NCBI GenBank assembly: GCA_025999455.1
Contig: AP024683.1
Coordinates: 193,501 to 257,500, forward strand
DNA from: Geminicoccaceae bacterium
GTDB lineage: Bacteria > Pseudomonadota > Alphaproteobacteria > Geminicoccales > Geminicoccaceae
Direction: 5' to 3'
Length of the DNA: 64,000 nt
In this document: positions 1 through 64,000 of the stretch, in pieces
Layout of the letters: the number at the start of each line of letters is the position of its first letter
Numbering within the stretch: the stretch's first letter is position 1
Notes under the pieces: model-generated
Told to the model about the DNA's origin: nothing
What the model saw: only the letters and a program-made list of their open reading frames with translations
Databases searched by the model: none
Position numbers and translations under genes: made by a program

Positions 1-766
1 GGGAGAGCAGGATCGGCACCCAGAGGACGAGCCACGGCAGCGCCGCGACCAGGTTCGCCGCGAGCCAAGCCAGGGCAAGCCGTATCTCGCTGCGCCGATG
101 CTCGATCCAAAGAACGGACGCTGTGAGATTGACCAAGAGGAGTAGCAAAGGGCCCGTATTGTGAGCCCAAAGGACGGCCGCTCCGCCGACCGCGTAGGCC
201 GCGACCGGCGGGAACAGTGATGGCACTCCCCCCCACCCAGCCGCGATGTCGGCGGTCCGGCGGTCTTCCCTCGGTCCGAAAAAGGTCGCGACGGCCCAGA
301 GAAGGAGAAGCGTGCCGGCCACGAGGAGAGCGTAGCCGCGTGCCTCTTGCGAATAGGCGACGAGCAGCGGGTCGGTCGCGACGAGTGCCGCGGCGGCGAG
401 CCCGGCCCCGGACCCGGCGAGTGCTCGGCCCACGAGAAAGGCGAGCGGAACCGCGAGGATGCCGAACGACGCCGCCGGCAGCCGGAGCATCGCCTCGCCG
501 TCGCCGAGCGTCGCGAGGACCAGCCGTTCGAGGGTGAACCAAAGGGGCGGGTTCGTTTCCGTCGCGGCGGCCGGCCCCCAGAGATCGGCGAGCGGTAGAT
601 GCGCCCAACGCCAGGAAAAGGCCTCGTCGAGCCAGAGCGGCTCGGCGCCGAGCCCCGAAAGGCGCAAGAGACCGCCCACAAGAACGACGGCCGTAAGCGC
701 TGCTACCGTACCGCGTGGTACCGTCCGAGCGGCCGTCTCCGCATGAAGGGTCCGCGCGGCGCTCAA
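1..766 (-). CDS. GT39-type membrane glycosyltransferase, partial (C-terminus outside window)
   Basis: The first 255 codons run off the left edge with no stop. The frame reads as a multi-pass membrane protein. An N-terminal hydrophobic helix (about residues 22-37) is followed by the signature EPLWLDEAFS (catalytic-type Asp-Glu at about 48-49) and then TETNPPLWF, the luminal-loop pattern of PMT/ArnT-like enzymes. These transfer a sugar from a polyprenyl-phosphate donor to a lipid or protein on the periplasmic face. Further hydrophobic stretches follow. The TTG at 764-766 overlaps the stop of the upstream GT2 gene; a second in-frame TTG lies seven codons upstream. The coupling suggests the GT2 product makes the polyprenyl-linked sugar that this enzyme uses (inference). 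The acceptor cannot be told. Confidence 0.8.
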   Translation of the reverse strand, partial: MSAARTLHAETAARTVPRGTVAALTAVVLVGGLLRLSGLGAEPLWLDEAFSWRWAHLPLADLWGPAAATETNPPLWFTLERLVLATLGDGEAMLRLPAASFGILAVPLAFLVGRALAGSGAGLAAAALVATDPLLVAYSQEARGYALLVAGTLLLLWAVATFFGPREDRRTADIAAGWGGVPSLFPPVAAYAVGGAAVLWAHNTGPLLLLLVNLTASVLWIEHRRSEIRLALAWLAANLVAALPWLVLWVPILLS

Positions 767-1929
767 CCGCGGCTCCTCGAACCCCAAGTGTAGAAGCCCG
801 TCACCGTGTAGTTCCAAACGGCACCGACGAGGATCCCGGCGACGGCCGCGAGGAGCCAAGAGGTCTCGCGCACGAACAGGACCGTGGCGACGCCGACATT
901 GGCGATCGTGCCCACCGAGCAGGCGAGCGCGAAACTCGCCCAGCCGCGGAGCCAGGCGGCACCGCGCAACCGACGGTCGCCGTAGGTGAGCTCGTTGTTG
1001 AGGGCGAAATTGAACGTCATCGCGACCATGGTGGCGAGGGCTTGCGCCGGCAAGAACTCGGCGCCGCCCCACCTGTGGACGAACGCCAGGGTGGCCAGAT
1101 GCACCAAGACGCCGAGCCCGCCGACCGCCGCGAACATCAAGAAGCGGGCGGGGACCCAAGCACCCACGAGCTTGTCGAGGAGCAGCGTCACGAACTCGAC
1201 GACGACGCGCGCATCGAGCTTCGACCGGCCTTCCCGGCGCTCGCGGAAGCGGTAGGGCAGCTCGACCACGCGGAGCGGCTCGGGCGCGGAAAGGAGGATG
1301 TCGAGCAGGAGCTTGAAGCCGATCGCCGAAAGGTCACGGACGGTCGCCTCGAACGCCTCGCGGCGGAGCATGAAGAAGCCACTCAGCGGGTCGCTCAAAC
1401 CGCGCAGTCGCGGCAGCCCCCCGACGAGCCGCGTGGCGAACCGGCTCGCGAGCCGGCGATCCTCGGCCCAGCCCGGGACCTCGGGCCCGTCGAGGTAGCG
1501 GCTCGCGACGACGACGTCGGCTCGGCCGCCGCGCAGGACCTCGAGCATGGGGGCCAACAACCGCTCGTCGTGTTGCAGATCGGCGTCGATCACGGCGAGG
1601 TAGGGTGCCGCGGTTGCGAGCATGCCCTCGACACAGGCCGAGGCGAGGCCGCGGCGGCCGATCCGCTGCAGGCAGCGGAAGCGCGGATCGTGCAAGGCCA
1701 GCTCGCGCACGAGATCGGCGGTGCCGTCCGGCGAATCGTCGTCGACCACGACGACCTCGAAGGCGATCCCCTCGAGCGCGGCCGTGAGCCGGGACGCGAG
1801 CTCGAGGACGTTCGCCCGTTCCTGGTAGGTCGGAACGATCACGGCGAGTTCGGGCGCCCCCGAGCTGCGTCGGGCGGGCCGCAACGTCGCGCCGGTCGCG
1901 ACCCGCTCCTCTTCGCGAAGTGCCCGCAA
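763..1929 (-). CDS. Polyprenyl-phosphate glycosyltransferase (GT2) fused to GtrA membrane domain
   Basis: The N-terminal two thirds is a GT-A glycosyltransferase family 2 domain: AVIVPTYQERANV at the start, the nucleotide-binding VVVDDDSPDGT, and DADLQHDE with the metal-binding aspartates. The C-terminal 125 residues are hydrophobic with four predicted helices, typical of GtrA flippase-like domains (FLMFAAVGGLG to NYTVTGFYTW). The family charges a polyprenyl phosphate with a hexose and helps flip it. The start chosen is TTG at 1927-1929 because AGGAGG lies seven bases upstream. An in-frame ATG at 2077-2079 would add a low-complexity Arg/Ala-rich leader not typical of the family. The gene overlaps the downstream GT39 gene by four bases, so the two are probably co-translated. 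Confidence 0.88.
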   Translation of the reverse strand: MRALREEERVATGATLRPARRSSGAPELAVIVPTYQERANVLELASRLTAALEGIAFEVVVVDDDSPDGTADLVRELALHDPRFRCLQRIGRRGLASACVEGMLATAAPYLAVIDADLQHDERLLAPMLEVLRGGRADVVVASRYLDGPEVPGWAEDRRLASRFATRLVGGLPRLRGLSDPLSGFFMLRREAFEATVRDLSAIGFKLLLDILLSAPEPLRVVELPYRFRERREGRSKLDARVVVEFVTLLLDKLVGAWVPARFLMFAAVGGLGVLVHLATLAFVHRWGGAEFLPAQALATMVAMTFNFALNNELTYGDRRLRGAAWLRGWASFALACSVGTIANVGVATVLFVRETSWLLAAVAGILVGAVWNYTVTGFYTWGSRSRG

Positions 1930-1981
1930 ACCCGATCCTCCTCGGTCGAGCGCCGCTCGCCCCCCATGATCGAAGGCGAAG

Positions 1982-1998
1982 GTTGACGAAAGATCAAC
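1982..1998. promoter_or_regulatory. Inverted repeat GTTGA-N7-TCAAC in the divergent intergenic region
   Basis: A perfect 5-bp inverted repeat lies between the glycosyltransferase gene (leftward) and the Ldh_2 dehydrogenase gene (rightward). It could be an operator. TTGACG at 1983-1988 also resembles a -35 box, but no good -10 follows at 16-18 bases. The rest of this 244-base gap holds no open frame that looks coding. Confidence 0.25.
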
Positions 1999-2173
1999 GC
2001 GCCCGGCGAAAATCGAGCTTCGGGGTGACCGCTGCGTCGCGCCGGCGCCGGCGCGCCGCGGTGCCACACGCGCCTGCAAGGAAGCTACGCGGCTCGCGGC
2101 TTTGACGCGCGGGGGCTCGCCGGCTAAGCGCGCTCGGGACGCCGCGCCGAGCGGCCGGATCGGAGGGAGCGGG

Positions 2174-3259
2174 ATGCGTGTCGCGGTGGAGCCGTTGCGG
2201 CGGCTCGTGAGCGCGGTTTTCGAGCGGGCAGGCTGCCCGGCCGACGAGGCGGGCCGGATCGCCCTCTATCTGAGCAAGGCGAACCTCACCGGGCACGACA
2301 GCCACGGCGTCGTCCGCGTCCCGCGCTATCTCGAATGGCTCCAGCAGGGCCGCGTGCGGGCCGGGCAGCACGCCGAACTCGTCCTCGACGGGCCCTCGAT
2401 CGCGGTCGTCGACGGTCGTCACGGCTTCGGTCAGACCATCGGGCCCGAGGCCTGCCGGATCGGCATCGAGAAGGCGAAGGCCACGGGGCTCGCGCTCGTC
2501 GCGATCCGCCGCTCCGGCCATCTCGGCCGGATCGGCGATTTCGCCGAAATGGCGATCGAGGCGGGCATCGTCTCGTTGCATTTCGTCAACGCCTACAACT
2601 CGGTGCTGGTCGCACCCTACGGCTCCCGCTCGCGGCGCTTCTCGACCAACCCGATCTGCATCGGCGTGCCGACCGGCGACGACCGGCCGTTCGTGCTCGA
2701 CTTCGCGACCTCGCTCGTCGCCGAGGGCAAGTGTCTCGTGGCGCACCAGGGCGGCAAACCGATCCCGCCGGATGCGCTCGTCGGCCCCGACGGCCGGCTC
2801 ACCGGCGACACGAGTGTGCTCTACGGCCCGTCCGACGGCGGGGGCTATCCCGATCCGCGCAAGGGCCCGGGAGCGATGCGGGCCTTCGGCGAGCACAAGG
2901 GCTCGGGGCTGGCGCTCGCCTGCGAGCTGCTCGCGGGCGCACTCGGGGGCTCGGGCATCAACGCCGATCCCGACGGGCCGTTCCACAACGGGATGCTCTC
3001 CTTCTACGTCGACCCGCGTGCCCTGGGCCAGGGTGAAGGGTTCTTCGCCGAAGTCCGCCGCTTCCTCGATTGGATCCGAGCCGCCGCACCGATCGACCCG
3101 GAGGTCGGCGTCTTGATCCCGGGCGACAAGGAACGTGCGACGGCGGCCGAGCGGCTGGCCAACGGCATCCCGTTGCCCGCCGAAACCTGGGGCGCCATCC
3201 TCGGTGCCGCCCACAAGGCCGGCCTTTCGCAGGCCGAGATCGATCGCTTGCTGGCCTGA
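2174..3259 (+). CDS. Ldh_2-family (malate/L-lactate/ureidoglycolate) dehydrogenase
   Basis: This 361-residue protein belongs to the NAD(P)-dependent oxidoreductase family represented by L-sulfolactate, malate and ureidoglycolate dehydrogenases, which lack a Rossmann fold. Family hallmarks are DSHGVVRVPRY near residue 45, GHLGRIGDFAE near 116 with the catalytic-type His, STNPICIGVP near 158 and GEHKGSGLA near 240. The start ATG at 2174 follows GGAGGGA by five bases; an upstream TTG gives an unlikely Arg-rich leader. The gene is followed 16 bases on by an RraA-like gene, which suggests a small 2-hydroxy/2-oxo-acid catabolic operon. The exact substrate cannot be read from sequence. Confidence 0.88.
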   Translation: MRVAVEPLRRLVSAVFERAGCPADEAGRIALYLSKANLTGHDSHGVVRVPRYLEWLQQGRVRAGQHAELVLDGPSIAVVDGRHGFGQTIGPEACRIGIEKAKATGLALVAIRRSGHLGRIGDFAEMAIEAGIVSLHFVNAYNSVLVAPYGSRSRRFSTNPICIGVPTGDDRPFVLDFATSLVAEGKCLVAHQGGKPIPPDALVGPDGRLTGDTSVLYGPSDGGGYPDPRKGPGAMRAFGEHKGSGLALACELLAGALGGSGINADPDGPFHNGMLSFYVDPRALGQGEGFFAEVRRFLDWIRAAAPIDPEVGVLIPGDKERATAAERLANGIPLPAETWGAILGAAHKAGLSQAEIDRLLA

Positions 3260-3275
3260 GTGGGGAGCTCTTCGG

Positions 3276-3974
3276 ATGACCCCGACCCGCGACCTCCTCG
3301 CCCGTCTCGCGCAGGCGGACACACCCACGATCTGCAACGCGCTCGAGCTCGTCGTCCCGGAACGGCGCGCCAAGGGCTTCACGACGAAGCCCTTCGTCGT
3401 CGCGTTCCCGACCCTGGGGCCGATCGTGGGCGTCGCGCGGACCGCGACGATCCGCGCGCGTGAGCCCTCCTCCCGTGATCCGGCCGAAGCGAAAGCACGC
3501 CGGCTCGACTATTACCGCTACGTGGCGGCCGACGCGCTGCCGACCGTCGCGGTGATTCAGGACCTCGACGATCCGCCGGGCTTCGGTGCGTTCTGGGGCG
3601 AGGTCAACAGCGCGGTCCACAAAGGTTTGGGTTGTCTCGGCTGCATCACCAACGGGTCGATCCGCGACCTCGACCTCTTGGCGCCCGGCTTCCAACTCCT
3701 CGCGGGCTCGGTCGGGCCGAGCCACGCCTGGGTGCACGTCGAGGCCTTCGCCTGCGACGTCGAGGTGCACGGCATGACGGTCCGGCACGGCGACCTGATC
3801 CACGCCGACCGCCACGGTGCCGTCGTGATCCCGGCCGAAGCGGCGGCTCGGCTGCCGGAGGCGATCGAGCTCTGTGGGCGGCGCGAGGCGCCGATCCTCG
3901 CGGCGGCGCGGGCCCCGGGCTTTTCCGTCGAGAAGCTCGCGGCCGCCTGGGCGGAGGCCGAGGACATCCACTGA
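3276..3974 (+). CDS. RraA-like / 4-hydroxy-4-methyl-2-oxoglutarate aldolase-family protein
   Basis: A 232-residue RraA/HMG-aldolase fold protein. Typical motifs are DTPTICNALE near the N-terminus, a central NGSIRDLD (about 126-133; Arg and Asp bind substrate and divalent metal in HMG/CHA aldolases) and HGDLIHADRHGAVVIP. Family members are either class II pyruvate aldolases or RNase E regulators of the RraA type. The metabolic neighbour (an Ldh_2 dehydrogenase 16 bases upstream) favours an aldolase or decarboxylase acting on a 2-oxo acid. The final 35 residues form an extra helical tail seen in many environmental homologues. Substrate is unknown. Confidence 0.8.
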   Translation: MTPTRDLLARLAQADTPTICNALELVVPERRAKGFTTKPFVVAFPTLGPIVGVARTATIRAREPSSRDPAEAKARRLDYYRYVAADALPTVAVIQDLDDPPGFGAFWGEVNSAVHKGLGCLGCITNGSIRDLDLLAPGFQLLAGSVGPSHAWVHVEAFACDVEVHGMTVRHGDLIHADRHGAVVIPAEAAARLPEAIELCGRREAPILAAARAPGFSVEKLAAAWAEAEDIH

Positions 3975-3986
3975 GGGACCGCCACC

Positions 3987-4196
3987 GTGGACGGAATCGG
4001 CCGGTTCCTCGTCGTCCTGGGCGTCGTTCTGATCGTGGTCGGGCTCACCATGCCCTGGCTCGGCAAGCTCGGCCTCGGACGGCTTCCCGGAGACATCGTG
4101 ATCGAGCGCGAAAATTTTTCGTTCTATTTCCCGATCACGACCTCGATCCTGCTGAGCTTGCTGCTGTCGCTGATCTTCTGGTTCTTCCAGCGCTGA
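3987..4196 (+). CDS. DUF2905 family small membrane protein
   Basis: A 69-residue protein starting at GTG, 12 bases after the RraA-like gene. It has two hydrophobic helices (about residues 5-24 and 48-67) separated by the conserved segment LGRLPGDIVIERENFSFYFP, the signature of DUF2905. Function of the family is unknown; members are small inner-membrane proteins often found as single genes beside unrelated operons. Close spacing suggests co-transcription with the two genes before it, though this may be incidental. Confidence 0.85.
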   Translation: MDGIGRFLVVLGVVLIVVGLTMPWLGKLGLGRLPGDIVIERENFSFYFPITTSILLSLLLSLIFWFFQR

Positions 4197-4267
4197 AACG
4201 GCCGATCCGGCGAACCGGGACTCGCTCGCGCGAACCCGACGCGGCCGACTCGTGCGGGCTTCGGAGC

Positions 4268-4801
4268 TCAGAACGGAATGTCGTCGTCGAGTTCCTCGGC
4301 GAGCGAAGGCTTGCCGCGAGCCGGCGCCCCCGATCCCGGCCCCCGCCCGGCGGGCGCGCCGCGCGCGGCCGTCGGTCGCGGTGGCGGCCGGTCCTCGACC
4401 TCGAGCACGGGCACGTCCTCGGCCGGGCCGAGCTCGTTCGGCCCCTCGCCGCGCCCGCCCAAGAGGACGAGCTCACCGCGGAACCGCTGCAGGACGATCT
4501 CGGTCGTGTACCGCTCCTGACCGGTCTGGTCCTGCCATTTGCGGGTCTGCAGGCTGCCCTCGATGTACACGGTCCGGCCCTTGCTCAGGTAACGCTCGGC
4601 GACCTCGGCGAGGTTCGGGTTGAAGATGACGACCCGGTGCCACTCCGTGCGCTCCTTGGTCTCGCCGGACAGGCGGTCCTTCCAGCGCTCGGAGGTCGCG
4701 ACCGAGAGATGCACGATCTTCTGGTTGTCCTGGGTGTAGCGGACCTCGGGATCGCGGCCGAGATTGCCTACGAGGATCACCTTGTTGACGCTGCCGGCCA
4801 T
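4268..4801 (-). CDS. ssb: Single-stranded DNA-binding protein
   Basis: A 177-residue SSB. The N-terminal OB-fold begins [21 protein letters not shown] and includes [10 protein letters not shown] and [16 protein letters not shown] Pro/Gly/Ala/Arg-rich linker follows, and the acidic tip DDDIPF recruits partner proteins (DNA polymerase III, RecO, PriA and others). It coats single-stranded DNA in replication, repair and recombination. The start is the ATG at 4799-4801 just before the canonical N-terminus. In many alphaproteobacteria ssb lies next to uvrA; here two unrelated genes separate them. No clear SOS (GTTC/GAAC) box is visible upstream. Confidence 0.97.
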
Positions 4802-4915
4802 GGCCCGACTCTCCCGCTGCGCTGCGGGGCCGAGATTACGCGGGGGCGGCGGTCGGCGCCATCCGGGGCGTCGTCGCCTTGCCGATCCCCGTTTCGGTGA
4901 CCAAGTGCGGCGACG

Positions 4916-5809
4916 ATGCGAAGGCTGTTCGTGCTCACCCTTCTCCTCCTGCTCGCCGCTTGCGCCCGGGCCGAGCTGCTCGACGCGCTCACCCCGACGA
5001 CCGGCTATCGGGTCGAGCAGGGGCTCGCCTACGGCACCCATCCGCGCCAGCGCCTCGACCTCTACCATCCCGAAGAGCCGCGCGCCGACCGAGCCCTCGT
5101 CGTCTTCTTCTACGGGGGAAGCTGGCAGAGCGGGGAGCGCGCTCTCTACCGCTTCGTGGGCCAGGGGCTCGCCGCGCGCGGCTACACGGTGGCGATCCCC
5201 GATTATCGGTTGTTCCCGGAAGTCCGCTGGCGCGAGATCCTGGAGGACGGTGCGGCGGCGGTCGCGAGGGCGCGGGCTGCGGTCGGTTTCGAGCGAGACG
5301 GCCCGCTCGTGCTCGCCGGCCACTCGGCGGGCGCTTGGATCGCGGCCATGCTGGCGCTCGATCCTTGCCGGCTGCCCGATCGACCGGACCTGTTCCTGGG
5401 CCTCGCCGGTCCTTACGACTTCCTTCCGCTGCACGACCCGGTCCTCGTCGCCGGTTTCGGCCCCGGCGAGCCGGACGGGGCGAGCCAGCCCGTGCGCTAC
5501 GTGGACGGGCCCGAGCCACCCACCCTGCTCCTCCACGGCAATCGCGATCTGACCGTTCTGCCGCGCAACAGCGAACGGCTCGCGGCCATGCTGCGGGCGG
5601 TCGGGACCCCAGTCGAGCTCGTTCAATTCGAGGGCGAGCACATCCTGCCGCTGCTCGGCCTGTCGAGCCGGTTCGCCCACCTCGCGCCGACCCTGGACCG
5701 ACTCGACGCCTTCCTCGCCGAGCACCGGCCCCGCGGCCGCCGCCCGCCGGGCGGTACCTGCCTCCGCGATCTTTCCGCAGCGCGTCCTTCGAACGGCGCT
5801 CGCGGCTGA
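4916..5809 (+). CDS. Predicted lipoprotein alpha/beta-hydrolase (esterase)
   Basis: A 297-residue alpha/beta-hydrolase of the carboxylesterase/BD-FAE type. The N-terminus is a lipoprotein signal peptide with lipobox LLAAC (Cys at about 16), so the enzyme probably sits on the periplasmic side of a membrane. An oxyanion-hole segment VVFFYGGSW (HGG-like) is followed by the nucleophile elbow GHSAGA (Ser about 137), then [11 protein letters not shown] (Asp) and EGEHILPL (His) complete a plausible triad. The gene is divergent from ssb with a 114-base gap. The natural substrate is unknown. Confidence 0.85.
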
Positions 5810-5924
5810 CGCACGCGCCACACGCCCGGCCGACGGGCCGCGGTCGCCGATCGGGTGCGGCGGGGATGGCCGATCGGTCGCGTGCCCGTTACGCTCGTCA
5901 CGTGCCACGAGGGGAGGCCGACCG

Positions 5925-6362
5925 GTGGGTTCGCGGCTCGACTATCGGCAGGCGGCACCGGAGCCGTTCGCCGAGCTCATGGCGATCACGAAGCGGCTGA
6001 AGAGCGGTCGGCTCGCCGGCAAGCTCGTCGAGCTCGTCTTCTTGCGCTGCTCGCAGATCAACCGTTGCGCGCATTGCGTCGACAACCATTCCCGGGCGCT
6101 GCGCGCGCTCGGCGAGAGCGACGAGCGGCTCGACTGCCTCTTGGTCTGGCGCGACACCCCCTTCTTCGATCGGCGCGAACGGGCGGCCCTCGCCTTCGCC
6201 GAAGCCATGACGCGGATCGACGAGGCGGGCGTGCCGGAGGGCGTTTGGGCCGAGGCGCGCGCCGTGTTCGACGATGCCGAGCTCGCCTTCGCGATCGTCG
6301 TGATCAACGCCTGGAACCGGCTTTCCGTGGGCTTCGCGCACGGACCTGCGCCGCGGGGATGA
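5925..6362 (+). CDS. Carboxymuconolactone decarboxylase/AhpD-like family protein
   Basis: A 145-residue, all-alpha CMD/AhpD-like protein. It carries the redox signature [13 protein letters not shown] (Cys 48 and Cys 51), which in AhpD-type proteins forms a peroxidase-supporting disulfide. GTG at 5925 follows the ribosome-binding sequence GGGGAGG. The rest matches the short alkylhydroperoxidase core, including a conserved [17 protein letters not shown] helix. It sits alone between an esterase and uvrA with 100-base gaps on each side. A role in peroxide or organic-hydroperoxide defence is inferred from the family only. Confidence 0.85.
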
Positions 6363-6463
6363 GGAGGAAGAGCTTCGCTCCGCCCCCTTGCCCGGGCGAT
6401 CCGGGCGGCGCATGAAGCCGTATCGGCGGTGGCGCGGCTCGCGCGTCGCTCTCCCGGTGGGCC

Positions 6464-9322
6464 ATGGACGACTTCATCCGCATCCGCGGTGCCCGCGAGC
6501 ACAACCTCAAGGGCATCGACGTCGACATTCCGCGCAACAAGCTCGTGGTCATCACGGGGCTTTCCGGCTCCGGTAAGTCTTCGTTGGCCTTCGATACGAT
6601 CTACGCCGAAGGCCAGCGCCGCTACGTCGAGTCGCTCTCCGCTTACGCCCGGCAGTTCCTCGAGCTCATGCAGAAGCCGGACGTCGACCTCATCACGGGT
6701 CTCTCGCCGGCGATCTCGATCGAGCAGAAGACGACGTCCAAGAACCCGCGCTCGACGGTCGCGACCGTCACCGAGATCTACGACTACATGCGGCTTCTGT
6801 GGGCGCGCGTAGGGGTGCCGTATTCGCCCGTCACCGGGCTGCCGATCGAGGCGCAGACCGTCTCGCAGATGGTCGACCGCATCCTCGCGATGCCGGAAGG
6901 GACGCGGCTCTACCTCCTGGCCCCCATCGTCCGCGGCCGCAAGGGTGAATACCGAAAAGAACTCCAAGAGCTCCAGCGCCGCGGCTTCGAGCGGGTCAAA
7001 GTCGACGGCGAGCTCTATGACATAGAGGAGGTCCCCACTCTCGACAAAAAACGCAAGCACGAGATCGAGGTCGTGGTCGACCGCCTGGTGATCGGCCCCG
7101 ACCTCGCCCAACGCTTGGCCGACAGCCTCGAGACCGCGCTCGAGCTCGCCGACCAGATCGCCGTCGTCGAGAACGCCGACACCGGGGAGCGGACGGTGCT
7201 CTCGGCCAAGTTCGCCTGCCCGGTCTCGGGTTTCACGCTCCCGGAGATCGAGCCGCGGCTCTTCAGCTTCAACAATCCCTACGGGGCCTGCCCGGCCTGC
7301 GACGGTCTCGGCAAGCTCCTGCGCGTCGACCCCGAGCTCGTGGTCCCGGACCCGGACAAGTCGATCGCCCAGGGTGCCGTCGAACCCTGGGCGTCGCAGA
7401 CCATGATGTACTACCCGCAGGCGCTCCTTTCGATTTGCCGGCATCTCGGGGCCGACCCGACGATCCCGTGGAAGCGGCTGCCGAAGCGGGTCCGCGACGT
7501 CGTCCTGTTCGGCTCGGGCGACGAGCCGATCCCGCTCGAGTTCGAGGACGGACTCCGGACCATCAAGACCAACAAGCCGTTCGAGGGCGTCGTCCACAAT
7601 CTCCAGCGCCGCTGGCGCGAGACCGAGTCGGCCTGGATGCGGGAGGAACTCGAGCGCTACATGTCGGCGAGCCGCTGCGAAGCCTGCCGAGGTTTCCGGC
7701 TCAAGCCCGAAGCCCTCTGCGTCAAGATCGACGGCCGGCACATCGGCGAGGTGGCCGAGCTCTCGATCCGCGAGGCGGTCGCCTGGTTCGAAGAGCTGCC
7801 GGCCAAGCTCTCCGCCAAGCAGAACGAGATCGCCGTGCGGATCCTCAAGGAGATCCGCGAACGGCTCGGCTTCCTCGTCGACGTCGGGCTCGACTATCTG
7901 ACGCTCGCCCGCGATTCCGGCACGCTCTCGGGCGGCGAGAGCCAGCGTATCCGGCTCGCCTCGCAGATCGGCAGCGGGCTCACGGGCGTCCTTTACGTGC
8001 TCGACGAGCCCTCGATCGGCCTCCACCAACGCGACAACGACCGGCTGCTCGCGACCCTCGAGCGGCTGCGCGACCTCGGCAACACGGTGATCGTCGTCGA
8101 GCACGACGAGGATGCGATCCGCCGTGCCGACCACGTGATCGACATGGGGCCGGGTGCCGGCGTGCACGGCGGCATGATCGTGGCCCAAGGCGCGCCCGAA
8201 GAGGTGATGCGCGAGCCGGCCTCGCTCACCGGGCAATATCTGTCGGGGCGGCGGCAGATTCCGCTACCGGCCCGCCGGCGCGAGCCGGTCCCCGGCCGCT
8301 GGCTCGAGCTCGTGGGCTGCCGCGCCAACAATCTCAAGGACGTGACGGCACGCTTTCCGCTCGGCTCGTTCGTCTGTGTGACCGGCGTCTCGGGCTCGGG
8401 AAAATCCTCGCTCGTCGTCGACACGCTCTATCCGGCGCTCGCCCGGCGGCTCATGGGCGCACGCACGGTGCCGGGCGAACATCGCGAACTCCGGGGCATC
8501 GAGCTCGTCGACAAGGTCGTCGACATCGACCAATCGCCGATCGGCCGTACGCCGCGCTCGAACCCCGCCACCTACACCGGCGCCTTCACGCCGATCCGCG
8601 ACTGGTTCACCGGGCTGCCGGAAGCCCGGGCACGCGGCTACAAAGCCGGCCGCTTCAGTTTCAACGTGAAGGGCGGGCGGTGCGAGGCTTGCCAGGGCGA
8701 CGGTGTCATCAAGATCGAGATGCACTTCTTGCCCGACGTGTTCGTCACCTGCGACGTCTGCAAGGGCAAGCGCTTCAACCGCGAGACGCTCGAGGTCACC
8801 TACCGCGGCAAGTCGATCGCCGATGTGCTCGACATGACCGTCGACAGCGCCGTCGAGTTCTTCGAAGGCGTGCCGGCGGTCCGCCACAAATGTCTGACGT
8901 TGCAGAAAGTGGGGCTCGGTTACATCCGCCTGGGGCAACAGGCGACGACGCTCTCGGGCGGTGAAGCGCAACGGGTCAAGCTCGCCAAGGAACTGTCGCG
9001 GCGAGCCACCGGCCAGACCGTCTACATCCTGGACGAGCCCACGACCGGGCTGCATTTCGAGGACGTGAAGAAGCTCCTCGAAGTGCTGCACGCGCTCGTC
9101 GATCAGGGCAACACGGTGATCGTCATCGAGCACAATCTCGAGGTCATCAAGACCGCGGATTGGATCCTCGATCTCGGCCCCGAAGGCGGCGACGGCGGTG
9201 GGCGGATCGTGGCCGAGGGGCCGCCCGAACTCGTGGCGCGCGTGGCCGAGAGCCACACCGGACGCTACCTCGCGATGCACCTGCCCGAGCTCCGCCCGGC
9301 TCGCCGCCGCGGGACGGCCTGA
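6464..9322 (+). CDS. uvrA: Excinuclease ABC subunit A
   Basis: A 952-residue UvrA, full length for the family. It is the ATP-dependent damage sensor of nucleotide excision repair, loading UvrB. Two ABC modules are visible: Walker [10 protein letters not shown] (about 31-39) with LSGGESQR near 488, and GVSGSGKSS near 640 with LSGGEAQR near 829. The second zinc module CEAC...CDVC (about 739-765) is intact. The first retains FACPVSGF...CPACDGLG, with Ser replacing one Cys, a change I recall from other alphaproteobacterial UvrAs. The ATG at 6464 has only a weak ribosome-binding sequence. No SOS operator is evident upstream. Confidence 0.98.
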
Positions 9323-9374
9323 CGCCGCGGACGACGCCCGGCGCGCGTGGTAGGATCACGCGAAGGAGGTAGCG

Positions 9375-9845
9375 ATGGCGACGGCCCGCGCCCGCCGCGC
9401 GGTGGCGGGTTACGACGAGGATTTCTACGCCTGGTGCCTCGAGCAAGCCCGGGCGCTGCGCCGGCTCGCGGCCGCGCAGCCGACGCTCGACGAGTCGCTC
9501 GACCTCGAAAACCTCGCCGAGGAGATCGAGAGCTTGGGCAAGAGCCTGCTCCGCGAGCTCGGCTCGCGCTATCGCGTGCTGCTCCTGCACCTCTTGAAGT
9601 GGCTGCGTCAGCCGACGCTTCGGACCCCGAGCTGGCGTTCGACGATCCGCACCCAGCGGCGAGAGATCGCCGACCTGCTGGCGCAGAGCCCCAGCCTGCG
9701 GCGCCGACGCGCCGAGCGGCTCGCCGCGGCCTATGCGGCTGCGCGCGAGGATGCTGCCGACGAAACCGGTTTCCCGCTGGAGACGTTCCCCGAGACCTGC
9801 CCGTTCACGCTCGAGCAGTTGGAGGACCCGGACTTCCTGCCCTGA
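9375..9845 (+). CDS. DUF29 family protein
   Basis: A 156-residue DUF29 protein with the family pattern: YDEDFYAWCLEQARALR near the N-terminus, LDLENLAEEIESLGKS, then LLLHLLKWLRQP and SWRSTIRTQRREI. It is predicted to be alpha-helical and soluble. A strong AAGGAGGT lies four bases before the ATG. DUF29 genes are abundant in cyanobacteria and some alphaproteobacteria, often in multicopy, and their role is unknown. Neighbours (uvrA, a GNAT acetyltransferase) give no functional clue. Confidence 0.87.
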   Translation: MATARARRAVAGYDEDFYAWCLEQARALRRLAAAQPTLDESLDLENLAEEIESLGKSLLRELGSRYRVLLLHLLKWLRQPTLRTPSWRSTIRTQRREIADLLAQSPSLRRRRAERLAAAYAAAREDAADETGFPLETFPETCPFTLEQLEDPDFLP

Positions 9846-9940
9846 GGCGGAGGAATTGGCCGCCCGGGACGGCGCGAAGCGGACCTTGGCGGCGCGGCAC
9901 GCGGCGCGAGGCTGAGCGCGCACGCCAGGAGCCCGCGCCC

Positions 9941-10651
9941 GTGACCGGCACCATCGACACACCCGACCTCGACGGCTGGCAACCCCGGCCCCTGCCGCCC
10001 CGCACGCCGATGCAAGGGCGGCTCGTACGTCTCGAGCCGATCGATCCGCAGCGCCACGCATCGGCGCTCTTCCGCGCCGCGGAAGGGCCGGGCGCCGACC
10101 CGCGCCTCTGGGATTGGATGACGGTCGGGCCGTTCGGCTCCGAGGCGGCGTTCCGCGCCTGGCTCGACCTGCTTCCCGCCAGCGAGGACCCGCTCTTCTT
10201 CACGATCCTGACCGAGCCCGACGGCGTGCCGCGCGGCATGGCGAGCTTCATGCGGATCACGCCGGAACACGGGGTGATCGAGATCGGCCACATCTGGCTG
10301 GGCACGGGCTTGCAGCGGAGCCCGGCCGCGACCGAGGCGATGTGGCTGCTCGCGCGTCGCGCTTTCGACGAGCTCGGCTATCGCCGGCTCGAATGGAAGT
10401 GCGACGCGCGGAACGGCCGCTCGATCCGCGCCGCGCTCCGGCTGGGCTTCACCTTCGAGGGCGTGTTCCGCCGGCACATGATCATCAAGGGGAGGAACCG
10501 CGACACCGCTTGGTTCGCCCTCCTCGATCGCGACTGGCCGCGGGTCGACGCGGCGTTCCGGGCTTGGCTCGACCCCACCAATTTCGGCCCCGACGGCCGC
10601 CAGCGGCGGCGGCTCGAGGAGATCCGGACGAGTCTCCCGGGCCCGGCGTGA
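9941..10651 (+). CDS. GNAT family N-acetyltransferase
   Basis: A 236-residue acetyltransferase of the RimJ/RimL-like Acetyltransf_3 type. The central strand motif EIGHIWLGTGLQRSPAATEA and YRRLEWKCDARNGRSIRAALRLGF (split here between the C-terminal strand and the acetyl-CoA loop) are diagnostic. It begins at GTG 9941 and its stop overlaps the GTG of the following transporter gene by four bases. Members of this clade acetylate protein N-termini, small amines or aminoglycoside-like compounds; the substrate here is not identifiable. Confidence 0.88.
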   Translation: MTGTIDTPDLDGWQPRPLPPRTPMQGRLVRLEPIDPQRHASALFRAAEGPGADPRLWDWMTVGPFGSEAAFRAWLDLLPASEDPLFFTILTEPDGVPRGMASFMRITPEHGVIEIGHIWLGTGLQRSPAATEAMWLLARRAFDELGYRRLEWKCDARNGRSIRAALRLGFTFEGVFRRHMIIKGRNRDTAWFALLDRDWPRVDAAFRAWLDPTNFGPDGRQRRRLEEIRTSLPGPA

Positions 10652-11541
10652 ACCCGGCGACGGCCGACCGCCGGGCGGTCTTCGCCGTTCCGCTCCTGGG
10701 CGTGCTCTGGGGGCTCAATTGGCCGGCGGTGCGGTTGTGCCTGGTCGAGATCCAACCTTGGACCTTGCGGACGGTCGGCATGGCGGCGGCCGGGCTTTGC
10801 CTGCTGGTCTCAGCGCTCCTCGGGGGTCGGTCGCTGGCCGTGCCGCGCCGACAGCTCGCGAGGCTCGTCACCGCCGGCCTTCTCACGCTCGGCGCCTTCA
10901 ACGTGCTCTTGGCCTTCGCCCAGCTCCACGCGGCGACCTCGCGGGCGGCGATCGTGGCGTTCACGATGCCGGTCTGGACCGCCCTCCTCGCTTGGCCGGT
11001 GCTCGGCGAGCGTCCCGATCGGCGGCGCCTGCTCGGCCTCGCGCTCGGCGTCGGCGGGCTCGTGGCTCTGGGCGTGCCGCTCTGGCGCGCCGAGGCCCTC
11101 ACGATCGGCCTACTTTGGGCGCTGCTCGGGGGTATGAGCTGGGCCGCCGGCACGGTGTTCACCAAGCGCTGGCCGATCGACGCGCCGGTCCTCGTGGTCG
11201 CAGCCTGGCAGCTGCTCGTCGGCGCGGCCGGTGCCGGGCTCGGCATGCTCCTCTTCGAAGGCCTTCCGCGGCCGGCCCCCCTCCTCCCCGTGACGGTCGC
11301 GGCGCTCACCTATCACGTGCTGCTCGCCCAGGCGCTCGCCTACCTGCTCTGGTTCGCGGTCCTGCCGCGTCTCGCCGCCGGCACGGCCACGCTCGGGACC
11401 CTGCTCGTACCGGCGGTCGGCGTGGCGGGCTCGGCCGCCCTTTTGGGGGAACGGCCGACCGCGGCCGACCTCGTGGGGCTCCTCCTCGTGATCGCGGCCG
11501 CCGCCACGATCCTCCTTCCCCGGCGCGTTTCCCGCGGGTGA
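10648..11541 (+). CDS. EamA/DMT-superfamily permease
   Basis: A 297-residue integral membrane protein with about ten hydrophobic helices arranged as two EamA repeats. The first repeat opens with VFAVPLLGVLWGLNWPAV and ends near LGERPDRRRLLGLALG; the second repeat ends at LGERPTAADLVGLLLV. The repeated LGER motif at the end of each half is typical of drug/metabolite exporters. It is translationally coupled to the GNAT gene (GTGA overlap), so the two may handle the same compound, for example modification then export, but this is inference. Confidence 0.88.
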   Translation: MNPATADRRAVFAVPLLGVLWGLNWPAVRLCLVEIQPWTLRTVGMAAAGLCLLVSALLGGRSLAVPRRQLARLVTAGLLTLGAFNVLLAFAQLHAATSRAAIVAFTMPVWTALLAWPVLGERPDRRRLLGLALGVGGLVALGVPLWRAEALTIGLLWALLGGMSWAAGTVFTKRWPIDAPVLVVAAWQLLVGAAGAGLGMLLFEGLPRPAPLLPVTVAALTYHVLLAQALAYLLWFAVLPRLAAGTATLGTLLVPAVGVAGSAALLGERPTAADLVGLLLVIAAAATILLPRRVSRG

Positions 11542-11606
11542 TCCGCGGCACAGCGTCGCACGCCCGATCGTCACAAGATCGCCCGTCTTCGACGGGGAGA
11601 GATGTC

Positions 11607-11702
11607 GTGAGCGACGAGGAACTGGAGGCGCACCGGCGGGGCCGGGCCTCGGCCGGGTGGATCGTTTTCGTGGTTTTGTTCTTGCTCCTGGGCCTTGCCT
11701 GA
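11607..11702 (+). CDS. Putative 31-residue single-pass membrane peptide
   Basis: A very short frame from GTG 11607 encodes a charged N-terminus (SDEELEAHRRGRA) and one hydrophobic helix (WIVFVVLFLLLGLA) running to the stop. GGGGAGA lies six bases before the start. The charge pattern puts the N-terminus in the cytoplasm. I recognise no family. The frame ends 50 bases before the cupin gene start. It could be spurious, but the ribosome-binding sequence and clean helix make it a reasonable small protein. Confidence 0.45.
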   Translation: MSDEELEAHRRGRASAGWIVFVVLFLLLGLA

Positions 11703-11751
11703 GGCCCGCATTCGCGTCGATCCTCGCCTCGCGATCCGGGGCGAGGATCGG

Positions 11752-12147
11752 ATGCACCCCACGCTCTTCACGACGCGCATGCTTCCGGAGGCGGCCGATA
11801 CGATCGCCCCGGACGGCTCGGAGATCCGGATCCTGCCGCAGCTTTCCCGCGGCAGCATGGTCCACGCCCGCCTGCTGCCGGGCGCCGTGTCCCGACCGAT
11901 CGTCCATCGGACGGTCGAGGAGCTCTGGTACGTGGTCGCGGGCCGGGGGGAGATGTGGCGACGCCGGGGCGAGGTCGAGGAGATCACGCCGCTCCGGCCG
12001 GGGGTCGCCTTGAGCATCCCGGTCGGGACGGCGTTCCAGTTCCGCAACACGGGCGACGCCCCGCTCGACATCGTGCTCGTGACGATGCCGCCCTGGCCGG
12101 GCGCGGACGAAGCCGTGCCCGCGACCGGCCCCTGGCCGGTCGATTGA
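11752..12147 (+). CDS. Cupin-domain protein
   Basis: A 131-residue small beta-barrel cupin. The two cupin motifs appear as IVHRTVEELWYVVAGRGEM (motif 1, with one His and Glu of the metal set) and SIPVGTAFQFRNTGDAPLDIV (motif 2). The start ATG at 11752 has GAGGA four bases upstream; a TTG at 11695 would add 19 residues but overlaps the preceding tiny frame. Motif 1 lacks the paired HxH of metal-dependent dioxygenases and motif 2 lacks a His, so metal binding may be weak or absent. Function is unknown. Confidence 0.82.
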   Translation: MHPTLFTTRMLPEAADTIAPDGSEIRILPQLSRGSMVHARLLPGAVSRPIVHRTVEELWYVVAGRGEMWRRRGEVEEITPLRPGVALSIPVGTAFQFRNTGDAPLDIVLVTMPPWPGADEAVPATGPWPVD

Positions 12148-12159
12148 GCCGTCGGTTCC

Positions 12160-12276
12160 CTACCCGCCGATCGCCAGAAAATTGGTCACGAGAGCGATGG
12201 CGAGCGAGCCGGCGAACAACCCGGCGAGGACGAGCCGTTCTTTGAGCCGTCGACGGATGCGGACCGATCGCGTCAT
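12160..12276 (-). CDS. Putative 38-residue single-pass membrane peptide
   Basis: On the minus strand an ATG at 12274-12276 opens a 38-codon frame with a basic N-terminus (MTRSVRIRRRLKERL) and a hydrophobic helix of about 21 residues (VLAGLFAGSLAIALVTNFLA), ending in IGG. GGAG lies seven bases before the start. No family is recognised. It is convergent with the cupin gene, 12 bases away, and divergent from trmFO. The positive-inside charge distribution and spacing support a real gene, but it is short. Confidence 0.45.
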   Translation of the reverse strand: MTRSVRIRRRLKERLVLAGLFAGSLAIALVTNFLAIGG

Positions 12277-12478
12277 GCCCCGTCTCCGAAGTCACCAGTC
12301 GGGGCCGCCCGCCCGCGACGCCGGGATCTTGTCCTCCGATCGGTTTACGAGCGGTGACACCGATCACGGTCCCCGTGTCGCGCGTGTCGTCGTCGCACCG
12401 AGCGCTATATCATGGGACGTGCCGTAGCCCGTGGCGCCAGCCGGGGCAGCCTCCCCATCGTTTCGTCGAGCATCGGGA

Positions 12479-13882
12479 ATGACGGGTCTGGTGGAGTTAC
12501 CAGTGGGGGAACACGAGATCACCGTCGTGGGCGGCGGCCTCGCCGGGAGCGAAGCCGCTTGGCAGCTCGCGAGAGCCGGGATCCGCGTCCGCTTGGTCGA
12601 AATGCGACCGGTCCACCCGACGCCCGCGCACAAGACCGACCGACTCGCCGAGCTCGTCTGCTCGAACTCCTTCCGCTCCGACGACTGCTTCGGCAACGCC
12701 GTGGGGCTCCTGCACGAGGAGATGCGCCGGCTCGGCTCGCTGATCATGGCCGTGGCCGACCGGCACAAGCTCCCGGCCGGCTCGGCGCTCGCGGTCGACC
12801 GCGAGGCCTTCTCGGCCGCCGTGACCGAAGCCCTCGCGAGCCATCCCCTCGTCACGATCGAGCGGCGGGTCGTCGAACGGCTACCCTCGCGCGAGGATGG
12901 CCCGGCGATCGTCGCGACCGGGCCGCTGACGCACGAGGCACTCGCCGAGGACATCCGACGGGTCGGCGGCGAGAAGGAGCTCGCCTTTTTCGACGCGATC
13001 GCGCCGATCGTCTACAAGGACTCGATCGACTTCTCGAAGGCCTGGATGCAGTCGCGCTGGGACGAGGCCGGACCCGGCGGGACCGGGGCCGACTACATCA
13101 ATTGCCCGCTCGACAAGGAAACCTACGAAGCGTTCGTCGACGCGCTGCTCAAGGCGGAGAAGACCGAGTTCCGCGAGTGGGAGAAAGAAACGCCCTATTT
13201 CGAAGGGTGTCTCCCGATCGAGGTGATGGCCGCGCGGGGCCGCGACACGCTGCGCTTCGGCCCGATGAAGCCCGTGGGCCTCACCGATCCGCGCACCGGC
13301 AAGCGCCCTTGGGCGGTCGTCCAGCTGCGCCAGGACAATGCGCTCGGCACACTCTGGAACATGGTGGGCTTCCAGACCAAGCTGAAGCACGGCGAGCAGG
13401 TCCGGGTGTTCCGCATGATCCCGGGCCTCGAGCACGCCGAGTTCGCTCGGCTCGGCGGGCTGCACCGCAACACTTTCATCAACGGCCCGCGTCTTCTGGA
13501 TCCCACCCTCCGCTTCGAGCCCATGCCCTGGATCCGCTTCGCGGGGCAGATCACGGGGTGCGAAGGTTACGTCGAGAGCGCCGCCCTCGGGCTCCTCGCG
13601 GCTCGGTTCTGGATCGCCGAGCTCGCCGGCGAAGAACCGACCCCGCCCCCGCCCGAGACCGCGCACGGGGCGCTCCTCGCGCACGTCACGGGCGGGGCCC
13701 ACGCCGAGACCTTTCAGCCCATGAACGTTAATTTCGGCCTCTTTCCACCGCTGCCGCCCGACGTGCCGAAAAACCAGCGCAAGCGGGCGATGGCGGAGCG
13801 GGCGCTTCGGGCGCTCGAGGCCTGGCTCGCAACCCCGGGGCGACCCCGGACCTCGGCTTGTCAATCACCGAAAAACGGCTAG
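12479..13882 (+). CDS. trmFO: Methylenetetrahydrofolate-tRNA-(uracil-5-)-methyltransferase
   Basis: A 467-residue flavoprotein. It makes m5U54 in the T-loop of tRNAs using methylene-tetrahydrofolate. The N-terminal FAD site is [16 protein letters not shown]; other hallmarks are [12 protein letters not shown] (the catalytic-type Cys region), the central [28 protein letters not shown], and a C-terminal [15 protein letters not shown] helix. Length fits the 440-475 residue family. The gene stands alone after a 200-base gap containing a TATATC-like element about 70 bases upstream. Two small inverted repeats follow the stop before minC. Confidence 0.96.
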
Positions 13883-13981
13883 AAAAAGCCGGTCAAGGGG
13901 ACCGGTTCGGTACGCTGCCCGGTCCGGCTCCTTCGCCGCCCGACGCCTGCTTGCCCACGCCGGCCGGAAAGAAGCTTCCAA

Positions 13982-14725
13982 GTGGAACGCCCCGCGACCA
14001 CGAAAGCCGCTCCCGAACCCCGATCCGCGCCCTTCCAGATCCGCGGCTCGGTGCAGACGGTCTTGAGCCTCCGCTTGATCGCGCCGGGTGACCCCGAGTT
14101 CTTCGCGCTCCTGCGTGACAAGATCGCCCACAATCCCGATTTCTTCCGCGACGCGCCGGTCGTGCTCGATCTCGCACCGGTGGCCGACGCGACGCCGATC
14201 GACCTCGAGGCGTTCACCTCGGAGCTTCGCCGATTGCGGCTCGTGCCGGTCGGGGTCCAGAACGCGGGGCCGGCTTGGCAGGCGGCGGCGCGATCCGCCG
14301 GCCTCGCCCAGCTCGGTCCGGGCGGCCAACCGGGTACGGCGAACCCGACGACACGCCCGGAGCCGCTGCGCCAGCGTCCGACGGCACCGCCGCGCGGCGC
14401 CGGGCTCGTCATCGCCGAGCCGGTGCGCGGCGGTCAGCAGGTGAGTTGCCCGGACGGCGACCTCACCGTCCTCGCACCCGTCGGTCACGGCGCGGAGCTC
14501 GTCGCGGCCGGGCACATCCACGTTTACGGCCCGCTCCGCGGTCGCGCCTTCGCCGGTGCGAACGGCGACGAGCGGGCGATGATCTTCTGCGACCAGCTGG
14601 AGGCCGAGCTCGTCTCGATCGCCGGCATCTATCTCGTCAGCGAGGATCTCGACCCGCGCCTACGCGGCAAGCGGGTGCGGGTCTGGTGCGACGGCGAGCG
14701 GCTGTCGATCGGACCGGTTCCCTGA
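13982..14725 (+). CDS. minC: Septum site-determining protein MinC
   Basis: A 247-residue MinC, the FtsZ antagonist that MinD delivers to the membrane away from midcell. The N-terminal domain spans about residues 18-100 (FQIRGSVQTVLSLRL, then LDLEAFTSELRRLRL). A Pro-rich linker (RPEPLRQRPTAPPRG) joins it to the C-terminal beta-helix, with VRGGQQVSCPDGDLTV and HIHVYGPLRGRAFAGANGD, which binds MinD. It starts at GTG 13982 and leads the minCDE operon, 44 bases before minD. Confidence 0.96.
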   Translation: MERPATTKAAPEPRSAPFQIRGSVQTVLSLRLIAPGDPEFFALLRDKIAHNPDFFRDAPVVLDLAPVADATPIDLEAFTSELRRLRLVPVGVQNAGPAWQAAARSAGLAQLGPGGQPGTANPTTRPEPLRQRPTAPPRGAGLVIAEPVRGGQQVSCPDGDLTVLAPVGHGAELVAAGHIHVYGPLRGRAFAGANGDERAMIFCDQLEAELVSIAGIYLVSEDLDPRLRGKRVRVWCDGERLSIGPVP

Positions 14726-14769
14726 CGCGGGTCGTACACCTGTCGTCTCGAACGCCCGGGAGGAGGCTC

Positions 14770-15585
14770 TTGTCGCAGGTCATCGTCGTCACGTCGGGCA
14801 AAGGTGGGGTCGGCAAGACCACGAGCGCCGCCGCCGTCGCCACCGGCCTCGCCATGAAGGGCAAGAAGGTCTGCGTGATCGACTTCGACGTCGGCTTGCG
14901 CAACCTCGACCTCATCATGGGCGTCGAGCGCCGCGTCGTGTTCGACTTCATCAACGTCATCAACGACGGGATCCGTCTTCATCAGGCGCTGATCAAGGAC
15001 AAGCGCGTCGAAGGGCTCTACATCCTCCCGACCTCGCAGACGCGCGACAAAGACGCCCTGTCGCGCGAAGGTGTCGAACGGGTGATCGAGGAGCTGCGGC
15101 AGGAATTCGACTACGTCATCTGCGACAGCCCGGCGGGGATCGAGAAGGGCGCCTACATGGCGCTCTACTTCGCCGACGAGGCGATCGTCGTAACCAATCC
15201 CGAGGTGAGCTCGGTCCGGGACAGCGACCGGATCCTCGGGATCTTGAACTCCAAGTCGCGGCGGGCCGAGCGCGGCGAGCCGCCCATGAAGCAGCACCTC
15301 TTGCTGACCCGCTACGATCTCGATCGGGTCGCCAAAGGGGAGATGCTCAAGCTCGAGGACGTGCTCGAGATCCTGGCGATCCCGGTCCTGGGCGTGATCC
15401 CGCAGGACGACATGGTCCTGCAATGCTCGAACCTCGGCCTGCCGGTCGTGCTCGAGCCCAAGTCGACCGCGGGTCAGGCCTACATGGACGCGGTGCGTCG
15501 GCTGTTGGGCGAGACGGTCGAGCTGCGGTTCACGACCCCACCCAAGAAGAGCTTCGTCAACTGGCTCCTGCGGAGGACGGCGTGA
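14770..15585 (+). CDS. minD: Septum site-determining ATPase MinD
   Basis: A 271-residue deviant-Walker ParA/MinD ATPase. The motif SGKGGVGKTTSAA (about 9-21) carries the signature lysine, followed by VIDFDVGLRNLDLIMG and the switch region YVICDSPAGIE. The C-terminal amphipathic membrane-targeting helix is KSFVNWLLRR. MinD recruits MinC and oscillates under MinE control. The start is TTG at 14770, preceded by GGGAGG at six bases; no ATG is compatible with the conserved N-terminus. Its stop overlaps the minE GTG by four bases. Confidence 0.97.
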   Translation: MSQVIVVTSGKGGVGKTTSAAAVATGLAMKGKKVCVIDFDVGLRNLDLIMGVERRVVFDFINVINDGIRLHQALIKDKRVEGLYILPTSQTRDKDALSREGVERVIEELRQEFDYVICDSPAGIEKGAYMALYFADEAIVVTNPEVSSVRDSDRILGILNSKSRRAERGEPPMKQHLLLTRYDLDRVAKGEMLKLEDVLEILAIPVLGVIPQDDMVLQCSNLGLPVVLEPKSTAGQAYMDAVRRLLGETVELRFTTPPKKSFVNWLLRRTA

Positions 15586-15869
15586 GGCTCAAGGACCTCT
15601 TCGCTCTCTTTCGCGGTCCGAGCCGGACCGAGGGCAGCGCGTCGGCGGCCAAGCAGCGGTTGCAGGTGATCCTCGCGGTCGAGCGCCCCTTGACCCGGGG
15701 CCAGCCGGACTTCCTCCCCCTTCTGCAGCGCGAGATCCTCGAGGTCATCCGCAAATACGTCCCGATCGACGAGCGGAAGATCAAGGTCGAGGTCGAACGC
15801 GAGGCCGACATGTCGATGCTCGCGGTCTCGGTCGAGCTGCCGAACGCCGCACTCTCCCGGGTGATCTGA
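15582..15869 (+). CDS. minE: Cell division topological specificity factor MinE
   Basis: A 95-residue MinE. The N-terminal anti-MinCD and membrane segment (RLKDLFALFRGP, then AAKQRLQVILAVERPL) precedes the topological-specificity domain with FLPLLQREILEVIRKYVPI and the beta strand KIKVEVEREADMSMLAVSVELP. It stimulates MinD ATPase to restrict MinC to the cell poles. It begins at GTG 15582 with a GTGA overlap with minD. The last 89 bases are overlapped on the opposite strand by the open frame of the mltA gene. Confidence 0.96.
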   Translation: MRLKDLFALFRGPSRTEGSASAAKQRLQVILAVERPLTRGQPDFLPLLQREILEVIRKYVPIDERKIKVEVEREADMSMLAVSVELPNAALSRVI

Positions 15870-17091
15870 TCGGCGCCGCTCGCCGAAGCCGGCGGCGCGG
15901 GTCGACCTCGCGGGGCAAGAGGAGCCAATAGCGACCGCGGCTCTTCATGTGGCCGGCGGCGAACGCGGCCTCGGGCCCGGACCCCCAAAAGAAGTCACCG
16001 CGGACCGGGCCCCGGATCGCACCGCCGACGTCCTGGGCGACGACCAAGCGGCGGAGCGGCCTCCCGCCTTCGGGCGTGGGCGCCGTCGTATCGAGCCAGA
16101 CCGGGGTGCCGAGTGGGACGAAGCGCCGATCGACCGCGAGCGACCGGCCGGGCGTCAAGGGCACGCCTTGGGCGCCGGGCGGTCCGGCACCGTCCTCGGG
16201 AACCGGGAGCTCGCGGAAGAAGACATAGGAGGGGTTCTTGTGCAGGAGCTCGAAGGTGCGCTCCGAATTGGCTCGGAGCCAAGCCTCGATGCTCTGCATC
16301 GAGACCTCCTCCCGCGACAAAGCCCCCATCTCGACGAGGTCACGGCCGATCGCGCGGTAGGGGTGGCCGTTCTGGTCGGCATAGCCCACGCGGAGTTGGC
16401 CGCCCTCGGCGAGCGCGATCCGACCCGAGCCTTGGACGTGGAGGAAGAAGAGCGCCACCGGATCGGCGACCCAGGCGAGTTCGAGGCCGCGACCGGCGAG
16501 CGCGCCACGATCGATCTCGGCCCGGCTGTAATAGGGCACGAGCTTCCCCGATTCGACCCGCCCCGCGATCCGGCGACCCTCAAGGGTGGGGTCGAAGCGA
16601 CCGAGCTCGACCGTCACGAGATCGGGCGGACGACGGTAGAGCGGATGCCGAAACCGCTCGTCCGGTCGGCGCGAGCCCTCGAGGACGGGCTCGAAATAGC
16701 CCGTGAAAAGCCCTTCCGCCGTGCCGCGATCGGTGGCGAGCCAGGGCCGCAACAGCGTTTCGATCCGGGCACGGGCCTCGGCTGCGGTCGGCGGCGTCTC
16801 GGCCAGCGCCGAGCATGCCGCACGCCAGTCGGCCACCCGGCCGAAGCTCGGCTCGCGGCCGAACGGCTCGTCGGCCGGACGGTCGGCGAGCCGGGCGCAA
16901 GAGCGGGCGAAGGCCGCGAGCGCCGGACGGGGATCGTCGTCCTGCCAGCCCGGAAGATCGACGTATCGAGCCGGCTCCAAGACGAGGGTCGGCTCGGCCG
17001 GCGGCGGTCGGAGCCACCACCAGAGCGCGGCGCCCATCCCCGTTACGAGAAGGAAGAGGCTCGCGAGAAGCGCGAGGGAACGCCGGCTCAC
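15781..17091 (-). CDS. mltA: Membrane-bound lytic murein transglycosylase A (MltA) family
   Basis: A 436-residue MltA-type enzyme that cuts the beta-1,4 MurNAc-GlcNAc bond to give 1,6-anhydro-muropeptides. An N-terminal membrane anchor (ALLASLFLLVTGMGAAL, about 6-22) lacks a clear lipobox. The MltA domain includes GLFTGYFEPVLEGS near 130, FLHVQGSGRI near 215, and the C-terminal 3D domain with RSLAVDRRFVPLGTPVWL and DVGGAIRG...DFFWGSG (metal/catalytic-type aspartates). The family normally ends near YWLLLPRE; here about 40 Arg/Pro-rich residues follow, encoded partly opposite minE. The GTG start overlaps the tim44-like stop. Confidence 0.93.
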   Translation of the reverse strand: MSRRSLALLASLFLLVTGMGAALWWWLRPPPAEPTLVLEPARYVDLPGWQDDDPRPALAAFARSCARLADRPADEPFGREPSFGRVADWRAACSALAETPPTAAEARARIETLLRPWLATDRGTAEGLFTGYFEPVLEGSRRPDERFRHPLYRRPPDLVTVELGRFDPTLEGRRIAGRVESGKLVPYYSRAEIDRGALAGRGLELAWVADPVALFFLHVQGSGRIALAEGGQLRVGYADQNGHPYRAIGRDLVEMGALSREEVSMQSIEAWLRANSERTFELLHKNPSYVFFRELPVPEDGAGPPGAQGVPLTPGRSLAVDRRFVPLGTPVWLDTTAPTPEGGRPLRRLVVAQDVGGAIRGPVRGDFFWGSGPEAAFAAGHMKSRGRYWLLLPREVDPRRRLRRAAPIRSPGRVRRSAARPRPRASTCRPRVRPRP

Positions 17092-17777
17092 GCCCCGGAA
17101 CGCGTCTCGATCAGCACCCAGTTCGGGTCGCGCGAGGTCACGTCGCGCTGGAAGGTCCAGAGGTCGACCACCGTCTCGACCGCCGTCGGATCACCCTCGA
17201 CCACCTGGCCCGAGGCGTCGCGCGTGCAGTTGATCTGCTCGCTCGTGAAGCGGACGGTGACACGGGCGAGCCGCCCGTCGAGACCGGCCTCCACGACCTC
17301 CGCACCGCGCAGCGCCACGAGCTCGGTCTCGAGCGTACGCCCGAGCCGCTGCCGCTCGTCGATCGCCGCGGCGAAGCTCGCGAAGACCGGCGGCGCGAGC
17401 AGCGGCTCGAGGGTGGCTTTGTCGCCTTTGGCGAAGGCTTCGACGATCATCGCGAACGCAGCCTTCGCCCCCTCGAGGAAGGCATCGAGATCGAAGTTCG
17501 GGTCGGCGAGGCGGATGCGGGTGAGACCGTCTTTGAGCGCCGGTCCGGCCTCGGCGGCGATCGCCGGCTCCTCGGCGCGACCCCGGCGGCGATCGGGCAG
17601 CGGTACGACCTTCTCCGCCGCCTCACCGCTCGCCGGTGCGGGCTGTGGCTGGATCCGAGGCGGCCGCTGCCGTTCGTGACCCGTCCGCTTGCCGAGCACG
17701 GAGCGGAGCCGCGCCGCGATGAAGACCGCGACCACGGCGAAGAAGAGGATGTCGAGGAGCGCGTAGCCGTCGGACAT
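17088..17777 (-). CDS. Tim44/TimA-like domain protein
   Basis: A 229-residue protein with an N-terminal membrane helix (ALLDILFFAVVAVFIAARL), a basic/proline linker and a C-terminal Tim44-like domain (about 95-229: FDLDAFLEGAKAAFAMIVEAFAKGD split across its start, FTSEQINCTRDASG, and the final VDLWTFQRDVTSRDPNWVL). The bacterial homologue TimA is an inner-membrane protein of uncertain function, related to the mitochondrial import motor subunit Tim44. It is the first gene of a pair with mltA (GTGA overlap), an arrangement conserved next to secB in many alphaproteobacteria. Confidence 0.9.
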   Translation of the reverse strand: MSDGYALLDILFFAVVAVFIAARLRSVLGKRTGHERQRPPRIQPQPAPASGEAAEKVVPLPDRRRGRAEEPAIAAEAGPALKDGLTRIRLADPNFDLDAFLEGAKAAFAMIVEAFAKGDKATLEPLLAPPVFASFAAAIDERQRLGRTLETELVALRGAEVVEAGLDGRLARVTVRFTSEQINCTRDASGQVVEGDPTAVETVVDLWTFQRDVTSRDPNWVLIETRSGA

Positions 17778-17852
17778 CGCGGATGGTTCGGGCCTGGTCG
17801 ACCGGCGGATGGACCGGCGCAGCCGCGCCGGTGGCGAGAAGCGCCGTGAGCG

Positions 17853-17881
17853 ATCATATAAGCCGAGCCGAGCAAAAACAA
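17853..17881 (-). promoter_or_regulatory. Candidate sigma-70-type promoter for the tim44-like/mltA pair
   Basis: Reading leftward, TTGTTT (17881-17876) and TATGAT (17858-17853) are separated by exactly 17 bases in an otherwise GC-rich divergent region. Transcription would begin near 17846, giving a leader of about 70 bases before the ATG at 17777. The AT-rich patch stands out from its surroundings. Confidence 0.5.
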
Positions 17882-17937
17882 ACCGCTCCGCCGTCGCGAC
17901 CCGTCGGGCCGGTGGTGCGACGTTCCGGGTCCTCGCG

Positions 17938-18516
17938 ATGCTCCTCGTCCGCCACGCCGAGTCCGAATGGAACCGCCGCTTCGGCGCGAGCCGGGTGGAT
18001 CCCGGCCTGCCCGACCCACCGCTCACCGAACGGGGCGTCGCCGAGGCGCGCGCGGCGGCCGAGCTCTTGCGCCGGGAGGGTATCCGCCGGCTGCTCGCGA
18101 GCCCCTATCGCCGTGCCCTGCAGACCGCCCGGATCTTGGCCGAAGAGCTCGGCCTGCCGGTCGCGGTCGAGCCACTGGTACGCGAGCGCTGTGCCTTCTC
18201 CTGCGACCAAGGCTCGCACCCGGAACGGCTCCGGGCGGAATGGCCCGAGTTCGATTTCAGCGGTCTCGAGCCCGTTTGGTGGGGCGGGATGATCGAGAGC
18301 GTGGCGAGCCTCGAGGCGCGGGCCCGGCGGTTCCTCGCCTTCGCCGAGCGGCTCGACGAGCCCGAGACGGTCGCGGTCATCACCCATTGGGGCTTCATCC
18401 GTTGCCTCACGGGCCGGGAAGTGGGAAATCTCGGCGCCGTCCGGCTGCGGCTCGACCGCCCGGCCGGGCCGGTCCCTTGGGCCGGCGACCAGCATCAGAC
18501 GAGGAGCGGACGATGA
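17938..18516 (+). CDS. Histidine phosphatase superfamily protein
   Basis: A 192-residue phosphoglycerate-mutase-like phosphatase. The catalytic LLVRHAESEWN (phospho-accepting His near residue 6) is at the N-terminus. LTERGVAEARAAAELL and LLASPYRRALQTARI follow, and the second catalytic His lies in VAVITHWGFIRCL. The start ATG at 17938 directly precedes the motif; earlier in-frame starts give a basic leader with no family counterpart. It overlaps secB by four bases (ATGA). Substrate is unknown; such enzymes range from sugar-phosphate phosphatases to phosphoprotein phosphatases. Confidence 0.88.
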   Translation: MLLVRHAESEWNRRFGASRVDPGLPDPPLTERGVAEARAAAELLRREGIRRLLASPYRRALQTARILAEELGLPVAVEPLVRERCAFSCDQGSHPERLRAEWPEFDFSGLEPVWWGGMIESVASLEARARRFLAFAERLDEPETVAVITHWGFIRCLTGREVGNLGAVRLRLDRPAGPVPWAGDQHQTRSGR

Positions 18517-19010
18517 GCGAGCCGGGCGCGCCCACGGGCACGACCGAAGAAGGACAGGCGGCACAGCCGCGGCTGTCGATCCTCACCCAGTACGTCAAGG
18601 ACCTGTCGTTCGAAAATCCCCGGGCGCCCATGGGCCTCGCCCCGGGTCAGCCGCGTCCGGAGATCCAGATCGCGGTCGACGTCAATGCCCGTCAGGTGGG
18701 CGAGCAGCATTTCGAGGTCGTGCTCCAGATCAACATCGAGGCGAAGTCCGGCGACACGCCGTTCTTCCTCATGGAGCTCGCCTACGGTGGGGTGTTCGCG
18801 CTCGCCAACATCCCCGAGGACACGGTGCAGCCGCTCCTCTTCATCGAATGCCCACGGATCCTGTTCCCGTTCGCGCGGCGGATCGTGGCCGACGTGACGC
18901 GTGACGGCGGGCTACCGCCGCTCCTCCTCGACCCGATCGATTTCGCCACGCTCTATCGTCGGCGGCTCGCGCAACGGGCGCGAGAGGAAGGCACCGCCGG
19001 GACCGCTTGA
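18513..19010 (+). CDS. secB: Protein-export chaperone SecB
   Basis: A 165-residue SecB, the tetrameric chaperone that keeps preproteins unfolded and passes them to SecA. The family core is clear: LTQYVKDLSFENPRAP, EIQIAVDVNARQVGE, the VVLQINIEA strand, LMELAYGGVFALANIPED, and PRILFPFARRIVADVTRDGG followed by LLLDPIDFATLY. The acidic/neutral N-terminal tail is typical of alphaproteobacterial SecB. The start overlaps the phosphatase stop, so SecB production is coupled to it. The fxsA gene often found in this neighbourhood is absent. Confidence 0.97.
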   Translation: MSEPGAPTGTTEEGQAAQPRLSILTQYVKDLSFENPRAPMGLAPGQPRPEIQIAVDVNARQVGEQHFEVVLQINIEAKSGDTPFFLMELAYGGVFALANIPEDTVQPLLFIECPRILFPFARRIVADVTRDGGLPPLLLDPIDFATLYRRRLAQRAREEGTAGTA

Positions 19011-19019
19011 TCGGCGGAG

Positions 19020-19052
19020 CCGAGGGCGGGGCCCGACACCTCCCGCCCTCGG
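19020..19052. terminator. Strong hairpin between convergent secB and ilvE
   Basis: A perfect 11-bp inverted repeat (19020-19030 with 19042-19052) flanks an 11-base loop. It fills the 58-base gap between two convergent stops, so it can act in both directions. There is no run of T after either arm, so it is either a Rho-assisted or a weak intrinsic terminator. Confidence 0.55.
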
Positions 19053-19068
19053 TCCTCGCACTCGTGTC

Positions 19069-19935
19069 TCAGGCGACGTGGCTGCGGGTGAGCTTGTGGA
19101 AGTCGTCGAGCAGCAGCCGGGTGACCGGGCCCGTCTGGTAGGTGAGATCGTCGATCGCGTGGACGGGGGTGATCTCGGCGGCCGTGCCGGTCACGAAAAT
19201 CTCCTGAGCACCGGCCAACTCTTCGGGCTTGATGTGCCGCTCGACCACCTCGATGCCGCGCGCCTTGGCGAGCTCGATGACGGTTTGCCGAGTGATCCCG
19301 TTCAAGAAGCAATCGGGCTTCGGCGTGTGCAGCTTGCCGTCGATCACGAGGAAGATGTTGGCGCCCGTCGTTTCCGCGACGTAACCGCGCCAATCGAGCA
19401 TCAAGGCGTCCCCGAAGCCTTTCGCCTCGGCGGCGTGCTTGGAAATCGTGCAGATCATGTAGAGGCCGGCCGCCTTGGCGTGGACCGGTGCCGTGTTCGG
19501 CGCGGGTCGATCATAGATCGCGCGGGTGAGCCGCAGGTCGCGGTAATAAGCACCCCACTCCCAGCAGGCGATCGCCACGTTGATCCGGGTCTGTTGCGCC
19601 GAGACGCCCATCTGCTCGGAGCCGCGCCAGGCGAGCGGCCGCACGTAACAGTTCTTGAAGCCCATCTTGGCGACGGTGGCGGCTTTGGCGGCGTCGAGCT
19701 CGGCCACCGTGTAGGGCACCTCGAACCCGAGCATCCGGCCGCTGTCGATCAGCCGCTGGCTGTGCTCGCTGCTCTTGAAGATGCGGCCTTCGTAGCAGCG
19801 CTCGCCCTCGAACACGCAGCTCCCGTAGTGGAGGCCGTGCGTGAGCACGTGGATCTTGGCCTCGCGCCAGGCTACGAATTCGCCGTTGAACCAGATCCAG
19901 CCGTCGCGGTCGTCGAAAGGAACGAGGTCGGCCAT
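19069..19935 (-). CDS. ilvE: Branched-chain amino acid aminotransferase
   Basis: A 288-residue fold-type IV PLP aminotransferase. It interconverts Val, Leu and Ile with their 2-oxo acids using glutamate/2-oxoglutarate. The segment WIWFNGEFVAWREAKIHV, then HGLHYGSCVFEGERCY, and the PLP-lysine region VHAKAAGLYM identify it; GYVAETTGANIFLV and FLNGITRQTVIELA are the PLP-phosphate and substrate loops. The start ATG at 19935 gives the usual N-terminus. It is divergent from the marR-like gene, an arrangement seen in several alphaproteobacteria. Confidence 0.95.
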   Translation of the reverse strand: MADLVPFDDRDGWIWFNGEFVAWREAKIHVLTHGLHYGSCVFEGERCYEGRIFKSSEHSQRLIDSGRMLGFEVPYTVAELDAAKAATVAKMGFKNCYVRPLAWRGSEQMGVSAQQTRINVAIACWEWGAYYRDLRLTRAIYDRPAPNTAPVHAKAAGLYMICTISKHAAEAKGFGDALMLDWRGYVAETTGANIFLVIDGKLHTPKPDCFLNGITRQTVIELAKARGIEVVERHIKPEELAGAQEIFVTGTAAEITPVHAIDDLTYQTGPVTRLLLDDFHKLTRSHVA

Positions 19936-20006
19936 CGGCGCTTCCGCGGATGTTTTACGTGGCCCGACTGTGGAATTCGGGATTGCCTTCGCTATCATCG
20001 CCGTCC

Positions 20007-20555
20007 ATGAGTGTCAATGTGAGCACGGGCACGACGGTCCCCCCGGGCGGCACGGCACCTCGTGCGAGCCCACTCTTCCTGCGCGACGAGGAGCTCGATC
20101 GCGCCCTCGAGCTCCTGTTGCTGGCCGGGCACGGTCTCGCCGCCCGGCGCCCGCCACCCGAGGTCGCCGTCGGGCTCGGCGAGCCCGAGCTCGAACTCCT
20201 CTGGCTCGTGTGGCGTCGGCCCGGGACGAGCGCCGCCGACTTGCGGCGTCTCTTGGGTACGACGAAACAATCGACCTCGCGGCACCTGCGGGCACTCGAG
20301 ACCGCCGGCCTCGTGAGCCGACAGGCCGACGGGGCGGACCGACGCCGGCGGTCGCTCCGCCCGACCGAAGCCGGAGCGGCTCTCGCGGCGGCCTTGGCGG
20401 AGCGACGCCGCCTCGCGCTCCGGCGAGCCTTCCAGAAAGCGGGCCCCGAGGCGGTCGCGGGGTTCCAACGCGTGCTGAGCGAACTGGTCGAAGGGCTCGG
20501 CCGCAGAACGGCGGCGCGCCCCCCGATCCGAGAGGCGTCCCGTGCCGACGGGTGA
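20007..20555 (+). CDS. MarR-family transcriptional regulator (PetP-like position)
   Basis: A 182-residue winged-helix regulator. The core spans about residues 27-160: LDRALELLLLAGHGLAAR, the recognition region ADLRRLLGTTKQSTSRHLRAL, and the wing LVSRQADGADRRRRSLRPTEAG. It precedes an OmpR-type regulator and overlaps it by 14 bases, matching the petP-petR arrangement described in Rhodobacter capsulatus. TATCAT at 19993-19998 is only eight bases before the ATG, so the mRNA might be leaderless (inference). The effector ligand is unknown. Confidence 0.9.
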   Translation: MSVNVSTGTTVPPGGTAPRASPLFLRDEELDRALELLLLAGHGLAARRPPPEVAVGLGEPELELLWLVWRRPGTSAADLRRLLGTTKQSTSRHLRALETAGLVSRQADGADRRRRSLRPTEAGAALAAALAERRRLALRRAFQKAGPEAVAGFQRVLSELVEGLGRRTAARPPIREASRADG

Positions 20556-21228
20556 AGGCTTCCACGTCCTCGTGGTCGACGACGACGCGCGCTTGCGCGA
20601 GCTGCTGCAGCGTTATCTCGTCCAGAACGGCTACATGGTCTCGGTGGCGGCGGATGCCGCGTCGGCGCTCGCCGCCCTCGAGCGGATCGCCTTCGACATC
20701 ATCGTCCTCGACGTCATGCTGCCGGACCGTGACGGCACCGACCTCACGGCCGAGCTGCGCGACCGTCACGGCACGCCCATCCTGCTCTTGACCGCGCGCG
20801 GCGAGCCCGAAGATCGGATCCGCGGGCTCGAGGCGGGGGCCGACGATTATCTCGTGAAGCCATTCGAACCGCGCGAGCTCTTGCTGCGGATCGCGAGCAT
20901 CCTCCGGCGTGCGCCCACCGGTGCCGAGCCCGCGGCCGTCCGGTTCGGGCCGTTCCGGTTCGATCCCTCGACGCTGGAGCTCACCCGTGACGGGGAGCCG
21001 GTCCGGCTCACCGCTTCGGAAGCGGCGTTGCTGCGGTGCCTGGCTCTACAGCCCGGCCGGGCCTTGAGCCGCGCCGAGCTCGGTGCTCGGGCCAAGCTCA
21101 GCGGCTCCGATCGCGCCGTCGACGTCCAGATGGTCCGCCTGCGCCGCAAGCTCGAAGAGGATCCGCGCCAGCCGCGCTGGCTCTTGACCCTGCGGGGCGC
21201 CGGCTACGTGCTGCGGACCGGGAGCTGA
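20542..21228 (+). CDS. OmpR-family response regulator
   Basis: A 228-residue two-component regulator. The receiver domain has VLVVDDDARLRELL, the phospho-acceptor Asp 57 in IIVLDVMLPD, the conserved LLLTARGE and Lys 106 in YLVKPFEPRELL. The C-terminal winged helix (about 133-226) includes LTASEAALLRCLALQPGRA and VDVQMVRLRRKLEEDP with GAGYVLR. It starts at GTG 20542 inside the marR-like gene and is followed five bases later by its likely kinase. Homologues in this position have been linked to respiratory gene control, but its targets here are unknown. Confidence 0.95.
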   Translation: MPTGEGFHVLVVDDDARLRELLQRYLVQNGYMVSVAADAASALAALERIAFDIIVLDVMLPDRDGTDLTAELRDRHGTPILLLTARGEPEDRIRGLEAGADDYLVKPFEPRELLLRIASILRRAPTGAEPAAVRFGPFRFDPSTLELTRDGEPVRLTASEAALLRCLALQPGRALSRAELGARAKLSGSDRAVDVQMVRLRRKLEEDPRQPRWLLTLRGAGYVLRTGS

Positions 21229-21233
21229 GCAGC

Positions 21234-22586
21234 TTGGGTCCGATCCGCCGCCTGTTGGATCGCACGATCGTGCCGCGCTCCTTGCTGGGGCGCTCGCTCC
21301 TCATCGTCGTGGCGCCGGTCGTTCTCTTGCAGGTCGTGATCACGATCATTTTCTACAACCGACATTGGGACGTCGTGACCCGCTGGCTGGCGAGCGGTGT
21401 CGCGGGCGAGGTGGCCCTCCTCGTCGAACAGCTCGAGGCGACGCCCGATCCGGAGGCGCGGCGCATCCTCATGGATCAGGCGCGCCGACGACTCGACCTC
21501 CGGCTGTCGTTCGAGCCGGGTGGCCGACTCGACGCCGGGGCGCGCATCACGGGCTTCGATCGAGGGCTGCTCCAGCACATCGACAACAAGATCCTGGAAG
21601 CCTTCGCCGAGGCCCTCGACAAACCGTTCCTCGTCGAGCTCCGGCCGGCAGAGCCGGAACGGATCGCGGTTCAGGTCGAGCTTTCCGACGGCCTCCTCCG
21701 GGTCCTCGCGTCACGCAAGCGCGTGACCGCGACGACGACCGGGCTCTTGCTCGCCTGGATGGTCGGTGCGTCGGTGATCCTGTCGTTGATCGCGATCCAT
21801 TTCATGCGGCTGCAGATCCGTCCGATCCGCCGCTTGGCACGGGCCGTCGAGAGCTTCGGCATGGGCCGGGATCCGGGTCCCTTCCGGCCTCAAGGCGCAG
21901 CCGAAGTCCGCGCCGCCGCGCACGCCTTCAACCGGATGCGCGAGCGGGTGAACCGCTACCTCGCCCAGCGCACCGAGATGCTGGCGGCGGTGAGCCACGA
22001 TCTGCGCACGCCTCTGACCCGGATGAAGCTCGAGCTCGAGCTCTTGGGCGACGACGCCGATCCGGTCGTGGCCGGTCTCCGCCAGGACGTCGCCGAGATG
22101 GTCCAGCTCGTCGAGGACTATTTGAGCTTCGCCCGCGGCGAGGGACGGGAGACGATCGAACCCACGCCGCTCGAGCCGATCCTCGACAGCATGCGGGAGC
22201 GGGCCGAGCGCAGCGGTCTCGCGGCCGAGGTCGCGGCCGAACCCGGGATCACCTTGCCGGTTCGACCGCTCGCCTTCCGACGCTGCCTCGCCAACCTCGT
22301 CGACAATGCCTGCCGGCACGCGCGCTGGGTGCGGATCACCGCCCGACGCGCCGATCGGCACGTCGAGATCGCGGTCGAGGACGACGGGCCGGGGATCCCC
22401 GAGAGCCAGCGCGAGCGCGTCTTTCAGCCCTTCGTCCGGCTCGACCAGTCACGTTCGCGGGAGACCGGCGGTGTCGGGCTCGGGCTCACGATCGCCCGCG
22501 ACATCGTGCTCGGCCACGGCGGCGACATCAGCTTGCACACCTCCGCACGCGGCGGTCTCAAGGCCCTCGTGCGGCTACCGATCTGA
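21234..22586 (+). CDS. EnvZ-like sensor histidine kinase
   Basis: A 450-residue membrane kinase. Two transmembrane helices (about 20-42 and 165-190) enclose a periplasmic domain of some 120 residues. A HAMP segment follows, then the dimerisation/phospho-acceptor region AAVSHDLRTPLTRMKLELE with His 255. The ATPase has the N-box LANLVDNACRHA, G1 VEDDGPGIPES, F-box VFQPFVRLD and G2 GGVGLGLTIARDIV. The TTG at 21234 is the only start consistent with the downstream protein, and GGGAG lies about nine bases upstream. It presumably phosphorylates the regulator encoded just before it. Confidence 0.93.
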   Translation: MGPIRRLLDRTIVPRSLLGRSLLIVVAPVVLLQVVITIIFYNRHWDVVTRWLASGVAGEVALLVEQLEATPDPEARRILMDQARRRLDLRLSFEPGGRLDAGARITGFDRGLLQHIDNKILEAFAEALDKPFLVELRPAEPERIAVQVELSDGLLRVLASRKRVTATTTGLLLAWMVGASVILSLIAIHFMRLQIRPIRRLARAVESFGMGRDPGPFRPQGAAEVRAAAHAFNRMRERVNRYLAQRTEMLAAVSHDLRTPLTRMKLELELLGDDADPVVAGLRQDVAEMVQLVEDYLSFARGEGRETIEPTPLEPILDSMRERAERSGLAAEVAAEPGITLPVRPLAFRRCLANLVDNACRHARWVRITARRADRHVEIAVEDDGPGIPESQRERVFQPFVRLDQSRSRETGGVGLGLTIARDIVLGHGGDISLHTSARGGLKALVRLPI

Positions 22587-22808
22587 TCGCCCACCCACGG
22601 CCGACCGCCGGGGCGGGCCGCTCCGACCGAGCGAGCGACGACGCGCGCGAGGGTCGTGCGCCGCAGCTGCGTGCGGCGGTTGCGGGCGAGGCGCGGGCAT
22701 GGCAGCACCTGCGCACCCGATGCCGGGCGCGGCGGGGGCACCCGGGCCTCGGGACGATCGGAACGTACCCGCGTCGCGACGACCTCGACGGGCATTCGAC
22801 CATCGGCC

Positions 22809-23432
22809 ATGCGGCACTTCTGGCAAGCTCCGGAGCCGACACTCGTCCTCGCGTCCGGCAGCCCCACACGGGCCGCGCTCCTGGAGGCGGCCGGGCTCTC
22901 CTTCCTGCGCGTGCCTCCGGCCGTCGACGAGAGCGCCACGCTCGAGGCGCTGCGAGCCGCGGGCGTGCCGACCGAAGACGCGGCCACGACACTGGCGGAG
23001 CTCAAGGCGCGCTCGGCGGTCGGTCGCTCGCCCGCCGGAAGCCTCGTGCTCGGCGCCGACCAGATCCTGGAGCTCGACGGCGTCTGGCTCGAGAAGCCGG
23101 CCGACCTCGCCGCCGCACGGGCCCAGCTGCTGAGCTTGCGCGGGCGAACCCACCGGCTCGTTTCCGCGGTCGTCGCCGTCAAGGAGGGTGCTCGGATCTG
23201 GCATGCGACCCAGAGTGCGGAATTGACCGTCCGGCCGTTCTCGGACGCGTTCCTCGACGCCTATTTGGAGCGCTGCGGCGAGACCGTCCTCGCCTCGGTC
23301 GGCGCCTACCGGCTCGAAGGCGAGGGAGCCCAGCTCATGAGCCGGGTCCGTGGGGACCATTTCACGATCCTCGGCCTGCCGCTCTTGCCGCTCCTGGCCT
23401 TCCTGCGCGACCAGAAGATCCTCGCGAGCTGA
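22809..23432 (+). CDS. maf: Maf-family nucleoside triphosphate pyrophosphatase
   Basis: A 207-residue Maf/YhdE-type housecleaning pyrophosphatase that hydrolyses non-canonical or excess NTPs. It shows LVLASGSPTRAALLEAAGL (phosphate-binding loop), LVLGADQILELDG with the catalytic Asp, the LLSLRGRTHRLVSAV stretch and YRLEGEGAQLMSRVRGD. The ATG at 22809 is preceded by a 222-base gap in which I see no coding frame and no strong promoter. The next gene, coaE, begins eight bases after the stop; aroE, often found between them in alphaproteobacteria, is absent. Confidence 0.93.
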   Translation: MRHFWQAPEPTLVLASGSPTRAALLEAAGLSFLRVPPAVDESATLEALRAAGVPTEDAATTLAELKARSAVGRSPAGSLVLGADQILELDGVWLEKPADLAAARAQLLSLRGRTHRLVSAVVAVKEGARIWHATQSAELTVRPFSDAFLDAYLERCGETVLASVGAYRLEGEGAQLMSRVRGDHFTILGLPLLPLLAFLRDQKILAS

Positions 23433-23439
23433 GCCGGCG

Positions 23440-24093
23440 ATGCTCGTCCTCGGCCTCACCGGCTCGATCGCGATGGGCAAGACCCACGCCGCACGACTGT
23501 TCCGCGCGATGGGCGTGCCGGTCTGCGATGCCGACGCGCTCGTCCACGACCTCTTCCGACCCGGCGGTGCGGCCGTCGAGCCGGTGGCCGCCGCTTTTCC
23601 GGAGGCTCAGGACGCGAGCGGCGGGATCGATCGAGGCGCCCTCGGCCGCCGCGTGCTCGGCGATCGGGCGGCGCTGCGCCGCCTCGAGGCGCTCGTCCAT
23701 CCTCTCGTTCGCGAGGCGCAGCGTCGCTTCCTCGAAGCCCAGTGCCGGGCCGGACGAACGCTCGTCGTGCTCGACATCCCGCTGCTCTTCGAGACCGGCG
23801 GGCTCGATCGGGTGGACCGTGTCGTGGTGGTGAGCGCCCACCCGCTCGTCCAAGAGCAGCGCGCGCTGCGCCGGCCCGGGATGAGCGCGGCGCGGCTCGC
23901 CGCGATCCGCGCCGAGCAAACACCCGATCACGAGAAGCGTCGCCGCGCCGACTTCGTGATCGCCTCGGGCGCCGATCGGGGCCGGACGGCGGAAGCCGTG
24001 GCGACGATCATTTGCCGTTTGCGCGGCGAGCGAGGTCGGGCCTGGCCCGGACGCTGGCTCGTGGCACCTCGTCTCGAAAGGAGACGCCGCTGA
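23440..24093 (+). CDS. coaE: Dephospho-CoA kinase
   Basis: A 217-residue CoaE performing the last step of coenzyme A synthesis (3'-phosphorylation of dephospho-CoA). The P-loop LGLTGSIAMGKTHAARLF is at the N-terminus, then VCDADALVHDL, the lid-proximal LEALVHPLVREAQRR, and LDIPLLFETGG with the catalytic acidic residue. The C-terminal RRADFVIASGADRGRT matches the family. The stop overlaps the dnaQ ATG (TGATG), and an 8-base gap separates it from maf, so maf-coaE-dnaQ form one operon. Confidence 0.96.
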   Translation: MLVLGLTGSIAMGKTHAARLFRAMGVPVCDADALVHDLFRPGGAAVEPVAAAFPEAQDASGGIDRGALGRRVLGDRAALRRLEALVHPLVREAQRRFLEAQCRAGRTLVVLDIPLLFETGGLDRVDRVVVVSAHPLVQEQRALRRPGMSAARLAAIRAEQTPDHEKRRRADFVIASGADRGRTAEAVATIICRLRGERGRAWPGRWLVAPRLERRRR

Positions 24094-24770
24094 TGTTGCG
24101 CGAGGTCGTGCTGGATACCGAGACCACGGGCCTGGACCCGGCCGAGGGCCATCGAATCGTCGAGGTGGCGGCGGTCGAGCTGATCGACCATCTCCCGACC
24201 GGCCGGACGTTCCAAAGTTATCTCGATCCCGAGCGTGACGTGCCCGAGGAAGCGGCCCGGGTCCACGGCCTCACGCGCGAGTTCTTGCAGGGCTACCCGA
24301 CCTTCGCGGAGGCGGCCGACGAGTTCCTGGCGTTCCTCGGCGACAGCCCGCTCGTCATCCACAATGCGGCGTTCGACCTCAAATTCTTGAACGCCGAACT
24401 CGCTCGCCTCGGTCGGGAGCCTCTGCCGCCCAGCCGGGTGATCGACACCCTGGCCTTGGCCCAGCGCCGCTTTCCCGGTGCGCCGGCGAGCCTCGATGCC
24501 CTGTGCCGCCGTTTCGCGATCGACGCGAGCGCCCGCACTCTGCACGGCGCGCTCCTCGACTGCCAACTCCTCGCGGAAGTTTATTTGCACCTCCTCGGCG
24601 GTCGGCAGACCGTGCTCGGCCTGACGCTCGCCGCGCGCCCCGTGGTCGGTCCGGTTGCGGGGCCGTCGCGGCGCCTCCGCACGCCGCGACCGCACGCGCC
24701 GAGTCCGGAGGAGGAAGCCGCCCACGCCGCCCTCGTAGCGACCCTCGTCGATCCGGTCTGGCGGCGCTGA
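24093..24770 (+). CDS. dnaQ: DNA polymerase III epsilon subunit (3'-5' exonuclease)
   Basis: A 225-residue DEDDh proofreading exonuclease. Motif [20 protein letters not shown], motif [17 protein letters not shown] and motif [17 protein letters not shown] carry the catalytic Asp, Glu, Asp, His and Asp residues. The C-terminal segment after about residue 185 is the linker region that binds the alpha subunit. It starts at the ATG overlapping the coaE stop. A small inverted repeat (TGCTGC-GAC-GCAGCA, just after the stop) could mark the end of the operon, but it lacks a T tract. Confidence 0.96.
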
Positions 24771-24849
24771 GGCTGCTGCGACGCAGCATCACTGGCGGCG
24801 GTCGAACGCTTCCGCTACCAGGGCCCGGACGCCGCGCGGGGGAAAAAGG

Positions 24850-26277
24850 ATGGCGAAGATCAAGGTCGCGAAGCCGATCGTCGAGCTCGACGGCGACGAG
24901 ATGACTCGCATCATCTGGCGGATGATCAAGGAAAAGCTGATTCTTCCTTATCTCGACGTCGAGCTTCTCTACTACGATCTCGGGATCGAGAACCGCGACG
25001 CGACGGACGACCGCGTCACGATCGAAGCGGCCGAAGCGATCAAGAAGCACAATGTCGGGGTCAAGTGCGCGACGATCACCCCCGACGAGGCCCGCGTGAA
25101 GGAGTTCGGCCTCAAGCAGATGTGGAAGTCACCGAACGGGACGATCCGCAACATCCTGGGCGGCACGATCTTCCGCGAGCCGATCATTTGCCGGAACGTG
25201 CCGCGGATCGTCCCCGCTTGGACCAAGCCGATCGTGATCGGGCGTCACGCCTTCGGTGACCAGTACCGTGCCACCGACTTCAAGGTCCCGAGCCGCGGCA
25301 AGCTCACGATGACCTTCACACCCGCCGACGGCGGCCCGCCGCTCCAATTCGAGGTGTTCGATTTCCCCGGCTCCGGCGTCGCGCTCGCCATGTACAATCT
25401 CGACGAGTCGATCCGCGATTTCGCCCGTGCCTCGTTCAATTACGGCCTGCAGCGCGGCTACCCCGTCTTTCTCTCGACCAAGAACACGATCCTCAAAGCC
25501 TATGACGGGCGCTTCAAGGACATCTTCCAAGAGGTGTTCGACACCGAGTTCAAGGACCGGTTCGCGGCCGCCGGGCTCACCTACGAGCATCGGCTGATCG
25601 ACGACATGGTGGCCTCGGCCCTCAAACTACCAGGTGGCTTCGTCTGGGCCTGCAAGAACTACGACGGCGACGTCCAATCCGACACGGTGGCGCAGGGCTA
25701 CGGCTCGCTCGGTCTCATGACCTCGGTCCTGATGACCCCGGACGGCAAGACGATCGAGGCCGAAGCGGCGCACGGCACCGTGACGCGCCACTATCGGCAG
25801 TGGCAGCGCGGCGAGGAGACCTCGACCAATCCCATCGCCTCGATCTTCGCCTGGACCCGCGGCCTCACCTATCGGGGGCGGATCGACGGCACGCCCGAGG
25901 TCGAGCGCTTCGCCACCACGCTCGAGCGGGTGTGCATCGAGACGGTCGAGTCGGGCTACATGACCAAGGACCTCGCGATCCTGATCGGCCCCGACCAACC
26001 CTGGCTCACGACCACGCAGTTCATGAACAAGGTCAAAGAGAACCTGGACAAGGCGCTGGCGGCCGGCCGAGCCGCCGGATCAGCCGGCGCGTGGCCGTTC
26101 GAGGTAGCGGGCGCGCAAATGCGCGAGGAAGGGTTCGACGGCGAGCGGTCCGCCCGTGGCGTCGCGGACGAGCTCGTCGAAGCGCGGCAACGAGCCCTGC
26201 CCGTGGACCTTCGCCCGCAGCCAGCCGAGGAGCGGGCCGATCTCTCCCCGCGCGACCTCCTTCTCGAGGTCCGGTAG
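24850..26277 (+). CDS. icd: NADP-dependent isocitrate dehydrogenase with C-terminal extension
   Basis: This is the eukaryotic-like homodimeric NADP-IDH of alphaproteobacteria, oxidising isocitrate to 2-oxoglutarate and CO2 in the TCA cycle. It opens with [38 protein letters not shown] binds isocitrate, [14 protein letters not shown] carries metal-binding Asp residues, and [13 protein letters not shown] is the NADP region. Family members end near NLDKALA (residues 398-404). Here no stop occurs there: the frame continues 71 residues, 198 bases of it opposite the M32 carboxypeptidase gene. The tail is charged and unlike any IDH domain, so it is probably a lost stop codon. AAAAAGG lies immediately before the ATG. 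Confidence 0.96.
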
Positions 26278-27573
26278 GTCGCGGCGCGCGGCCTCGGCGA
26301 GCTGGGCCGCGAGCAGCGCACCGAGGGTGTAGCAGGGGAAGTAGCCGAAGGCGCCGACCGACCAATGGATGTCCTGCAGGCAGCCACGGGCGTCGTCGGG
26401 CGGCGTCACGCCGAGGAGCGCACGCATGCCCTCGGCCCAGGCAGCCGGTAGGTCGGCCACGGCGAGGTCACCCGCGAGCAGCGCTTTCTCGAGCCGCCAG
26501 CGCAGGATCACGTGCAGCGGATAGGACACTTCATCGGCGTCGACGCGGATGAAGCCGCGCTCGACGCGGTGCCAAAGGGCTTCGAGGTTGGCACTCGTCC
26601 AAGCCGGATCGGGCCCGAAGGTGGCCTCGAGCTCGCCGGCGAGGAAACGGAGGAACGCCGGCGAGCGGCAGATCTGCCTCTCGAGGAGCAGCGACTGGCT
26701 CTCGTGGACGACGATCCCGCGCGCCTCGCCCACCGGCTGACCCATCCAGCGGCGCGGTAAGCCGGCCTCGTAGAGGGCGTGACCCGTTTCGTGCAGGACG
26801 GCCATCAACGCCGAGGTCACCTCGTCGTCGCGCCATCGCGAGGTGATCCGAATGTCCGCCGGGATGCCACCGCAGAACGGATGCGTGCTGGTGTCGAGCC
26901 GGCCGGCACGGAAATCGAAGCCGAGCCGCGCCATCAGCCGCTCGGCGAGCTTTTTCTGGGTCTCGATCGGGAACGGGCCCCTCGGCGCGAGGAACGGGCG
27001 GTTGGCACCGATCGCGTCCTCGAGGATCGCGGGCAACGCCGCGGCGAGCCGATCGAGGAGCGGCGCCACGAGGGCGTCCCGCAGATCCGGCTGATGCTCG
27101 TCCAGGAGCGCGTCGTAAGGTTCGAGATCGAGGGCGGCACCGGTCATACGCGCGGCCTCCCGGACGAGCCGCACGACCTCCTCGAGGAACGGGCGCAACA
27201 GGGCGAAGTCGGAGCGCTTGCGCGCTTCGCGCCAGGTCATCTCGCAAGCGTTGGTGGCGCGTGCCAAGGCTTCGACGAGCGCGGGCTCGAGTGCTCGCGC
27301 GCGCCGGAAGCGGCGTCGCGCCTCGCGCAAGTTGGCGCGCTGCCAGGGGTCGAGATCGCTCTCCGCGTCCGCCCCCGCCAGCAGTTCGCCGGTTTCGTCG
27401 GCGGTGAGGAGCTCGTGGGCGAAGCGCTCGAGCGTAGCGATCTGCTCGCCCCGCGCGGCGCTGGCGGCCTCCGGCATGCAGACCGCCGTGTCCCAACGGA
27501 GGATCGCGAGCGCACCCTCGAGATGACCGAGGCGGGCGAGGCGTTCCTCAAGCGCCGCGTAGTGCCAGCCCAT
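26080..27573 (-). CDS. M32-family metallocarboxypeptidase
   Basis: A 497-residue zinc carboxypeptidase Taq-type (M32) enzyme that removes C-terminal residues from peptides in the cytoplasm. The metal site HETGH appears in [17 protein letters not shown], with [11 protein letters not shown] downstream supplying further active-site residues, and the family motifs [16 protein letters not shown] and [12 protein letters not shown]. Length is normal. The ATG at 27573 overlaps the ctaA stop by 26 bases, so it may be transcribed as the tail of the oxidase operon, and its own 3' end overlaps the icd extension. Confidence 0.95.
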
Positions 27574-28501
27574 GCCCGGCCTCGATCGGGAGCGGACGCG
27601 AGGCGGCCCGCAGGCGCCACCAGAACAGCGTCACCTTGGCGAAGACCAGGACGCCCACCGCTTGGTGGAGGACGGCGAGGACGGTCGCGATCTCTCCCCA
27701 GACCGTGACCGCGCCGAGAAGGACTTCGATCCCGACGACGATCGCCGCCAGGCGGGCGAGGCGGACGAGGCCCGACGGCAGGCCGGCGCGTGCCGCTTGC
27801 CAGGCGAGCACCACGAGGGACAGGGCAGCGAGCCCGGCGAGCACACGATGCGTGAAATTGGCGCGGATCAAGGGATCGCCGAGGTCGGGAACGAGCGCGC
27901 CATCGCACAGTGGCCAGGTCGAACAAGCGAGGGCGGCACCACTCTTGGCGACGATCGCGGCGGAGGTGATGGCGCCGATCACGAGCAACCAGCTCACCGC
28001 CGCCAAGTGGTGAATGCCGGACGGGACCCCGCTCCGCTCGACGTCCGAGGCGCGGACCGCGATCCACAAGAGCGTCGCCAGGACGAGCATCGCATTGCCC
28101 AGGTGGAGGGCGACCGACCAGGGGCTGTTGCGGTCGAGCACCGTGATGCCACCCAGGAGCTTCTGCACGACGAGCAGGGCCAACAGGACGGCGCCTGCGG
28201 CCACGAGCCCCGGCCGCTCGCGGCGTCGCCAAAAGATCACGCCCAAGAGCACGAGCACGAGCGGCCCCAAGAACACGCCCGCGATCAGCCGATGGACCCA
28301 CTCGAGCATGACCTGGCCGTAGGTGTAGCCGGTGTAGGGAAGGGCCGCGAAATCGGCCGGCGTGAGCAGCCAATAGCCGTAGCAGGTGGGCCAATCCGGG
28401 CAGGACAGGCCGGAATTCGTGGATCGGACGAGCGCGCCGAGCACGATCAGCGCGTAAGCGAGGATCGCCGTCGCCACCGCCAGCCGACGTATCGCGATCA
28501 C
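27548..28501 (-). CDS. ctaA: Heme A synthase (CtaA/COX15)
   Basis: A 317-residue membrane protein with eight predicted helices in two four-helix halves. It oxidises the methyl group of heme O to the formyl group of heme A. His ligands are visible in LEWVHRLIAG, VALHLGNAM, NFTHRVLAG and AVLHQAVGV, and the N-terminal RSTNSGLSCPDWPTCYG carries the type-conserved cysteines. The GTG at 28501 has GGGAGG seven bases upstream and overlaps the surf1 stop. It closes the oxidase operon, providing the heme for the aa3 enzyme. Confidence 0.95.
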   Translation of the reverse strand: MIAIRRLAVATAILAYALIVLGALVRSTNSGLSCPDWPTCYGYWLLTPADFAALPYTGYTYGQVMLEWVHRLIAGVFLGPLVLVLLGVIFWRRRERPGLVAAGAVLLALLVVQKLLGGITVLDRNSPWSVALHLGNAMLVLATLLWIAVRASDVERSGVPSGIHHLAAVSWLLVIGAITSAAIVAKSGAALACSTWPLCDGALVPDLGDPLIRANFTHRVLAGLAALSLVVLAWQAARAGLPSGLVRLARLAAIVVGIEVLLGAVTVWGEIATVLAVLHQAVGVLVFAKVTLFWWRLRAASRPLPIEAGHGLALRGA

Positions 28502-29220
28502 CTCGTTCCCTCCCCGTTTCGCCGGAAACCCAACAGGATGTAGAAGGCGAGGAGCGACGCGGCGAGACCGTACCAGGTGACCGCGTAGCCGAGATGGGGG
28601 TTCGGTAAATCGACCGTTACCGCGATGGGCTGCGGGAAGGCGCCCGCACCCTCCTCCCGTTCCTGCGAGATCACCAGGAAAGGCTCCAGGGCGAGGCCGA
28701 GATGGCGCCCGATCGCCTCGGTGTCCGGCGCGTACCATCGGGGTGTACGGAGGTCGGGTGCGGGCGTGGCCCAACTACCGGCACCGGCGCGCCGCACCAC
28801 GCCCTCGACGACCCGCGAGCCTTCCGGTGCTGGCATGCCCAGAGCCTCCCGCAAGCCCTCCTCGGGCACGAAGCCCCGATCGACGAGGACCGTGCGGCCG
28901 TCGTCGAGCCGGAACGGTGTGAGCAGGCGGCTGCCGGCGCGCCCTTCGAGGGTGGCGAGGCCGAGCGCCACCGACTTGGCGCCCTGATACGCACCCTTCA
29001 ACCGCACGCGACGGAACTCGAGCGCGCCAAGGTCCGCCCCGACGTCCGCGAGCTCGACCGGCGGTGCGGCTGCAACGGCCTCGGCCTTCGCGATGAGCTC
29101 CGCCTTCCAGGCGAGGCGCTGCAGTTGCCAGGTCCCGAGGGCCGACAGCGCCGCGAAACCAGCTGCGCAGACGAGCGTCAGCGCGAGCCCGGGGCGGAAC
29201 CGGCGAGCGTTCCGGCTCAC
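28498..29220 (-). CDS. SURF1-family cytochrome c oxidase assembly protein
   Basis: A 240-residue inner-membrane protein with two flanking transmembrane helices (about 10-28 and 214-233) and a periplasmic domain. SURF1 motifs are ALGTWQLQRLAWK at the start, the central TPFRLDDGRTVLVDRGFVPE, and a final PNPHLGYAVTWYGLAASLL. The protein assists insertion of heme a into subunit I. It begins at GTG 29220 with a GTGA overlap with the DUF983 gene; a longer upstream start gives an unlikely leader. Confidence 0.94.
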   Translation of the reverse strand: MSRNARRFRPGLALTLVCAAGFAALSALGTWQLQRLAWKAELIAKAEAVAAAPPVELADVGADLGALEFRRVRLKGAYQGAKSVALGLATLEGRAGSRLLTPFRLDDGRTVLVDRGFVPEEGLREALGMPAPEGSRVVEGVVRRAGAGSWATPAPDLRTPRWYAPDTEAIGRHLGLALEPFLVISQEREEGAGAFPQPIAVTVDLPNPHLGYAVTWYGLAASLLAFYILLGFRRNGEGTR

Positions 29221-29594
29221 CCCTCCCCGCCCAAGGTGTCGCGCCAGTGCCGGTATTGGAGGGCGATCAAGGTCGCTTTGAGCGGCCGCATCAGCGCGAG
29301 GCACAGCGCTATGGCGAGCGGAAGCCAGACGACGAGATGTGCCCAGATCGGCCACTCGTAACGGACTTCGACGACGAGTGCCGCGCCGACGACGACGAAG
29401 CCCACGATCAGGATGATGAACGCGACCGGCCCGTCGCCGCTGTCCTGGGCCCGGAGATCGAGACCGCAGACGTCACAATGCGGGACGACCGAGAGGAAGC
29501 CCGAGAAGAGCTTCCCTCGGCCGCAGCATGGGCACCGGCCCGTGAAGCCGGCCGTCCAAGGCGAGACTTCGCGGGCCGCCGACGCTTCGCTCAC
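29217..29594 (-). CDS. DUF983 family membrane protein
   Basis: A 125-residue protein with an N-terminal zinc-ribbon-like CPCCGRGKLFSGFL...CDVCGLDL (four Cys) and two hydrophobic helices (AFIILIVGFVVVGAALV and the HLVVWLPLAIALCLAL region). This is the DUF983 arrangement found beside ctaE in most alphaproteobacterial oxidase operons. A role in cytochrome oxidase assembly is inferred from this conserved location. The GTG at 29594 overlaps the ctaE stop by four bases. Confidence 0.92.
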   Translation of the reverse strand: MSEASAAREVSPWTAGFTGRCPCCGRGKLFSGFLSVVPHCDVCGLDLRAQDSGDGPVAFIILIVGFVVVGAALVVEVRYEWPIWAHLVVWLPLAIALCLALMRPLKATLIALQYRHWRDTLGGEG

Positions 29595-30463
29595 CCGACC
29601 CCCGCCGTCTCCCAGCGGAGGCTGCCGCCCCACCAGTAGACCCAGACGAACAGGAACAGCCAGACCACGTCGACGAAATGCCAATACCAGGCCGCCGCCT
29701 CGAATCCGACGTGCTTCTCGGGCTTGAAGGTGCCGTACCAGGCCCGCATCATCATGACGATCAGGAACACCGTCCCGATCTGGACGTGCAGCCCGTGGAA
29801 CCCGGTCGCCATGTAGAAGGCCGAGCCGAACATCCCCGACTGCAGCGTGAATCCCTCGTGGTAGGCGTGGATGTACTCGTAGACCTGGAAGCCGGTGAAG
29901 GTCAGCCCCAAGAGAACCGTCAGGAGCAGCGCCTTGAACGCAGTCTTCTGATCGTTCTGCTTGATGGCGTGGTGCGCCCAGGTGACGGTCGTTCCGGACG
30001 TCAGCAGGATCAAGGTGTTGAGGAACGGGATCCCCCAGGTCGGCACCGGCTCGACGCCCTCGGGCGGCCACTTGGTCGGCACGAGTTCGGGCGGAACGAG
30101 CGCGCCCCAGAAGAACGCCCAGAAGAAGGCGAAGAAGAAGAAGACCTCGGACGTGATGAACAGGATCATCCCGATCCGCAGGCCCCGGGAAACGACATCG
30201 GTGTGTGCGCCGCTGTAGGATTCGGCGAGAACGTCCCGCCACCACATGAACATGGTGAAGAAGACGATCCCGAAACCGGCGAGCGTGATCCACTTGCCGG
30301 CCGGCGTGCCGTGCATCCACATCACACCCCCGGCGGTGAGCGCGAGGGCGCCCACGCTGCCCACGAGCGGCCAAGGGCTCGGGTCCACGAGATGATAGGG
30401 ATGTTTGACCTCGTGGGCGTGGCCGTGCCCGTGCGACGCACCGGCCGATACGCTAACCGCCAT
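29591..30463 (-). CDS. ctaE: Cytochrome c oxidase subunit III
   Basis: A 290-residue subunit III with seven transmembrane helices. Hallmarks are KHPYHLVDPSPWPL at the N-terminus, the WWRDVLAESYSGAHT loop, LFITSEVFFFFAFFWAFF with the conserved Glu, HHAIKQNDQKTAFK, GFQVYEYIHAYHEGF and the C-terminal YWHFVDVVWLFLFVWVYWWG. It stabilises the proton-uptake path of aa3 oxidase. It lies 36 bases after ctaG and is coupled to DUF983 by a GTGA overlap. Confidence 0.98.
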   Translation of the reverse strand: MAVSVSAGASHGHGHAHEVKHPYHLVDPSPWPLVGSVGALALTAGGVMWMHGTPAGKWITLAGFGIVFFTMFMWWRDVLAESYSGAHTDVVSRGLRIGMILFITSEVFFFFAFFWAFFWGALVPPELVPTKWPPEGVEPVPTWGIPFLNTLILLTSGTTVTWAHHAIKQNDQKTAFKALLLTVLLGLTFTGFQVYEYIHAYHEGFTLQSGMFGSAFYMATGFHGLHVQIGTVFLIVMMMRAWYGTFKPEKHVGFEAAAWYWHFVDVVWLFLFVWVYWWGGSLRWETAGVG

Positions 30464-30499
30464 GTTCTTCCCCCGCCTCCAGCACGATCGCTCCGCTGT

Positions 30500-31078
30500 T
30501 CACGAACCACCCGCCGCCGCCGACCTTTGCCGACGCAACGCCTCGGTGGCCTCTCGGTCGACGAAGAAGGTGTACGAAAGCGTGATCTCCCGGACCTCCC
30601 GGGTCGACGGATCCTCGAGAAGCGCGGGATCCACGTAGAACGACACCGGCATCTCGACGCGCTGGCCCGGCTCCAGCCGCTGCTGCTCGAAACAGAAGCA
30701 GGCCAGTTTCTGGAAATAGACCCCGGCCTTGTGCGGTGTGACGTTGAAGGTGGCCGTCCCGACGACCGGCTCGCTCGATCGGTTTTCCGCCTCGTAGAAG
30801 GCCAGGTGCTGCTCCCCGGGGACCACCTCGACGCGCCGCTGTACCGGTCGAAAACGCCACGGCAGTTCGGGTGCGACGTCGGCGTTGAACAGCACCGTGA
30901 CTGTCGTGCTCGCCACCGGGCCGGGAGCGGCCTCGGCCCTCTGCGTCGTTCCCCCGTACCCGGTGACCTGGCAAAAAAGTCGATAGAGCGGCACCGACGC
31001 GGCCGTGAGCCCGACCATGGCCGCGATCACGAGCCCCGCCCCGATCGCTGTGGCGCGGTTCCGCGCCGCGAGGTTCAT
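30500..31078 (-). CDS. ctaG: Cytochrome c oxidase assembly protein CtaG/Cox11
   Basis: A 192-residue Cox11-type copper chaperone. A single N-terminal membrane helix (AIGAGLVIAAMVGLTAASV) is followed by a periplasmic immunoglobulin-like domain with the copper-binding pair in KLACFCFEQQRL; a further Cys lies in LYRLFCQVTGYGG. It delivers copper to the CuB site of subunit I. The motif PVSFYVDPALLEDP and LSYTFFV near the end fit the family. The ATG overlaps the stop of the small CoxF-like gene. Confidence 0.96.
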   Translation of the reverse strand: MNLAARNRATAIGAGLVIAAMVGLTAASVPLYRLFCQVTGYGGTTQRAEAAPGPVASTTVTVLFNADVAPELPWRFRPVQRRVEVVPGEQHLAFYEAENRSSEPVVGTATFNVTPHKAGVYFQKLACFCFEQQRLEPGQRVEMPVSFYVDPALLEDPSTREVREITLSYTFFVDREATEALRRQRSAAAGGS

Positions 31079-31197
31079 TGGAGATTGCTCCCGATACGCG
31101 CGATCGTCATCGCGTAGAACAGGAGGACGAGCAGAAGGAGCGCGCCGGCGACCGCCAGATTCCGGGCGCGGAGACGACGCCTCTCGTGCTCGTCCAT
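31075..31197 (-). CDS. CoxF-like small membrane protein
   Basis: A 40-residue protein: a basic N-terminus (MDEHERRRLRARNLAVAG) then one helix (ALLLLVLLFYAMTIARI). Its placement between ctaB and ctaG, with an ATGA overlap with ctaG, is the position of CoxF in alphaproteobacterial aa3 oxidase operons. The R-x-R-N-x-x-V...FYAMTIAR(I/L) pattern fits that family. A part in oxidase assembly is likely but the exact task is unknown. Confidence 0.85.
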   Translation of the reverse strand: MDEHERRRLRARNLAVAGALLLLVLLFYAMTIARIGSNLQ

Positions 31198-31202
31198 GGC
31201 CC

Positions 31203-32138
31203 TCACCACGCCATCACCACGCTGCCGACGGCGGCCCGATCGACCAGCATCGCCGCGAACAGGGCGAACAGATACACGATGGAGAAGCGGAACAGCCGGT
31301 TCGCGACGACGTCGGATCCGGTTCGCAGGACGCGCCAGGCGAGCTGCACGAGCCGCGCACCGAGGAGGCAAGCTGCGACGGCGTAGACCGCCCCGAGATC
31401 CCCGGTCACGACCGGGGCCGCCGACGCCGCGCTCGTGCCGATCGCGTAAACGAGCATCTCCCGTGCGGTCCGCTCTTTTCCGGCGACCACGGGCAGCATG
31501 GGGACGCCCACCTTGCCGTAATCACCCGCGCGATAAAGCGCGAGCGCCCAGAAATGGGGCGGCGTCCAAAGGAAAATTACGAGGAACATCACCACCGGCA
31601 GAAGGTCGATCGATCCCGTCACCGCGACCCACGCCACCACCGGCGGCAGAGCACCGGCCGCACCCCCGATGACGATGTTCTGCGGCGTCCGCCGCTTGAG
31701 CCACATCGTGTAGACGAACACGTAGAAAGCGATCGTGGCCGCGAGCAGGCTCGCGGCGAGCCAGCCCGCTGCCAAACCCATCACGGCTACCGAGACGCCG
31801 GCCAGGACCACGCCCACGCCGAGCGCCTCTTCGGGCGCGACGCGGCCCGCGGCCGTGGGCCGCCGCCGCGTCCGCACCATCACCCGGTCGATGTCGCTGT
31901 CGTACCAATTGTTGATGGCAGCCGAGGCGGCCGCACCACCGGCGAGCGCCACCATGACCGCGACCGACAGGATCGGATGCTGCACCCCCGGCGCGAGCAG
32001 CAAGGCCACGAGGCTCGTGAACAGCACGAGCTGCATGACACCCGGCTTGAACAGGACCCAGAGGTCCCGTCCGAGCCCACCGAGTTCGGCGGCGACCGAA
32101 GTCGCCGCCGCCCGCTCGATCGTCAGTTCCCGAGCCAT
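31203..32138 (-). CDS. ctaB: Protoheme IX farnesyltransferase (heme O synthase)
   Basis: A 311-residue UbiA-superfamily prenyltransferase converting heme B to heme O. Nine hydrophobic helices are predicted. The prenyl-diphosphate/Mg2+ motif is INNWYDSDIDRVMVRT with NxxxDxxxD spacing; YVFVYTMWLKRRTPQNIVIGG and FLWTPPHFWALALYRAGDYGKVGVPMLP (given here as two family blocks) are characteristic. Heme O then passes to CtaA, encoded at the end of the same operon. It starts 20 bases downstream of ctaD. Confidence 0.97.
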   Translation of the reverse strand: MARELTIERAAATSVAAELGGLGRDLWVLFKPGVMQLVLFTSLVALLLAPGVQHPILSVAVMVALAGGAAASAAINNWYDSDIDRVMVRTRRRPTAAGRVAPEEALGVGVVLAGVSVAVMGLAAGWLAASLLAATIAFYVFVYTMWLKRRTPQNIVIGGAAGALPPVVAWVAVTGSIDLLPVVMFLVIFLWTPPHFWALALYRAGDYGKVGVPMLPVVAGKERTAREMLVYAIGTSAASAAPVVTGDLGAVYAVAACLLGARLVQLAWRVLRTGSDVVANRLFRFSIVYLFALFAAMLVDRAAVGSVVMAW

Positions 32139-32157
32139 TTCGAACGCGGCCGAACGT

Positions 32158-33792
<1,635 letters not shown>

Positions 33793-34635
33793 TCATTCGG
33801 CGGGTCGAGCGGCCGATTCGAGATTGGCGACCCGGGTGGCGGGCTCGCCGACCTTCGCGAACTTCTTCTGGGCTTCGACGACCCAAGCTTCGAACTCCTC
33901 TTTCGGCACCGCCTTGACGGCGATCGGCATGAAGCCGTGCCGCAGCCCGCACAGCTCCGAGCATTGCCCGTAATAATTGCCCGGCTCGTTGATGTAGAGC
34001 CACACTTCGTTGAGCCGCCCGGGCACGGCGTCGATCTTCACACCGAAGGCCGGCACGGTCCAGGCGTGGATGACGTCGGACGCGGTCACCTGCAATTTGA
34101 CGTACGTCTTGGTGGGCAGCACGACGAGATTGTCGGTGTCGAGCAGGCGATGCTGCCCGGGCTTGAGCTCGGAATCGTCGAGCGCCAAGGCGTCGAAGGT
34201 GAAGTTGCCGTTGTCGGGGTACTCGTACGTCCAGAGCCACTGCTTGCCGATCGCCTTGACCGTCAGCTCGGTCTTGGGAAGGACGTCCTGGTAGTAGAGG
34301 AGCTTGAACGAGGGAACGGCGATGATGACGAGGATCAGGACCGGGACTGCCGTCCACACGACCTCGAGAGCCGTGTTGTGGGACTGCTTCGACGGTACCG
34401 GGTTCCGGTCCTCGCGGAACCGCCAACAAGTGTAGAGGAGGAGCACCAGAACGAAGATGCAGATGAACGTGATGATGCCGAGGAGCAGACCGTGGAAGCT
34501 CGCGATCCGCTCCATGATCGGCGTCGCCGCCGGCTGCAGGCCGAGCTGCCAGGGGCTCGGCGCTGCGGCCATCGCCGGGCCACCGAGAAGGAGGGCCGCG
34601 AGCGCGGCCATCGAGCTTTTGAGCCTCGCGGTCAT
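33793..34635 (-). CDS. ctaC: Cytochrome c oxidase subunit II
   Basis: A 280-residue subunit II. A cleavable signal peptide (MTARLKSSMAALAALLLGGPAMAAA, shown here only by its extent, residues 1-25) is followed by two transmembrane helices and a periplasmic cupredoxin domain. The CuA site is visible: the first His in SDVIHAWTVPAFG, and GQCSELCGLRHGFMP with the two Cys, Glu, His and Met ligands. WLWTYEYPD is the aromatic electron-entry patch. It opens the oxidase operon and the ATG at 34635 faces a 271-base divergent region. Confidence 0.98.
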   Translation of the reverse strand: MTARLKSSMAALAALLLGGPAMAAAPSPWQLGLQPAATPIMERIASFHGLLLGIITFICIFVLVLLLYTCWRFREDRNPVPSKQSHNTALEVVWTAVPVLILVIIAVPSFKLLYYQDVLPKTELTVKAIGKQWLWTYEYPDNGNFTFDALALDDSELKPGQHRLLDTDNLVVLPTKTYVKLQVTASDVIHAWTVPAFGVKIDAVPGRLNEVWLYINEPGNYYGQCSELCGLRHGFMPIAVKAVPKEEFEAWVVEAQKKFAKVGEPATRVANLESAARPAE

Positions 34636-34686
34636 GCGGTCTCGGATCCCCTGTTGGGCGCGTGACGGCCCTCGATCGCAAACGGA

Positions 34687-34707
34687 GCCGGCGTACAGCA
34701 CGCCGGC
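34687..34707. promoter_or_regulatory. Inverted repeat in the ctaC leader region
   Basis: An 8-bp perfect inverted repeat GCCGGCGT-ACAGC-ACGCCGGC lies 52 bases upstream of the ctaC start. In ctaC mRNA it would be a stable stem-loop in the 5' leader if transcription starts further upstream; as DNA it could be an operator. No sigma-70 promoter of good quality was found in this gap. Confidence 0.3.
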
Positions 34708-34857
34708 GGAAGGCAGGATAAGGGGCCGACCGGACCACCGCGCGTGACACATTGTCGCAAAAACAGCGTTTTCGGAGAGAGGGTTAGCTCGGGTGGGAGG
34801 GTTTCGGGGCCGACCGTTAACCTCTTCTTGAAGGGTCGGGGATCAAAAGGAGGGCGC

Positions 34858-34877
34858 AACCGAGCCGAGGCTCGGTT
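34858..34877. promoter_or_regulatory. 20-bp perfect palindrome upstream of the periplasmic/GGDEF-EAL pair
   Basis: AACCGAGCC and GGCTCGGTT flank GA, ending 29 bases before the ATG at 34907. With a 2-base centre it is better read as a protein-binding operator than an RNA hairpin. About 25 bases further upstream TTAACCTCTTCTTGA resembles the CtrA pattern TTAA-N7-TTAA with one mismatch. Binding proteins are unknown. Confidence 0.35.
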
Positions 34878-34906
34878 CGGGTCGACGGATCCTCGGAGGT
34901 TCACGC

Positions 34907-35407
34907 ATGCGCTCGCTGGTCGCGCTCTTCCTCGCGCTCGCCATGGCCGCGATCCCCGCCGAGGGGAGCGAGCTCCCGAACCCCACGGGCCGCCCCATCC
35001 TCGAGATCACGGGGGCGATCGGGCGAACCAACGCGCCCGGCAAGGCACTCTTCGATCTTCCGCTCCTCGAATCGCTCGGGATGCGCGAGCTCGTGACGAT
35101 CACGCCCTGGACGGAGGGGGAGCAGCGCTTCTCCGGGATCGATCCGCGAGCGCTCCTGGCGACGGTCGAAGCGCGCGGCAAAGAGCTCGAGGCCACCGCA
35201 CTCGACGGCTATCGCGTCGTGATCCCGGTCGAGGACCTCCAGCGCTTTCCCATGTTGCTCGCGACCCGGCGGGACGGCCGGCCGATGCCGGTCCGCGAGC
35301 GCGGGCCCCTCTGGCTCGTCTATCCCTGGAGCTCGCACCCCGAAACGGCCGACCAGCCCTATCGCGGTCGGGCCATCTGGCAGCTCCGGTCCATCGTCGT
35401 GCGTTGA
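34907..35407 (+). CDS. Periplasmic protein with oxidoreductase molybdopterin-binding-like (SUOX) fold
   Basis: A 166-residue exported protein. A signal peptide (SLVALFLALAMAAIPAEG) precedes a domain with features of the molybdopterin-binding fold of sulfite-oxidase-like proteins: ILEITGAIGR, LFDLPLLESLGMRELVTITPW, FSGIDPRALL, YRVVIPVEDLQRFP and a final GPLWLVYPWSSHPE. It lacks the cysteine that ligates molybdenum in true enzymes, so it is more likely a ligand-binding protein than an oxidoreductase. The GGDEF-EAL gene starts 34 bases later, so the protein may feed a signal to that receptor (inference). Confidence 0.75.
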   Translation: MRSLVALFLALAMAAIPAEGSELPNPTGRPILEITGAIGRTNAPGKALFDLPLLESLGMRELVTITPWTEGEQRFSGIDPRALLATVEARGKELEATALDGYRVVIPVEDLQRFPMLLATRRDGRPMPVRERGPLWLVYPWSSHPETADQPYRGRAIWQLRSIVVR

Positions 35408-35440
35408 GAGGCCGGTGCGGCACCGACGGATCCAGCGGTC

Positions 35441-37777
35441 GTGGAACGCCGTCGCCTCGGGCTCGTCCTGCTCGCCGCGCTGTGCTTCGCGGCAGCACTC
35501 CTGGCTCAGGTCGGGCTCCTCCGTGAGCATCGCGCCTTCGATCTCGAGGAAACCTTGCGATCGGGCTGGTTCGCCAGCCGGACCGAGGCGCACCTGTTGC
35601 GCTTCGCTTCGACCCTCGAGCGGTTCGCGGCGCGTGGCGAGCCGGATCGGGAGAGCTTCCACGAGCAGGTCGACGTCCTCCTGCTCGCGGTTCGTCGGCT
35701 CGTCCGCGAGCCGGACGGCGCGCGCGTCATGGCCGAGCCGGTGCTGGCCGAACTCGCCTTGGAGGTCGAACGCCGCCTGTTCGACTTGGAGCCCGCCTTG
35801 CTGTTCCTCGAACCCGGCGACGAGGCGGCCTACCTCGCGGTCCGCGATCGGCTCGACGAGATCCGTCGGCCGCTCGCCGAACTCGTCGCCCGCGCCTACG
35901 ACCGTTTCCTGGAGGCGGCCGCCGCTTCGGGTCGGCTCACCTCGACACTGGCCCGTGACCTCTGGATCGGCCTCGGGCTCACCGGCGCGAGCGGTCTGCT
36001 GCTCGCCGGCCTCGTCGTGAGCGCCGTCGGCGAGGCGCGGCGGGCGCGGTCGCGAGCCGACCGCGCCACGAGCGCGGCGCGCGAGGCGGAAGAGAGCTTG
36101 CGCACCTTGGTCGACGCCTTGCCGGTCGCGGTGACCGCCTTCGACGAGCGGGGCCGCCTCCTCTTCGTCAACCGTCACGCCGCGGAACTCGCGGGCATCG
36201 GCGGAGACGCCGCGGTCGCCGGCGCTGCGTCCGCCGGCGGGTTGCCGGCGGCACTGTCGGCCGGTGCCGGGCGCGACGAGCACGGCTTCCGCGAAGTCGA
36301 CCTCGACCGCCCGGGTGGACGCCGCCACCTCCTCGCCACCACCCGCCGCGTGCTGCGCGACGACGGCTCGCTCGCCCGCACCGTCCACATCGCCCTCGAC
36401 GTCACCGAACGGCGCGCGGCCGAGGAGCAACTGCGCCATCTGGCCGAGCACGACCCGCTCACGGGGCTCGCGAACCGCACCCGCTTCACCCGTGCGCTCG
36501 CGGCCGCCCTCACCCGCCCCGGGAGCCGCGTCGCCCTCCATCTCCTCGACCTCGACCGCTTCAAGGAGGTGAACGACAGCCTCGGCCATCCGGCCGGGGA
36601 CCGGCTTCTGCTCGCGGTCGCGGGACGGCTCGCCGGTGCCGCCGGGAAGAGTGCCCTGATCGCCCGGCTGGGTGGTGACGAGTTCGCCCTCTTGCAACCC
36701 GATCCTGCGAATGCCGAGGACGCCCGCCGCTTCGCAACCCGTCTCTCCGAGAGCTTGGCCCAGCCGGTCGTCACGAGCGACGGCCGGCTCCGCGTGGGCG
36801 CGAGCATCGGGATCGCCCTTGCGCCCGACCACGGGCGGACCGTGGAAGAGCTGCTCCGCCATGCCGACATCGCACTGTACCGCGCCAAGGAAGAGGCGCG
36901 GGGGAGCGTCGTTCTGTTCTCGAACGAGCTCGCCGCGGCGCGCGCCCGACGCCACCAGCTCGCGACCGCCCTCGAAACGGCCCTTCGCCAGGAAGCCCTG
37001 GAGCTGCGCTTTCAGCCGGTCTTGAGGATCGAGGATCTGCGGGTCGTCGCCTGCGAAGCGCTTTTGCGGTGGCCTGCCTGTCGCGAGCCGACCGGCATTT
37101 CCGCGGGCGAACTCGTCGCCGTCGCGGAAGAGACGGGCCTCGTGGCCCCGCTCACCGAGTGGGTCCTGAACGCCGCCTGCCGCCGAGGCCGCCTCTGGCT
37201 CGAATCCGGGAGAGCCTGTCCGGTGGCCGTCAACATCTCGATGACCCCGGCTGTCGCGGATCGGCTCGAGTCGATGGTGGACAACGCCCTCGCGAGCGCG
37301 GGGCTTCCCGCTCATCTCTTGGAGCTCGAAGTCACCGAAGGTGTGTTGATCCGCAATTTCGACCAGGCGACGGCTCTGCTCGGCCGCCTGCGCAAGCGCG
37401 GGATCAAGGTCGCGCTCGACGATTTCGGCACCGGTTACTCGGCCCTGGCCTATCTCCAGCGCTTCCCGCTCGACAAGCTCAAGATCGACCGCCGCTTCGT
37501 GGGCGAGCTCGGGAACGGACCCACGAGCCTCGCGATCGTCGACGCGGTCGTCCGGCTCGGCCACGCCCTCGACCTCGAGATCGTCGCCGAAGGCGTGGAA
37601 CGCGACGAGCAGCTCCAGCTGCTCCGAAGCGTGGGCTGCGATCTCGCCCAAGGGTTTCTGCTCGGTGTTCCGGAGACCGCCGACCGGATCTCACGCCGTT
37701 TGGGAGAGACCCACGCGCACGGGCCTCTTCGCAACTCGGCGCCGCTCGTCGTCGGCCCGGCGCCCGCGCCCGCCTGA
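35441..37777 (+). CDS. Membrane GGDEF-EAL cyclic-di-GMP protein with PAS domain
   Basis: A 778-residue signalling protein beginning at GTG. An N-terminal helix and a second one near residues 170-195 enclose a helical periplasmic sensor of about 145 residues. A PAS domain (about 215-325) is next. The diguanylate cyclase domain has DPLTGLANRTRF, LDLDRFKEVNDSLGH and an intact GGDEF signature near 410; no RxxD inhibitory site precedes it. The phosphodiesterase domain has EALLRW, LELEVTEG, ALDDFGTGYSAL, LKIDRRFV and IVAEGVE, so catalytic residues look complete. It probably responds to the periplasmic protein encoded just upstream. Confidence 0.95.
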   Translation: MERRRLGLVLLAALCFAAALLAQVGLLREHRAFDLEETLRSGWFASRTEAHLLRFASTLERFAARGEPDRESFHEQVDVLLLAVRRLVREPDGARVMAEPVLAELALEVERRLFDLEPALLFLEPGDEAAYLAVRDRLDEIRRPLAELVARAYDRFLEAAAASGRLTSTLARDLWIGLGLTGASGLLLAGLVVSAVGEARRARSRADRATSAAREAEESLRTLVDALPVAVTAFDERGRLLFVNRHAAELAGIGGDAAVAGAASAGGLPAALSAGAGRDEHGFREVDLDRPGGRRHLLATTRRVLRDDGSLARTVHIALDVTERRAAEEQLRHLAEHDPLTGLANRTRFTRALAAALTRPGSRVALHLLDLDRFKEVNDSLGHPAGDRLLLAVAGRLAGAAGKSALIARLGGDEFALLQPDPANAEDARRFATRLSESLAQPVVTSDGRLRVGASIGIALAPDHGRTVEELLRHADIALYRAKEEARGSVVLFSNELAAARARRHQLATALETALRQEALELRFQPVLRIEDLRVVACEALLRWPACREPTGISAGELVAVAEETGLVAPLTEWVLNAACRRGRLWLESGRACPVAVNISMTPAVADRLESMVDNALASAGLPAHLLELEVTEGVLIRNFDQATALLGRLRKRGIKVALDDFGTGYSALAYLQRFPLDKLKIDRRFVGELGNGPTSLAIVDAVVRLGHALDLEIVAEGVERDEQLQLLRSVGCDLAQGFLLGVPETADRISRRLGETHAHGPLRNSAPLVVGPAPAPA

Positions 37778-37871
37778 ACCGCGAAACCGGCGAAGCCGCA
37801 CTCCGGTGGCCCGCCGCTCCGGTCCGACTGGCGAACAGTGTCGGCAAGCACGCGGCGCGCCGTCGCCCGCG

Positions 37872-38612
37872 TCACGGACAGCTCGGCCGCACCTCCTCGC
37901 GCGCGAGCGCGTGCGCCACGAGGAGAAAAAGCGCGGCCGTCTCGCTGCGCAGGATGCGACGACCGAGCCCCACCCGCACGATCCCAGGGCTCTCGGCGAG
38001 CCGACGGCGTTCGCCCGGCGCGAAGCCACCCTCCGGCCCGACCAGGAGGATGGCGTCCGAGATCCTCCCGAGGGCCGCGAGCGGCGGCTCACCCCCTTCC
38101 TCGTCGGCCACGACGACCCGCGTTCCAGGCGGGAGCCCCGCGAGCCAAACCTCGAGTTCGGTCGGGCCGCCGATCGGCGGTACGGAAAGACGCTCGCACT
38201 GCTCGGCGGCTTCGACGGCGATGGCGAGCAGCCGATCGATCCGCGCGGGCCGCACGACGGTGCGCTGGGTGAGGACGAGATCGACGGCACCGACCCCGAG
38301 CTCGACGGCCTTTTCGATCAGCCAGTCGAGCCGGTTCGGTCGGATCGGCGCGATCGCGAGCCGCGGCCCGATCGCGGGCTCGGGCGGGCGCAGACGATCG
38401 ACGATGCGGGCCTCCCCGCCGCGCCGATCGAGGCGCGTGAGCTCGGCCCACCACTCCCCGCTTTCGGCATTGAAGAGTCGGACCGGCGCGCCCGGGGCGA
38501 GGCGCAAGACGTGGCGGAGCTGGTGCACGCGATCGGCGCCGAGCTCCACGACCGCACCCCGAGCGAGCGGCCCGTCGAGGTGCAAGCGCGGCGCTCGGCC
38601 GAGGTTCCGCAT
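37872..38612 (-). CDS. rsmE: 16S rRNA (uracil(1498)-N(3))-methyltransferase
   Basis: A 246-residue SPOUT-superfamily methyltransferase methylating U1498 of 16S rRNA. An N-terminal PUA-like domain (about 1-75) with VHQLRHVLRLAPGAPVRLF is followed by the trefoil-knot domain: IRPNRLDWLIEKAVELGV, RWERLS-like AAEQCERLSVP, ILLVGPEGGFAPGE and LGRRILRSETAAL, which bind S-adenosylmethionine. The ATG at 38612 is 39 bases from the divergent ubiA start, so the two share a very short promoter region. Confidence 0.95.
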   Translation of the reverse strand: MRNLGRAPRLHLDGPLARGAVVELGADRVHQLRHVLRLAPGAPVRLFNAESGEWWAELTRLDRRGGEARIVDRLRPPEPAIGPRLAIAPIRPNRLDWLIEKAVELGVGAVDLVLTQRTVVRPARIDRLLAIAVEAAEQCERLSVPPIGGPTELEVWLAGLPPGTRVVVADEEGGEPPLAALGRISDAILLVGPEGGFAPGERRRLAESPGIVRVGLGRRILRSETAALFLLVAHALAREEVRPSCP

Positions 38613-38651
38613 CGCATTGCCTTCCAACGCACGCACGCTAGAAGCAGGCCC

Positions 38652-39590
38652 ATGCGCGGGCAAGGGAGCCACGTCGCGGTCGCCGATCAGCAGCTCGGAT
38701 GGGTCGGCCGTCTGCCGCCCCGGCTGCGCGATTTCGGCATGCTCGCCCGGTGGGACCGCCCCATCGGTACCTGGCTCCTGCTCTTGCCCTGTTGGTGGGG
38801 CCAAGCCCTGGCACCGGGCCTGCCGGATCTCCGGCTCGCGGCCTTGTTCGCGGTCGGGGCGATCGCCATGCGGGGTGCCGGCTGCACGATCAACGATCTG
38901 CTCGATCGCGATTTCGACCGCAAAGTCGCGCGGACCGCCAACCGGCCGCTCGCCGCCGGGCGCCTTGGTATTCCCGAAGCACTCGGGTTCGTGGCCCTCC
39001 AATGCCTCGTGGGCCTGCTCGTTCTCGTCCAACTCCCGCTTCCGGCGATCCTCGTGGGCTTCGCGAGCGTGCCCTTGATTCTGGTCTATCCACTCATGAA
39101 GCGCGTGACTTGGTGGCCACAGGCGGTCCTCGGGATCACCTTCAACTGGGGCGTCCTCGTGGGTTACGTGGCGGTCACCGGGACGGCCGACCTCGCGATG
39201 GTACTCCTCTATCTTGCCGGGGTCGCCTGGACGCTCGGCTACGACACGATCTACGCGCATCAAGACAAGGAAGACGACCGGGTCGTGGGCGTCCGCTCGA
39301 CGGCCCTCCTTTTCGGCGAGCGGACCTTGCCTTGGTTGATCGGCTTCTACACGGCGATGGTAGCCCTCCTCGCCGCTGCGGGGCTCGCGGCGGGCAAAGG
39401 CCCGGGCTTCTGGCTCCTCTTGCCGCTCGTCGTGTGGAGCCTCGCGCGTCAGCTCCACCGGCTCGATCTCGACGATCCCGAGGATTGCATCCGCCGCTTC
39501 CGGATGAACCGCTCGACCGGCCTCGCGGTCACGGCCGTGCTGGTGGCCGGCGGTCTCGATCCGGGCGCGGTGGGTCTCGAGCCGCGGTGA
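38652..39590 (+). CDS. ubiA: 4-hydroxybenzoate octaprenyltransferase
   Basis: A 312-residue membrane prenyltransferase of ubiquinone synthesis, attaching the polyprenyl chain to 4-hydroxybenzoate. Both Asp-rich Mg2+/diphosphate motifs are present: GCTINDLLDRDFDRKVART (NxxxDxxxD) and GYDTIYAHQDKEDDRVVG. WDRPIGTWLLLLPCWWG near the N-terminus is typical. Eight or nine helices are predicted. The GTG of the next gene overlaps its stop. It is divergent from rsmE, an arrangement frequent in Rhodospirillales relatives. Confidence 0.96.
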   Translation: MRGQGSHVAVADQQLGWVGRLPPRLRDFGMLARWDRPIGTWLLLLPCWWGQALAPGLPDLRLAALFAVGAIAMRGAGCTINDLLDRDFDRKVARTANRPLAAGRLGIPEALGFVALQCLVGLLVLVQLPLPAILVGFASVPLILVYPLMKRVTWWPQAVLGITFNWGVLVGYVAVTGTADLAMVLLYLAGVAWTLGYDTIYAHQDKEDDRVVGVRSTALLFGERTLPWLIGFYTAMVALLAAAGLAAGKGPGFWLLLPLVVWSLARQLHRLDLDDPEDCIRRFRMNRSTGLAVTAVLVAGGLDPGAVGLEPR

Positions 39591-40993
39591 TAGACGACCC
39601 GACGGTACGAACGGAGGCGACACGCTCCTGGCTCGCGGGTCTTCGGGACGATCTCGGCCTGTTGGTCGACCGGGCGCTCGACCGGCATCTGCGCCTCGCC
39701 GTGACCGGGCTTCGACGCAGCGGCAAAACGGTCTTCACCACCTCCCTCGTCCACCACCTGCTCGACGGTCGAGGGCTCCCTTTCCTGCGGGCGGTCCACG
39801 AAGGGCGTTATCTCGGTGCCCGGCTCCTTCCGGTGCGAGATGGCCATCCCTTCCCTTACGAGGCCTATCACGCGGCACTCGCCGCCGACCCACCCACCTG
39901 GCCCGCGCCGACCGAGCAGCTTTCGCGCCTTCTCCTCGCCATCCGCTTCCGCACGATCAACCGCCTGCTCGAGGCCGTCCAACCGATCCAGGAGCTGGTC
40001 GTCGAGATCGTCGATTACCCGGGTGAATGGCTCTTGGACCTCCCGCTCCTCGAAGGCTCGTTCGAAAGCTTCGCCGAAGAAGCCTTCGAGCTCGCCCGAA
40101 CGTCCCCACGGGCCGAACTGGCCGCGACCTGGGTCGAGCTCGTACGGAGCGTCGACCAGACGGGTCCGGCCGACCCCGTCGCGATCGACGCGCTCGTTCG
40201 CGCCTACCGAGCCTACCTCCTCGACTGTCAGGAGCGGTTGCAGCTCGGCTACCTCGTGCCCGGTCGCTTCCTCCATCCGGGCGAGCTCGAAGGCCATCCC
40301 GCACTGCGCTTCGCGCCACTTCCGCCGGCGCCGGTCCGGCCGGGGAGCCTGCGCGCCGCGATCCTGGAAGCCTTCGAGAGCTATCGCGAGGAAATCGTCC
40401 GGCGGTTCTGGGACGAGCACCTGCGCGGCTTCGACCGGCAGATCGTGCTCGTCGACCTGCTCGGGGCGCTCAATCTCGGGCCTGCCCATTTCGCCGACGT
40501 GCAGCGCGCGCTCGAACGGATCGCGAGCGCCTTCCGCTACGGCCGCAGCGGGCTCTTGGCCCGGCTCTTCGCGCCGCGGATCGACCGGCTCCTCTTCGCC
40601 GCGAGCAAGGCGGATCACGTCGCCCCGAGCCAGCACGCGGCCTTGAAGCAACTCCTCGAGATCCTGGTCGCCCCGGCCGGCCGCGCCGCGCGCTTCGAAG
40701 GCCTCGTCCCCGAATTCTTGGCGATCGCCGCACTGCGCTCGACCGACGTCGTCCGCACCGAACACGACGGCCAAATCCTCTCCTGCGTGCGTGGTCGGCT
40801 CGCCGAGGACGGCCGTGAAACCGTGCTGTTCCCGGGAGAGATCCCACCCGAGCTTCCCGAGCCCGAGGATTGGACGAGTGGCCGTTTCCGCTTCCGCGCC
40901 TTCGCCCCGCGACGGCTGCGGCCGGGTGTCCCGGGGCAGCACATCCGCCTCGACCAGGCCCTCGAATTCTTGATCGGCGACAAGCTCCGATGA
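39587..40993 (+). CDS. YcjX-family P-loop ATPase/GTPase-like protein
   Basis: A 468-residue YcjX-like protein. The P-loop AVTGLRRSGKTVFTTSLVHH lies near residues 38-57 and is followed by the family motifs RYLGARLLPV, IVDYPGEWLLDLPLL (a Walker-B-like region), IVLVDLLGALNLGPAHFADVQ-type helix start and LLFAASKADHV, a guanine-specificity-like NKxD variant. YcjX proteins are stress-associated (in E. coli part of the psp-linked ycjXF pair). It starts at GTG with a GTGA overlap with ubiA and is followed eight bases later by the ycjF-like gene. Confidence 0.93.
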   Translation: MIDDPTVRTEATRSWLAGLRDDLGLLVDRALDRHLRLAVTGLRRSGKTVFTTSLVHHLLDGRGLPFLRAVHEGRYLGARLLPVRDGHPFPYEAYHAALAADPPTWPAPTEQLSRLLLAIRFRTINRLLEAVQPIQELVVEIVDYPGEWLLDLPLLEGSFESFAEEAFELARTSPRAELAATWVELVRSVDQTGPADPVAIDALVRAYRAYLLDCQERLQLGYLVPGRFLHPGELEGHPALRFAPLPPAPVRPGSLRAAILEAFESYREEIVRRFWDEHLRGFDRQIVLVDLLGALNLGPAHFADVQRALERIASAFRYGRSGLLARLFAPRIDRLLFAASKADHVAPSQHAALKQLLEILVAPAGRAARFEGLVPEFLAIAALRSTDVVRTEHDGQILSCVRGRLAEDGRETVLFPGEIPPELPEPEDWTSGRFRFRAFAPRRLRPGVPGQHIRLDQALEFLIGDKLR

Positions 40994-41000
40994 GGCTCGG

Positions 41001-41972
41001 ATGAGCGAGAAGCGCCGGCCGCCGCGACCGTTCGAGCTCGACCCCGCGAAGCTCACGGTCGTCCTCGAGCCCGAACCGCGCTCGCCGGAAGAGGCCTCCG
41101 AAGGCGCGCCGGTCGAGCTCGAGCCAGGCCCCCGGCGGCGCTGGCTGCCCGGCATCCTCGGGATCGGGATCCTCGGTCTCCTCTTGCTCCAAGCGGTCGT
41201 CTACGCCGAAGAGCTGGTGGCCCGGAGCCCTTGGCTCGGCTTTCCCTTCGCGCTGCTCCTCGCAGCCCTGGTCGGCAGCGCCGGCCTGCTCCTAGGCCGC
41301 GAGCTGGTCGAGCTCCGCCGGCTGGCCCGGCGCGCCCGGCTGCGCGACGCCGCCCGGAGGCTCGTGGGCTCCGAGCTGCACGGTGAAGCCCCGAGGCTCT
41401 TGGCGGCGGTCGGGCGCGAGCTCGGCAAAGGCTCGTCCGTCCGAGGGGAGCTCGCCCGCTTCGAGGCGCTCGCGAGCGACGCCTTGGCCGACGGGGAGCG
41501 GCTCCTCCTCTTCGAGCGGACGGTGCTCGCGCCGCTCGATCGGCGCGCTTATCGCCTCGTCCTCGAAAGCTCCCGCGACATCGGGCTCTTGACCGCCTTG
41601 AGCCCGCTCGGGCTCTTGGACGGGCTGGTCGTCCTCTGGCGCACGACGCTCCTTTTGAAGGCGATCGCCCGGCTCTACGGCATGGCACCCGGTCCGGCGG
41701 CGAGCCTCGCGCTGTTCCGTCGTTGCCTGCGGAACGCCGCGCTCGCCGGAATCGCCGACGTCGTGACCCAGGCGACGCTCGAGCATGCCGGCGCCTCGAT
41801 CCTTTCGATCCTCTCGGCGCGTGCGGGCCAAGGTGCGGGCAACGCGCTCTTGGCCGCCAAGCTCGGGCTCGAGGCCATTCGTGAGACCCGGCCGCTGCCG
41901 TTCGTGGCCGAGGAGCCGCCGCGCCTCGCCCACATCCGCAAGGCACTCGGAGAGACCCGGCTCGGCTCCTGA
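41001..41972 (+). CDS. YcjF/TIGR01620-family membrane protein
   Basis: A 323-residue inner-membrane protein of the TIGR01620/DUF697 family, the usual partner of YcjX. An acidic N-terminal tail (about 1-48) precedes two helices (LPGILGIGILGLLLLQAVV and GFPFALLLAALVGSAGLLLG), then a helical domain with ALSPLGLLDGLVVLWRTTLLLKAIARLYG, whose conserved DUF697 core continues to VTQATLEHAGASILSILSARAGQG. The pair with ycjX eight bases upstream suggests a complex. A perfect inverted repeat surrounds its stop codon (41962-41977). Confidence 0.9.
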   Translation: MSEKRRPPRPFELDPAKLTVVLEPEPRSPEEASEGAPVELEPGPRRRWLPGILGIGILGLLLLQAVVYAEELVARSPWLGFPFALLLAALVGSAGLLLGRELVELRRLARRARLRDAARRLVGSELHGEAPRLLAAVGRELGKGSSVRGELARFEALASDALADGERLLLFERTVLAPLDRRAYRLVLESSRDIGLLTALSPLGLLDGLVVLWRTTLLLKAIARLYGMAPGPAASLALFRRCLRNAALAGIADVVTQATLEHAGASILSILSARAGQGAGNALLAAKLGLEAIRETRPLPFVAEEPPRLAHIRKALGETRLGS

Positions 41973-42014
41973 GCCGATGTCCTAGGGCCGGGACGCGGGC
42001 CGACGGCCGGCGAA

Positions 42015-42032
42015 CCGGTCGCCCCGGACCGG
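42015..42032. terminator. Hairpin between convergent ycjF-like and gltB genes
   Basis: CCGGTC-GCCCCG-GACCGG sits in the 62-base gap between two converging stop codons. It lacks a T tract, so its strength as a terminator is uncertain. A second 7-bp repeat overlaps the ycjF-like stop at 41962-41977. Confidence 0.35.
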
Positions 42033-42034
42033 GC

Positions 42035-45000
42035 TCAGGCGATCTTCGCCGTCGCCGCGGTCCGCCGAACCGGCACGGCGAGCTTGTCCAAGATCTCCTT
42101 GGGCACGACCTGCCAGAACCGGGAGAGCTCGAGATCGAAATCGTGCAAGAGGCGGCGGGCGAGCTCCGAGCCGGTCTCCCGGGCGTGCTCCTCGATGAGC
42201 GCGCGGAGTTCGGCCACGTAGTGCTCGACCTCGAGACGCTGGAAGATCACCATGTCGGCGTTGATCCGCTCGGCGAGGCGATCCTCGGGGTCCCAGACAT
42301 AGGCCATGCCCCCGCTCATGCCGGCGGCGAAATTGTCGCCGACCGGCCCGAGGATGACGGCCACACCACCGGTCATGTACTCGCAGCCATTGTCGCCGCA
42401 GCCCTCGACCACGGTCACGGCTCCGCTGTTGCGCACGGCGAAGCGCTCACCCGCCCGTCCGGCGGCGAACAGGCGACCGGCGGTCGCGCCGTAGAGGCAG
42501 GTGTTGCCGATGATCGTGTTCTGGCTCGCGACGAGGGGCGAGGAGACCATCGGACGGACGACGATCGTCCCGCCTGAGAGCCCCTTGCCCACGTAATCGT
42601 TGGCGTCGCCGAAGACCTCGAGCTTGAGGCCTTGGACCGCCCAAGCACCCAGGGACTGGCCGGCCGAGCCCCGCAGCCGAACGGTCAGATGCCCCGGCTG
42701 CAACCGGTCCATGCCGTAGCGGCGGGTGATGTGCGCCGACATCCGCGTGCCCACCGCGCGGTGGACGTTGCGGACGTTGTATTGCAGCTGCATCTTCTCG
42801 CCGTCCTCGAGCATCGGACGGGCGTCTTTGACCATCTGTGCATCGAGCGTGTCCGGCACCTCGTTGCGGCCGACGAGCGTGCAGTAGCGCGGATAGGGCC
42901 CGGGATCGACGCGGACGAGGATCGGGTTGAGGTCGAGATCGTCGAGGTCCGGCGAGCCCCGGCTCACCTGCTTCAACAGATCGGTCCGGCCGATCGCCTC
43001 CTGGAGCGAGCGCAGGCCGAGCGAGGCCAAGATCTCGCGCACCTCCTCGGCGATGAACGACATGAGGTTGACCACCCGCTCCGGGGTGCCTTCGAACTTC
43101 GCCCGCAGATCCGGCCGCTGCGTGCACACACCGACGGGGCAGGTGTTCGAGTGACACTGCCGGACCATGATGCAGCCCATGGCCACGAGCGAAAGCGTAC
43201 CGATGCCGTACTCTTCCGCGCCGAGGAGCGCGGCGATGACGACGTCGCGCCCGGTCTTGATGCCGCCGTCGGTCCGCAGCACCACGCGGTGGCGCAGCCG
43301 GTTCAAGGTCAAGAGCTGATTGGCCTCGGAAAGCCCGAGCTCCCAGGGCGTGCCGGCATATTTGATCGAGGTCTGGGGCGAGGCGCCGGTGCCGCCCACG
43401 TGACCGGAGATCAAGATGACGTCGGCCTTGGCCTTGGCCACGCCGGCCGCGATCGTGCCGATCCCCGATTCGGACACGAGCTTCACGCAGACCTTGGCAT
43501 CGGGGTTGATCTGCTTGAGGTCGTAGATGAGCTGCGCCAGGTCCTCGATCGAATAGATGTCGTGGTGCGGCGGCGGGCTGATCAGGGTCACGCCGGGTGT
43601 GGCGTGGCGCAGCCGCGCGATCTCGACCGTGACCTTGAAGCCGGGGAGCTGGCCGCCTTCACCGGGCTTGGCACCCTGGGCGATCTTGATCTCGAGCTCC
43701 TTGGCGGCGTTCAGATATTCCGCCGTGACGCCGAACCGGCCCGAGGCGACCTGCTTGATGGGCGAGTTCGGATTGTCACCGTTGGGGCGAGGCTGGTAAC
43801 GCTCGCGACCCTCGCCGCCCTCGCCGGAATCGGACTTGGCGCCGATCCGGTTCATCGCGATCGTCAAGCACTCGTGCGCCTCGGGCGAGAGCGCGCCCAA
43901 CGACATACCCGGGGTCACGAAGCGCTTGCGGATCTCGGTGATGCTCTCGACCTCTTCGACCGGGACGGGCGGCAAGATCCGGTTGAAGTCCAAGAGGTCG
44001 CGGATGGCGATCGGCTCCTGAGCATACACCATCTCGGCGAATTTTTTGTACGCCTGATAGGAGTCCGTCGCGACCGCGTGCTGGAGCTGGTGGATCAGTC
44101 GGCCCTCGAACGCGTGCGTCTCACCACCCCGGCGGTAGCGGTAGAAGCCACCGATCGAAAGCGGCGGCTCGGCTTCGCCCATCGCCCGCTTGTGCTGGGC
44201 CAGCACCTTGTTGGTGATGCCGGTGAGCCCGATACCGGAGATCCGAGTCACCAATCCCGGGAAGTATTCGCGGCAAAGCGATCGCGACAAGCCCACGGCC
44301 TCGAAATTGCACCCGCCGCGATAGCTCGAGATGATGGAGATTCCCATCTTCGACATGATCTTGAGGAGACCCTGGTTGAGAGCCTCCTTGTAGCGGGCGA
44401 GGCACTCCTCGAGCGTGAAACCCGGAAAGAGACCACGGGCGTGCCGATCGGCGATGGCCGCTTCGGCCAGGTAGGGGTTCACCGCGGTCGTGCCGACACC
44501 GATCAACACCGCGACGTAGTGGACGTCGAGGCATTCGCCCGAGCGTACCGTGATCGAGCTGAACGAGCGCAGACCCTGGCGCACCAGGTGGCTGTGCACC
44601 GCGCCGGCGGCGAGGATCATCGGGATCGGCGCGCGCTCGCGGCTCACCCGCTCGTCGGTCAAGACGATGTCGCGGGCCCCCTCGCGGACCGCCTCCTCAG
44701 CCTCGCGACGGATCCGCTCCAGGGCGTCTTTGAGCGTCTCGCCTTCGACGGCGAAGGTGCAGTCGACGATCCTGAGGTCGTCCCCGAAATAGGCGACGAG
44801 CGCATCGTACTCGCTCGTCAAGAGCACCGGGCTCTCGAGCTCGAGGATCCGGGTCTGGCTCGGATCCTCGTCGGCGATGTTGCCGAGGTTGCCGAAGCGC
44901 GTCTTGAGGCTCATCACCCGCCATTCGCGCAACGGATCGATCGGCGGGTTGGTCACCTGGCTGAACTGCTGACGGAAGAAATGGTGCAGGCCGCGATAGC

Positions 45001-46567
45001 GCTTCGAGAGCACGGCCAAAGGCGTGTCGTCGCCCATCGAGCCGACGGCCTCTTTCGCGTCGAGGACCATGGGCGAGAGGATGAGCTCCATGTCCTCGAT
45101 CGACAGATCGAAGAGCGCCTGGCGACGGCGCAGCTCGGAGCGGTCGAAGGTGGTGAACCGCTTCGGCCGCTCGGCGACCAGCCGATCGAGCCGCGTGATG
45201 TGCTCGACCCACTTCGAGTAGGGCTTGAGGCCGGCCAGGAAGTCCTTGAGCTCGGCGTCCCGGAAGAACCGACCGGCGACGAGGTCGACGCCGATCATCT
45301 CGCCCGGGCCGACCCGCCCCTTCTCGACGATGTCCTGCTCGGAAAGCGGGACCATGCCGGTCTCCGAGCCGACCACGAGGAGCCCGTCGCGGGTGCGCGC
45401 GTAGCGCATCGGCCGGAGCCCGTTCCGATCCATTCCGGCGATCACCCACCGGCTGTCCGAGCCGACCAGGGCCGCCGGGCCGTCCCAGGGCTCCATCACA
45501 CAGTTGCAATAGTTGAAGAGGTCGCGGTGCGCCTTCGGCATCGCGATCCGGTTCGACCAGGCGGGCGGAACCAAGAGCGTCTTGACGAGCGGCAGCAGTC
45601 GCCCGGCGCGCACGAGCACCTCGACGACGTTGTCGAGGGCGGCGCTGTCGGAGCCACCCGGCTGGACGATCGGCTTCACGTCCTCGTTGTACTCGCCGAA
45701 GATCGGCGACCAGAGCCGGGTTTCGTGGCTCTTCATCCAGTTGATGTTGCCACGGAGCGTGTTGATCTCGCCGTTGTGGGCGATCACCCGGAACGGCTGG
45801 GCGAGCCGCCAGGCCGGCCAGGTGTTGGTCGAATAGCGCTGGTGGAAGATCGCGAAGTTCGAGACGAACCGCGGGTCACCGAGATCCGGGTAGAAATTGT
45901 CGAGCTGCTCGGCCAGAAAGAGCCCTTTGTAGATGATCGACCGGCACGAGAGCGAGCAGACGTAGAAGTCGGTGACGTTCTCGGCGAGCGCCTGCTTCTC
46001 GACGCGCCGACGGATGATGTAGAGGTCGCGTTCGAACTCGTCGTCGCCGACGCCGCGCGGGTTGCCGACGATGATCTGCTCGATGTCGGGCTGGGTCGCC
46101 TGCGCTTTCTCGCCGATCACGGAGGTGTCGACAGGCACCTGGCGCCAGCCGAGCACGCTGTAGCCGAAGCGCAGCACCTCGCTCTCGACGAGCGCACGGC
46201 ACAGTTCGGCTTGGGCGAAATTGTTGCGCGGCAAGAAGACCATGCCGACCGCGAGCCGGCCGTTCTCGGGAAGCCGAGCCTTGACCTGCTCGCGGAAGAA
46301 ATCGTGCGGGATCTGGACGTGGATCCCGGCGCCGTCACCGGTCTTGCCGTCGGCGTCCACGGCACCGCGGTGCCAGACCGCCTTCAAGGCCTGGATCGCC
46401 TTCTCCACGACCTCGCGACGGGGACGGCCGTCGATCGCCACGACGCAGCCGACGCCGCAGGAATCCCGGCCGAGCTCGAGATCGTCGAGCCCGGCGGCGC
46501 GCAACCGCGCCAGGTTGGCCTCGTAAGCGGCGACGAATTCGCTGCCGGTCTCGTGAGCTCGGCTCAT
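42035..46567 (-). CDS. gltB: Glutamate synthase (NADPH) large subunit
   Basis: A 1510-residue GOGAT large subunit. The N-terminal class II glutaminase domain follows a propeptide of about 35 residues ending before the catalytic Cys in RDSCGVGCVVAIDG. A central domain and an FMN-binding synthase domain with QVASGRFGVTAEYLNAA, PGEGGQLPGFKV, HVGGTGASP and LRTDGGIKTGRDV come next. The 3Fe-4S ligands are in CIMVRQCHSNTCPVGVC. The C-terminal glutamine-rich beta-helix (GXGXG domain) has GLSGGTIVV and GNTCLYGAT. It makes two glutamates from glutamine and 2-oxoglutarate. It lies 19 bases after gltD. Confidence 0.98.
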   Translation of the reverse strand: MSRAHETGSEFVAAYEANLARLRAAGLDDLELGRDSCGVGCVVAIDGRPRREVVEKAIQALKAVWHRGAVDADGKTGDGAGIHVQIPHDFFREQVKARLPENGRLAVGMVFLPRNNFAQAELCRALVESEVLRFGYSVLGWRQVPVDTSVIGEKAQATQPDIEQIIVGNPRGVGDDEFERDLYIIRRRVEKQALAENVTDFYVCSLSCRSIIYKGLFLAEQLDNFYPDLGDPRFVSNFAIFHQRYSTNTWPAWRLAQPFRVIAHNGEINTLRGNINWMKSHETRLWSPIFGEYNEDVKPIVQPGGSDSAALDNVVEVLVRAGRLLPLVKTLLVPPAWSNRIAMPKAHRDLFNYCNCVMEPWDGPAALVGSDSRWVIAGMDRNGLRPMRYARTRDGLLVVGSETGMVPLSEQDIVEKGRVGPGEMIGVDLVAGRFFRDAELKDFLAGLKPYSKWVEHITRLDRLVAERPKRFTTFDRSELRRRQALFDLSIEDMELILSPMVLDAKEAVGSMGDDTPLAVLSKRYRGLHHFFRQQFSQVTNPPIDPLREWRVMSLKTRFGNLGNIADEDPSQTRILELESPVLLTSEYDALVAYFGDDLRIVDCTFAVEGETLKDALERIRREAEEAVREGARDIVLTDERVSRERAPIPMILAAGAVHSHLVRQGLRSFSSITVRSGECLDVHYVAVLIGVGTTAVNPYLAEAAIADRHARGLFPGFTLEECLARYKEALNQGLLKIMSKMGISIISSYRGGCNFEAVGLSRSLCREYFPGLVTRISGIGLTGITNKVLAQHKRAMGEAEPPLSIGGFYRYRRGGETHAFEGRLIHQLQHAVATDSYQAYKKFAEMVYAQEPIAIRDLLDFNRILPPVPVEEVESITEIRKRFVTPGMSLGALSPEAHECLTIAMNRIGAKSDSGEGGEGRERYQPRPNGDNPNSPIKQVASGRFGVTAEYLNAAKELEIKIAQGAKPGEGGQLPGFKVTVEIARLRHATPGVTLISPPPHHDIYSIEDLAQLIYDLKQINPDAKVCVKLVSESGIGTIAAGVAKAKADVILISGHVGGTGASPQTSIKYAGTPWELGLSEANQLLTLNRLRHRVVLRTDGGIKTGRDVVIAALLGAEEYGIGTLSLVAMGCIMVRQCHSNTCPVGVCTQRPDLRAKFEGTPERVVNLMSFIAEEVREILASLGLRSLQEAIGRTDLLKQVSRGSPDLDDLDLNPILVRVDPGPYPRYCTLVGRNEVPDTLDAQMVKDARPMLEDGEKMQLQYNVRNVHRAVGTRMSAHITRRYGMDRLQPGHLTVRLRGSAGQSLGAWAVQGLKLEVFGDANDYVGKGLSGGTIVVRPMVSSPLVASQNTIIGNTCLYGATAGRLFAAGRAGERFAVRNSGAVTVVEGCGDNGCEYMTGGVAVILGPVGDNFAAGMSGGMAYVWDPEDRLAERINADMVIFQRLEVEHYVAELRALIEEHARETGSELARRLLHDFDLELSRFWQVVPKEILDKLAVPVRRTAATAKIA

Positions 46568-46586
46568 ACGCGTCCTCCCCGAACGG

Positions 46587-48044
46587 TCAGGAGGCGAGCG
46601 CGAGAGCCGGGCGGACCTGCCGCTCGGCGCCCGCGCGCGCGTCGAGATGACGGGTGATGGCGGCAGCGGCGTCGCGCCCGTCGCGAACCGCCCAGACCAC
46701 GAGCGAGGCGCCGCGGACGATGTCACCGGCCGCGAACACGCCGGGGATCGCGGTCGACATGGTCGACCAATCGATCTTGATCGTGCCCCAGCGGGTCACG
46801 GCGAGCTCCGGCACGCCCCAGAGGCCGGGCAGATCCTCCGGATCGAACCCCAGCGCCTTGATGACGAGATCGGCGGGCAGGCGGAAGCTCGAGCCGGGCA
46901 CCGGTTCCGGCGCCTGGCGGCCGGTCGCGTCCGGCGTGCCGAGCCGCATCCGGTGTGCCTGGACCGCCTCGACCCGCTCGCCGCCGACGAAGGCCTCCGG
47001 GGCCGCGAGCCAGATGAACTCCACGCCCTCTTCCTCGGCGTGCTGGACCTCGCGCATCGAGCCTGGCATGTTGGCGCGATCCCGCCGGTAGAGGCAGCGC
47101 ACGCTCTTGGCGCCTTGGCGGACGGCCGTCCGCACGCAGTCCATGGCGGTGTCGCCGCCGCCGATGACGACGACGTGCTTGCCGGCCGCGTCGAGCTCGC
47201 CGGAGTCGAACGCCGGCACCTCGTCACCCAGGCCCTTGCGATTGCTCGCGGTGAGGTAATCCAGGGCTTTGACGATGCCGCGCAGCCCGGCCCCGGGCAG
47301 CTCGACGTCGCGTGCCTTGTACACCCCGGTCGCGATCAACAGCGCGGCGTGTCGCCGGCGCAGCTTCGCGAACGACAGGTCGCGGCCGATCTCGACCCTC
47401 AGATGGAAGCGCACCCCGCTCTCTTCGAGATAGCGGATCCGCCGCAACACGACGGGCTTCTCGAGCTTGAAGCCGGGAATGCCGTAGATCAGCAGACCGC
47501 CCGCCCGGTCGTAGCGGTCGTAGACGTGGACCTGGAAGCCTTGCTTGCGCAGCTGTTCGGCGGCGGCGAGGCCGGCCGGGCCGGCGCCGACGATGCCCAC
47601 GCTCTCGGGCCGTTCGCGCAACGGCCGGATCGGCCGGACCCAGCCGCGCTCGAACGCGGTGTCGACGATGAACCGCTCGACGGCACCGATCGTGACCGAC
47701 CGGAACCCCTTCTCGAGCACGCAATGTCCCTCGCAGAGCCGATCTTGGGGACAGATGCGGCCGCAGATCTCCGGCATGTTGTTGGTCGCCGAGGCGAGCT
47801 CGTACGCCTCTTCGAGCCGTCCCTCGGCGGTCAGCATGAGCCAGTCCGGGATGTTGTTGTGCAGCGGGCAGTGGACCTGGCAGAACGGGATGCCGCACTG
47901 CTCGCAGCGCGCCGCCTGCTCGCGCGCCCGATCCGGGGTGAATTGCCCGTAGATCTCGGCGAAGTCGTGCGTCCGTTCGCCGACCGGCCGCTTGTCCGGC
48001 AGGCGCTGCTCGACGGACACGAACTGCATCATCTTGGCGGGCAT
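46587..48044 (-). CDS. gltD: Glutamate synthase (NADPH) small subunit
   Basis: A 485-residue subunit carrying electrons from NADPH through FAD and two 4Fe-4S clusters to GltB. Cluster ligands are visible in RCEQCGIPFCQVHCPLHN and CGRICPQDRLCEGHC. FAD binding is GIVGAGPAGLAAAEQL, NADPH binding VVVIGGGDTAMDCVR, and FAAGDIVRGASLVVWA completes the FAD site. The ATG at 48044 is assumed; a second Met pair five codons later is possible. The upstream 206-base gap holds a palindrome (48146-48162) that might be a control site. Confidence 0.97.
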   Translation of the reverse strand: MPAKMMQFVSVEQRLPDKRPVGERTHDFAEIYGQFTPDRAREQAARCEQCGIPFCQVHCPLHNNIPDWLMLTAEGRLEEAYELASATNNMPEICGRICPQDRLCEGHCVLEKGFRSVTIGAVERFIVDTAFERGWVRPIRPLRERPESVGIVGAGPAGLAAAEQLRKQGFQVHVYDRYDRAGGLLIYGIPGFKLEKPVVLRRIRYLEESGVRFHLRVEIGRDLSFAKLRRRHAALLIATGVYKARDVELPGAGLRGIVKALDYLTASNRKGLGDEVPAFDSGELDAAGKHVVVIGGGDTAMDCVRTAVRQGAKSVRCLYRRDRANMPGSMREVQHAEEEGVEFIWLAAPEAFVGGERVEAVQAHRMRLGTPDATGRQAPEPVPGSSFRLPADLVIKALGFDPEDLPGLWGVPELAVTRWGTIKIDWSTMSTAIPGVFAAGDIVRGASLVVWAVRDGRDAAAAITRHLDARAGAERQVRPALALAS

Positions 48045-48145
48045 CGTTCCCCCGTCACGACGCGATCGCGCGAGGGCTCGACGCCACGCGCGGCCCCGCT
48101 TGCTAGCGCCCGACCCGGTCCATGTAAACGCGCGGCCAGCGATTC

Positions 48146-48162
48146 GGTCCCAAAACGGGACC
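48146..48162. promoter_or_regulatory. Palindrome GGTCCC-N5-GGGACC upstream of gltD
   Basis: A 6-bp perfect inverted repeat centred about 110 bases before the gltD start, in a locally AT-richer stretch. It may be an operator for glutamate or nitrogen control. I could not find a sigma-54 -24/-12 pair that satisfies the invariant GG and GC bases. The rest of the gap appears non-coding. Confidence 0.3.
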
Positions 48163-48231
48163 TTATTCGATGGATCGCCGCTCGGAGCTCGAGGAAGGCG
48201 ACCCGGCGAGCACCGTGCCGCGGGTCATTTG

Positions 48232-48246
48232 GTCTCGGATCGAGAC
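48232..48246 (-). terminator. Small hairpin after the NDUFA9-like gene
   Basis: GTCTCG-GAT-CGAGAC lies five bases beyond the stop of the leftward NDUFA9-like gene. The stem is only six pairs and is not followed by a T-run in that direction, so it is at best a weak terminator. Confidence 0.3.
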
Positions 48247-48250
48247 TTTC

Positions 48251-49192
48251 TCAGGCGACCGGCAGGGTCGGGCGCCACGCGCGATAGGCCTGCAAATAGG
48301 TCGGCACGACGGTCTCGAGCGGCGTGGGCGTGATCCCGAGCTCGGCGAGGCCCGGTGCCCCGGGGCTCACGACATTGTCCCGCTCGAGCAGGCTCACCTG
48401 GTCGCGCGTGAGCGGCGGCGTCGGCAGGAGCTCGAGGATCCGCGCCTGCAGCCGCGCGAGCCCCCAGGGCAGAGGCACGAGCAGCCGGCGCCGGCCCGTC
48501 ACCTCCAGGACGTAACGGAGCAGCTCCGCGAAGCTGTACACCTTGGGTCCGCCGAGCTCGAAGGTCCGCCCGGCGGCATCGGGCCGTTCGAGGGCCGCTA
48601 CGATCGCGTCGGCCACGTCGCCCACGTAGACCGGCTGGAACCGCGTCCCGCCGCCGCCCACGAGCGGCAGCGCCGGGGCGAGCCGGGCCATCGCCGCGAA
48701 GCGGTTGAAGAATCCGTCTTCGGGGCCGAACACGATGCTCGGCCGGAGGATCACCGCCTCGGGAAAAGCTTCGCGGACCGCTCGCTCGCCGGCGGCCTTG
48801 CTCCGGGCGTAGAGGCTGGGGGAGGCCGGATCGGCCCCGATCGCCGAGACGTGGACGAGCTTGCGGACGCCGGCCGCCCGCGCGGCCGTGGCGATCCGAC
48901 CCGGCAAGGCCCCGTGGATCCGGTCGAAATCTCCCGCCCCCCGCTCGAAGAGGATGCCCACGAGGTTGACGACCGCGGACGCCCCCTCGACGAGGCTGCG
49001 GATCGTCGCCTCGTCCTCGCCGAAGCGGGCGAGCACGATCTGGCCGACCTCGCCCATCGGCAAGAGATGCCCGGCCGTGTTCGGCGAGCGGGTGGCGACC
49101 CGCACGGTGGCACCTCGCGCCGCCAGCCGGCGAACCAGGTGGCGGCCGATGAACCCGGCCCCGCCGAAGACCGTCACGATCTCGTCGCGCAT
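48251..49192 (-). CDS. NDUFA9-like NAD(P)-binding epimerase/reductase
   Basis: A 313-residue extended SDR protein close to the complex I 39-kDa (NDUFA9) family. The Rossmann motif VTVFGGAGFIGRHLVRRL is at the N-terminus, VVNLVGILFERGAGD and VHVSAIGADPASPSLYARSKAAGE (given as family blocks) hold the YxxxK pair, and ILRPSIVFGPEDGFFNRFA is characteristic. In mitochondria NDUFA9 is an accessory complex I subunit; bacterial relatives are implicated in quinone or sugar-nucleotide chemistry. The start ATG at 49192 is divergent from tRNA-Leu. Confidence 0.9.
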   Translation of the reverse strand: MRDEIVTVFGGAGFIGRHLVRRLAARGATVRVATRSPNTAGHLLPMGEVGQIVLARFGEDEATIRSLVEGASAVVNLVGILFERGAGDFDRIHGALPGRIATAARAAGVRKLVHVSAIGADPASPSLYARSKAAGERAVREAFPEAVILRPSIVFGPEDGFFNRFAAMARLAPALPLVGGGGTRFQPVYVGDVADAIVAALERPDAAGRTFELGGPKVYSFAELLRYVLEVTGRRRLLVPLPWGLARLQARILELLPTPPLTRDQVSLLERDNVVSPGAPGLAELGITPTPLETVVPTYLQAYRAWRPTLPVA

Positions 49193-49240
49193 TCCTTCCC
49201 TCGTCTCGCCGTGCCCGCCCCCGCGTTCGCCGACCGGGCG

Positions 49241-49269
49241 TTGACGGTCGCCCGGCATGCTCCTAATGA
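49241..49269 (+). promoter_or_regulatory. Candidate promoter for tRNA-Leu
   Basis: TTGACG at 49241-49246 is a five-of-six match to the -35 consensus. Exactly 17 bases later TAATGA (49264-49269) lies in the -10 position, though it matches TATAAT poorly. Initiation would fall about five bases before the mature tRNA 5' end at 49281. Confidence 0.45.
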
Positions 49270-49280
49270 GGCCGTCCGGA

Positions 49281-49367
49281 GCCCAGGTGGCGGAATTGGT
49301 AGACGCACTAGCTTCAGGTGCTAGCGCCCGCAAGGGCGTGGAGGTTCGAGTCCTCTCCTGGGCACCA
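49281..49367 (+). tRNA. tRNA-Leu (anticodon CAG)
   Basis: An 87-base class II tRNA with CCA encoded. The 7-bp acceptor stem is GCCCAGG with CCTGGGC, the D-loop holds GGTAGACGC, the anticodon loop TTCAGGT presents CAG (decoding CUG), a leucine-type long variable arm follows (GCCCGCAAGGGC), and the T-arm is GAGG-TTCGAGT-CCTC. CUG is a favoured Leu codon in a genome this GC-rich. No terminator is visible after it; RNase D, a tRNA-maturation-type nuclease, begins 45 bases downstream. Confidence 0.97.
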
Positions 49368-49411
49368 AGGACCCGAGCGGCCGCCGGTCGGTCGCGGCTG
49401 CACCATTGCCG

Positions 49412-50023
49412 ATGAGCATCGTCTTACATCGCGGCGATCTTCCCGAGGGGCTCGAGCTCGGCCCCGTGCTCGCCGTCGATACCGAAACCATGGGGCTCGA
49501 TCCGCAGCGCGATCGGCTCTGCCTCGTGCAGCTCACCGACGGCAGCGGTACCGTCCACCTCGTCCAGATCGAGCGCGGCCAGCGGGCAGCGCCGCGGCTC
49601 GCCGCCGTCCTCGGCGATCGAGCGCGGCTCAAGGTGTTGCATTACGCCCGCTTCGACCTCGCCATGCTTCGCCGCCACCTGCGGATCGATTGCGCGCCGG
49701 TCTGGTGCACGAAGATCGCGAGCAAGCTCGCCCGCACCTACACCGACCGACACGGCCTCAAAGATCTCTGTCGCGAGCTGTTGGGCGTCGAGCTGTCGAA
49801 GACCGAGCAGAGCTCGGATTGGGGAGCGGAAAGCTTCAGCGAGGCCCAGCTCCGCTACGCCGCGAGCGACGTCGTCCACCTCCACGCGCTCAAGGAGCGG
49901 CTCGAGGCGATGCTCGAGCGGGAGGAGCGGCGGAACCTCGCCGAAGCCTGCATGGCTTTCTTGCCGGTGCGGGTCGAGCTCGACCTGGCCGGGTTCGGGG
50001 TCCTCGATCCCTTCGCCCACTGA
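49412..50023 (+). CDS. rnd: Ribonuclease D (exonuclease domain only)
   Basis: A 203-residue DEDDy 3'-5' exonuclease. Motif I LAVDTETMGLDPQRDRL, motif II KVLHYARFDLAMLR and motif III QLRYAASDVVHLHAL carry the catalytic acids and Tyr. It lacks the C-terminal HRDC domains of E. coli RNase D, as is usual in alphaproteobacteria, where this short form trims tRNA and rRNA 3' ends. The ATG at 49412 is the best start. It heads the cluster leading to kdsD and the lpt genes. Confidence 0.93.
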   Translation: MSIVLHRGDLPEGLELGPVLAVDTETMGLDPQRDRLCLVQLTDGSGTVHLVQIERGQRAAPRLAAVLGDRARLKVLHYARFDLAMLRRHLRIDCAPVWCTKIASKLARTYTDRHGLKDLCRELLGVELSKTEQSSDWGAESFSEAQLRYAASDVVHLHALKERLEAMLEREERRNLAEACMAFLPVRVELDLAGFGVLDPFAH

Positions 50024-50137
50024 GCGAACGCCGCGCCGGAGGCCGCGTTGACGGGGCCCGGAGCCCTTCCCATACTCCGCGCGCTCCCGGGGCGGAGCAC
50101 GGCGGGAGCCGCCCAAGCGCTCGGAGGAAACGACGTC

Positions 50138-51169
50138 GTGCGCGATCATCGCGCTCTGCTCTCCCGGCGCCGCGCCGACATCCTCACGCGCGAACGTGAC
50201 CCGAGCGCCGACGAACGTGCTCTCGCTTCGGCGCGCCGCGTGCTGCGGACCGAAGCGGAAGCGCTCGCGGCGCTCGAGCGGTCGATCGGCGAGAGCTTCG
50301 CCGCGGCGGTCGACCTGTTGGCCGGCATCGAGGGCCGGGTGGTCGTCACCGGCATGGGCAAGAGCGGGCACGTGGCCCGCAAGATCGCCGCGACCCTCGC
50401 CTCGACCGGCACACCGGCCCTCTTCGTCCATCCGGCCGAAGCGAGCCACGGCGATCTCGGCATGATCACGACCGACGATGCCGTGCTCGCGCTCTCCAAT
50501 TCGGGAGAGACCAGCGAGCTCAAGGATCTCACCCTCTACACGCGACGCTTCGCCATACCGCTCGTGGCCGTGGTCGGCCGGGCGCCGAGCACGCTCGCCG
50601 AGGCCGCCGATCTGGCGATCGTCCTCCCCGAGCTCGCCGAGGCGTGCCCCATGGGCCTCGCCCCCACCACCTCGACGACCTGCATGTTGGCGCTCGGCGA
50701 CGCGCTCGCCGTGGCGTTGCTCGAGCGGTCGGGCTTCAGCGCTCGCCAATTCGCGGTCTTCCACCCCGGCGGCAAGCTCGGGGCGCAGCTTCTGCGGGTC
50801 GAGCAGATCATGCGACGCGGCGAGCAATTGCCGCTCGTCCCCCTCGATGCGAGCGCCCGCGAGACCGTGCTCGAGATGACCCGAGGCTGTCTGGGCTGCG
50901 TCGGTGTGGTCGACGGCGACGGCAAGCTCGTCGGCATCGTCACCGACGGGGACCTGCGCCGTCATCTGACCGACGATCTCTTGGCGCAGCGGGCGCGCGA
51001 CATCATGACCCCGAACCCGCGGACCATCGAGGGTCGTGCTCTGGCCGTCGAGGCGATGGCGCTCATGAACGATCCGAGTCGTCCCATCACCGTGCTGTTC
51101 ATCACCGAAGAAGGCCGGCCGGTAGGCGCCCTCCACCTGCACGACTGTTTGAGGGCCGGCATTGCCTGA
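50138..51169 (+). CDS. kdsD: Arabinose-5-phosphate isomerase (KdsD/KpsF family)
   Basis: A 343-residue enzyme converting ribulose-5-phosphate to arabinose-5-phosphate for Kdo synthesis. The SIS domain shows VVVTGMGKSGHVARKIAAT, HPAEASHGDLGMI, LALSNSGETSEL and PTTSTTCMLALGDALAVALL. Two CBS repeats follow (IMRRGEQLPLVPLDAS; RDIMTPNPRTIEGR). The GTG at 50138 is downstream of CGGAGGAAA; an earlier start gives a non-family leader. It overlaps lptA by eight bases, linking Kdo supply with LPS transport. Confidence 0.95.
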   Translation: MRDHRALLSRRRADILTRERDPSADERALASARRVLRTEAEALAALERSIGESFAAAVDLLAGIEGRVVVTGMGKSGHVARKIAATLASTGTPALFVHPAEASHGDLGMITTDDAVLALSNSGETSELKDLTLYTRRFAIPLVAVVGRAPSTLAEAADLAIVLPELAEACPMGLAPTTSTTCMLALGDALAVALLERSGFSARQFAVFHPGGKLGAQLLRVEQIMRRGEQLPLVPLDASARETVLEMTRGCLGCVGVVDGDGKLVGIVTDGDLRRHLTDDLLAQRARDIMTPNPRTIEGRALAVEAMALMNDPSRPITVLFITEEGRPVGALHLHDCLRAGIA

Positions 51170-51746
51170 GCGCCGGCCGACCCTGCGCGTAGCGCTCCTG
51201 CTCGTAGCGATCGGCGCCGCGGGTGTCCGCGAGGGTCGCGCCCAGCCGCTCCTGCCCGGGCAGGACAAGAGCGCCCCCATCGAAATCGTCGCCGACAGCC
51301 TCGTCGTCCGCCAAGCCGAGCGGCTCGCCGTCTTCTCCGGCAACGTCGATGCGACCCAGGGCGAACGCTCGCTGCGCGCCGACGAGCTCAAGGTGTTCTA
51401 CGGGGAAGAGCAGCCGGGCGGTGGGCAGGGGATCCGGCGGATCGAGGCCACCGGCCGGGTGGTCGTCGCCGAGCCCGGCCAGACCGCGCAAGGCGATCGT
51501 GGTGTCTACGATCCGGAAGCCGGGAAGATCCGCCTCGATGGTAACGTGGTCTTAACCAGAGGCGACAATGTTGTCCGCGGCGGGCAGCTCGAAATGGACC
51601 TGGCCACCGGGACCGCGGTGGTGCGGGCGGCCAAACCGGGCGGCGCGCCGGGTGAGCGCGTGCGGGCTCTCTTCGTACCCGAACAGGGTCAGGCCAAAGG
51701 TCGCCCCGCGGCGACCGAACGGCCGCGGGAGCAGCCGGCGCGCTGA
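51162..51746 (+). CDS. lptA: Lipopolysaccharide transport periplasmic protein LptA
   Basis: A 194-residue OstA/LptA protein bridging the periplasm for LPS transfer. A signal peptide (LRVALLLVAIGAAGVREGRA) is followed by the beta-jellyroll domain with IEIVADSLVVRQAERLAVFSGNV, LRADELKVFYG and ARGDRGVYDPE-type repeats ending VLTRGDNVVRGGQLEMDLATG (shown here as separate blocks). The C-terminal 40 residues are a Pro/Arg-rich tail. It starts at TTG inside kdsD, so LptC, which normally precedes lptA, is missing from this locus. Confidence 0.9.
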   Translation: MPERRPTLRVALLLVAIGAAGVREGRAQPLLPGQDKSAPIEIVADSLVVRQAERLAVFSGNVDATQGERSLRADELKVFYGEEQPGGGQGIRRIEATGRVVVAEPGQTAQGDRGVYDPEAGKIRLDGNVVLTRGDNVVRGGQLEMDLATGTAVVRAAKPGGAPGERVRALFVPEQGQAKGRPAATERPREQPAR

Positions 51747-51764
51747 GCGGGGAGCTCTCGGGCG

Positions 51765-52574
51765 GTGGCGACGTTGGTCGCGGAGATCGCGGAGCGGGTG
51801 ACGGTCGAGGCCGGGGCGTCGGCGGCGACCGTCGGTGCTGCCGCCTGGCCGGCCGCGGCCCTCGGCTGCGAAGCCGTCTCGAAGAGCTACAAGGGGCGGC
51901 GGGTCCTCGACGCCGTGACCTTGCACGTCGCGCCGGGCGAAGCCGTCGGCCTTCTGGGGCCCAACGGTGCCGGCAAGACCACCTCCTTCTACATCTTGAC
52001 CGGGCTGATCGCCCCGGACAGCGGCCGGGTCCTGCTCGACGGCGCCGACGTCACCGATCTGCCGATGTACCGAAGAGCGCGACTGGGGGTGGGCTATCTG
52101 CCGCAGGAGGCCTCGATCTTCCGCGGTCTCACCGTGGAGGAGAACCTCTTGGCGGTGCTCGAATTGCACGAGCCCTCGCGGGTCGAGCGACGGCGGCGGC
52201 TCGAGGCCCTGCTCGACGAATTCGGCCTCACCCGGCTCAGACGATCTTCGGCCCTCGCGCTCTCGGGCGGTGAGCGGCGTCGGGTCGAGATCGCCCGTGC
52301 CCTCGCCTCGAGGCCGCGCTACATGCTGCTCGACGAGCCGCTCGCCGGCATCGACCCGATCAACGTGGCCGAGATCCGCGCCTTGGTGGCGCACCTCAAG
52401 GAGCGCGGGATCGGCGTGCTCATCACCGACCACAATGTGCGCGACACGCTCGCGATCATCGACCGCGCCTACATCCTCCACGAGGGGCGCCTCCTGCGCG
52501 AGGGCACGCCTTCCGAGATCGTCGCCGACCCCGTGGTCCGGCGCGTCTATCTCGGGGACCGGTTCTCCCTCTGA
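51765..52574 (+). CDS. lptB: LPS export ABC transporter ATP-binding protein LptB
   Basis: A 269-residue ATPase powering LPS extraction from the inner membrane with LptFG. Walker A is GLLGPNGAGKTTSFYIL, the Q-loop lies in GYLPQEASIFRGLT, the signature is ALSGGERRRVEIARAL, and Walker B is YMLLDEPLAGIDP; the switch His is in LITDHNVRDTL. An extra 30-residue Ala-rich N-terminus precedes the usual start of the domain; a later start is possible but GTG 51765 is the only one with good spacing after lptA. It is the usual neighbour of rpoN. Confidence 0.97.
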   Translation: MATLVAEIAERVTVEAGASAATVGAAAWPAAALGCEAVSKSYKGRRVLDAVTLHVAPGEAVGLLGPNGAGKTTSFYILTGLIAPDSGRVLLDGADVTDLPMYRRARLGVGYLPQEASIFRGLTVEENLLAVLELHEPSRVERRRRLEALLDEFGLTRLRRSSALALSGGERRRVEIARALASRPRYMLLDEPLAGIDPINVAEIRALVAHLKERGIGVLITDHNVRDTLAIIDRAYILHEGRLLREGTPSEIVADPVVRRVYLGDRFSL

Positions 52575-52589
52575 GGCCGGAGCGGCGCC

Positions 52590-54041
52590 GTGAGCCTGGG
52601 CCTTCGCCTCGAGGTTCGACAGAGCCAGGGGCTCGTCTTGACACCGCAGCTGCAGCAGGCGATCCGCCTGCTCCAGCTCAACAACCTCGAGCTCGAAGCG
52701 GTCGTCGACAAGGAGCTCTCGGAAAATCCGTTCCTCCTGCGTGCCGAAGCCCGGCAGGCCGCGTCACCGCCCACGGTCGAACGCGAGCCCGAGCTCTCGG
52801 GCCGACCGAGCCTCGCCCCCGGACGCGGTGGCGAGGACGAGGGCTGGTCACCACCCGGCGCGCCGGTCGCCGCCGATCGTCGGCTTCGGGTCGAGAAGCG
52901 GGGTGCTGCCCCGGAGGAGGAGAACGACGGCGGTGTCGTGGGGCGGCTCGCCCGGCCCCCGAGCCTCGCCGAGCATCTCCGCGCCCAGCTCGCGCGCCAG
53001 CGTTTGTCGCCGGAAGTGGCCGGAATCGCCGAACAGCTCGTCCACTGGCTCGACGACGACGGCTATCTCCGCGAGGACGATCGGGAGTTGGCCGCGGCGC
53101 TCCGTGCCCGCGAGGCCGACGTCGCCGCGGCCCGTGCCGCGATCATGCGCTGCGAGCCGATCGGCTGTGGCGCGCGCGATCTCAAATCCTGCCTGGCCGC
53201 TCAGCTCGCCGAGCGGAACCGGCTCGATCCGGCGATGGCGACGCTGCTCGACCATCTGCCGCTCGTGGCGCGGGCCGATTTCGCCGCCCTGCAACGGATC
53301 TGCCGGGTCGATCTCGACGACGTCAAAGACATGATCGCCGAGATCAAGCGCCTCGACCCCCGGCCCGGCCTCTCGCACGCCCCCGCCGAGCCGGTCGAGG
53401 TGGTGCCGGACGTGATCGTGCGGCGCACCGGCCGACGCTCCTGGCGGGTCGAACTCGACCAGGCGACCTTGCCGCGTCTACTCGTCGATCGGACCTATTA
53501 CGCCGAGATCAGCCGGCGCTGCAGCGAGCGGCGCGAGCGCGAGTTCCTCTCCGAGCGCTATCAAGCGGCGAATTGGCTCGTCAAAGCACTCGACCAGAGA
53601 GCGCGCACCATCCTCCGCGTGACTCGCGCCATCTTCGCCCGCCAGATCGGCTTCCTGGAGCGCGGGCCATCCGGTCTGCGGCCACTCGTCCTGCGGGACA
53701 TCGCCGAGGACACGGGCTTGCACGAGAGCACGGTGAGCCGAGCCACCGCCGACAAATACGTGGCGACACCGCTCGGCACGTTCCCCCTGCGCTATTTCTT
53801 CACGACGGCGATCGCCGCGACGGAGCAGGGCGAGGCCCACAGCGCCGAGGCGATCCGTCAGGAGATCCGCCGGCTCATCGAAAGCGAGACGGGCGAGAAC
53901 GTCCTCTCCGACGACCAGATCGTCGCGGCTCTGCGCGAACGAGGCGTCGTGATCGCGCGACGGACGGTCGCCAAGTACCGGGAGTCGCTCGGCATCGCGT
54001 CCTCGGTCCAGCGGCGCCGAGCCAAGGCCCTCGCCTCGTGA
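52590..54041 (+). CDS. rpoN: RNA polymerase sigma-54 factor
   Basis: A 483-residue RpoN. Region I has the Gln-rich LEVRQSQGLVLTPQLQQAI and LELEAVVDKELSENPFL. A variable acidic region II is followed by the core-binding domain, a helix-turn-helix (DIAEDTGLHESTVSRAT, then KYVATPLGTFPLRYFF) and the RpoN box ARRTVAKYRESLGI near the C-terminus, which reads the -24 element. It depends on AAA+ activators to open promoters, notably for nitrogen metabolism. It follows lptB by 15 bases and precedes ptsN by 64; the ribosome hibernation gene hpf, usual between them, is absent. Confidence 0.98.
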   Translation: MSLGLRLEVRQSQGLVLTPQLQQAIRLLQLNNLELEAVVDKELSENPFLLRAEARQAASPPTVEREPELSGRPSLAPGRGGEDEGWSPPGAPVAADRRLRVEKRGAAPEEENDGGVVGRLARPPSLAEHLRAQLARQRLSPEVAGIAEQLVHWLDDDGYLREDDRELAAALRAREADVAAARAAIMRCEPIGCGARDLKSCLAAQLAERNRLDPAMATLLDHLPLVARADFAALQRICRVDLDDVKDMIAEIKRLDPRPGLSHAPAEPVEVVPDVIVRRTGRRSWRVELDQATLPRLLVDRTYYAEISRRCSERREREFLSERYQAANWLVKALDQRARTILRVTRAIFARQIGFLERGPSGLRPLVLRDIAEDTGLHESTVSRATADKYVATPLGTFPLRYFFTTAIAATEQGEAHSAEAIRQEIRRLIESETGENVLSDDQIVAALRERGVVIARRTVAKYRESLGIASSVQRRRAKALAS

Positions 54042-54105
54042 CACCGCGCGCACGCCCCATCTTCGAGCCGACGACCGACCGCGGGCCGCGGCCGGGATCT
54101 CGCCC

Positions 54106-54570
54106 GTGATCGACCTCGGTACCCTCGTGACCCCGGACCGGGTGCTCCTCGACCTCAAGGCGACGAGCAAGCGCCAGGTGTTGCGCACGCTGGCCCAAGC
54201 CGCTGCCCGGGTGACCGGCGTCGACGCCGACGTCATCCTCGAAGCGCTCCTGCAGCGGGAGCGTCTGGGCACGACCGGGCTCGGCGGCGGCATCGCGATC
54301 CCCCATGCCCGGATTCCCGAGCTCGCGAGCTTCACCGGGTTCTTCGCCCGGCTCGCGAAGCCCGTGGATTTCGAGGCCGTGGACGGCGAGCCGGTCGATC
54401 TCGTCTTTCTTCTCTTGGCGCCACAGGGTGCCGGCACCGATCATTTGAAGGCGCTCGCCCGGATCGCGCGCCTGTTGCGCGATGCCGAGCTCTGTGCGGC
54501 GCTCAGGACCTGCACGGACCGCGCCAAGATCCACGCGATCTTGGCCGGCCGGCCGGAGGCCGCCCGGTGA
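54106..54570 (+). CDS. ptsN: PTS IIA-like nitrogen-regulatory protein PtsN
   Basis: A 154-residue EIIA-Ntr. The phosphorylatable His is in GGGIAIPHARIPEL (about residue 68), and LVFLLLAPQGAGTDHLKALARIARLL is the usual C-terminal segment (presented here as the family region around residues 103-128). It receives phosphate from HPr/NPr and in related bacteria regulates potassium transport, stringent response and nitrogen genes. The GTG at 54106 opens a chain of four-base overlaps with hprK, rapZ and the EIIA-Man-like gene. Confidence 0.95.
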   Translation: MIDLGTLVTPDRVLLDLKATSKRQVLRTLAQAAARVTGVDADVILEALLQRERLGTTGLGGGIAIPHARIPELASFTGFFARLAKPVDFEAVDGEPVDLVFLLLAPQGAGTDHLKALARIARLLRDAELCAALRTCTDRAKIHAILAGRPEAAR

Positions 54571-55016
54571 GCGGGGCGACGCCCTCGTCGAACTCGATCA
54601 CCCTGCAGGCGGTGTGCGCCCGCTGGCTCGGCCGCGGGATCTTGCTCCGCGGCCCGCCGGCGAGCGGCAAGTCGGACCTGCTCCTGCGTCTGCTCGAGGC
54701 GGGGGCCGACCTTCTGGCCGACGATCTCGTGCGTCTCGAGGCCCGCGAGGGTCGCTTGATCGCGCGACCGGTCGCCTACCCGGGGCTCGTCGAGCTCCGC
54801 GGCCAGGGTCTCTTCCGCTTGCCCGCCCTCGAAGCCTCGTCGGTCGATCTCTTGGTCGATTGCCGGCGCCGGCTCGCGGTGCGCCTGCCGACCCCGAGCG
54901 TCGAGCGGCTCCTCGACGTCCCTCTCCCCCGCTTGGCCTTGGTCTGCCGCGAGGCCTCGGCACTTGCGCGACTGCGGACCGTGCTCCTGGCCGGGCCACC
55001 GATGGTATCGGCATGA
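54567..55016 (+). CDS. hprK: HPr kinase/phosphorylase, C-terminal-domain form
   Basis: A 149-residue HprK made only of the catalytic C-terminal domain, the common alphaproteobacterial form. The P-loop is LLRGPPASGKSDLLLRLL, followed by GADLLADDLVRLEAREG (catalytic region) and VELRGQGLFRLPALE, the signature equivalent of the HPr-binding loop. It phosphorylates HPr on the regulatory Ser. The GTG overlaps the ptsN stop by four bases and its stop overlaps the rapZ ATG, so the three are coupled. Confidence 0.93.
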   Translation: MSGATPSSNSITLQAVCARWLGRGILLRGPPASGKSDLLLRLLEAGADLLADDLVRLEAREGRLIARPVAYPGLVELRGQGLFRLPALEASSVDLLVDCRRRLAVRLPTPSVERLLDVPLPRLALVCREASALARLRTVLLAGPPMVSA

Positions 55017-55894
55017 CGCGGATCGTCGTCGTGACCGGGATGTCCGGGGCGGGCCGCAGCTCGTGCCTCAAGATCCTGGAAGACGTCGGCTACGAGGCGG
55101 TCGACAATCTGCCGTTCCAGCTCCTTACCCGCTTGTTGCGCTCGGACGAGCCGCCCGAGCGGCCGCTCGCGATCGGTGTCGACAGCCGGACCCGCGGCCT
55201 CGTGCCCGGCGAGCTCGTGCGCGAGATCGAGCGCTTCCGCGCCGAGGCGTCGACCCCGATCCGCCTCGTTTTCTTCGAGTGTGACGACGAGGTCCTGCAG
55301 CGGCGCTACACGGAGAGCCGCCGCCGTCACCCGCTCGCCCAGGACCGGCCGGTCACCGACGGGATCGCCCGCGAGCGGGTGTTCATGGCGCCGATCAAGG
55401 CGGCGGCGGATCTGGTGATCGACACGAGCGCGAGCTCGCTGGCCGATCTGCGCCGGCGCGTGATCGCGGAGCTCGGGCCCCAGGCGGAGGGCCGGCTCAC
55501 GCTCACGCTCGTCTCCTTCTCCTTCCGCAACGGCTTGCCGCGCGAGGCCGACATCGTCTTCGATGCTCGATTCCTCGCCAATCCGCACTATGTCGACGCG
55601 CTGCGCCCGCTCACCGGGCTCGATCCGGCGGTCCGGCGCCACGTCGAGCAGGACCCGGACTGGCAGCGCACGGTCGAGGGGTTGGAGAATCTGCTCATGC
55701 CGCTCCTGCCGCGCTATCGGGGCGAGGGGAAGAGTTATCTGACGATCGCCGTGGGCTGCACGGGCGGCCGACACCGATCGGTGGCGCTCGTCGAGGAACT
55801 CGCGACCCGGCTGCGGGCAGGCGGCTGGGATCCGCTCGTCGTGCACCGCGACCTCCCCGGCGCGGGTGACGAGCGCGTGGATGCGACGCGATGA
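55013..55894 (+). CDS. rapZ: RNase adapter protein RapZ (YvcJ/YhbJ family)
   Basis: A 293-residue RapZ homologue. The P-loop variant VVTGMSGAGRSSCLKIL has Arg in place of the usual Lys; VDNLPFQLLTRLL and the Walker-B-like RLVFFECDDEVLQRRYTESRRRHPL follow (two adjacent blocks). The C-terminal domain contains VSFSFRNGLPREADIVFDARFL and GCTGGRHRSVALVEEL, the metabolite/RNA-binding part. In enteric bacteria RapZ directs RNase E to the glmZ RNA and senses glucosamine-6-phosphate; its partner here is unknown. Confidence 0.95.
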   Translation: MTRIVVVTGMSGAGRSSCLKILEDVGYEAVDNLPFQLLTRLLRSDEPPERPLAIGVDSRTRGLVPGELVREIERFRAEASTPIRLVFFECDDEVLQRRYTESRRRHPLAQDRPVTDGIARERVFMAPIKAAADLVIDTSASSLADLRRRVIAELGPQAEGRLTLTLVSFSFRNGLPREADIVFDARFLANPHYVDALRPLTGLDPAVRRHVEQDPDWQRTVEGLENLLMPLLPRYRGEGKSYLTIAVGCTGGRHRSVALVEELATRLRAGGWDPLVVHRDLPGAGDERVDATR

Positions 55895-56298
55895 TCGGCA
55901 TCGTCCTCGTCACCCACGGCAGGCTCGCCGCAGAGTTCCTGGCGGCGGTCGAGCACGTGGTCGGGCCGCAGCCGCAGGCCCGGGCGATCTGCATCGGCGT
56001 CGACGACGACATCGAGCGCCGGCGCGCCGAGATCGTCCAAGCGGTCCGCGAGGTCGACACGGGTCAAGGTGTCGTGATCCTCACCGACATGTTCGGCGGA
56101 ACGCCTTCCAACCTCGCGATCTCGACGATGGACCGGCCGGGCGTCGAAGTCGTAGCCGGTGTCAACTTGCCGATGCTCATCAAGCTGGCCTCGGTGCGGG
56201 CGACCGAACCTCTGGCGAAAGCGGTCGCAGCCGCCCAGGAAGCCGGCCGCAAATACATCAACGTCGCGAGCCAACTCCTCGTGGTCGAACGGAGCTGA
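55891..56298 (+). CDS. PTS EIIA-Man-type protein
   Basis: A 135-residue mannose-family IIA domain. The phosphorylated His is in GIVLVTHGRLAAEFL (about residue 9), and VVILTDMFGGTPSNLAI and VVAGVNLPMLIKLAS are diagnostic. No IIB, IIC or IID component is encoded nearby, so it is a regulatory, not transport, component, part of the incomplete PTS of alphaproteobacteria. It overlaps rapZ (ATGA) and precedes the HPr gene by six bases. Confidence 0.94.
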   Translation: MIGIVLVTHGRLAAEFLAAVEHVVGPQPQARAICIGVDDDIERRRAEIVQAVREVDTGQGVVILTDMFGGTPSNLAISTMDRPGVEVVAGVNLPMLIKLASVRATEPLAKAVAAAQEAGRKYINVASQLLVVERS

Positions 56299-56304
56299 GA
56301 ACGC

Positions 56305-56583
56305 GTGTCCGAAGGCCCACCGCCACGGGAGGTGAAGGTCGTGAACAAGCTCGGCCTGCACGCCCGCGCCGCGGCACGCTTCGTGCGGCTGGCCGAACGG
56401 TTCGACGCCCAGGTCCGGGTCGCCAAGGACGACATCGAGGTCGCCGGAACCTCGATCCTCGGCCTCATGATGCTGACCGCGGCCACCGGCTCGATGCTGC
56501 GGCTGAGCGCGACCGGACCCGAAGCGGCGGCCGCCCTCGAGGCCTTGGCCGACCTCGTGGCGCGCGGCTTCGACGAGGAGTGA
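56305..56583 (+). CDS. HPr family phosphocarrier protein
   Basis: A 92-residue HPr/NPr. The catalytic His is in VVNKLGLHARAAARFVRLA (about 20) and the regulatory Ser region AGTSILGLMMLTAATG is intact, so HprK can act on it. It relays phosphate between EI-Ntr and the two EIIA proteins. Starts at GTG 56305. EI-Ntr (ptsP), the expected donor, is not next to it; ahcY comes 115 bases later. Confidence 0.96.
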   Translation: MSEGPPPREVKVVNKLGLHARAAARFVRLAERFDAQVRVAKDDIEVAGTSILGLMMLTAATGSMLRLSATGPEAAAALEALADLVARGFDEE

Positions 56584-56595
56584 CTCGGGAATGCC

Positions 56596-56638
56596 CGACC
56601 GGCTTGCCGCCCGCGGCGGGCTCGTGGTTTAAGCCCGC
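56596..56638 (+). promoter_or_regulatory. Structured leader before ahcY, possibly SAM-II-like
   Basis: The 115-base gap before ahcY holds CGACCGGCTTGC (56596-56607), which I recall as a core of alphaproteobacterial SAM-II (metA motif) riboswitches, and a TTTAAG element (56628-56633). The stem GCGGGCT/AGCCCGC (56616-56622 with 56632-56638) has a 9-base loop. The expected downstream GCTAAA element is not evident, so a degenerate riboswitch, or simply the terminator of the HPr gene, are both possible. Confidence 0.3.
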
Positions 56639-56698
56639 GGGCCGATCCCGGATGCGATCGTTCGTCCGACATCCAGCGGATCCGCCAGAGAGAGACGC

Positions 56699-58099
56699 AT
56701 GACGCCATCGCAGGACTTCCACGTGGCCGACCTCGCGCTCGCCGAGTGGGGGCGCAAGGAGATCGCCATCGCCGAGACGGAGATGCCGGGCCTCATGGCG
56801 ATCCGTGAGGAATACGGCCCGCTCCAGCCCCTGCGCGGCGCGCGGATCGCCGGCTGTCTGCACATGACGATCCAGACCGCCGTGCTGATCGAGACCTTGC
56901 TCCATCTCGGCGCCACCGTCCGCTGGGCGTCGTGCAACATCTTTTCGACCCAGGACCACGCCGCCGCCGCGATGGCCGCCCGGGGGGTCCCGGTCTTCGC
57001 CCGCAAAGGTGAGACCCTCGAGGAATATTGGGAGTTCGTGCACCGCATCTTCGAATGGAGCGACGGCGGCTTGCCGAACATGATCCTCGACGATGGCGGC
57101 GACGCGACGCTCCTCGTCGTGCTCGGCAACCGGGCGGAGCGCGATCCGTCGGTGCTCGCGCATCCGACGAACGAGGAAGAGGAGGTCCTGTTCGCTGCCA
57201 TCCGCAAGCGGCTCGCCGAGCGGCCGGGCTGGTACGGCCGGGCCCTCGCGTCGATCCGTGGGGTCAGCGAAGAGACCACGACCGGGGTCCACCGGCTCTA
57301 CGAGCTGCAACGCAAGGGCGAGCTGCCCTTCCCGGCGATCAACGTCAACGATTCGGTCACGAAGTCGAAATTCGACAATCTCTACGGCTGTCGGGAAAGC
57401 CTGGTCGACGGCATCCGCCGGGCGACCGACGTGATGCTCGCCGGTAAGGTCGCGGTGGTCTGCGGTTTCGGTGACGTCGGCAAGGGTTCGGCGGCGAGCC
57501 TCCGCAGCGCCGGCGCCCGCGTCCTGGTCACCGAGATCGATCCGATCTGCGCGCTGCAGGCGGCGATGGAGGGCTACGAAGTCACGACGATGGAGGACGC
57601 CGCACCGCGCGGCGACATCTTCGTCACCGCGACCGGCAACATCGACGTGATCACCCTCGATCACATGCGGCAGATGAAGGACCGCGCGATCGTCTGCAAC
57701 ATCGGCCATTTCGACAGCGAGATCCAAGTCTCGGCCCTGCGCAACTTCCGCTGGCACAACGTCAAGCCCCAGGTCGACGAGATCGAGTTCCCGGACGGCA
57801 AGCGGATCATCTTGTTGGCGGAGGGCCGCCTCGTCAATCTCGGCTGTGCGACCGGCCATCCGAGCTTCGTGATGTCGGCCTCGTTCTCGAACCAGGTCCT
57901 GGCGCAGATCGAGCTCTGGAACCATTACGAGAAATACGAGAACAAGGTCTACACCCTGCCCAAGCGCCTCGACGAGAAGGTCGCCGCACTGCACCTCGCC
58001 AAGATCGGCGCCAAGCTCACCAAGCTCACGCCCAAGCAGGCGGCCTACATCGGCGTTCCGATCGAGGGTCCCTACAAGCCGGAGCATTACCGCTATTGA
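56699..58099 (+). CDS. ahcY: Adenosylhomocysteinase
   Basis: A 466-residue NAD-dependent S-adenosylhomocysteine hydrolase, removing the product of methylation reactions. The segment [17 protein letters not shown], then [18 protein letters not shown], the [13 protein letters not shown] loop and [15 protein letters not shown] are signature. The NAD site is [20 protein letters not shown]. The C-terminal [18 protein letters not shown] ends KPEHYRY, the tail that reaches the neighbouring subunit's cofactor. The length matches the family form with the proteobacterial insertion. Confidence 0.98.
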
Positions 58100-58592
58100 G
58101 AGCGGGGCGCACCTCGTCGTCGACCTGGCGAGCCGGGCCGCGACCGCGGAGCTCGCGGCTCGCCTCGCCGCGCTCTTGAGGCGGGGCGATCTCGTCGCCC
58201 TCGAGGGCGAGCTCGGCAGCGGCAAGACCGAGCTCGCGCGTGCCTTGATCCGAGCGCTCGCCGGCGCCCCGATCGAGGTCCCGAGCCCGACCTTCACGCT
58301 CGTCCAGCGCTACGAGCTGCCCGACCTCACCGTGACCCACGCCGACCTCTATCGCGTCCACGATCCCGCGGAGCTCGACGAGCTCGGCCTCGAGGAGGCG
58401 CTCGGCGAAGGCGCGCTGCTCGTCGAGTGGCCCGAGCGGGCGGGAACACGGCTGCCTCCCGATCGATTGACCGTGCGGCTCCATGCGATCGACCCTCGTG
58501 CGCCCGAGCGACGGCGGGCCGAGCTCGAGGCCGGGCCGAGCTGGCAGGAGCGGCTCGCGGAGTTGGCGGCGTGGGCGAGCGCGCAGAGCTGA
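58095..58592 (+). CDS. tsaE: tRNA threonylcarbamoyladenosine biosynthesis ATPase TsaE
   Basis: A TsaE-type P-loop ATPase of t6A37 synthesis, with TsaB and TsaD. Motifs are [33 protein letters not shown] and [20 protein letters not shown], ending [10 protein letters not shown]. The first canonical start, TTG 58176, would cut off the N-terminal helix and strand ([20 protein letters not shown]) that the family needs. The same frame stays open to ATT at 58095, which overlaps the ahcY stop as ATTGA, so I place the start there, as a rare ATT initiation. An upstream sequencing error is the alternative. Confidence 0.8.
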
Positions 58593-59514
58593 TCGCGGCC
58601 TTCTTGGCGGAGTCCGGCTGGGCCGGGGCCGAACGTCGGCCGCTCGCGGGTGACGCCTCGACCCGCCGGTACGAGCGGTTGGTCGCAAGAGACGGCCGCG
58701 CCGCGGTGCTGATGGACTCCGGCGCCCTCCCGATCGAGCGTTGGCTCGAGGTGCGGGCTTGGCTCGCCGAGCGCGGCGTGCGCGTCCCGGCGCTGCTCGC
58801 GGCGGATCCCGCCGCACGGCTCGCGCTGGTCGAGGATCTGGGCGACCGCCATCTCGACGAGGCGGCCACGAGTCCGGCGCGCGAACGGGCGCTCTACGAC
58901 CGGGCGCTCGACCTTCTCCTGGCCTTCCAGACGGCGGCGCCCGACTTCCTCCCGCCGCTCGACCCGGCGACCCTGCTCGCCCAGCTCGAGCTCTTCCTCG
59001 AACAGGTGACCCCCGAGCTCGGCCCCGACGCGCAGGCGGAATTCCGCACCGCATGGAACGCGGTGCTGCCGCTGCCTGTGTCGGACCCCGGGTCTTCGTC
59101 CATCGCGACCTCCATTGCCGGAATCTCCTGGTCCTCGCGGACGGTGAGCTCGCGGTGATCGATTTCCAAGATGCCTTCGCCGGCCCTTGGCTCTACGATC
59201 TCGTCTCGCTCGTCCAAGACGTCCGTCGCGAGCTTTCGCGCGACGTCGCGGACCGGCTCACCCGAGCTCTCCGCGCCGCTCGGCCGGAGGTCGACGGTGC
59301 CGACGTCGAGCGTGCCGTGGCGGTCTTGGGAGCGCAGCGGGCGATGCGCATCCTCGCCGTCTTCACCCGCCTCGCCGGCCCGGGCGGAAAGCCCGGCTAC
59401 CGCGCCTTCCTGCCACGGGTCGAGCGACGGCTCGCCGAAAATCTGGCCCACCCCGCGCTCGCCCCGGTGGCCGCCTGGTGTGCGCACTGGCGGCCCGGGC
59501 CCTGCACCGGCTGA
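58571..59514 (+). pseudogene. amgK: AmgK-like aminoglycoside-phosphotransferase-fold kinase, frameshifted
   Basis: Two adjacent frames together make one protein of about 315 residues. The first (GTG 58571, overlapping tsaE) carries the N-lobe: LAGDASTRRYERLVARDG and VPALLAADPAARLALVEDLGDRHL (split blocks). Near 59083 the frame must shift by one base to continue as GPRVFVHRDLHCRNLLV (catalytic loop) and AVIDFQDAFAGPWLYDLVSLVQD (metal site), ending at 59514. Unshifted, the first frame ends at 59158 without the catalytic loop. A single missing G in TCGGACC would explain it. Homologues next to tsaE phosphorylate MurNAc/GlcNAc in peptidoglycan recycling. Confidence 0.75.
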
Positions 59515-59526
59515 GGCAGCCACGCC

Positions 59527-62493
59527 GTGGCCGGCGTCGCGACGATCGCCGCGGGTGAGCCCTTCCTCGAGGTGCTCGCCGAGCACCTGCTCGCGAGGGG
59601 TGACGATCGGCTCGCCGAGACCCTCATCCTCCTGCCGAGCCGGCGAGCCTGCCTCGCGGCCCGAGCGGCGTTCCTCCGGGTCGCCGAAGGTCGAGCGCTC
59701 CTCCTGCCACGCCTCTTGCCGATCGGCGAACCGGACGAGGCCGAGCTCGTCCTCGACCCCGACATCGAGCTCGAGCTTCCCCCGGTCCTGCCGCCGCTCC
59801 GCCGCCGGCTGCTCCTCACCCGGCTCGTACTCGCGCGCGAGGAAACCGCCCACGAGCAAGCCATCCGCCTCGCGGGCGAGCTCGAGACGCTCCTGGACGA
59901 GCTCCAGAACGAAGAGATCGCCCTCGACCGGCTCGACGCGCTCGTCCCCGAACAGTTCGCGGAGCATTGGCAGCGTACACTCCGCTTCCTTTCGATCCTC
60001 CGTGAAACCTGGCCGCGCATTCTCCAGGCGGAAGGCCGGCTCGAACCGGCGGAGCGCCGGCGGCAACTGCTCGATGCGGTCGCGGCCCGCTGGCGACGTC
60101 GCCCGCCCGACCGCCCCGTCGTCGCCGCCGGCGTCACGGGAACGATTCCTGCGGTGGCCCGGCTGCTCGCCGTCGTCGCGCGTCTTCCAACCGGCCTCGT
60201 GGTCTTGCCGGGCCTCGATCGCGCGCTTTCGGCTACGGAGCGCGCCGCCCTTTCGCCGGTCCACCCGCAATGGGCCCTCCATCGCCTCCTGGACCGGCTC
60301 CAGGTCCGCCCCGACGACGTCGTGGAACTCGCGCGTTCCAAGTCCGACCGAACCGCGGCGGCGGTCGGTGGTCGGGCGGCGTTGTGGCGCCAGGTCGTGC
60401 GCACGCCGGCGGGCGATGCGACGGCCGTACCGTCGGGCGACGAGCTCCCGCCCGAGGCGCTCGACGGGCTCGAGCTCGTCGAAGCCCGCGATCTCGGAGA
60501 AGAGGCGCTGGCGCTCGCCATTCGGCTGCGCGAGGCGCTCGAGACGCCCGAACGCCGCGCCGTGCTCGTCACCGCCGACCGCAACCTCGCCCGCCGGGTC
60601 GCCGCCGAACTCTCCCGGTGGAGCATCGCGGTCGACGACAGCGCCGGCACACCGCTAGACCAGACCCCACCCGGGACCTTCTTGCTTCTGACGGCGCGCG
60701 TGCTCGTCGAGGACGCGCCGCCCGTCCCGCTGCTCGCCGCGCTCGGCCATCCGCTCGCCCAAGGCGGGCTCGGCCGACGCGAGTTCCGCCGCCGGGTTCG
60801 GGCGCTCGAACGTGCCGTGCTCCGCGGCCCCAGGACGGCCGGCGGTCTCGAAGGCCTCTTGCGAGCCCTGCGCGCTCTACCCGAGGAGGGGTGGACCGTC
60901 CCCGTCGCCAAGGCCGGGCTCGTCGACTGGTTCGAAGCGATCGTCCGCGCGAGCGAACCCGCACGCGAGCTCGCCCGTGGAGCGAAGGTCGACCCGCTCG
61001 CGCTGTTCGAGGCGCATCTCGGGTTTGCCGAATGGCTCGCCCGCGACGAAGCCGGCGAGCCCGGCGCGCTCTGGGCCGCCGAAGCGGGTGAGGCGGCGGC
61101 TGCGTTCGTGGCGGAGCTGCGCGAGGCCCTACCGGATCTGGGCCCGATCCCGCCTTCGGCCTGGCCCGCGCTCCTCGCCGTCCTCATGGCCGGGCGGGCG
61201 GTTCGGCGCCGCGCCCCGGGCCATCCCCGGCTCGCCATTCTGGGCCCGCTCGAGAGCCGGCTCGTCTCCGCCGATCTCGTCTGCGTGGGTGGCCTCGTCG
61301 AAGGTGTGTGGCCCGGGGCGGTCGAGTCCGGGCCCTGGCTCGATCGTCGGATGCGCGCCACCCTCGGGCTTCCGCCCGTCGAGCAAGCGATCGGGATCGC
61401 CGCGCACGACTTCGTTCAGGCCGCCTCCGGGCCGACCGTCCTCCTGTCCCGTTCCCAGAAAGACGAGACCGGCACGCCGCGCACACCTTCGCGCTGGCTC
61501 GTCCGGCTCGAGGCCGTCTTGGCCCGGGCGCGGGCGCGCGACCGCATCCGGCCAGCTGCCGCTCGGGCCGCCTGGCCGGCACGGCTCGACGAGCCCGTCG
61601 GACCGTGGCCACGCCCCACGCCGCGACCGGCGCCGCGCCCGCCCGCCGAGGTCCGTCCGCGCGAGTTCTGGGTGAGCGACGTCCGCGATCTCCTGCGCGA
61701 CCCCTACCGTCTCTATGCCCGCCGGATCCTGGCGCTGGAGCCCATGGATCCGATCGACGCCGAGCCCGGGGCCCCGGAGCGGGGCGTGCTCCTCCACCGA
61801 GTGCTCGCCGAATGGGTCCGCCGCTATCGCGACGTCCTGCCGGAGAACCTCGTCGAGGCGCTGCGCACGATCGGCGCGGAACGCTTCGCCAGCGAAACCC
61901 ACCATCCGCAGATCCGGGCGCTCTGGTGGCCGCGCTTCGAGCAGCTCGCCCCGGCCTTCGCCCGGTGGGAAAGCGAGCGGCGCCGGGAGGTGGCCCGCAT
62001 CTGGGCCGAGCTCTCGGGCGAGGTCACGGTCGGCGGTCCGGCCGGGCGGTTCCGGATCCGCGCCCGCGCCGATCGGATCGAGCTCGGCCGCGACGGCCGG
62101 CTCGCCATCGTCGACTACAAGAGCGGCAGCCTCCCCGAAAAACGAGACGTCGAGAGCGGTCGCGAGCCGCAACTCGTGCTCGAAGCCTGGATCGCCGCCG
62201 AGGGCGGGTTCCCGGAGGTACCGGCCGAGCTCGCCGCGGAGCTCGTCTATCTTTCGTTGCGGACCTCGGGCGGAACGAACCCGACCACCGAGCCGCGTCG
62301 GTTCACGAACACCGACGAGCTCGTGCGCGCCGCTCGCGACGGCGTTTCTCGGCTGCTCGCCCACTTCGCCGACCCGGCGACGGCGTTCCGTCCGATTCCT
62401 CGCCCCGAGATCGCGCGCGGGGACGACCCCTTCGACCATCTCGCGCGCTCGGCCGAGTGGTGGGGCACCGAGACCTCGGAGGTCGAGCCGTGA
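59527..62493 (+). CDS. addB: Double-strand break repair protein AddB
   Basis: A 988-residue AddB of the alphaproteobacterial type. It begins at GTG with a degenerate helicase fold: ETLILLPSRRACLAARAAFL (Walker-A equivalent, no GKT) and RLLPRLLPIGEPDE-type region. LAILGPLESRLVSADLVCVGGLVEGVWPG lies mid-protein (family block about residues 565-595). The C-terminal RecB-like nuclease has REFWVSDVRDLLRDPYRLYARRI, FRIRARADRIELGRDG and AIVDYKSGS, the catalytic Asp and Lys. The 4Fe-4S cysteines of Bacillus AddB are not seen. The stop overlaps addA. Confidence 0.93.
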   Translation: MAGVATIAAGEPFLEVLAEHLLARGDDRLAETLILLPSRRACLAARAAFLRVAEGRALLLPRLLPIGEPDEAELVLDPDIELELPPVLPPLRRRLLLTRLVLAREETAHEQAIRLAGELETLLDELQNEEIALDRLDALVPEQFAEHWQRTLRFLSILRETWPRILQAEGRLEPAERRRQLLDAVAARWRRRPPDRPVVAAGVTGTIPAVARLLAVVARLPTGLVVLPGLDRALSATERAALSPVHPQWALHRLLDRLQVRPDDVVELARSKSDRTAAAVGGRAALWRQVVRTPAGDATAVPSGDELPPEALDGLELVEARDLGEEALALAIRLREALETPERRAVLVTADRNLARRVAAELSRWSIAVDDSAGTPLDQTPPGTFLLLTARVLVEDAPPVPLLAALGHPLAQGGLGRREFRRRVRALERAVLRGPRTAGGLEGLLRALRALPEEGWTVPVAKAGLVDWFEAIVRASEPARELARGAKVDPLALFEAHLGFAEWLARDEAGEPGALWAAEAGEAAAAFVAELREALPDLGPIPPSAWPALLAVLMAGRAVRRRAPGHPRLAILGPLESRLVSADLVCVGGLVEGVWPGAVESGPWLDRRMRATLGLPPVEQAIGIAAHDFVQAASGPTVLLSRSQKDETGTPRTPSRWLVRLEAVLARARARDRIRPAAARAAWPARLDEPVGPWPRPTPRPAPRPPAEVRPREFWVSDVRDLLRDPYRLYARRILALEPMDPIDAEPGAPERGVLLHRVLAEWVRRYRDVLPENLVEALRTIGAERFASETHHPQIRALWWPRFEQLAPAFARWESERRREVARIWAELSGEVTVGGPAGRFRIRARADRIELGRDGRLAIVDYKSGSLPEKRDVESGREPQLVLEAWIAAEGGFPEVPAELAAELVYLSLRTSGGTNPTTEPRRFTNTDELVRAARDGVSRLLAHFADPATAFRPIPRPEIARGDDPFDHLARSAEWWGTETSEVEP

Positions 62494-64000
62494 GCGGCGA
62501 GGTACGTTCCGGTCCGCGGCCACCGACCGACCAGCAGCGCCTCGCGGCCGATCCCGACCGGTCGGTGTGGGTCACGGCCAATGCCGGCACCGGCAAGACC
62601 CGGGTGCTCACCGACCGCATCCTGCGGCTGCTCCTGGCGGGCGCCGACCCCGAAGGCATCCTCGCGATCACCTTCACCAAGGCCGCCGCCGCCGAAATGA
62701 CCCAGCGCATCGAGCGCCGGCTCACGGATTGGGCGACCTTCGAGGAGGAGGCGCTCGCGGCCGACCTCGAAGCGCTCCTGGGTCGCCCGGCCCGTGAGGA
62801 GGAACGGTCCCTCGCCCGCGCCCTCCTGGCCCGCTTGCTCGATCTCCCGCGCGGCCTGTCGATCGCCACGATCCACGCCTTTTGCCAGACGCTCCTCCGC
62901 CGCTTCCCGCTCGAAGCCGGAGTCGCCCCGCATTTCGAGGCGATCGACGAGCACGACGCGGCCGAACTGCAACGCGAGGCCTATGCGCAAATCCTCTCGG
63001 CCGCTCACGCGGATACGGGCCCGCTCGGCCGTGCCGTGGCGAACCTCGCGGTCTGGCTCGCCGACTCCTCGCTCGAGGAGCTCCTCGGCGACCTGCTCGG
63101 CCAGCGGACGCGGCTGCAACGGGCGCGCGAGGCGCATGGCGGGCTCGACGGCTTGCTCGAGGCCGTCGCCCGTGCGCTGCGGGCCGAACCGGGTCTCGCA
63201 CCACGCCAAGTCGTCGAGCGGGCCTGTGCCGACGGGGTGTTCGATGCCGATCGGCTCGCTCGTGCGGCCGAGGTGCTGCGCGACGGCGCCAAGCGCGACG
63301 GCGAGCGCGCCTCCAGGATCGCCGCCTGGATCCAGGCGGTTCCGACCGACCGGTTTCAACTGTTCGACGACTATGCGCGCGCCTTCGTGGGCAGCAACGG
63401 CGAGCCGCTCCAGGAGCGCTCGCTGATGAGCAAGGCGCTCGCCGACCGCCACCCCGACCTCCTGCGCGCCCTCGTCCGAGAGCAAGCCCGTCTGCTCGAG
63501 GTCGACGACACGGTGCGCCGCCAAATGGTCTACGCGAAGACCGAGGCGATGTTGGTCTTCGGCTTCGCCGTCCTCGATCGCTACGAAGAGCTGAAGAAAC
63601 ATCGCGCTGCGCTGGATTTCGACGATCTGATCGAGCACACGCGCCGATTGCTGGCGATCTCGGATCAGCGCGACTGGGTCCTGTTCCGGCTGGATGCGCG
63701 GATCGACCACGTCCTGGTCGACGAGGCGCAGGACACGAGCCCTGCGCAGTGGGAGATCGTCGAGCGGTTGACCGAGGAGTTCTTCGCGGGCGAGGGTGCC
63801 CGGGGGCTCCGCCGTACCTTGTTCGTCGTCGGCGACGAGAAGCAGTCGATCTACCGCTTCCAAGGTGCCGACCTCGACAATTTCCGCGCCGTCCGCGACC
63901 GCATCGTCGCCCGTTCCGTCGCGGCGCGGCGGCCGATCGAGACGACCCTTCTCGACCGCTCCTTCCGTTCGATCCCGGCCATCCTCGAGCTCGTCGACGC
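62490..64000 (+). CDS. addA: Double-strand break repair helicase AddA, partial (3' end outside window)
   Basis: About 503 codons from GTG 62490 to the window edge. UvrD/RecB-family SF1 helicase motifs are clear: the Q-like PPTDQQRLAADPDRSVWVTANAGTGKT region (motif I VTANAGTGKTRVL), Ia ILAITFTKAAAAEM, LSIATIHAFCQTLL, motif II HVLVDEAQDTSP and motif III LFVVGDEKQSIYRFQGAD. It loads on blunt DNA ends with AddB and degrades to Chi-like sites. The nuclease domain would follow outside. The GTG overlaps the addB stop by four bases. Confidence 0.96.
   Translation, partial: MSGEVRSGPRPPTDQQRLAADPDRSVWVTANAGTGKTRVLTDRILRLLLAGADPEGILAITFTKAAAAEMTQRIERRLTDWATFEEEALAADLEALLGRPAREEERSLARALLARLLDLPRGLSIATIHAFCQTLLRRFPLEAGVAPHFEAIDEHDAAELQREAYAQILSAAHADTGPLGRAVANLAVWLADSSLEELLGDLLGQRTRLQRAREAHGGLDGLLEAVARALRAEPGLAPRQVVERACADGVFDADRLARAAEVLRDGAKRDGERASRIAAWIQAVPTDRFQLFDDYARAFVGSNGEPLQERSLMSKALADRHPDLLRALVREQARLLEVDDTVRRQMVYAKTEAMLVFGFAVLDRYEELKKHRAALDFDDLIEHTRRLLAISDQRDWVLFRLDARIDHVLVDEAQDTSPAQWEIVERLTEEFFAGEGARGLRRTLFVVGDEKQSIYRFQGADLDNFRAVRDRIVARSVAARRPIETTLLDRSFRSIPAILELVD

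Follow-up and report, generated by a model that had tools for sequence, protein, structure and literature searches.

A gene pair next to coxB in a Geminicoccaceae genome that very probably encodes a PruR-DcpA pterin-responsive c-di-GMP regulator

In the stretch of 64,000 nucleotides of a Geminicoccaceae genome analysed here (the window), a gene for a small SUOX-fold protein lies just upstream of a gene for a membrane receptor with GGDEF and EAL domains. This arrangement raises the question of whether the two products work as one sensor and, if so, what they sense. The original prediction saw in them a two-part sensory unit with the periplasmic protein as its ligand-binding half. This was correct in outline and fits the plan of the published PruR-DcpA system, and we consider it very probable that they form a PruR-DcpA regulator that responds to a pterin, a molecule similar to folate, and acts on c-di-GMP, a messenger in biofilm formation. 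This kind of system is already known, and the copy in the window is ordinary apart from a few lineage-specific changes.

In the available text of PMC13259868, which cites 10.1073/pnas.2319903121 and 10.1128/mBio.00156-15 as the primary papers on PruR-DcpA, PruR is described as a periplasmic SUOX-fold pterin-binding protein without the molybdenum-ligand Cys. Its gene lies immediately upstream of that for DcpA, which has a periplasmic domain and is both a diguanylate cyclase and a phosphodiesterase. Because the pair matches this published system, the likely ligand is a reduced pterin and not molybdate, which had been put forward as a candidate ligand. The locus has the following features:

33793..34635, minus strand: coxB, divergent neighbour (context)
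34744..34758, plus strand: GTGACACATTGTCGC, between the divergent coxB and pruR, block conserved upstream of coxB
34858..34877, no strand: palindrome AACCGAGCC-GA-GGCTCGGTT with 9-base arms, 29 bases lying between its end and the start codon of pruR
34907..35407, plus strand: pruR homologue, predicted SUOX-fold pterin-binding protein, 166 aa, ATG start
35441..37777, plus strand: dcpA homologue, membrane receptor with periplasmic helical domain, PAS, GGDEF and EAL, 778 aa, GTG start
35441..35968, plus strand: TM1, DcpA-type periplasmic domain and start of TM2 (aa 1-176)
36095..36418, plus strand: PAS domain (aa 219-326), PAS_4, 27.4 bits (Pfam)
36443..36901, plus strand: GGDEF domain, 140.7 bits (Pfam), GGDEF motif intact as read from the translation
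36968..37666, plus strand: EAL domain, 205.9 bits (Pfam)
37872..38600, minus strand: RNA methyltransferase, rsmE-type (Pfam PF04452), convergent neighbour (context)

The two gene products and the pterin supply

Both genes were confirmed as open reading frames at the positions originally given (34907..35407 and 35441..37777). They lie on the same strand with pruR upstream and are separated by 33 bases. The PruR homologue barely passes the Pfam cut-off for PF00174 (24.8 bits with a cut-off of 24), and NCBIfam assigned no family to it. The whole protein contains no Cys, so that the molybdenum-ligand Cys is missing; the SUOX fold without a metal-ligand Cys had been read correctly from the sequence. 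Four distinct solved sequences were matched at E-values from 2e-38 to 7e-18, three of which are named as (putative) pterin-binding proteins: 7RKB ("Pterin Binding Protein", the top match, E=2e-38), 7KOS/7kou (same name, E=3e-37) and 7KP2 ("Putative Pterin Binding Protein", E=6e-23). The fourth is 7kom ("Oxidored_molyb domain-containing protein", E=7e-18). With 166 aa the protein is close to the expected length of about 170 aa, and a hydrophobic N-terminus, read by eye, suggests that it is probably exported to the periplasm.

Residue numbers were obtained by arithmetic from a gapless alignment to 7KOS and from the residues named in the available text of PMC13259868. Tyr102 and Trp158 correspond to Tyr104, for which Phe is also accepted, and Trp160 of A. 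tumefaciens, with a spacing of 56 in both proteins. The position of Asn102 is occupied by Asp100. According to the same text, Asp is found here in PruR groups C and D, and position 102 has been suggested as a possible setter of pterin specificity. All four genus members that have pruR carry the Asp; their PruR proteins are 75-88% identical (the 88% value over 103 aa) and keep the Tyr and the Trp.

The predicted domain plan of the receptor was recovered as well: PAS, GGDEF and EAL were found by Pfam, and there are two hydrophobic stretches (aa 3-21 and aa 174-192). The EAL domain contains, as read by eye, the motifs EAL, NIS, LEVTE, DDFGTG, LKID, AEGVE and QGF, which have a catalytic role in such domains. 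The GTG start is backed by three relatives from the same genus, with protein alignments beginning at the same place. Among the best 25 of 31 NCBIfam matches there were only equivalogs below their cut-off and a GGDEF domain model above it. Pfam has no name for the segment of ~150 aa between the hydrophobic stretches. This periplasmic domain aligns with those of other PruR-linked receptors, kinases included, at an identity of 18-22% outside the genus, and is predicted to be all-helical (AlphaFold with a 7-row alignment, pLDDT 84.7, pTM 0.69). A fold search with the model gave no PDB match at E <= 0.001. The best match was 4k0d at E 5e-3, and the best ten of these weak matches comprise six bacterial sensor or receptor domains, some of them from kinases with partner proteins (QseE-QseG, LytSN-XylFII), and four unrelated helical proteins. 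The receptor motif reads WX7H (Trp43...His51) where WX7E is expected, and WFASR[TA]EAH is found in the receptors of all four genus members (WFASRTEAH in the window). As the available text of PMC13259868 attributes WX7E to the "vast majority" of pairs, the motif is common rather than required.

The window genome also contains folE and a gene for a PruA/FolM-like reductase, which scores 331 bits with NF006597 (cut-off 281; the NCBI name of the model is 'SDR family oxidoreductase'). Its top solved matches are 5tgd (FolM) and 5bt9 (3-oxoacyl-ACP reductase), both at 5e-64. PruA is described with TGX3RXG and YX3K in the available text of PMC13259868; this putative pteridine reductase keeps the former (TGGARRIG) and reads YTASR at the latter, with Arg for the Lys. 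YX3K is present in 21 of 27 reductase-family loci, and the six with Arg are all six genus members, including both that have no pruR.

By analogy with the published system, we infer the following chain of events. After export to the periplasm, PruR would bind a small pterin, probably a tetrahydropterin made via FolE and the PruA-like reductase. The pterin-loaded protein would then dock on the helical periplasmic domain of DcpA, and the signal would pass the membrane via TM2 and the PAS linker. As a result, the balance between synthesis (GGDEF) and degradation (EAL) would shift, towards degradation if the analogy with Agrobacterium extends to the output.

Co-occurrence and genomic setting of the pair

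Conserved co-occurrence, as opposed to random pairing, had been proposed as a check on the two-part unit. A PruR match at E<=1e-3 was found in 19 of 60 genomes, the window genome (a single contig of 3.76 Mb) included, at 30 places. For the pairing count, the 24 places with E<=1e-10, own copy included, were kept, and the six above this value were dropped. A c-di-GMP enzyme or a histidine kinase is the neighbour in 19 of these 24 cases: in the same-strand frame that starts where PruR stops, GGDEF and/or EAL were found in 14 and HisKA/HATPase in five. L035 has GGDEF alone, and in L041 the partner frame begins 109 bases past the PruR stop and is interrupted in the fetched sequence. The other five are L036, L048, L050, L052 and the second copy of L044, and their scanned frames showed no recognisable partner; for the L044 copy the check consisted of motif and tblastn alone. 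A separate scan of genome contigs yielded five PruR-like loci, one of them in a Clostridia MAG, whose protein is without the Tyr.

Within the genus, pruR is present in four of six genomes (G000, G002, G004 and G005), and the DcpA periplasmic domain is confined to exactly the same four. The other two, G001 and G003, are each 99% complete; there rsmE and ubiA come next after coxB, and the pair is missing from this site. The gap between pruR and the receptor gene is 19-41 bases in G002, G004, G005 and G011. The pair and coxB are immediate, divergent neighbours in the window, in G002 and G005 and, in another genus, in G011; the contig of G004 ends at the coxB side of the pair. In G007, coxB lies about 1.9 kb from the PruR locus, and the sequence fetched on either side of the remaining PruR loci gave no coxB match. 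From the joint presence and absence and the fixed site at coxB we conclude that the two genes come and go together in the genus. The pairing of pruR and dcpA exceeds chance. With the PruR-DcpA reading, a recently described pterin signalling pathway is now placed in Geminicoccaceae, as an accessory pair beside cytochrome oxidase genes.

The palindrome upstream of pruR had been taken as a sign of the pair's own control. It does exist, but the pruR upstream regions of G002, G005 and G011, the three loci compared, do not contain it, and it was rejected as a conserved operator. The window (70% GC) has 10 palindromes with arms of at least 9 bases and spacers up to 4, whereas 20 Markov simulations gave a mean of 4.5 and at most 7. 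As there are 10 such palindromes in the window and this one is not conserved, it is weak evidence for regulation.

A block matching GTGACACATTGTCGC was found upstream of coxB in eight of eight regions compared, the window included. Two of these are from genomes of the same genus without pruR, and two are from another genus, with no pruR match on the coxB contig. Because the block also occurs where pruR is absent, it is probably a cox control element; control shared by coxB and pruR through it is possible. The available text of PMC5506826 quotes a RegR consensus with 11 fixed positions, 9 of which the block shares. A loose pattern of the RegR type occurs 22 times on both strands of the window. 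According to that same text no RegA motif was found in the paper's own organism, and PMC4263372 reports that there was no strong PrrA consensus under its peaks. For these reasons only the conservation of the block is telling. In a scan of the region 34600-38000 we found no sigma-70-type promoter match, and one terminator-like match compared with a shuffle mean of 1.4.

Residue pattern and alternative explanations

Counted against the PruR-DcpA reading are WX7H, Asp100, YX3R and the five of 24 homologues without a recognised partner. The three residue changes could mean another ligand or an altered docking. Of 386 genomes of the class searched with a profile, 67 gave matches, at 86 places; 81 of these were fetched, the other five being already covered by longer stretches. 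Over the 2.9 kb that follow on the same strand, 59 of the 81 places have a histidine kinase, three a class III cyclase and one GGDEF. The rest have the periplasmic domain only (two, with little sequence left) or nothing that was recognised (16, one of them at a contig end). The models used were built from a small number of sequences, and the controls, some of which were training sequences, behaved as expected. With 59 kinases and one GGDEF among 81 places, c-di-GMP output is rare in the class sample; it was found at 14 of 20 examined places of the window's own family.

The residue table holds 102 sequences, 82 of them with a readable receptor motif (L048, L050, L052, L044b and L057 were left out). 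In a comparison that was post hoc and not tree-corrected, and that takes account of relatedness among the sequences only in the family-level count, Trp together with an acidic residue at +8 was found in 59 of 68 Asn-type pairs and in 3 of 14 Asp-type pairs, four of the latter 14 coming from one genus (Fisher 3e-6). The acidic residue alone was present in 64 of 68 versus 6 of 14, and by family majority in 25 of 26 versus 2 of 5 (p 0.008). Glu alone was present in 56 of 68 versus 6 of 14 (p 0.004) and is hence missing in 12 of the 68 Asn-type pairs. There are exceptions on both sides: among Asp-type pairs, L186, L191 and L204 have WX7E and L037, L038 and L042 have Glu but no Trp; among Asn-type pairs, L045 has His and G011, the pair at the same coxB site, has Gln. 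In L186 and L191 the Trp column of PruR is Gly. The 20 sequences with an unreadable motif include 16 of the Asp type, 12 of which (L210-L215 and L218-L223) have no recognised receptor downstream. We regard the pattern as a lead and not as a result.

Three PruR-linked receptors of the class sample, L144, L149 and L160, end in a class III nucleotidyl cyclase. That of L160 is a single open frame until its contig stops; there is a change of frame in L144 and a run of N in L149, so that only one of the three is in a clean frame. No PruR match was found in the stretches fetched for a second cyclase of G392, a cyclase of G414 that lies close to the end of its contig, and two of the 16 plasmid matches. 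The available text of PMC13259868 does not list cyclase output for PruR receptors and speaks of adenylate cyclase only in connection with an enzyme regulated by quinones. A limited literature search turned up that paper and an unrelated genome paper, which is no proof that such receptors are undescribed. If confirmed in intact genomes, they would link pterins in the periplasm with cAMP or cGMP.

It is a tentative idea, to which we give somewhat less than an even chance, that the window pair represents a second class of PruR systems, of the Asp type and with a pairing code of its own, with the cyclase as a third kind of output elsewhere. If so, Asp at 102 would go with the lost Trp/acid motif (here His51), docking would differ, and the class may read a different pterin. 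PruR position 102 and the +8 position of the receptor motif are two specific residues that lend themselves to exchange; which pterin is bound is left open in the available text of PMC13259868. The value of the finding lies in the residue pattern and the cyclase-linked receptors rather than in the copy itself.

A related explanation is that the pair descends from PruR-DcpA and has been tuned to another ligand or interface through Asp100 and His51, with a bound pterin other than tetrahydromonapterin. Asp and His are found together in all four genus members, the reductase YX3R is also genus-wide, Trp plus acid goes more with the Asn type over the 82 pairs, and position 102 is the proposed specificity site (available text of PMC13259868). 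However, the residue pattern is post hoc and not tree-corrected, draws four of its 14 Asp-type pairs from one genus, and has the exceptions named above. We consider this explanation possible but unlikely.

It is quite improbable that the pair is decaying or no longer signals, the motif losses in receptor and reductase reflecting relaxed selection. Two of the six genus genomes lack the pair, and WX7E and YX3K are not kept. Yet all four copies have open frames as far as they were read (PruR of G004 is cut by the contig end), the window copy has intact motifs in its GGDEF and EAL domains, and the PruR proteins of the genus, at 75-88% identity, keep the Tyr and Trp of the pterin site.

The small protein could also be a redox protein of the sulfite oxidase family that binds Moco or molybdate, with the receptor reading its redox state. 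The PF00174 cut-off is passed, if only by 0.8 bits, and the genome encodes three other PF00174 proteins: MsrP and a SoxC-type sulfite dehydrogenase, both above the NCBIfam cut-offs, and a SorA-like protein below its cut-off. These three, however, have a Tat-like RR near the N-terminus that is absent from PruR (by-eye reading), and the truncated PruR pocket likely cannot take Moco, as stated in the available text of PMC13259868. Given a protein without any Cys and pterin-binding proteins as its closest solved matches, Moco or molybdate as the ligand was rejected and is very improbable. The idea that two unrelated genes are neighbours by chance, for which the low Pfam score of the upstream gene is the sole argument, is refuted by the joint presence and absence in the genus and by 19 of 24 neighbours of the expected kinds, set against 19 GGDEF matches in the whole window genome, and its probability is negligible.

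Comparison with known systems

The sulfite oxidase/MsrP (YedY) family shares PF00174 with the PruR homologue. Its members bind Moco through a Cys (available text of PMC13259868), and this Cys is absent from the window protein. PruR of Vibrio cholerae (7KP2, identified in the Figure 4 legend of PMC13259868) belongs to the same family and has the same pterin site, but is more distant at E 6e-23. The PruR-DTB systems in the available text of that paper share PruR and the DcpA-type periplasmic domain, and their output is a histidine kinase.

The closest comparison is with PruR-DcpA of A. tumefaciens, again as described in the available text of PMC13259868. In contrast to that system, the window pair has Asp for Asn102 and WX7H for WX7E, the reductase of its genome has YX3R instead of YX3K, and the pair sits divergently from coxB. 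The window receptor has a PAS domain before GGDEF, and none is mentioned for DcpA in that text. What the two systems share is the order of the two genes, a Cys-less SUOX-fold protein of about 170 aa that keeps the Tyr and Trp of the pterin site, a receptor with a periplasmic domain between two TM segments followed by GGDEF and EAL, and a PruA-like reductase encoded elsewhere in the genome.

Residue pattern of PruR and its receptor

In a post hoc comparison of 102 PruR sequences, 82 of them with a readable receptor motif and all counted as independent, the WX7E-type Trp-acidic motif of the receptor was present in 59 of 68 cases with Asn at the position of A. tumefaciens PruR Asn102, versus 3 of 14 with Asp. 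Judged from these sequences, Asn appears to go with retention of the motif and Asp with its loss.

Receptor outputs and PruR-like proteins elsewhere

Three receptors adjoining PruR (loci L160, L144 and L149 in genomes G099, G140 and G392) join a DcpA-type periplasmic domain and PAS to a class III nucleotidyl cyclase (PF00211), which is a third output type; only L160 lies in a clean single frame.

At 12 loci (L210-L215, L218-L223) and in the second copy at L044, Asp-type PruR-like proteins, several with an extra N-terminal insertion, adjoin no recognised receptor; they may form an orphan subfamily that serves a different function. At L036 (G009), PruR retains the Tyr/Trp pair; no recognised receptor was found beside it, and the next gene is a sulphur-transport gene (PF04143). 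The PruR-like protein of the Clostridia bacterium DTU025 MAG (L057) lacks the Tyr, and its gene overlaps a type I phosphodiesterase gene. If this MAG is clean, L057 is an occurrence outside Proteobacteria.

Putative pteridine reductase and the block upstream of coxB

G000:C1:1765510-1766250, PruA/FolM-like reductase in the window's own genome (L070)
window 34744-34758, a GTGACANATTGTCGC-like block between coxB and pruR

The reductase has YX3R for YX3K in 6/6 genus members; Lys occupies this position in all 21 other such loci read. The block, found 5' of coxB in all eight regions compared, may link cytochrome oxidase and pruR control, and it resembles the RegR consensus (PMC5506826).
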